A DNA stretch of 21,373 nt from a virus: IMG/VR virus record IMGVR_UViG_3300017917_001017, positions 1-21,373 of that record, one strand, 5' to 3'. The notes under the pieces are model-generated. The model ran no database searches. It worked only from the letters and a program-made list of their open reading frames with translations, and was not told the DNA's origin. Numbering within the stretch: the stretch's first letter is position 1; each line of letters starts with the position of its first letter. Shown here piece after piece: positions 1-21,373 of this stretch. The position numbers and the translations under genes are program-made.

Positions 1-659
1 ATTACTGAATCAGATTCAATAGCAACATAATAATTCAAGTCGCCTTTTGTAGCTGAGAATTTAGATATTTTTTTATTATCTACTGATACTTTATAATCAG
101 TAATTACCATTTTTAAATTCTCTACTTTTATATTTACTTTGAACTCTGAAGAAACAGTTCCTAGATCTAGAATAAAGTTATTCGCAGTTGCATTTTTCTT
201 ATCTCCGACAACAACTGACAATTTACCTTTCGCACCAATAATAGCGATATCTGGCGATCTTAATATTCCAGCAGTTTTAATAATCATCTCTAATTGAGAT
301 GCACTAATATTAAAAGATATATCTTCGTTTACTGGCAAACTATCTTTAGATGGAACTGCAAGCATTTCTGGAGCAGCAGCAAAAAATTTAATTTTTTGAT
401 TGCCTTTCTCAATAGTGCAGTATTTTTCTGAAAAATTTACTTCAGGATCTTCAAATAGTGTATATGCTGATAAAAAATCATTTAATTCATATATACCGAA
501 TGAACCATCAATCGGAAGTGTTTCAGCTATCTTGGCAGATGCCATCACATTTTTCTGCGCAGAAATAGTTGATATTCTATTTCCTTGTTTCAAAAGTAAG
601 TTTGAATTGATTCCAGCAAAGTTTTTTAGTACTGCTAGAGTTTCTTTACTTATTTTCAT
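1..659 (-). CDS. 45: Sliding clamp gp45 (3' end cut by window edge)
   Basis: DNA polymerase processivity clamp of the T4 gp45 / PCNA-fold family. In T4 it is a trimeric ring that tethers the replicase and also couples gp55-RNA polymerase to replication for late transcription. The reading frame starts at ATG 659 (MKISKETLAVLKNFAGINSN) and stays open to base 1. The N-terminus matches the T4 pattern MKLSKDT.ALLKNFA.INS, and the last visible residues, NYYVAIESDS, match T4 NYVVALEADS, so only a few codons are missing. A good ribosome site, GGGAGAAAA, lies just before the ATG, inside the 3' end of the overlapping DUF3310 gene (14-base overlap), suggesting translational coupling. No separate promoter is visible next to it. 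Identity is confident from N- and C-terminal similarity recalled from the T4 sequence. Confidence 0.93.
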   Translation of the reverse strand, partial: MKISKETLAVLKNFAGINSNLLLKQGNRISTISAQKNVMASAKIAETLPIDGSFGIYELNDFLSAYTLFEDPEVNFSEKYCTIEKGNQKIKFFAAAPEMLAVPSKDSLPVNEDISFNISASQLEMIIKTAGILRSPDIAIIGAKGKLSVVVGDKKNATANNFILDLGTVSSEFKVNIKVENLKMVITDYKVSVDNKKISKFSATKGDLNYYVAIESDSV

Positions 660-933
660 TTTTTCTCCCATTATTTAAGTTAGCATCATGCACCGATAAT
701 GCAATCAATGCATAGTGTAAGACCTTTAAAAGATCTTTACGATTATGTCCATCTTTTATTCCATACCTTTGACAGTATTTCAAAACATTGCCTAGAGCGA
801 ACCCCATGCCATGCCCACAATCAATGATGAACTCTGTTGATTGAAACTTGTTTTTAGAATAGTGACCTTTATATGTTGAGTCAACATATTCTTTTAATTC
901 TTTAATTAACTTATCTTCATTAAACTTATACAT
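646..933 (-). CDS. DUF3310-family small protein
   Basis: A 95-residue cytoplasmic protein. Residues 45-80 carry the DUF3310 (SaV-like) pattern: a hydrophobic segment, then ALGNVLKYCQRYG, a short charged loop, and DLLKVLHYALIAL. Proteins of this family are widespread in phages and are often labelled nucleotide-kinase-like, but no biochemical role is established to my knowledge. The ATG at 933 lies only 7 bases downstream of a perfect TATAAT, so the mRNA is predicted to be leaderless, and no Shine-Dalgarno is present. The gene is the first of a unit with gp45, whose start it overlaps by 14 bases; this suggests early expression and a role linked to replication or nucleotide supply, which is inference. 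Confidence 0.75.
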   Translation of the reverse strand: MYKFNEDKLIKELKEYVDSTYKGHYSKNKFQSTEFIIDCGHGMGFALGNVLKYCQRYGIKDGHNRKDLLKVLHYALIALSVHDANLNNGRKNENK

Positions 934-940
934 AAAAAAT

Positions 941-969
941 ATTATACTATAATTAATCTTGTAAAGAAA
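941..969 (-). promoter_or_regulatory. Leaderless promoter for DUF3310-gp45 unit
   Basis: On the minus strand, -35 TTTCTT (964-969), an exact 17-base spacer beginning TACAAG, and -10 TATAAT (941-946). The ATG at 933 follows after 7 bases, so a normal start site falls on or next to the start codon. The -35 coincides with the U-rich tail of the preceding hairpin terminator, so one unit ends where the next begins. Same architecture as the promoters at 5788, 10205 and 12703. Confidence 0.72.
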
Positions 970-1005
970 GCAAGGCGACTAAACTAACTAAAAAAGTCGC
1001 CTTGC
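962..1005 (-). terminator. Intrinsic terminator after the CobS-like operon
   Basis: A perfect 11-bp inverted repeat, GCAAGGCGACT at 970-980 paired with AGTCGCCTTGC at 995-1005, with a 14-base loop. Read on the minus strand the stem is followed by the U-rich run TTTCTTT (963-969). It sits 15 bases past the stop codon of the 130-residue gene. It is far more GC-rich than its surroundings. Confidence 0.85.
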
Positions 1006-1019
1006 AACATTAATGTAAA

Positions 1020-1412
1020 TTAAGATACTTGTACTCTTGTATTTACGTTAATTCCATTTGAAGCAAGATCTGAAAAGAACTTCTTATCATCTTCAGAATC
1101 TACTGCTTTTGTTGGCATTGCCGACAAAGTATTTTTCAGATTGCTTAACTGTGCAGACTTAATAACTGTCTCTTTATTCAATCCTTTAGCAGGAAAGAAA
1201 TAAACTCCTGGACGAATTTTATTAGTCTTGAATAACCAATTCGGATAACCAATTCTTGCACTGTCAGCTTTACGATTTTTTAGTAATTGCATGTGTGCAT
1301 AATAACAGTCTTTGCCTGTAATTACACCAGTTTTTGCAAGATTTGGCAGTACAGTTAGCACTGCGTCCACCCATCTTTTTTGGGCTGGACTTGCGGTATC
1401 AAACGTGATCAT
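1020..1412 (-). CDS. Conserved phage protein of unknown function, downstream of CobS-like gene
   Basis: A 130-residue protein (MITFDTASPAQKRWVDAVLT...) that I cannot assign to a named family. The visible composition is a soluble, mildly basic globular protein: an N-terminal helix with the SPAQKRWVDAVL segment, a central stretch with PNWLFKTNKIRPGVYFFP, and a polar C-terminus. No signal peptide, membrane segment, or catalytic motif is seen. The start at ATG 1412 is supported by GGAGAAAA directly upstream. It follows the CobS-like ATPase by only 7 bases and ends just before the hairpin terminator, so it is the last gene of that operon and may be an adaptor or substrate for the ATPase (inference). 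Confidence 0.7.
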   Translation of the reverse strand: MITFDTASPAQKRWVDAVLTVLPNLAKTGVITGKDCYYAHMQLLKNRKADSARIGYPNWLFKTNKIRPGVYFFPAKGLNKETVIKSAQLSNLKNTLSAMPTKAVDSEDDKKFFSDLASNGINVNTRVQVS

Positions 1413-1419
1413 TTTTCTC

Positions 1420-2580
1420 CTATACGTTTACTGTTGTTACATTTTCTGCAGAAGTTTCTGCAGTCACCTTTGCGACAGAAGTATCTTCACCAGAAGACAC
1501 TTTGTCATAAAGATCATTAAATGCTAATCTTGTAGCATCATCAAATCTATTAGTACATAATTCAATAGATTTTTTAATATCTTTGAATACTGAGAATGCT
1601 CTCACTATATGTACTAATCTTCTAGTAGTAATCGTTTCGTCAACACCACCAGAGTCAAATGTTTTACGAATGACATCAGCCCACTTAACTAACGTCTCAG
1701 CAAACTTATCATTCTTACATTTATATGCATTCATTAAATTTTTAACGATTTTAATTTCAATAGATGCAGTTGGATATGCTTGATTAAATGTTACAGCAAA
1801 TCTTTCAAGGAATGCTTCATTCAACACATTAGTACCAATATATCTGCCATCTTCTGAACCCTTACCTTTAGTGTTCGCAGTAGCAAATATGTTAAATCCT
1901 TTTTGTGGAATTATTATTTCATTTTTTAATTTAAAGTAGAATGGCTTACCCTCTAAGATCGGTTGTAAACACAATAAAGTGTTCGCAGCACCAGCATCAA
2001 TCTCATCTAATAAAAGAGGAATACCCAATCTCATCGCAATCACGATCGGTCCTTCAACAATATCAATATTTCCATTTACAAGAGTTTTAGAACCGATCAG
2101 CTGATCTTCGTCAGTCATCGTATTCAAATTAATTCTAATTAATGGAATTTTATGCTTTGCGCAAATTTGTTCAATCGATGTCGATTTACCATTACCTGTC
2201 GGTCCAGAAATAAATGTTGGATAAAACGACTTAGATGTAATGATAGTTTCCAAATCTTTGTAGTTACCAAATGGAACATAATTCTCATCTCTCACAGGAA
2301 TTAAAGATCTAGGATCTAAATTAATTTCTTCAGATTTTAAATTTTTAGCAACTGAAGATATAGTGCTTGTTACAGCATTCGATACACTTTTAAGAGGAAT
2401 TAAATACGCACCTCTTCCAGTTTTTTGTGCTTTCACCCACTTATAAACTTCAGATTTATTATCAAAATCAGCAGTTTTAAAAACTTTAACGATTTGAGCC
2501 CAAGTGAATTTGCCCTCGTCGCTTTTATAAGATTTATGTAGAGACTCTACAAACTTAGTTATATTCACATCATTCATCAT
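1420..2580 (-). CDS. cobS: CobS-like (MoxR-class) AAA+ ATPase
   Basis: A 386-residue AAA+ ATPase. Visible motifs: Walker A GPTGNGKST at residues 126-134, Walker B LLLDEID at 189-195, sensor 1 ATAN around 233-236, and an arginine finger in NEAFLERF (R260). These are typical of the CobS/MoxR branch. T4-like cyanophages and pelagiphages carry such a gene, usually named cobS after the cobaltochelatase subunit. No CobN-type chelatase subunit is present here, so a metal-insertion role is not supported. The N-terminal ~60 residues (FVESLHKSYKS...) form a separate phage-type domain. Its natural partner is the VWA protein at 3163-5316, because MoxR ATPases work with VWA proteins. It has its own promoter, a near copy of the one before the VWA gene, and a purine-rich AAAAGGAAAA ribosome site. 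Tandem ATGs leave the exact start open by one codon. Confidence 0.9.
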   Translation of the reverse strand: MMNDVNITKFVESLHKSYKSDEGKFTWAQIVKVFKTADFDNKSEVYKWVKAQKTGRGAYLIPLKSVSNAVTSTISSVAKNLKSEEINLDPRSLIPVRDENYVPFGNYKDLETIITSKSFYPTFISGPTGNGKSTSIEQICAKHKIPLIRINLNTMTDEDQLIGSKTLVNGNIDIVEGPIVIAMRLGIPLLLDEIDAGAANTLLCLQPILEGKPFYFKLKNEIIIPQKGFNIFATANTKGKGSEDGRYIGTNVLNEAFLERFAVTFNQAYPTASIEIKIVKNLMNAYKCKNDKFAETLVKWADVIRKTFDSGGVDETITTRRLVHIVRAFSVFKDIKKSIELCTNRFDDATRLAFNDLYDKVSSGEDTSVAKVTAETSAENVTTVNV

Positions 2581-2611
2581 ATATTTTCCTTTTTTTAGTT
2601 ATTATTCATAT

Positions 2612-2645
2612 ATTGTAGCATATTTTATCAAAAAAGTATATACTT
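2612..2645 (-). promoter_or_regulatory. Palindrome-type promoter of the CobS-like gene
   Basis: On the minus strand, the perfect palindrome AAGTATATACTT (2634-2645) supplies a -35 element TATACT (2635-2640); after exactly 17 bases comes TACAAT (2612-2617). The start codon is 31 bases further on, with a purine-rich ribosome site between. The -10, the spacer length and the palindrome are all repeated before the CobT-like gene. Confidence 0.7.
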
Positions 2646-2681
2646 ATGGAAAATAAAAAAGATATATATTTCAATGACTTA
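2632..2681 (-). repeat. 50-bp promoter repeat, copy A
   Basis: This 50-base block matches 5348-5397 at 46 of 50 positions by direct alignment, in the same orientation. It runs on the minus strand from TAAGTCA through TGAAATATATA and TTTTTTATTTTCCA to the palindrome AAGTATATACTTTT. It covers the upstream and -35 region of the promoter and includes the stop codon (TAA, 2679-2681) of the small lipoprotein gene. Confidence 0.92.
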
Positions 2682-2852
2682 CAACTTTTTATTCTCATAA
2701 TCTTCCTTATTTTCGTCATTTTTTGATAAAATTCTGCTTATTTTAGCTGGACTTGTAATTGCATCAGTAACAGTTATGTTATATGATCCAATATTAAAAA
2801 TCACAGGACCAAAACAATTTGATAATAATAAAAATAATAACATATATTTCAT
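2679..2852 (-). CDS. Small predicted lipoprotein (57 aa)
   Basis: A short gene of 57 residues, read from ATG 2852 to TAA 2679. The N-terminus is a lipoprotein signal: MKYM, a leucine-rich core, then the lipobox-like LLSNC with the candidate lipidated cysteine at position 13. The mature part (~45 residues) is polar and ends in a charged tail rich in K, D, E and N. The start overlaps the TGA of the upstream 104-residue gene in the classic ATGA arrangement, which supports translation by coupling. Small phage lipoproteins include Rz1-type outer-membrane spanins, but no paired inner-membrane spanin overlaps it and it lacks proline richness, so I do not assign that role. It lies between the CobT-like and CobS-like genes, hinting at an envelope connection for that module (inference). 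Confidence 0.68.
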   Translation of the reverse strand: MKYMLLFLLLSNCFGPVIFNIGSYNITVTDAITSPAKISRILSKNDENKEDYENKKL

Positions 2853-3163
2853 AGATATGATAAACTGTCTTTATGGGACATTAAAACTTCAACACGATCC
2901 ATTACCCATTTATCATAGATTGGTAAGTTTCTCGTATTTTTGCCATCCCAATTTTTAAACGTTTCATCAAAAAAATTCACTTCTAAAGTTAAGTCTTTTG
3001 AAGATTCTATTTCAAATTTATTTTGTGCGTCGATTAAATTTAATTTCCATTTATCAAATATCGAATCTTCAACTAATGATTGATTTTTAATCCAGTATAA
3101 ATGAGAATGTACCAATATTTTGGCTCTCAATTCTCTAATTAAATCTATTAAAATTTGACTCAT
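2849..3163 (-). CDS. Small conserved phage protein between CobT-like and lipoprotein genes
   Basis: A 104-residue soluble protein. It has a helical N-terminus (MSQILIDLIRELRAK), a tyrosine/tryptophan element (LYWIKNQSLVEDSIFDKW, residues 22-39) and a C-terminal LPIYDKWV (80-87). The middle motif faintly resembles the Ia domain at the start of NAD-dependent DNA ligases (a Y, then D..FD pattern), but there is no adenylation lysine motif, so no ligase activity is implied. The start ATG shares a base with the CobT-like stop (TAATG), and its stop overlaps the lipoprotein start (ATGA). The three genes therefore form one translationally coupled unit. Function unknown. Confidence 0.8.
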   Translation of the reverse strand: MSQILIDLIRELRAKILVHSHLYWIKNQSLVEDSIFDKWKLNLIDAQNKFEIESSKDLTLEVNFFDETFKNWDGKNTRNLPIYDKWVMDRVEVLMSHKDSLSYL

Positions 3164-5316
3164 TATGCAACCTTTGCAGCAAATTTATTTAATAAAACTC
3201 TACTTGTTCTATTTGTTTTTAACATTGAAGTGAAAGACTTAGCAATTTGGTGATTAGTTTTTGCTTTACCAGATGCTATTGCTTGTTCAACTGTTATAGT
3301 TTCCATTTTCATTTTAGATAATGGAACGATATAATATTCATCAAAAGAACCAAAATTTTTCAATACAGAACAACCTTGTTCTTTAAAATCTTTTTTAATT
3401 TCTAAAGACATTTCATTAGATTCTTGGTCAGTCATTGGCACACCAGTAACATTATGCATAAATCTAGATATTCCTCTTAGAGAGTTATTACTTACTAGAT
3501 TAAAAGATAATGTTACTAATCCTGGATTAGAATCTTTTAATAAAGATAATAAATTAGTTGTTTGGTTTCCTTGAGCATCACTATAATGACTTGTCATATA
3601 ATATTTTTTATTATTATGAGTTAAAAATAATTTATTAGTTTTCATTGTACATGTCGTAGTGTCGTAAGTAGATGAAGTATAATTAAAAGGTTGAATTGAA
3701 TGTCCTTCGCCATCAGTTAGTGTAATTAGAGTCATTTTTTCAGCTTTAAAAGAATTTCTAAATTTAGGAAGATAGTCAATCATATAATATAAAGATTCAT
3801 TTAATGGTGTACTTGCTAAATTATAATTTGGAACCCATTGATATGGTTTTGCCATTAAAAGAGAAACCATATTATATAATTCTTTTTTATTCATTTTAGA
3901 AGTAAATAATTCAACTAGATTAAACCATCCTAATTCAAATTTTGACCAGTCTGGTGTTGTTCCTAATTGTTCTCTTTTTTTCTCTTTTAATTCTTTAAAT
4001 TTTCTATGTTCTTCTGTATTGTCGGTTCCATTTGTAAATGCTAATACTTGAAATGGAATATTTACTTGATGACAAAACAGTACTAGAATAACTGTTTGTT
4101 TAATTACATCATCAAGACAAGCACTCATAGAACCAGACCAATCTACTAACATTATCATTCCATGTTGTTTGCCTTTTGGCAATACTTCTATAGATTTAAA
4201 TAATTCATCTTTAATTTTATATGCATATAATTTTTTAATATCAATTTGACCTGTTTTATGCGATTTTGTTTTATAATATGCATTTGCTGCTTTTTTCATT
4301 TCAAATTCTTTAACAAGATAATTTACTTCTTTTTTACAATCAGCTAAAAACTTTTTACTAGCAGATTCACCTTGTGATAATTTATCTCTAATATATTGTG
4401 ATGAGTTATATGGATTGTTTGGATCTTTTAATGTAGAAGTAACATAAGAATTTACTTCTTTAATAAAATCTTTATATGAAATAACTGGATTGTATTTTAA
4501 CGACTCAGTAGTGTATGGAATGTTAATGTAATTAGTATTAACATTAGCACGATCACGCAATTTAGAATCTAAAGATTTTTGAGTATTAGGTAACATGTCG
4601 TCTTCATTTTTAGAAGGATCATGTTCAAGTGATGAAGAACCATCACTTTCAATTCCTGATTCAATATCTTCAGTCAATGAAGCAATTAAAGCATCCTGTT
4701 TAGCATCATCACTATCTTCTTCTGAACCATATTGAGCAGTTAATAATTCTATTGCTTTTTGTTTTTTAACTCTTTGAATTTTAGCAAAGGTTATAATCTC
4801 ATTTGCAAGTTTATAAACGTCATCTAAAGTTTTACATCTATCAACAGCATGTACATATTTTAATTCTTCGTTTGTAAATTTTACACCACAGTTATAACCA
4901 GCTTTATAGTATAAATTAATTCTATCAATTAAATTAAGTTTAGATAAATCTTTACCTTTAATTCCAAAAAAATCTTTATCTTGTAATTCTTTGTATGCAG
5001 ATAAAAAGGTTTTTTTCAGTCCAGGATATTCTTTTTGAATACCTTTCTCAATACGAACATCTTCAATCACATTCATATATGAATGAAGAGTAACATCATC
5101 ACCAATTTTTTTAGTATATTTTCCTGAAGTATAAAGAGCATGACCAACCTCGTGACCGATTAACATCTCTTCTACGATCGGAGATAAATCTTTCCATGTT
5201 GGTAATGTTAATGTGCGAGATTCAATATCAAAAGATGCAGTAAATCCAGAACCACGAACGATATTAATATCTTCTTTAGCGAGTAGTTTAGCAATTAAAT
5301 CTTTATAATTCATCAT
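3163..5316 (-). CDS. CobT-like protein: zincin-type HExxH motif plus VWA domain
   Basis: A 717-residue protein with two recognisable parts. N-terminal: HEVGHALYTSG (HExxH at residues 55-59) followed by MNVIEDVRIEKG (E85), the arrangement of a zincin-like metallopeptidase and also of CobT-family proteins. C-terminal: a von Willebrand A domain with an apparently complete metal-binding MIDAS, DWSGS at 392-396, T503 in ASTPLNES and D535 in LTDGEG. An acidic, low-complexity linker (about 198-245, rich in D, E and S) joins them, as in CobT. Phage copies are often called peptidase. Pairing with the CobS-like ATPase 0.6 kb downstream suggests a MoxR-VWA remodelling machine rather than cobalt chelation, as no CobN is seen. 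It has its own promoter with a predicted leader of only about 5 bases and no Shine-Dalgarno. Tandem ATGs (5316, 5313). Confidence 0.88.
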   Translation of the reverse strand: MMNYKDLIAKLLAKEDINIVRGSGFTASFDIESRTLTLPTWKDLSPIVEEMLIGHEVGHALYTSGKYTKKIGDDVTLHSYMNVIEDVRIEKGIQKEYPGLKKTFLSAYKELQDKDFFGIKGKDLSKLNLIDRINLYYKAGYNCGVKFTNEELKYVHAVDRCKTLDDVYKLANEIITFAKIQRVKKQKAIELLTAQYGSEEDSDDAKQDALIASLTEDIESGIESDGSSSLEHDPSKNEDDMLPNTQKSLDSKLRDRANVNTNYINIPYTTESLKYNPVISYKDFIKEVNSYVTSTLKDPNNPYNSSQYIRDKLSQGESASKKFLADCKKEVNYLVKEFEMKKAANAYYKTKSHKTGQIDIKKLYAYKIKDELFKSIEVLPKGKQHGMIMLVDWSGSMSACLDDVIKQTVILVLFCHQVNIPFQVLAFTNGTDNTEEHRKFKELKEKKREQLGTTPDWSKFELGWFNLVELFTSKMNKKELYNMVSLLMAKPYQWVPNYNLASTPLNESLYYMIDYLPKFRNSFKAEKMTLITLTDGEGHSIQPFNYTSSTYDTTTCTMKTNKLFLTHNNKKYYMTSHYSDAQGNQTTNLLSLLKDSNPGLVTLSFNLVSNNSLRGISRFMHNVTGVPMTDQESNEMSLEIKKDFKEQGCSVLKNFGSFDEYYIVPLSKMKMETITVEQAIASGKAKTNHQIAKSFTSMLKTNRTSRVLLNKFAAKVA

Positions 5317-5327
5317 ATATACCGACT

Positions 5328-5361
5328 ATTGTACTATAAAACCCTCTAAAAGTATATACTT
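5328..5361 (-). promoter_or_regulatory. Palindrome-type promoter of the CobT-like gene
   Basis: On the minus strand, palindrome AAGTATATACTT (5350-5361) containing -35 TATACT (5351-5356), a 17-base spacer, and -10 TACAAT (5328-5333). The first ATG is 11 bases past the -10, leaving a leader of only about 4-6 bases. Twin of the promoter at 2612-2645; the spacer sequences differ, so the conservation of palindrome, spacing and -10 is not simply a long copy. Confidence 0.72.
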
Positions 5362-5397
5362 CTGGAAAATAAAAAACGTATATATTTCAGTGACTTA
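5348..5397 (-). repeat. 50-bp promoter repeat, copy B
   Basis: Partner of copy A at 2632-2681: 46 of 50 bases match in the same orientation relative to the gene downstream. It ends at the -35 palindrome. The similarity stops abruptly in the spacer and then only the -10 hexamer agrees. Confidence 0.92.
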
Positions 5398-5428
5398 GTT
5401 TAAATAGTTAAAGTGGTCGTTCTATAAA

Positions 5429-5605
5429 TTAGCTAAAAAATGAATTTTCATTCATTCCAAACCATATTTCTTGACCATTTAAAAAATCATTAATTGTTTC
5501 GAGTGGGATATTTTCTACCGAAGATGCGTCAGCAATTGTACAAAGATACTCAGCTGTATTTGAGTCTATGTCTTTATGTGAAGTATAATTAAAATATAAC
5601 GACAC
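5429..5605 (-). CDS. Small acidic protein with GTG start (58 aa)
   Basis: A 58-residue gene read from GTG 5605 to TAA 5429. The protein (MSLYFNYTSHKDIDSNTAEY...) is acidic, with a central LETINDFLNGQEIWF segment and a C-terminal NENSFFS. It overlaps the end of the upstream small membrane protein by 17 bases. A Shine-Dalgarno GGAG (5615-5618) sits 9 bases before the GTG, which is the main support for the start. There is no signal peptide or membrane segment and no family I recognise. The protein-like composition, ribosome site and the way it fills an otherwise empty 270-base gap make it likely real. Confidence 0.6.
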   Translation of the reverse strand: MSLYFNYTSHKDIDSNTAEYLCTIADASSVENIPLETINDFLNGQEIWFGMNENSFFS

Positions 5606-5780
5606 TGATAATTACTCCAATGATAATACCTGCAAAAAACCATTTTCCACCAGCTACAAATCCAGCCCAAAATGCTTCTCTTTCTTTTTTTGCTTTCGCT
5701 TCGGCAATAAATCTTTGTTTGATTTTATCGTGTTTACTTTCTAAACTTCTTTTTGTATTCATTATATGAGGATAGTCCAT
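5589..5780 (-). CDS. Small membrane protein with C-terminal anchor
   Basis: A 63-residue protein: a charged, largely basic helical N-terminal part (residues 8-36, many K, R and E) followed by one hydrophobic segment at about 38-62 (WAGFVAGG..., ending GIIIGVIISVVIF). This predicts a tail-anchored inner-membrane protein with a cytoplasmic coiled head. The ATG at 5780 is 7 bases from a TATAAT, so the message should be leaderless from that codon. This favours the 5780 start over the internal ATG at 5762, which has no strong ribosome site. It heads the unit that includes the 58-residue gene. Function unknown; small single-span early proteins in phages often modify host membrane functions, but nothing in the sequence fixes this. 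Confidence 0.72.
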   Translation of the reverse strand: MDYPHIMNTKRSLESKHDKIKQRFIAEAKAKKEREAFWAGFVAGGKWFFAGIIIGVIISVVIF

Positions 5781-5787
5781 ATTACAT

Positions 5788-5816
5788 ATTATATATTATT
5801 AAATCTTGGAAGGCAA
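5788..5816 (-). promoter_or_regulatory. Leaderless promoter for small membrane protein
   Basis: On the minus strand, -35 TTGCCT (5811-5816), a 17-base spacer beginning TCCAAG, and -10 TATAAT (5788-5793), with the ATG 7 bases later. The -35 abuts the deformylase stop codon. TTGC-CTT-CCAA is one mismatch from the inverted repeat TTGC-nTT-GCAA seen at the gp55 and uvsY promoters. Confidence 0.75.
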
Positions 5817-6599
5817 CTATTCAGCTTTTATTATTGGTCTTAAACGTCCTTCTCCTGTATAGTTTTTTTCTGTTACCATTTTACGAATTTGTCTATCCAT
5901 TCGTTTTAAAGCCAAATCTAATTTAAGTTTTCCAACTCTTTGAGTGAAATCTATTCCTAACATATGATCGTATTCATGTTGAAAAACTCTTGCTACATAT
6001 CCGTTATATTGTGTTATAACCTCTTCATTTTTAAAAGTTCTATATTTAACTTTAATTGATTCAGGTCTCGTAATTTTTAACCAAAGTCCTGGACGAGAAA
6101 GACATCCTTCTTCCATCATTGAAGTTTCTACTGATGATTCTATAATTTCTGGATTAAATACTGCAAAGTGATGATTTTCTACAACTGTAAGAACAAATAC
6201 TTTAGCATCTACTCCTATTTGATTTGCTGATAAACCAGCACCACCAAGTTCTCTTGAAATTTTAATTAATAAAATTCCTAGTTGTGCTGCTTCTTCAACA
6301 GTCTTCTTTTCAAAATCCCATAATGAACAAGGTTTCTTTAAAAGTGGGTGGTTCCAATGTATCAATCCACCTTTAGTTTGAATGGGAGAAATTACATTTT
6401 TACCATCGCTCGTTTGAATAATATCAACAGGAACTTCTATTGGTTTTTGTTTTTCTGGAGTTGGGGTTGGAGTTGGTGTTTCAATTTTAGTAACTCTTTT
6501 ATCAAAACTTTCTTCAACTATTGGCAATTTTCTTTTTGGTGCAATGGGATTACCATTCTCATCAACTTCATTCCATTGTGCTTCTATGATATCGCTCAT
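5817..6599 (-). CDS. pdf: Peptide deformylase with long N-terminal extension
   Basis: A 260-residue protein whose residues ~80-245 are a peptide deformylase, the metalloenzyme that removes the formyl group from new protein N-termini. All three signature motifs are intact: GAGLSANQ (120-127), EGCLS (164-168; C166 is a metal ligand) and QHEYDH (207-212; H208 and H212 ligands, E209 catalytic). Phage deformylases are usually near the minimal catalytic size. Here about 80 extra N-terminal residues precede the domain, including a TPTPTPTP linker (41-48). Its start overlaps the preceding gene in ATGA fashion, placing it in the gp46 unit. Marine T4-like phages carry pdf, thought to keep host or phage proteins maturing during infection. 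No membrane or signal segment. Confidence 0.95.
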   Translation of the reverse strand: MSDIIEAQWNEVDENGNPIAPKRKLPIVEESFDKRVTKIETPTPTPTPEKQKPIEVPVDIIQTSDGKNVISPIQTKGGLIHWNHPLLKKPCSLWDFEKKTVEEAAQLGILLIKISRELGGAGLSANQIGVDAKVFVLTVVENHHFAVFNPEIIESSVETSMMEEGCLSRPGLWLKITRPESIKVKYRTFKNEEVITQYNGYVARVFQHEYDHMLGIDFTQRVGKLKLDLALKRMDRQIRKMVTEKNYTGEGRLRPIIKAE

Positions 6600-6835
6600 T
6601 CTTTTATTCCTAGTTCTTTACATATACGTTTATATTCATGTTTCATATTATGTAATTGTAGTTTTCTTTTTTCGTTTTCAGGTGTTGTTCTTCTACTTTC
6701 TTTTACCCAAGATTCTAACATTTTTAATTTAAACACCAAATGTGCGTGTTTATCTTTTAATAAACGTTTTGTCTTGGCTGGGTTTTGCTGTTCGTTCTCT
6801 TTTCGAGAATTTATTTTTTTAGATTTTTTTCTCAT
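6596..6835 (-). CDS. Small highly basic protein upstream of pdf
   Basis: A 79-residue, strongly basic protein (MRKKSKKINSRKENEQQ...) with a lysine/arginine-rich disordered N-terminus (1-30). A predicted helix or coiled coil follows from about 30 to 75 (LVFKLKMLESWVKE..., LHNMKHEYKRICKELG). No recognised family. The charge suggests binding to nucleic acid or ribosomes, but this is inference. It starts one base after the gp46 stop and its own stop overlaps the pdf start by 4 bases. It is therefore coupled between a DNA repair nuclease subunit and the deformylase. Confidence 0.72.
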   Translation of the reverse strand: MRKKSKKINSRKENEQQNPAKTKRLLKDKHAHLVFKLKMLESWVKESRRTTPENEKRKLQLHNMKHEYKRICKELGIKE

Positions 6836-6836
6836 A

Positions 6837-8549
6837 TTATACGTTTACAATTGTAGAGAAGTCATTTTTCTTCTCGAATTTAATAGTACCTTGAAATTTT
6901 TCAATCAAAGTATCGCCTTTATGGCTAATTACAAATACGTTGACTTGAGAATCCATTTGAGAGATTAAGTTTAAGAAATAATCAGTCCCAGCTGAATCTA
7001 ATGATGAGTCAAATATTTCATCAAGTATCAATAAACTTGTATTAATACTATTCTTCATTTTCGCAATCTGTCGCCATGTAAACAAAATCGCCAAGTCTAT
7101 ACGCATTTTTTCACCCTCTGAAAAACTGTCATAAGTAAATTCATCTCTGTGTCTTGAACGTATAGTCTCGTTGAAGTTCTCATCTAATTCAAAATGGACG
7201 AAAAAATCCATTGCTTGTAAATATTTATTAATTAGTTTATTCATTACTGGTAAATACTTTCGAATAATTGCAGTTTTAACACCAGTATCTTGTAGTAATA
7301 TTTTAGAAGCACTTTCTATCTCTGATTGTTTAAGTAATTCAGTTCTCGCATTTACTTGTTCTAATGCATTTTTAGCAAGTTCTTTTAATTTTTCTTTCTG
7401 TTTTTCTACACTATTATCTGATGTAGAAATAGAATTTTTTTCTTCTAATAAATCATCAATTGAGGTTTGGATTAAACTAATGCTTGAAGTATAATTAGAT
7501 ACTTCGCTCGTACACTCGTTTATTTTAATATTTGTTCTTTTAATTTCTTTCAATTTCTCACCAATAGCAGCAAATGCTTCAACTATTTTATGAGCACGAA
7601 GTTCTATATCAGCACGATCTTTAGAAAGTTTATTAATTGCGTTTTCTTTTGCTGCTATTAATTGGTCGCACGTTGGACAAGTATCATTATTTTCAAAAAA
7701 TTCTATTTTTTCATTTAATTGCTCTACTTTACTCTCATTTTTCGCGATTAATGATTTTGCTTTTTCAAATCTATCATATACTACATCTTCTTCTTCAATA
7801 GATTTCTTATATTCGCTAATTCGATTATTACAATCAATAATTTGTTTTTTAATTGATTCTATTTGCTCATTATATTTGAGTATTTTATTATCTATTTTTT
7901 CTACAGTCTCTGTTTTAGTTACTGAAAGATTATCTATAATTGCTTGTTGTGCGTTTGCTGCAGCACGAGCAATCTCAATATTTTTATTTGCTTCGCTTAA
8001 TGATTCTTTGGTTTCAAACATCTTAGCTTTAAGAACTTCATTCATCTTACTGAATATTCCTATATCTAAAATATCTTCAATAACTAATCTACGATGATAA
8101 GGAATTAATTGCATAAATGGAACATAAGAAGCAGATCCGAGTATGCACACTTGACAAAAAGTTCTGTAATTAATCTTTAAAATTTGTTCTTCAATAATTT
8201 TTTGATAATCGCTTACAGCTGCAGTTTGATTTTGTAATACGTCATTCTCGTAAAAAGCAAATTTGTTTGGCTTAATTGAACGATATATTCTATAAGAAAT
8301 TGTTCCTGAAGTAAATTCTATTTCTACTTCTGCGTTTTTACCATTAATTGTATTTACTAATTGTGCTTTTTTAACTTGACGAAATGGTTCACCAAATAAA
8401 GCGAATGTGAGTGCGTCAAGTATTGTAGATTTACCATCTCCATTTTTACCAATAATTAATGTTGTACGGAAACGATCTAGTTGAACTTCGTTCCAAACAT
8501 TACCAGTAGATAAAAAATTACGCCATTTTAATTTACGAAAAACTATCAT
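6837..8549 (-). CDS. 46: Recombination endonuclease subunit gp46 (Rad50/SbcC-like ATPase)
   Basis: A 570-residue SMC-type ATPase that, with gp47, forms the T4 counterpart of Mre11-Rad50. The complex resects DNA ends for recombination-dependent replication and host DNA breakdown. Visible: Walker A GKNGDGKST (34-42), two coiled-coil arms flanking a zinc hook CPTC (291-294), ABC signature FSEGE (476-480), Walker B LLILDEIFD (506-514) and H-loop ISHK (541-544). Length fits T4 gp46. It lies downstream of gp47, separated by about 40 bases that hold its own promoter. No Shine-Dalgarno precedes the ATG, and the predicted leader is only about 4 bases, so it is close to leaderless. Confidence 0.96.
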   Translation of the reverse strand: MIVFRKLKWRNFLSTGNVWNEVQLDRFRTTLIIGKNGDGKSTILDALTFALFGEPFRQVKKAQLVNTINGKNAEVEIEFTSGTISYRIYRSIKPNKFAFYENDVLQNQTAAVSDYQKIIEEQILKINYRTFCQVCILGSASYVPFMQLIPYHRRLVIEDILDIGIFSKMNEVLKAKMFETKESLSEANKNIEIARAAANAQQAIIDNLSVTKTETVEKIDNKILKYNEQIESIKKQIIDCNNRISEYKKSIEEEDVVYDRFEKAKSLIAKNESKVEQLNEKIEFFENNDTCPTCDQLIAAKENAINKLSKDRADIELRAHKIVEAFAAIGEKLKEIKRTNIKINECTSEVSNYTSSISLIQTSIDDLLEEKNSISTSDNSVEKQKEKLKELAKNALEQVNARTELLKQSEIESASKILLQDTGVKTAIIRKYLPVMNKLINKYLQAMDFFVHFELDENFNETIRSRHRDEFTYDSFSEGEKMRIDLAILFTWRQIAKMKNSINTSLLILDEIFDSSLDSAGTDYFLNLISQMDSQVNVFVISHKGDTLIEKFQGTIKFEKKNDFSTIVNV

Positions 8550-8560
8550 ATAAGAGGAGT

Positions 8561-8589
8561 ATTATACCCTAATTTGTTTTGCAAGTATA
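8561..8589 (-). promoter_or_regulatory. Promoter for gp46
   Basis: On the minus strand, -35 TATACT (8584-8589), a 17-base spacer beginning TGCAAA, and -10 TATAAT (8561-8566); the ATG follows after 11 bases. It combines the TATACT hexamer of the CobS/CobT promoters with the GCAA half-site of the leaderless class. It begins immediately after the gp47 stop codon. Confidence 0.68.
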
Positions 8590-9651
8590 TTATTCTTTTG
8601 CAGTATTGTCAGTTGAGATCGCTTCAACATGCAAAGATTTTAAAAATGATTTGAGTTTTGGTTTATCAATTACTGTTTCGATTGACTCAATATATGTGTC
8701 AAGAATGCTTAGAGTATCTTCAATATGTACTTCGTCATTTATATCGCCAGATGAAAGATCTGCAAAAGTTTCCAAGATTTTAACATCATATGGATCTGAG
8801 TTATAAACCTTTTTAATAAACGTGTCAAATTTATAAAGATCTTTTTTATTCAAAATAAGAATTTTAATATATTTGTGCTTACAAACACTAAAATCAAAAG
8901 GGTTGTGTTCAAAATAAGATTCATCATACTCAATTTTATAAAACATTGTGTATGGGTTATATATGAATTCAAGTTCACGAGTATTTGTATCAAAAATGTG
9001 GAATCCTCTTCGATCTGCATAATCCATCCATGTTAATTCATATGGATTACCAAGATAATATATATTATCACCTTTTGAACGATGATGGTAGTGACCTGTA
9101 AATACTTTATCAAATTTTTTAAATGTAGAAACTGGTAAACCATTTACACTTTTAGTTCCACCGACATGCATTAAGAATCCTTGTATTTCAAAATGACCCA
9201 TACAAATTTCAGCTGTTGTCGTGTTCATTTCATTAATGCACTGAGTAAAATTATCAGCACACAACCAAGGAACCATACAAATCTTTAAACCATCTAATGT
9301 GATAGTAGTTGGGTCTGGTAAGAATTTTATATTTTTATATTCGTTAAGGAGTAGCGAAATAGAATTAAGATCGTTGGTATTACGATAGTAAGTATCGTGA
9401 TTACCAGCAATCATGTAGGTAGTATAATTTTTTATTTTATCGAAAAAGAATTTACGACTTTGCGCAAGAGTTGCGTAGTTGATATATTTACGACGATCAA
9501 ACACATCTCCTAGATGTAAGATAGTGTCTATTTTATATTCTTCACATTTAGGAAAAAATATATTATCAAAAAATCTTTCTTGAGCATCTAAAAAATGAGA
9601 AACATCATTACGTGCTCCAAAATGCGTATCAGTTATAATTGCTATCTTCAT
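8590..9651 (-). CDS. 47: Recombination endonuclease subunit gp47 (Mre11/SbcD-like nuclease)
   Basis: A 353-residue calcineurin-type phosphoesterase, the nuclease partner of gp46. The metal-binding motifs appear in order: DTHFGARND near the N-terminus, HLGDVFDRR, AGNHD, GHFEIQG, and GHYHHR. All key Asp, His and Asn residues are intact. I chose ATG 9651 (MKIAIITDTHFG), which fits family N-termini and has AGGA about 11 bases upstream. The frame also extends three codons to a TTG at 9660, too close to that ribosome site to be likely. The start overlaps the 3' end of gp55 by 23 bases, so gp55 and gp47 are cotranscribed from the leaderless promoter before gp55. Confidence 0.95.
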   Translation of the reverse strand: MKIAIITDTHFGARNDVSHFLDAQERFFDNIFFPKCEEYKIDTILHLGDVFDRRKYINYATLAQSRKFFFDKIKNYTTYMIAGNHDTYYRNTNDLNSISLLLNEYKNIKFLPDPTTITLDGLKICMVPWLCADNFTQCINEMNTTTAEICMGHFEIQGFLMHVGGTKSVNGLPVSTFKKFDKVFTGHYHHRSKGDNIYYLGNPYELTWMDYADRRGFHIFDTNTRELEFIYNPYTMFYKIEYDESYFEHNPFDFSVCKHKYIKILILNKKDLYKFDTFIKKVYNSDPYDVKILETFADLSSGDINDEVHIEDTLSILDTYIESIETVIDKPKLKSFLKSLHVEAISTDNTAKE

Positions 9652-10198
9652 TATCTTCAAATCCTATCTGTTCAATATTTTTTTTCATTTTACGAGCAAC
9701 CTTACGTTTTTCTAACCAATCATCGAAATTACGATTTTTCTTCATAAATTCTACGAATGCTTCTAGGTTGTTAGTTTCATTATTCTCATCAAGTACTGCA
9801 AATAATTCAGGAGGAAGATTGAGTATTAATTTATTTTTGATATAGGATTGTTTTTTCTCTCTCATAATTCTTCTTAAGAATGCAAAGTAAATTATTTGAG
9901 TAAAATAAGAAAACGGATTGCTTGATTTTTTAGGATCAAAGTTATGTATATATTGAATACAGTTTTCAATACCATCAAGAATCATATCATCACGATATGT
10001 GTAGTTACTAAAATTCGGTTTAAGTGATAGACGAGTTGCTATCTTAAGAATGCAGTCGCCGACATACTCGGGAACTTTTGGTTTATCTTCGCCACTATTT
10101 TCTGCATCTTCGCATTCAGCTTTCCATACTATAAGTGCAGATAAAAGATCGGCATTATTTACATAATGCTCTTTAGATTTTGGTTTAGTAGATTTCAT
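9629..10198 (-). CDS. 55: Late-transcription sigma factor gp55
   Basis: A 189-residue divergent sigma factor. In T4, gp55 directs host RNA polymerase to TATAAATA late promoters and is activated by the gp45 clamp. The N-terminus (EHYVNNADLLSALIVWKAE) matches T4 gp55 (YVNNKELLQAIIDWK). The core DGIENCIQYIHNFDPKKSSNPFSYFTQ matches the sigma region 2 segment (DGIE.SIKGLHNFD...NP.AYITQ); the motif is split here only for reading. Its ATG is 6 bases from a TATAAT, predicting a leaderless message, and gp47 overlaps its end. Matching late boxes occur before gp22 and gp23 in this window, so regulator and targets are both present. Confidence 0.93.
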   Translation of the reverse strand: MKSTKPKSKEHYVNNADLLSALIVWKAECEDAENSGEDKPKVPEYVGDCILKIATRLSLKPNFSNYTYRDDMILDGIENCIQYIHNFDPKKSSNPFSYFTQIIYFAFLRRIMREKKQSYIKNKLILNLPPELFAVLDENNETNNLEAFVEFMKKNRNFDDWLEKRKVARKMKKNIEQIGFEDNEDSNYN

Positions 10199-10204
10199 AA
10201 AAAT

Positions 10205-10233
10205 ATTATATAATAATTAATGTTGCAACGCAA
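10205..10233 (-). promoter_or_regulatory. Leaderless promoter for gp55-gp47
   Basis: On the minus strand, -35 TTGCGT (10228-10233), a 17-base spacer beginning TGCAAC, and -10 TATAAT (10205-10210); the ATG follows after 6 bases. The -35 area is a perfect inverted repeat TTGC-GTT-GCAA (10223-10233). The remaining intergenic bases up to 10290 hold no open frame with a start codon. Confidence 0.77.
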
Positions 10234-10290
10234 ACACTTTACTTCCAATTTTAAGACCAGTACAATAACCCTGTCAGGTTTGATGATCTA

Positions 10291-10782
10291 TTAATGCAGT
10301 TTATCGTTTCTTGTCTTTTTTAATTTATTTAAAACATCTGATAAACGATCTTGCATTTCTTCGTTTATACTCTCATCATCCCACTCTTCGTCATCTTCTG
10401 CCATCAGAGTAGTTGGTGGATTAGTTTCTACTTCTGTCTTGCGAATCGTTTCATCGAAATAAAGAAGTTCTCTCTCATGTTGTTCATAAAGAGATATATA
10501 AAATGGTATTGCAACTGAATGAAGTTTCTTCGCAAAAAGTAAATGATTCTTCTTAAAGGTGAATACACGATTCTCTGCAAAACTGCAAAAAGGACCAGCA
10601 GTAACTGATTCAACTATATTACCAGTTCTTAATATTCTCGGATAATTCTTAACTATAAATGGAAATTCTACTGTTATCTCTTCAGAGGTTTCAGAAAGTT
10701 TGATTGCCAGTAACACTTCGCCTGAAGTAAGTTTGAGAATGGTAAAGTTTTCATTGGTCGATAGTGGTCTTGGTGTCTGCAT
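10291..10782 (-). CDS. Conserved phage protein after uvsW, possible Sm-like beta barrel
   Basis: A 163-residue protein. Residues ~12-100 look like alternating beta strands (FTILKLTSGEVLLAIKL..., ITVEFPFIVKNYP, NRVFTFKKNHLLFA), reminiscent of small Sm/LSm-type barrels often seen in T4-like marine phages. This is a pattern impression, not a firm assignment. The C-terminal third is acidic and probably flexible (AEDDEEWDDESINEEMQ), ending in a basic helix. The start lies 32 bases inside the end of uvsW, with GAGG about 8 bases upstream of the ATG, so it is translated from the uvsY-uvsW message. Between UvsW and gp55, it could serve recombination or late transcription; no evidence fixes this. Confidence 0.72.
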   Translation of the reverse strand: MQTPRPLSTNENFTILKLTSGEVLLAIKLSETSEEITVEFPFIVKNYPRILRTGNIVESVTAGPFCSFAENRVFTFKKNHLLFAKKLHSVAIPFYISLYEQHERELLYFDETIRKTEVETNPPTTLMAEDDEEWDDESINEEMQDRLSDVLNKLKKTRNDKLH

Positions 10783-12268
10783 TTATTTTTACCTCTATTA
10801 TTTTAAAATCAAATTTTTCTTCGCTATATTGTCGAATACGTTCAAAAAAATGTTTAAGTGTATGATTTTTCCATTTTTTTACTGAAAGATCATCTGCTAT
10901 ATCATATAGATTGCAAATAGTTTTTCCTTCTTTTAATCTTAACCCTCTACCAATACTTTGCAAATTTCTTATTTTTGATTTAGATGGGCTTGCAAATATA
11001 ATGTTTTCGATACTTGGTATATTAATTCCTGTACTGAAAGTTCCATAACTTGCAACAATAATACAGTCATTCGTATCATTGGCAAATTCACGTATTGCTT
11101 CTCGATCAGATACAATCGTATTTCCAGATACGAAATAAACTTTTTTATTAAATTCTTTCTCTTTTTTATTTAGGTACTCGTACAATGGTATTCCATGCTT
11201 TTGTACGAATTGATAAAGGATAAGTGTATTTCCTTTTGTCTTTAATGCAAGATCGCATATAAATTTATTCCTTTTCTCAAAAGTAACTAGAAAATCCATC
11301 TCATCAGAGAATATATTGTTCTTTCTTCCAAGGCATGTTATTTCATCGTATTTAAGCAATAGACACGTTATCGAAAGTTTAGCTAGTTTGTTCGTTTCCA
11401 TTAATCTCGACGTGCTGGTGACCTTGTATAACGTTCCAAATAGCCCTTCTAGAACGAGTTTATGTACCTTTCTATTATCAATAGTTCCAGTAGTTCCAAT
11501 ACGATATGGAAGATTTTTACATTTTTCCAATATACTAATTAAAGATCGTGCTTTAAATTGGTGTGCTTCGTCTCCAAAGAATACTGAGAAACTATTAAAA
11601 TATGAAGCAGGTAATCGATATATACTTTGCCATGTAGTAATTAAAACATTTTTTTCGAATGTTTTACTAAATCCACTATATAATTTTTGACAGTTATTCT
11701 GTACATCCCAACCATTGACTCTTGAATAATCAATAAAATCTGTATATAACTGTTCAACTAAATTTGTTGTTGGAACAACGATAATACACTTGCGTTTATT
11801 TTCTAAATGCCAACGCATAATAGAATAGATAATTAAAGATTTTCCTGATGCTGTTGGTGAGAGTAAGAGTGTTCTTGTTTCTGATATTGCGTTGTGGATT
11901 GCGTTGATTTGATAATCACGTATTTCTAAATCTTTTGTTGCGTTTGATAATAATAGTGATTTGGTGTATTCAGATATTTGATTAATAGTGATTGGAATTT
12001 TTACACTCGGAACACGATTTTCGATATTATAGCCACGTTCATTTGCGAACATTTCTACATATGATAATAACCCAGTATAAAGTGTTTTTCGAAATAAATC
12101 GTAAAGTCTTACTTTTCCATCCCATATGCGAGCACGAAATTGTGGTGTAAATCTTGCTCCAGGATATTCATAAGTAAAGAAATCTACTAATTCTCTTTCA
12201 ATAGAATCTTCGCTTAAAACCCGAATATGAGTTTCATCTAATTTTTCGATTATAATATTATGCGCCAC
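10751..12268 (-). CDS. uvsW: UvsW-type DNA/RNA helicase
   Basis: A 505-residue superfamily 2 helicase. In T4, UvsW unwinds R-loops and branched DNA, switching from origin-dependent to recombination-dependent replication. The N-terminal domain has the UvsW hallmark FTPQFRARIWDGKVRLYD (T4: FNPRFRYGNWDGRIRLLD). The motor shows motif I SPTASGKS, motif II GDEAH, a SAT-like TTGT, ASYGTFSTGINIPS, and motif VI QSIGRGLR. The start is GTG 12268, 11 bases inside the end of uvsY, with GGAA a short distance upstream; the family N-terminus aligns from this codon. Length is close to T4 UvsW. Cotranscribed with uvsY and the following unknown. Confidence 0.95.
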   Translation of the reverse strand: MAHNIIIEKLDETHIRVLSEDSIERELVDFFTYEYPGARFTPQFRARIWDGKVRLYDLFRKTLYTGLLSYVEMFANERGYNIENRVPSVKIPITINQISEYTKSLLLSNATKDLEIRDYQINAIHNAISETRTLLLSPTASGKSLIIYSIMRWHLENKRKCIIVVPTTNLVEQLYTDFIDYSRVNGWDVQNNCQKLYSGFSKTFEKNVLITTWQSIYRLPASYFNSFSVFFGDEAHQFKARSLISILEKCKNLPYRIGTTGTIDNRKVHKLVLEGLFGTLYKVTSTSRLMETNKLAKLSITCLLLKYDEITCLGRKNNIFSDEMDFLVTFEKRNKFICDLALKTKGNTLILYQFVQKHGIPLYEYLNKKEKEFNKKVYFVSGNTIVSDREAIREFANDTNDCIIVASYGTFSTGINIPSIENIIFASPSKSKIRNLQSIGRGLRLKEGKTICNLYDIADDLSVKKWKNHTLKHFFERIRQYSEEKFDFKIIEVKINADTKTTIDQ

Positions 12269-12695
12269 TGATAAACTGTTTCCATTGAATTGCGTTACGG
12301 ATTTGCCAGTCTCTCGCTTTGATTTGATTTAATATTGATTCTAGATATTCAACTATACTTGTAAGATATTCAATTTTTAATTTAGCTTTAATTAGATCAG
12401 AATCGCCATTTAAAAATTCATCCATTTCATTTCTTAATGGTTTTATACCTTGCCACTGTTCCCAGCCAGCTAATTCTAATTCTCCTTTGGACATCTCACC
12501 TCGATAATAACGAAATTTTTTTGTGCGCAGCATCGCATATTCAGAGTTAGCTGAAGTGACACGATGTTTATGTGATATTAAATGATGAAGATATTTTGCA
12601 TGCATTGCAGGTGTTCGAACGCTCTCACGATCTAAATGATCATCGTCAATCTTGCAATCGTTATTCCATTCATTTTGTAATTCTTCCAAAGTCAT
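12258..12695 (-). CDS. uvsY: UvsY recombination mediator
   Basis: A 145-residue protein resembling T4 UvsY, which loads the UvsX recombinase onto single-stranded DNA coated by gp32. Similar points are the N-terminal MTLEELQNEWNNDCKID (T4 MRLEDLQEELKKDVFID), the central KFRYYRGEMSKGE (T4 LDYYSGRGDGDE) and the C-terminal LNQIKARDWQIRNAIQWKQF (T4 LDAIKSRGFAIKHIQDMRAF). Length is within a few residues of T4 UvsY (137). It sits directly before uvsW as in T4. The ATG at 12695 is 7 bases from TATAAT, predicting a leaderless mRNA; there is no Shine-Dalgarno. Confidence 0.9.
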   Translation of the reverse strand: MTLEELQNEWNNDCKIDDDHLDRESVRTPAMHAKYLHHLISHKHRVTSANSEYAMLRTKKFRYYRGEMSKGELELAGWEQWQGIKPLRNEMDEFLNGDSDLIKAKLKIEYLTSIVEYLESILNQIKARDWQIRNAIQWKQFISGA

Positions 12696-12702
12696 AATTT
12701 AT

Positions 12703-12731
12703 ATTATATAATAAAAACTCTTGCAAAGCAA
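12703..12731 (-). promoter_or_regulatory. Leaderless promoter for uvsY-uvsW
   Basis: On the minus strand, -35 TTGCTT (12726-12731), a 17-base spacer beginning TGCAAG, and -10 TATAAT (12703-12708), with the ATG 7 bases downstream. The -35 area is a perfect inverted repeat TTGC-TTT-GCAA (12721-12731). A TATAAATT string overlaps the same stretch but lies too close to the ATG to act as a late promoter for a normal leader. Confidence 0.77.
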
Positions 12732-12737
12732 TGAATT

Positions 12738-13076
12738 TTATCTATTTGAACGATCAAACGCAGTATATACTATGCAACTTTCACCATCTGGAACAGAAAT
12801 TACCGAAAGAATACTCTCTTTTCCATTGATTGATTTTGTAAAATGAGAAACTAAAAAGATAGGGTTTCCATTTGGATTTGCGTCTTGTTTTCCAATATAT
12901 GCAAACTTTTCTTTCCAACCTTGTGATATTATATGGTCATAAAGTTGTGTTGTTGGAGCACATATTGTAGGAATCACATCAAAATAAAATCCTTCTGGTG
13001 CAATCTGTTTCTGTGCATATGAAGCACTATAAGAAAATAAACTTAAAACACATGACAAAAGAAGCAATTTACGCAT
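12738..13076 (-). CDS. Small secreted protein of unknown function
   Basis: A 112-residue protein with a clear Sec signal peptide: MRKLLLLSCVLSLFSYSASYA, likely cut after Ala21 (SYA|QK). The mature ~91 residues contain two cysteines (C39 and C101) that could form a disulfide in the periplasm, and several aromatic strand-like segments (GFYFDVIPT, NPIFLVSHF, SCIVYTAFD). I do not recognise a family. It lies 17 bases after the tail-tube-fold gene and ends just before the uvsY promoter. It is probably read through from the structural side. A secreted early or late effector, or a virion protein reaching the envelope, are both possible. A secreted protein at this point between capsid and recombination genes is not part of the T4 layout. 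Confidence 0.78.
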   Translation of the reverse strand: MRKLLLLSCVLSLFSYSASYAQKQIAPEGFYFDVIPTICAPTTQLYDHIISQGWKEKFAYIGKQDANPNGNPIFLVSHFTKSINGKESILSVISVPDGESCIVYTAFDRSNR

Positions 13077-13093
13077 TCTTTTTTCTTTCTTTT

Positions 13094-13654
13094 TTAGTAT
13101 GATGTCGTAGAATTTGGCGAAGAAATAGTGTAATAAGAATATCTAAAAGAACAAGTGGAAGTCACATAACTCACATCACTTACTCTAGCATCAAAATTAA
13201 TTGAACTGATCGTAGTCGGAAAACAATCTTTAAAGGTTATAATTCGACTCGCTTGATTATTATTATTTAGTAAAGTAAGAGTTGCGTCAGAGTAATTTTT
13301 AGCCAAATCAGAAATTAACAAATTATTAGCATTTGAATCTACTGGTATATTCCCATATTGACTGTAACTTTTTGGTTTTCCGAGAGCAATCAACCACTTA
13401 TATAATATCATATAATTAGTCATATCTTCATCAACAATATATTCAAGATTTAATGATCCGTAAGTAAGAATTTCTCCTGGAATATAAACTGTGCTTAAAG
13501 GTGTAGCTTGAGTTGGTTCTCCTAATGTAATATCAGGAAGATTAATGCTTTGTACGAAATATGATATTCCTGTAATTTTTGAGAATCCAAATTTAAACCC
13601 ATTTGGATTTAAAGGATTAATGTTTGTCGGTCGATTAGTTAAAGTATATGTCAT
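13094..13654 (-). CDS. Tail-tube-fold structural protein (gp19/gp54 relative)
   Basis: A 186-residue virion protein. Its pattern matches the T4-type tail tube superfamily: an N-terminal FKFGFSKITGISYFVQSI, then LPDITLG, a central YIPGEILTYGSLNLEYIVDE with the DEDMTNYMILYKWL helix, and a C-terminal FKDCFPTTISSINFDARVS. The last two resemble T4 gp54 (LVISFRMDSEACNYRAMQDW and TGCIPISVSAPELSYDG). It is distinct from the true tube gene gp19 at 19888-20481. Candidates are the baseplate tube initiator gp54 or a tail completion protein; gene order in marine T4-like phages puts a tail protein after gp23, but I cannot settle the name. A weak TATAAT (13673-13678) lies 18 bases upstream of the ATG. Confidence 0.72.
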   Translation of the reverse strand: MTYTLTNRPTNINPLNPNGFKFGFSKITGISYFVQSINLPDITLGEPTQATPLSTVYIPGEILTYGSLNLEYIVDEDMTNYMILYKWLIALGKPKSYSQYGNIPVDSNANNLLISDLAKNYSDATLTLLNNNNQASRIITFKDCFPTTISSINFDARVSDVSYVTSTCSFRYSYYTISSPNSTTSY

Positions 13655-13714
13655 AATACTATTTAGGGATTAATTATACTCTATTTGATATTGGAAGAAT
13701 ATGGAATTTTAGAC

Positions 13715-13752
13715 AAAAAAAAGGGGGAGAACTTTTACATTCCCCCCCTTTT
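13715..13752 (-). terminator. Strong intrinsic terminator after gp23
   Basis: On the minus strand, AAAAGGGGG (13744-13752) pairs with CCCCC plus T-run (13719-13727) around a 16-base loop, followed by eight uninterrupted Us (13715-13722). It lies 28 bases past the gp23 stop and is the most GC-rich short stretch around. It isolates the capsid message from the genes downstream. Confidence 0.9.
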
Positions 13753-13780
13753 AAATTGTGTACTATGTACTAATTTAATA

Positions 13781-15046
13781 TTACATTAAATTTGTAACAG
13801 CAACTTTTCTGTAGTAATAGTTTTCACCAGCTACTAAGTTGCCTGTACCATCTAATTGTACGAAAGGATTTGACACCATTCCATAACGTGTTTTAAATCC
13901 AATTTTTGGTTGGAACGTTGATGGGTCAACCGCACGCACTAATTGTAATGGGATGTACGGACAATAGAAGATACCAGCATCAAATGCTGAAGAACCTTTA
14001 TATCCTACTACAAAGTATTGTGTTGCCACAGTATTTGCAGAATATGGATCTACGAACACTTTGTAACGTCCATTTAGAACACCAGCAAAAGTTGTAGATG
14101 CTTCATCCACGTTTAAATTAGTTGAAAGAGCAGGAGCGTAATCTAACACACCAGCCATTGCTAATGCACTCGCAACGTCAGAAGATGTAATAATGAAATT
14201 ACCTTTTCCTCTACGAGTTTGTTGAGCAACCGCATTTGCTTCTCTTTCGATTTGGAATAATAAACCTTTGAACTTCTCAACAGACCAACGTCCATTAGAG
14301 TCTACGTCTAAGTCAAAAGTACCAGCAGCTGCAGTTCCAGTTTGAGCACCAGCTTTCGCAGATGAATAAACAGTTCTTACAACTTCTCTATTGATTTCAG
14401 CTAAGATCTCAGTAGAAAGAATATTTGATAATTCTCCCTCTGCATCTAAACCATGCACAGATTTAAGATCTTGTGCTAATTCAACAGTGTACTCAGCTTT
14501 TAGAGCACGTGACTTAGCTGTTACTGAAGTTTTCTCGATAGAAAACGCCATTTGATTGAACGTTGAACCATCGCCTAATGTTTCAGCAGCAGTTGTCGAC
14601 ATACCAGTTCCTGTAGTATATGCACCAGAAAGTGGATTTGAACCAGCATGAGTGCCTGTACCAGAGAAATCAGTGTCAGCTTCGTTGAACAATGCTTCTG
14701 GAGTTGTTGATTGAGATGTATAACGACTCTTCATAGCAAATATTAAGCCAGTTGGTTGAGTCATTGGTTGCACACCGCAAATGTCATAAGCGATCATTTG
14801 TGGAGCAGCACGACGTACTAATGAAATTAATACTGGGTCGAATTTAGCAACACCACCAGTATCTGGCAATGCACCTGCTGCGTTTGCATGCGTTTCAAAA
14901 AGTGCTGCTTTTTCTTCATTAATAGAACGTTCTTGGTTCTCTAATAGAACAGCAGTTACTTCTTTACGATACGCATCTTTAATTGGAGCCACACCCTCGT
15001 GATTAAGGACAGGCGACCATTTTTTTAAAAGATCTTTGCGATCCAT
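13781..15046 (-). CDS. 23: Major capsid protein gp23
   Basis: A 421-residue T4-type major head protein. The diagnostic segment LVRRAAPQMIAYDICGVQPMTQPTG (residues 76 on; shown here only by its core ICGVQPM) matches T4 VRRAIPNLIAFDICGVQPMNSPTG. It is shorter than T4 gp23 (521), as in many marine relatives. In T4 the N-terminal ~65 residues are removed by the gp21 protease; a possible L-x-E site here is LFE at 49-51, which is only a guess. A strong GGAG (15055-15058) precedes ATG 15046, a late-type box lies at 15070-15077, and a strong terminator follows, fitting the most abundant virion protein. Confidence 0.96.
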   Translation of the reverse strand: MDRKDLLKKWSPVLNHEGVAPIKDAYRKEVTAVLLENQERSINEEKAALFETHANAAGALPDTGGVAKFDPVLISLVRRAAPQMIAYDICGVQPMTQPTGLIFAMKSRYTSQSTTPEALFNEADTDFSGTGTHAGSNPLSGAYTTGTGMSTTAAETLGDGSTFNQMAFSIEKTSVTAKSRALKAEYTVELAQDLKSVHGLDAEGELSNILSTEILAEINREVVRTVYSSAKAGAQTGTAAAGTFDLDVDSNGRWSVEKFKGLLFQIEREANAVAQQTRRGKGNFIITSSDVASALAMAGVLDYAPALSTNLNVDEASTTFAGVLNGRYKVFVDPYSANTVATQYFVVGYKGSSAFDAGIFYCPYIPLQLVRAVDPSTFQPKIGFKTRYGMVSNPFVQLDGTGNLVAGENYYYRKVAVTNLM

Positions 15047-15069
15047 AGTTTTTCTCCTAGTTTATTATA

Positions 15070-15077
15070 AATTTATA
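15070..15077 (-). promoter_or_regulatory. Late-type promoter box before gp23
   Basis: TATAAATT on the minus strand, one mismatch from the T4 late consensus TATAAATA. It overlaps the gp22 stop codon and leaves 23 bases to the gp23 ATG, with GGAGAAAAA as ribosome site between. In T4 gp23 also has its own late promoter. Confidence 0.6.
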
Positions 15078-16410
15078 GTCTTTTTGCTCTTCTTAGCATA
15101 TCTGCATAAGCTGCAATCTTTTTATCAGTAACTTTTACTGACTCATCGATTGCGATTGGAGCATCGGTTACTATATTATCAACAATTGTAGATTGTTGAG
15201 TTTGTGATGCATTACTTGCACTAATGCTAAAGTAATTATCACGGATTGTTTGTACTTTCTTAGCAAAAGAGTCAGAATCTTCAAAAGATAGTTCTTCAAC
15301 TAAATTTTTAAGTTTTTCTGCATCAGTAGTAACTAAATCTTTTGTCGCTTTCTCAATAATTGATACTTTGCGCATCTCATTTAGAGCCTTGTTTAGTTCT
15401 ACATTTTTCGCTGTTTCAGCATTAAGTTTCTCATTCGTAGCATTTAGCGAATCTTGTAAATCGCCAAGTACATCAAATTTTTCATTTGGTACTTCGATAT
15501 AATGCTCTTCGAATAAGTTTTTTAATCCGAATACGAAATTTTCTAAGATTTCCGATTTCATACCAGATTCAAGGGCTATCGCATTTTGTTCAATCCACTG
15601 CTCAATCACGTAATTGAGATATCCATCAACTTTTTCAACAAGTCCCTCTTTGATTGCTTCAACATTTTTAGATGTTTCTGCAGTCAATTCGTTTCTAATT
15701 CGTGCAACTTCTGTTTTTACACGATTAATAACAACGTTTTCGAATATTACTTTCGCTTTATTCTTAAACTCTTCTGATAAAGTTTCTCCGTTTAAAAGAG
15801 CAGCAACATCAGCAGAAACGTCTACGTTGAAAGATTCAGCTTTTACTTCAGCAGCTTTTTTCTCTGCTGCAGCTTTTTCTTCTTCTTCACGCTTTTTCTT
15901 TTCTTCTTCTGTCTCTTCTTTCATTTTTACTTCGTCTGCTTCTTTTTCATCTTCGTCTTTTACTTCATCTTCTTTTTTGTTGTTATTCTCTGAACCCATA
16001 GATTCTTTTGTAGGTTCCTTAGAATTTTTTGCTTTTTCTTCTTCTTCTCTTTTTTTCTTTTCTTCTTCAGTTTCTTCTTTAACTGGTGAAGATGCTTTTT
16101 CAGCTTCAGCTTTCGCTTTTGCTTCTTCTTCTTCTCTTTTTTTCTTTTCTTCTTCAGTTTCTTCTTTTTTCATAATAGATTTTGCAATTTCATGTGCTTT
16201 ATTGATAGTCGCTTTTTCTAATGGTGGAGTATCACCTGTAGATTTCATTGCTTGTGACATACCAATTGCATATGGATTTGCAACTGCACTTGCTTCTTTT
16301 ATTTCTGTTGTAGTTTCTGTTGTAGCAGAATTCTCTAGAGTGGATGCAATTTCTTTTGCTTTTCTTGACTCTGCAAGAAGTTCAGCTATTTTACTTTCAA
16401 TTGATGACAT
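15073..16410 (-). CDS. 22: Prohead core scaffold gp22
   Basis: A 445-residue, mostly alpha-helical and highly charged scaffold protein, placed between the protease gp21 and capsid gp23 exactly as in T4. The N-terminal part (1-60) is ordinary. Residues 80-190 are an E/K-rich coiled-coil zone with three near-exact copies of KEETEEEKKKREEEE (82-96, 111-125, 164-178). The C-terminal half (from ~195) carries the gp22-like helices (ADVAALLNGETLSEEFKNKA). It is longer than T4 gp22 (269), largely because of the E/K insertion. gp22 builds the inner core of the prohead and is degraded by gp21. GGAG (16421-16424) and a perfect late box (16451-16458) precede ATG 16410. The opposite strand is open over most of this zone only because GAA/AAG codons have no stops in reverse. 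Confidence 0.88.
   Translation of the reverse strand: MSSIESKIAELLAESRKAKEIASTLENSATTETTTEIKEASAVANPYAIGMSQAMKSTGDTPPLEKATINKAHEIAKSIMKKEETEEEKKKREEEEAKAKAEAEKASSPVKEETEEEKKKREEEEKAKNSKEPTKESMGSENNNKKEDEVKDEDEKEADEVKMKEETEEEKKKREEEEKAAAEKKAAEVKAESFNVDVSADVAALLNGETLSEEFKNKAKVIFENVVINRVKTEVARIRNELTAETSKNVEAIKEGLVEKVDGYLNYVIEQWIEQNAIALESGMKSEILENFVFGLKNLFEEHYIEVPNEKFDVLGDLQDSLNATNEKLNAETAKNVELNKALNEMRKVSIIEKATKDLVTTDAEKLKNLVEELSFEDSDSFAKKVQTIRDNYFSISASNASQTQQSTIVDNIVTDAPIAIDESVKVTDKKIAAYADMLRRAKRL
15877..16167 (-). repeat. Three 45-bp coding repeats in gp22
   Basis: Units at 16123-16167, 16036-16080 and 15877-15921 each encode KEETEEEKKKREEEE. The first two appear identical base for base over 45 bp; the third differs at synonymous positions. 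This points to a recent duplication of the right-hand pair and an older third copy. Confidence 0.88.
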
Positions 16411-16450
16411 TTTGTTTTTTCTCCTATTTAAATCCGAATGTTTTCATTGT

Positions 16451-16458
16451 TATTTATA
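16451..16458 (-). promoter_or_regulatory. T4-type late promoter before gp22
   Basis: A perfect TATAAATA on the minus strand, the gp55-dependent late promoter consensus of T4. It lies in the 49-base gap between gp21 and gp22, 40 bases before the gp22 ATG, leaving a normal leader with a GGAGAAAA ribosome site. Confidence 0.75.
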
Positions 16459-16459
16459 A

Positions 16460-17119
16460 TTATTTTATCTTTTCCAAAAACTTAGCAAATTGAATTGCTT
16501 GTGCTTCTGCGAGTGCTATCTTACTTGTTTTCGCAATTTCTTTGCGAACTTGTTCGATATCTTTCTCGATAAACTTACCATCGACGAACATCCACTCTTT
16601 ACCCTCCATCACACCACGAACAAATGCGTCTGGTGCACTTGGATCAGCAACGATATCGCCTGCAGTTGCAAGCATAAAATCGTCTTGAACAAGTTGTGTT
16701 CCGTCGTTTCTTTGTCTCAATGAACCCATCCCTCTAGATGACACACCGAGATTTGCTCCCTCGTCAATAAGACTTTTTACAATCTTACCATATGGTGTAT
16801 CCATAATTTTTGCCTTGCCGACATAATTGTTGCCTTCAAGACGCAATTCTTTAATCATATGCGATACACGATCTAAATTGATCGTTGGTGAATCAGGATG
16901 TCCCAACTCTCCATACGCACGATTTTTTTCAATATATTCTTTTGTATATCTTTCAACTTCTTTACTCATTACATCCATTGGATATACACGACCATTACGA
17001 TTCTTTATTTCTCCTTGTAGAAAAACTCCTTCAATAAAATAAGATTTTTCTTTTCCTACTTCATTCGGACTTTCTACTAAGTATTTTACAGATTCGTTAT
17101 ATTCTCTTATCAGCTTCAT
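16460..17119 (-). CDS. 21: Prohead core protease gp21
   Basis: A 219-residue serine protease of the T4 gp21 family (herpesvirus assemblin-like fold), which cleaves scaffold and capsid proteins during head maturation. Visible family motifs: an N-terminal YFIEGVFLQGEIKNRNGRVYP, GELGHP (71-75; His74 the likely catalytic histidine) and LGVSSRGMG (124-132; S127 or S128 the nucleophile), followed by AGDIVADPSAPDAFV. Length matches T4 gp21. It begins one base after the stop of the 142-residue gene and ends one base before the late box of gp22, as expected for the head gene order 20-21-22-23. Confidence 0.95.
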   Translation of the reverse strand: MKLIREYNESVKYLVESPNEVGKEKSYFIEGVFLQGEIKNRNGRVYPMDVMSKEVERYTKEYIEKNRAYGELGHPDSPTINLDRVSHMIKELRLEGNNYVGKAKIMDTPYGKIVKSLIDEGANLGVSSRGMGSLRQRNDGTQLVQDDFMLATAGDIVADPSAPDAFVRGVMEGKEWMFVDGKFIEKDIEQVRKEIAKTSKIALAEAQAIQFAKFLEKIK

Positions 17120-17120
17120 A

Positions 17121-17549
17121 TTAACTTCCTACTGCATTAGTATCGTCATAGATACTAAACTGAGCAGTTTCTATTTTACTTGTATATCCACTTGTTTTTC
17201 TTAAAGTTAGATATACATAAATTTCATCATTCATTGTCGCAACAATGTCATAAGTGTTATTGATCGAGTCAACAAATCCTTCTCCTTCAAAAGAGAATTT
17301 TTGTGGTTGATCTCCTGGACCACCAATAATTTTAACACTATTTCTTGCTAACGTAAAATTAGATCCAGTTTGTCCAGTCCAATATACATTTACAATATTT
17401 ACTACTTGAGTTGCTCCAAGTTCTTCGCTACTTAATAAACAATCAGTTTGTAAATCAATTGTTGCAGTTTGAGATGTTCCTGAATTGTTTGCAAGTTTAA
17501 TTACAGTTTCATTTTTAGTATTTTTTAATACTGTTTTTGTAATTGCCAT
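17121..17549 (-). CDS. Probable virion structural protein, unknown
   Basis: A 142-residue protein rich in T, N, S and beta-strand-like segments (MAITKTVLKNTKNETVIKL, VVNIVNVYWTGQ, YVYLTLRKTSGYTSK). It looks like an all-beta capsid-surface or head-associated protein. Its location between portal and protease genes, in the middle of the head cluster and without gaps on either side, supports a virion role. In T4 no equivalent protein is at this spot, but marine T4-like phages often keep small conserved genes here. No enzymatic motifs or signal peptide are visible. Confidence 0.78.
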   Translation of the reverse strand: MAITKTVLKNTKNETVIKLANNSGTSQTATIDLQTDCLLSSEELGATQVVNIVNVYWTGQTGSNFTLARNSVKIIGGPGDQPQKFSFEGEGFVDSINNTYDIVATMNDEIYVYLTLRKTSGYTSKIETAQFSIYDDTNAVGS

Positions 17550-18098
17550 TTAAATTATTCCTCTTACGACACTCATAAAATTTGTTTTATTTTTACTCAT
17601 AAACAATACTGTGTCAGGTTTATCCTTTAAAACTTCAGCAAGCATTTCTTGCGTTTCAGTCGTTAAAGCGATTCTTGTATTATCTTCTAATACATATTCT
17701 AATTTATCATATAAGGTACTATTTTCTTTTTGCTTTAATTCTGTAATCACCGAATCAATAGTATATACTTCAGAGGAAGCTAAATTTTTATAACTTTCTA
17801 GTAGAGTATCAGTAATTTTATTCGTATTATGATATTTCTGTATAATCGCTATTAGTCTTTCGTCTGGTATAATGTTTTTTGTATTAATCGTATTTACAAT
17901 ATTATCAATATATGATCGAGTATAACTTATTGCTTCCTCTGAAGAACTGAAATTTTCATTCAGTTTTTCGTTATCTATACTCACATTAAATTCGTTATCT
18001 ATTACAACTCTTTTTCCATTATGAATAAAAGAAGTATGTATATTTGCTATTTCTTTTATACTTGTTTTAAAAGAATTATAATCCTTTTTCTGATTCAT
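17550..18098 (-). CDS. Conserved head-cluster protein of unknown function
   Basis: A 182-residue protein. The N-terminal third (FIHNGKRVVIDNEFNVSIDNEKL) is strand-like, and the rest is helical and polar (EEAISYTRSYIDNIVN, LYDKLEYVLEDNTRIAL, TQEMLAEVLKDKPDTVLFMSKN, which I read as separate helices). No family is recognised. It starts 23 bases inside the end of the gp67-like gene and abuts the next start, so it is part of a tightly coupled run from gp20 to gp21. A scaffold or head-assembly accessory role is plausible from position only. Confidence 0.76.
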   Translation of the reverse strand: MNQKKDYNSFKTSIKEIANIHTSFIHNGKRVVIDNEFNVSIDNEKLNENFSSSEEAISYTRSYIDNIVNTINTKNIIPDERLIAIIQKYHNTNKITDTLLESYKNLASSEVYTIDSVITELKQKENSTLYDKLEYVLEDNTRIALTTETQEMLAEVLKDKPDTVLFMSKNKTNFMSVVRGII

Positions 18099-18300
18099 TT
18101 TTAATCTCTGGCTCTAGCTTTTGTTCTGTCTTCTGTTCTATTTCTGTTTCTGTTCTAAACATTGTAGCAGCAAGTTCTTGTCTCATACTATCTAATTTAC
18201 TCGACACTTTATCTGCCATCACAGAAGTAAATGCAGAATTTATATTTTCGCTTTTACCACTTTCAATTGAATCAATCAACTCTCTAATTTTGTTTGTCAT
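18076..18300 (-). CDS. 67: gp67-like prohead core protein
   Basis: A 74-residue helical protein placed directly after the portal gene, where T4 has gene 67. The N-terminal IRELIDSIESGKSENINSAF and ADKVSSKLDSMRQELAATMF resemble the short core-protein pattern of T4-like phages (a short helix, acidic spacer, then a helix with a KI/KL..R motif). The C-terminal tail is charged and rich in E, K and Q (residues 52-74), as expected for an internal scaffold component cleaved by gp21. It overlaps the end of gp20 by 17 bases and the start of the next gene by 23. Identity rests on position and composition more than on sequence. Confidence 0.58.
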   Translation of the reverse strand: MTNKIRELIDSIESGKSENINSAFTSVMADKVSSKLDSMRQELAATMFRTETEIEQKTEQKLEPEIKNESEKGL

Positions 18301-19846
18301 TTATTATTTCATCCTCTGGTTCACTTGTTGCTTTTTCTAATTCTTGTGCATCTTTATCAGTTTCAGCTGTTTGTGCAGTTTGTAACTGATTAATTTTATC
18401 TTGTTCGTTACCAATTTCTTTATCATTCTTTTGTATATCGTCTTCAGTTTGACGTAATACATTTTTACGAACCCAATTAATCGAATAATATTTACCAATA
18501 TATTGTTCAATCGAATTTAACATATTAATTCGTTGAGATAATATTTCGTTTTCTTTTAATTCAGTAAAGAAATTATCTTTTAAATAATCAAAACGAATAT
18601 CTTGAGCGAATTGATCCCACTCAGCATCTTTCATTATTCCTTTTAAAATTAATTGCACTCGCAATAAATTGTAGAATAACGAACTAAATTTACGTCTTAA
18701 ACGATCAACAAATTTTTGAAAGTTTAATTCATCTCTTGTAATCTCACTTGAACGACCTAAATTAAATCCTGTGTCGCTTACTAATCTTGATATTGGCACG
18801 TTTAATGCTTGATACAATTTTCTTTGGAAATATTGTATATCAGCAATCTCACCTAAATTTTGACCACCTTGTAATGTAGTGATTTCAGTTCCTTTGCCAC
18901 CCTCTCTTCTCGGCATCCAAAAGTCTTCCATCATACTTAAATGTTTACGATCGTCTCGTACTTCACCAGTAGTCGCATCATAAACAACTTTATTTCTAAA
19001 TTTGTTCATAATGTCATTTACATATTGTTCTGCTTTTATTTTAGGCAGATTTCCAACATCAATGTAAAAAATTCTTCTTTCGGGTGCACGTGATAATCGA
19101 TATATCACGATTGCATCCTCTACCATTTTTAACTGATTCGTTGGTTTAATCGCTTTATGTAAATGCGATAAAGTCATCCCAGTATTCAGATCAGTTAAAC
19201 CTGATGGACAGAATACTACTGAATCTAAACTAAGTTTAATTCCAGTAGCAAGACTGTCTGTAATTCCTTTGTCATTATAAATGTAATATTCTTCAATTTC
19301 TTTAACGACGTCTATACCACGATCGTTTTTTTCTTTTTTATAATTCTTTATTTTTCTTATCTTACGAGGATCTATAAATCTTAATTCTACAATTCCTTTT
19401 TTCGTATCTGCTGGGTCGATGATTATATGATAGTATAATCTTCCATCAACATACCACGTACGAAATATATCGTGTCCTCTTGCATCAAATTGCAATAATT
19501 TATATACATTATCAAATTCATCACGAATCGCATCTTTAATTGTATCTGATGCTTTTAATTCATCTAATACTATATCTAGTGATGGGCGATCATCATCTGA
19601 GATAATTGATTCGTTAATAATATTTTCAATTGCATTATCTGCATCTGGATAATGAGATATCTCACGATATCTTTTAATTAAATCATTTTCGCCTTTTATA
19701 CTCGCATCTAGATCAAGTGTAACTCCATAATAAGCAGAAGCATCAGCAACTACTGTACTTCCATCTACATTTGAAGGAGTAACAACCGAAGGAATTTCTT
19801 TCTTCGGCTGTTTTCTCTTAATCTCAAAACCAAATAATTCTGCCAT
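18284..19846 (-). CDS. 20: Portal protein gp20
   Basis: A 520-residue T4-type portal protein, the dodecameric ring through which DNA enters the head and to which the tail attaches. The segment RYREISHYPDADNAIENIINE (here reduced to its core YPDADNAIENI) is the well-conserved gp20 signature. Further gp20-like stretches are LRFIDPRKIRKIK, YRLSRAPERRIFYIDVGNLP and GFNLGRSSEITRDELNFQKF. Length matches T4 gp20 (524). The C-terminal 60 residues are polar and acidic. The gene follows gp19 by 41 bases holding a TCTAAATTTAGA palindrome, and its end overlaps the gp67-like gene. Confidence 0.96.
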   Translation of the reverse strand: MAELFGFEIKRKQPKKEIPSVVTPSNVDGSTVVADASAYYGVTLDLDASIKGENDLIKRYREISHYPDADNAIENIINESIISDDDRPSLDIVLDELKASDTIKDAIRDEFDNVYKLLQFDARGHDIFRTWYVDGRLYYHIIIDPADTKKGIVELRFIDPRKIRKIKNYKKEKNDRGIDVVKEIEEYYIYNDKGITDSLATGIKLSLDSVVFCPSGLTDLNTGMTLSHLHKAIKPTNQLKMVEDAIVIYRLSRAPERRIFYIDVGNLPKIKAEQYVNDIMNKFRNKVVYDATTGEVRDDRKHLSMMEDFWMPRREGGKGTEITTLQGGQNLGEIADIQYFQRKLYQALNVPISRLVSDTGFNLGRSSEITRDELNFQKFVDRLRRKFSSLFYNLLRVQLILKGIMKDAEWDQFAQDIRFDYLKDNFFTELKENEILSQRINMLNSIEQYIGKYYSINWVRKNVLRQTEDDIQKNDKEIGNEQDKINQLQTAQTAETDKDAQELEKATSEPEDEIINDKQN

Positions 19847-19887
19847 AATCTATATTTCTAACTCTCTAAATTTAGAAAGTTTGTTAA

Positions 19888-20481
19888 TTATATTTTAATT
19901 GGGAACGATCCAACTGGTGTATCAATTGAAACATTAACTCCAATACCATCACGTGTAGCTGTATCACTATCAAAGTAATTAAATTGAAACTCTACATCAA
20001 ATGTTTCGATTGCATTTGTTGTATCGTAATCTAATGTAACTGCACCAATAGAGATTGGATATGCATCTACAAATCTGTAAGATTTTACGATTGCACCAGA
20101 ACGATCTAATTGACGAACATTTAGATCAGTTTGATAATCTCTTGGATTTACTCGTCCATTTGTTGTTTGATAATTTTGTATTCCATTTGACCAACGTTCC
20201 ATCGCATTTCTTATATTGAAATTAGTGTCGTTGTAAATAGATACTGTCCATGTAGTAAATGTTCTTTCTCCTGCAAAATTAACTGCACGACCTCTATATT
20301 GAACAGGGATGTTCTCAATAGTGCTCGCTGGTAATTGTGCTGCTTTGCAAAGGAATTGTCCTTGTGCACTTGCAACTAAACCTGCAATCACGTAGCTAGG
20401 AAAAGTTAATTCTACACGAAACTGATTCGGACGTGCTCCACCTCCGAACATTTGCGCTTTAAAATCTGCTATATCAGCCAT
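19888..20481 (-). CDS. 19: Tail tube protein gp19
   Basis: A 197-residue tail tube monomer of the T4 gp19 family, which stacks into the inner tube of the contractile tail. Matches to T4: GGGARPNQFRVELTFPS (T4 FARPNLFQVEISY), LCKAAQLPASTIENIPVQYR (T4 QCKATALPAGIVEKIPVGFM), FAGERTFTTWTVSIYND (T4 VAGDRTFDDWTVTVMND) and IGAVTLDYDTTNAIETFDVE (T4 VGELQLDWDSNNEIQTFEVT). A strong ribosome site AAAGGAGAAAA precedes ATG 20481. It lies between sheath gp18 and portal gp20, the canonical order. Confidence 0.96.
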   Translation of the reverse strand: MADIADFKAQMFGGGARPNQFRVELTFPSYVIAGLVASAQGQFLCKAAQLPASTIENIPVQYRGRAVNFAGERTFTTWTVSIYNDTNFNIRNAMERWSNGIQNYQTTNGRVNPRDYQTDLNVRQLDRSGAIVKSYRFVDAYPISIGAVTLDYDTTNAIETFDVEFQFNYFDSDTATRDGIGVNVSIDTPVGSFPIKI

Positions 20482-20503
20482 TGTGTTTTTCTCCTTTAAT
20501 TAT

Positions 20504-21373
20504 TTAGCCACCGATTTCAGTAAAATTAACACTTGATCTTGCTGCAACAAATGTTAAATTAATGAAGTTGATTGAGCGATTAGGTTTAATGAATATACTC
20601 GCAACAAATTCGTTACGATCTATTACATCAGCAGTATTGTTTGTTTCGTCGCACACTACTCTAAAATCAGTTATTCCACGACGACCTTGTATATCTCTTA
20701 AGAAAGGTTCAACCTGATTCTTAAATTGAGCTCTTGTAAATGAATCGTTAAATTCAAATAATTGTGCTTTCGCAGCAATCGCAATCGCTTTTTCAAGAAC
20801 AATAAACAATCTTCTTACGTTAATACGATCGAAAGCACTTGGTGCTGACAACAACGTTTTATCGCCGAATAATTGAGTTCCTTGTCCAGGAAAAGTTACA
20901 ACTGGATTAATTCCTGCTTGATATAATGTGTCGCGTTGTGTTTTATTTGGAGATAATCCAAGTTTAACAACGTTTTTAATTTGACCACGATTTGTTCCAG
21001 CTGGAGAATACCATGGATCTTGTGCATAGTCTGTTCTTGCACATAATCCAGCGATATCACCATTTAATGGAACATAACGATATTTGTCGTTATAACGATC
21101 ATATTGATACTTAGATCCTGTATCTAATACTGCATATGATGTTGATGGTAAAGAATTACGATATGTTTTAATATCTGCCACAGCTGTTGCAGAATCAGAT
21201 GTAATAATTCCACCAGCAGATGTTTCTGGAGAAATTAAAGCAATACAATCTCTTCTTACTTCTGTAACGTTATTAATTACATAAGTTGCAGTTGCTGCTG
21301 TTGCTTTTCCTAATAATACTAAACTAATATCATATAATTCATCATTTGCAAATAAAGAATATGCAGTTTGAAT
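20504..21373 (-). CDS. 18: Tail sheath protein gp18 (5' end beyond window)
   Basis: The C-terminal 289 residues of the contractile sheath protein. The frame stays open from the right edge (…YSLFANDELYDISLV…) to TAA 20504, and the GTG at 21181 is internal, not a start. Recognisable sheath features: RRDCIALISPE near residue 35 of the visible part, GDIAGLCARTDYAQDPWYSPAG, INPVVTFPGQGTQLFGDKTL, and INVRRLFIVLEKAIAIAAKA. The last two are the conserved core of T4-like sheath C-terminal domains. The sheath contracts to drive the tube through the host envelope. It sits just before gp19, as in T4. Confidence 0.94.
   Translation of the reverse strand: MQTAYSLFANDELYDISLVLLGKATAATATYVINNVTEVRRDCIALISPETSAGGIITSDSATAVADIKTYRNSLPSTSYAVLDTGSKYQYDRYNDKYRYVPLNGDIAGLCARTDYAQDPWYSPAGTNRGQIKNVVKLGLSPNKTQRDTLYQAGINPVVTFPGQGTQLFGDKTLLSAPSAFDRINVRRLFIVLEKAIAIAAKAQLFEFNDSFTRAQFKNQVEPFLRDIQGRRGITDFRVVCDETNNTADVIDRNEFVASIFIKPNRSINFINLTFVAARSSVNFTEIGG

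Follow-up and report, generated by a model that had tools for sequence, protein, structure and literature searches.

A CobS/CobT-like gene pair resembling MoxR-VWA remodelling machines in the replication and recombination module of a T4-like phage

The window studied here, meaning the whole stretch of DNA analysed, comprises 21,373 nucleotides of a viral record (IMGVR_UViG_3300017917_001017); the virus is one of aquatic bacteria. Genes for a CobS-like AAA+ ATPase and a 717-aa HExxH/VWA protein were found inside the replication/recombination module of a T4-like phage, flanked by gp46/47/55 on one side and by the clamp gp45 on the other. The order gp46-VWA-ATPase-gp45 is conserved across relatives. 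The open reading frames of the original prediction were recovered at the same positions; the surrounding T4-type replication/recombination operon had been overlooked there. T4-type modules also hold passengers (peptide deformylase, 2OG oxygenases), and gene neighborhood is association. The following features were identified:

3..671, minus strand: gp45 sliding clamp, conserved downstream neighbor, running off the record (phrog_223, 2.5e-63)
1020..1412, minus strand: 130-aa protein, the ATPase N-terminal domain as a separate protein, followed by a conserved C-terminal helix, ED..FF..L..NGI (35-member alignment)
1420..2580, minus strand: predicted CobS-like (MoxR-clade) AAA+ ATPase, 386 aa (phrog_249, 1e-103; AAA_5, 3.5e-13)
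2632..2653, minus strand: promoter-region repeat TTTTCCANAAGTATATACTTTT before the ATPase gene, second copy of a 22-mer
2679..2852, minus strand: predicted lipoprotein, 57 aa (MKYMLLFLLLSNCFG...), overlapping the stop codon of the 104-aa gene and kept in near relatives
2849..3163, minus strand: 104-aa protein consisting of an Ia domain of NAD+-dependent DNA ligase on its own (PF22745, 2.7e-14; phrog_6466, 1.7e-14; LigA alignment)
3163..5316, minus strand: VWA protein, 717 aa (phrog_459, 3.7e-159), a "peptidase" in phrog_459 and "CobT" in phage papers
5348..5369, minus strand: promoter-region repeat TTTTCCANAAGTATATACTTTT before the VWA gene, the other of the two copies (0 in shuffles)
6837..8549, minus strand: gp46, SbcC-like recombination nuclease subunit, conserved upstream neighbor (phrog_77, 5.3e-149)
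8590..9660, minus strand: gp47, SbcD-like nuclease subunit (phrog_100, 3.7e-102)

The VWA protein is organized as an N-terminal HExxH domain, a charged linker, and a C-terminal VWA/MIDAS domain, and its extreme C-terminus (SRVLLNKF..xVA) is conserved. The HExxH motif, E85, and full MIDAS named in the original prediction stood up to comparison, all of these residues being invariant in 58 phage relatives. The HExxH-(x25)-E arrangement in the window protein has the HExxH and downstream Glu ligand expected of a gluzincin-like zinc metallopeptidase. In the AF2 model (pLDDT 82, pTM 0.70), the nine top structural matches were all VWA domains of AAA+ partners, with MDN1/Rea1-MIDAS (Z 15.0-13.4) and NorD VWA (Z 14.4-12.8) the best. 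Zincins did not appear among the PDB matches, in a search dominated by the VWA domain that hardly covered the N-terminal part. In the ATPase, the catalytic motifs proved complete, as had been predicted, and vary little or not at all among 43 relatives from Walker A to the sensor-2 region; they comprise Walker B D192/E193, sensor 1 N236, Arg finger R260, and R320/R321 of the sensor-2 region. Sites within the two proteins are:

2179..2205, minus strand: Walker A GPTGNGKST, ATPase residues 126-134 (G126, G129, N130, G131, K132 invariant in 43)
2371..2580, minus strand: ATPase N-terminal domain, residues about 1-70, homologous to the 130-aa protein
3712-3714, minus strand: MIDAS residue D535
3808-3810, minus strand: MIDAS residue T503
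4129..4143, minus strand: MIDAS motif DWSGS, residues 392-396 (D392-x-S394-x-S396)
5062..5064, minus strand: E85 of NVIEDVRIE, presumed third metal ligand (N82, E85, D86, R88, I89 invariant in 58)
5140..5154, minus strand: HEVGH, residues 55-59, predicted zinc site (H55-E56-V-G-H59)

Against the PDB, the ATPase matched CobS (1.4e-26), CbbQ (1.7e-12), and NorQ (5e-5). Together with the AAA_5 match and the invariant motifs, this indicates that it is a member of the MoxR clade. Midasin (Rea1/MDN1) was rejected as its nearest relative: single Midasin domains reached at most about 68 bits vs 128 for CobS, and the Midasin E-value (2.3e-73) beats that of CobS because six AAA domains are summed. Midasin has a similar AAA+ core, and no structure matched the VWA model better than its MIDAS domain (see above), but its six AAA domains lie in a single chain of 4,700 residues. 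With an intact MIDAS in the adjacent VWA partner, the sequence hallmarks of a MoxR AAA+/VWA pair are present.

The two families are not new. The "CobS/CobT" of T4-like cyanophages, pelagiphages, and haloarchaeal viruses (phrog_249/phrog_459; PMC8651126) are the same families, with the same gene order and operon position in HTVC008M, S-PM2, and Mosig. A chelatase function is assigned there and disputed here. It has been proposed that these viral cobaltochelatase subunits hijack host CobN and raise cobalamin synthesis in infection (PMC8651126). The pair is named cobST in the literature, and cobS/cobT are counted as auxiliary metabolic genes in cyano- and pelagimyophages. CobS is indeed the best single-domain PDB match of the ATPase, and the VWA protein shows distant profile similarity to CobT (hhalign 2.3e-6 around MIDAS). 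However, the ATPase scored 93 bits with the CobS equivalog TIGR01650, far under its cut-off (558.55 bits). No Pfam family was matched by the window VWA protein at E 0.1, and the CobT families PF06213 and PF11775 were listed for none of the 58 relatives at E 0.01. The HExxH...NxxEDxRI[ED] signature is invariant in phage VWA proteins (58/58) and absent from genuine CobT (0/27). In the same paper, cobT is said to be "mistakenly annotated as a peptidase" (PMC8651126), a remark that overlooks this invariant, putatively metal-binding HExxH...NxxED site. No CobN was detected in the window (its genome is a fragment) or in any of 26 phage records, comprising 20 IMG/VR relatives and six complete cultured phages. 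A B12-independent class I ribonucleotide reductase was present in 12 of 13 relatives, and the pair sits inside recombination modules; both count against a chelatase. The SAR11 hosts of pelagimyophages, moreover, are not known to produce B12. We therefore consider the chelatase unlikely and agree with the original prediction that the pair, whose VWA domain is closest to those of AAA+ partners, is better described as a MoxR-VWA machine.

It had also been suggested that five genes, with shared promoter repeats and a dedicated terminator, form a self-contained accessory system in which the 104-aa protein and the lipoprotein are true subunits. The repeats are real; they exist in two copies only, before the VWA and ATPase genes, and a 12-bp palindrome AAGTATATACTT within the copy before the ATPase gene recurs in relatives. 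The terminator was not borne out: the candidate has a 5-bp stem at 1008-996, and a scan gave 2 sites vs 1.7 expected by chance. The stop and start codons do overlap (the 104-aa gene with the VWA stop; the lipoprotein frame with the 104-aa stop, as ATGA), so the coupling was correctly noted, and both small genes are kept in near relatives. The five genes do not, however, travel together. The constant core is VWA plus ATPase, and the ATPase follows the VWA gene in 69/69 testable loci. Hundreds of records of T4-like cyanophages and pelagiphages contain the pair. The original prediction had named two findings that would refute it, and neither was made: CobN was not detected, as noted above, and the ATPase did not frequently occur alone, the two genes being together wherever there was room to see (69/69 and 34/35). 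ATPase relatives without a recognized VWA neighbor are only about 26% identical and occur in Twort-like and Listeria phages. At that identity the Staphylococcus/Listeria phage ATPases, whose downstream 281-aa proteins were read and not recognized as VWA, belong to another family and were rejected as pair-less members. The 130-aa protein is frequent (about half of loci); the Ia gene was found in 6/50 VWA-seeded loci with room, and the lipoprotein gene is confined to the clade of the window. A five-gene complex is thus highly improbable, the more so as the Ia protein belongs to a different family.

The ligase Ia identity of the 104-aa protein had escaped the original prediction. The NMN-contact residues of LigA we take to be Tyr22, His23, Asp32, Tyr35, and Asp36 (E. 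coli numbering); in all eight Ia proteins His23 is replaced by Trp/Tyr and Tyr35 by Phe/Trp, while Tyr22 is kept and Asp36 partly kept. The protein is probably degenerate and is an accessory in a subset of phages. A split LigA was rejected, the adenylation domain PF01653 being found in 0/23 records (several are fragments). The lipobox reads LSNC in the window and canonical LSGC in near relatives.

The relationship of the 130-aa protein had likewise been overlooked. By profile comparison with the ATPase N-terminal domain (hhalign E 2.3e-10, probability 97%; reciprocal single-pass HMM matches) it is a paralog of that domain. Its AF2 model (pLDDT 85) has the order H-E-H-H-E-E, which fits a winged helix. 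Foldseek returned nothing significant, and VIA-align gave weak winged-helix rows only (best MCM8 WH, Z 4.1). Its C-terminal helix was rejected as a tag common to other phage proteins, a second carrier being absent in a 160-kb relative.

Relatives of the pair were also detected outside T4-like modules. In Pseudomonas phage ZY21 it adjoins ligase/primase/Pol III and in Vibrio phage JPW a primase. The HExxH form of the pair was found in 1,242 plasmid records, 992 of them predicted conjugative. A CobS-like/DUF3150/VWA cassette of SXT-like elements and IncC-type plasmids contains a homologous ATPase (HMM 3e-38) and an HExxH-VWA protein (hhalign 9e-22). It differs from the phage locus in that no 130-aa protein was seen, in its operon with Exo, Bet/RecT, and SSB, and in the C-terminal aromatic tags of its partner proteins; such tags were looked for in the window and were absent. 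On plasmids the HExxH-VWA relatives lie in SSB-Bet/RecT-Exo operons (lambda-type exonuclease) of conjugative plasmids, and in chromosomal elements with a YqaJ-type exonuclease; in a third, divergent plasmid, SSB and a PD-(D/E)XK nuclease are near the pair. In the accessible literature, SXT with cobS/bet/exo was mentioned only in passing. The target, left open by the original prediction, can be narrowed: the pair is embedded in recombination/replication modules of both phages and conjugative plasmids. Nevertheless, the 104-aa Ia protein implies that replication-flavored neighbors may be unrelated.

C-termini of the ATPases were compared in 45 non-redundant relatives. In 18/45 the protein ends in PF, in 15 of them as acidic-[IVLA]PF; the background count is 0/999. 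These ends resemble the SSB C-terminal tail, in which a flexible linker is followed by an acidic-Ile/Val-Pro-Phe end (DE[IV]PF in relatives). The tail is absent from the window ATPase, which ends in VTTVNV, and from those of S-PM2 and HTVC008M. Alternatively, this ending might be a peptide that binds the sliding clamp.

Because of its neighbors, the intact metalloprotease-like site, and the relatives on conjugative plasmids, we suggest that the pair works as a remodelling machine of the MoxR-clade AAA+/VWA type, devoted to the phage DNA replication/recombination apparatus, and not a cobalt chelatase (probability roughly 0.6). By analogy with CobS, NorQ, and CbbQ, six ATPase subunits would assemble into a ring, on which the VWA protein would dock via a conserved C-terminal helix and finger, like NorD on NorQ. 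The MIDAS metal, presumably held by the conserved residues, may bind an acidic residue of the client; ATP-driven motion would then twist the VWA domain and remodel or release the client. Gene context and plasmid relatives point to a nuclease/replication complex encoded nearby as the probable client, e.g., gp46/47 or clamp-bound complexes. With its intact zincin-like site, the N-terminal HExxH domain may also cut or metal-clamp the client. The ATPase N-terminal domain, of which the 130-aa protein is a second copy, might bring the machine to replication sites, as might the SSB-like ATPase tail of many relatives.

NorQ/NorD and CbbQ/CbbO likewise combine a MoxR-clade ATPase with a VWA/MIDAS partner. 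They differ in having other N-terminal domains and a respiratory enzyme or Rubisco as client; the accessible part of the NorD description contains no HExxH site, unlike the window VWA protein. Metal insertion by NorQ/NorD homologs, as reported in PMC13036017, raises the possibility of a chaperone like NorQD or CoxDE that loads a phage metalloenzyme, such as NrdB, the di-metal subunit of class I ribonucleotide reductase, or gp47 at its Mn site. Of 13 relatives, 12 have NrdB, and gp47 is a neighbor of the pair. T4, to our knowledge, has NrdB and gp47 without the pair, which also means that gp46/47 and gp45 in general do not need it. On plasmids the pair adjoins exonuclease and annealing proteins, and NrdB was not seen beside it there; we give metal loading little weight. 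A similarly low probability is given to an ATP-fueled metalloprotease, in which the AAA+ ring would deliver host or phage regulators to the HExxH domain for cleavage. The HExxH and N..ED residues are invariant in the 58 phage proteins and in all 16 aligned plasmid/ICE-type proteins (partly chosen on the motif), which favors proteolysis; yet known MoxR-VWA pairs remodel and do not degrade, the PDB search noted above gave no zincin, and CobT works without the HExxH site, so the HExxH domain may be structural. MoxR-vWA ternary conflict systems (PMC7159879) share the MoxR plus vWA co-chaperone logic, but their VMAP, iSTAND, and effector modules were not seen at the phage pair. A defense system was rejected, no PADLOC family rising above noise.

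Returning to the replication/recombination machine, we tentatively extend it, at somewhat less than even odds, to phage and conjugative-plasmid "CobS/CobT" as one widespread, unrecognized MoxR-VWA class with an intact metallopeptidase-like domain. This class would service DNA recombination/replication complexes and dock via SSB-like C-terminal tails, carried by the ATPase in many T4-like phages and, in plasmids, by Bet, Exo, and DUF3150. Cellular CobT would then represent a lineage of the same family whose metal site was lost on joining cobaltochelatase. The pair is already known as "phage CobST"; its reading as a recombination/replication chaperone appears to be new, and none of the accessible papers was found to bring together MoxR, phage, von Willebrand, and CobS. 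Virus ecology routinely lists the pair among vitamin-B12 auxiliary metabolic genes. Should it be a recombination/replication chaperone, such counts would be wrong, and a conserved step of mobile-element DNA metabolism would be opened to direct tests.

The window (21,373 bases, 31% G+C) is an incomplete viral genome with a T4-type gene content, and its main genes are all carried on the minus strand. The order of transcription includes gp21, gp22, gp23, gp19, UvsY, a UvsW-like helicase, gp55, gp47, gp46, peptide deformylase, the ATPase/VWA module, a phrog_480 protein, and gp45. Among its relatives are cyanophages as well as two pelagiphages, HTVC008M and Mosig, both of which are filed, with S-PM2, under Kyanoviridae. 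The peptide deformylase (5817-6599), encoded in the same operon region as the module, has about 80 extra N-terminal residues; it was found too in pelagiphage and Ochrobactrum phage modules. A 163-aa protein encoded beside UvsW (10291-10782) weakly matches phrog_471 ("methylamine utilization"), an annotation also seen at the equivalent place in S-PM2 and Mosig. The five genes of the module were confirmed at the positions originally predicted.

Genes of the ATPase/VWA module in the window
3163-5316, minus strand, VWA protein (717 aa)
2849-3163, minus strand, 104-aa protein
2679-2852, minus strand, lipoprotein ORF
1420-2580, minus strand, CobS-like AAA+ ATPase (386 aa)
1020-1412, minus strand, 130-aa protein

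The motifs had also been predicted correctly. The ATPase has its full set of motifs, with little or no variation across 43 relatives, and the same holds for the complete MIDAS of the VWA protein (DWSGS, residues 392-396) across 58 relatives. HExxH (HEVGH, 55-59) and E85 are invariant in 58/58 of these relatives, which were retrieved by peptide patterns lacking HExxH; the predicted metal site may have a catalytic role or a structural one. A promoter-region repeat was recovered as a 22-mer in two exact copies (none in shuffles); the proposed dedicated terminator did not rise above chance level.

The original prediction described a five-gene set. Co-occurrence across the fetched loci revealed a pair with extras instead. 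The ATPase gene lies downstream of the VWA gene in 69/69 VWA-seeded loci with room, usually within 40-130 bases, and records in cultured cyanophages are equal for the two genes (365 Synechococcus, 61 cyanophage, and 24 Prochlorococcus each). The 130-aa gene was present in 28 and the 104-aa gene in 6 of the 50 VWA-seeded loci with room, while loci seeded with the 130-aa gene contained the ATPase in 56/56 and the VWA gene in 34/35. Only phages closely related to the window were seen to encode the lipoprotein. The 104-aa protein is the Ia domain of NAD+-dependent DNA ligase, here encoded on its own; its NMN-contact positions are altered, and no partner adenylation domain was detected in the records of 23 relatives. 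Some of the phages (the window, L085, L102, L021, and L035) have such a gene directly behind that of the VWA protein. The 130-aa protein is a separately encoded paralogue of the N-terminal domain of the ATPase (profile-profile E 2.3e-10), and single-pass HMMs of the ATPase N-terminus and 130-aa families match each other (18/43 and 29/35). In the predicted model of the 130-aa protein the elements follow a winged-helix-like order, yet structural matches were weak.

It has been proposed that viral CobST hijacks host CobN (PMC8651126). That the phage proteins are viral chelatase subunits acting with host CobN appears improbable here. The ATPase, with 93 bits, stays far below the CobS cut-off (558), the VWA protein passes no CobT model, and its profile contacts genuine CobT only around the MIDAS. 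The pattern HExxH...NxxEDxRI[ED] occurs in 58/58 phage VWA proteins vs. 0/27 alphaproteobacterial CobT, where the second motif (NxxEDxRI[ED]) is only partly kept. A search for CobN gave nothing in 20 relatives, several of them 130-174 kb long, or in 6 complete cultured phages, all being phage rather than host genomes. A gene for the small subunit of a class I, B12-independent ribonucleotide reductase is present in 12 of 13 relatives. Based on the CobS score, the CobT models, the HExxH contrast, the lack of CobN in the phages, and the reductase, the conclusion that the pair is not a cobaltochelatase is well supported. HExxH is absent from all 27 cellular CobT (L259-L288), which may represent an HExxH-VWA branch that lost its metal site.

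The identification of the pair as a MoxR-VWA machine is likewise well supported (probability about 0.85). In comparisons with the predicted VWA model (pLDDT 82), the nine best rows were MDN1/Rea1-MIDAS and NorD VWA domains (Z 15.0-12.8), with unrelated VWA domains below, from Z 11.8 down. NorQD has a VWA finger inside the ATPase pore, docking of the VWA C-terminus on the ring, and metal insertion driven by VWA domain rotation (PMC13036017). The phage VWA proteins are strongly conserved at their C-terminus, which would fit NorD-type docking on the ATPase ring. Twort-like Staphylococcus and Listeria phages encode a distant CobS-like ATPase and then a 281-aa protein (L154:5707-7682, L158:5740-7588), in which no VWA domain was recognised.

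The HExxH domain has its closest bacterial relatives (hhalign 9e-22) in mobile-element recombination modules, not cobalamin operons. Many Gammaproteobacteria, Shewanella among them, have the gene order YqaJ-type exonuclease, CobS-like ATPase, WGR-like protein, DUF3150, VWA, RadC, and primase, which we take to be an SXT-like arrangement (the last two names are likewise presumed). Motif conservation in 16 ICE-type VWA proteins is not independent, these having been found partly by the ED.RI motif and filtered on HExxH. A related VWA protein occurs in 1,242 plasmid records, 992 of them predicted conjugative. An IncC and an Enterobacter plasmid carry the ATPase/VWA genes beside SSB, Bet or RecT, a lambda-type exonuclease, and DUF3150; a Xanthomonas plasmid has them beside SSB, a PD-(D/E)XK nuclease, and DUF3150. 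The pair adjoins ligase, primase, and Pol III in unrelated phages. Phage and plasmid pairs agree in a context of DNA recombination/replication.

In a non-redundant set of 45 phage ATPases, a PF ending is present in 18, of which 15 have the form acidic-[IVLA]PF (DEIPF, DEVPF, and similar); 0/999 other ORFs of the same loci end in this way. The terminal motif is retained after a divergent proline-rich linker, a layout equivalent to that of bacterial SSB (ending in DDDIPF). The 130-aa gene accompanies 17 of the 18.

Examples of phage ATPases with an SSB-type tail (DEIPF/DEVPF)
L006:12218-13360
L007:4754-5926
L056:12313-13485

The tail is absent from the ATPase of the window and its near relatives, and is therefore evidence on the family, not on this copy. 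In plasmid/ICE cassettes, the exonuclease, Bet, WGR-like, and DUF3150 proteins often carry an aromatic C-terminal tag (SSFYF, SQNYYF, PNSFYF; DFWF), which is not on the ATPase or VWA protein; [FYW]F endings have a background of 16/1,947. IncC tags are EDHFF (hypothetical protein), GSYY (Bet), ETFYW (Exo), and DYFF (DUF3150). The tag is element-specific and common to non-homologous neighbours of the pair (L202, L188, L192, L195, L201, L213, L237; plasmids L298 and L299), and was not found on one divergent plasmid (L300). Because gene context and C-terminal tails point there in the family, we favour a role in which the pair would act on recombination/replication complexes as its putative client.
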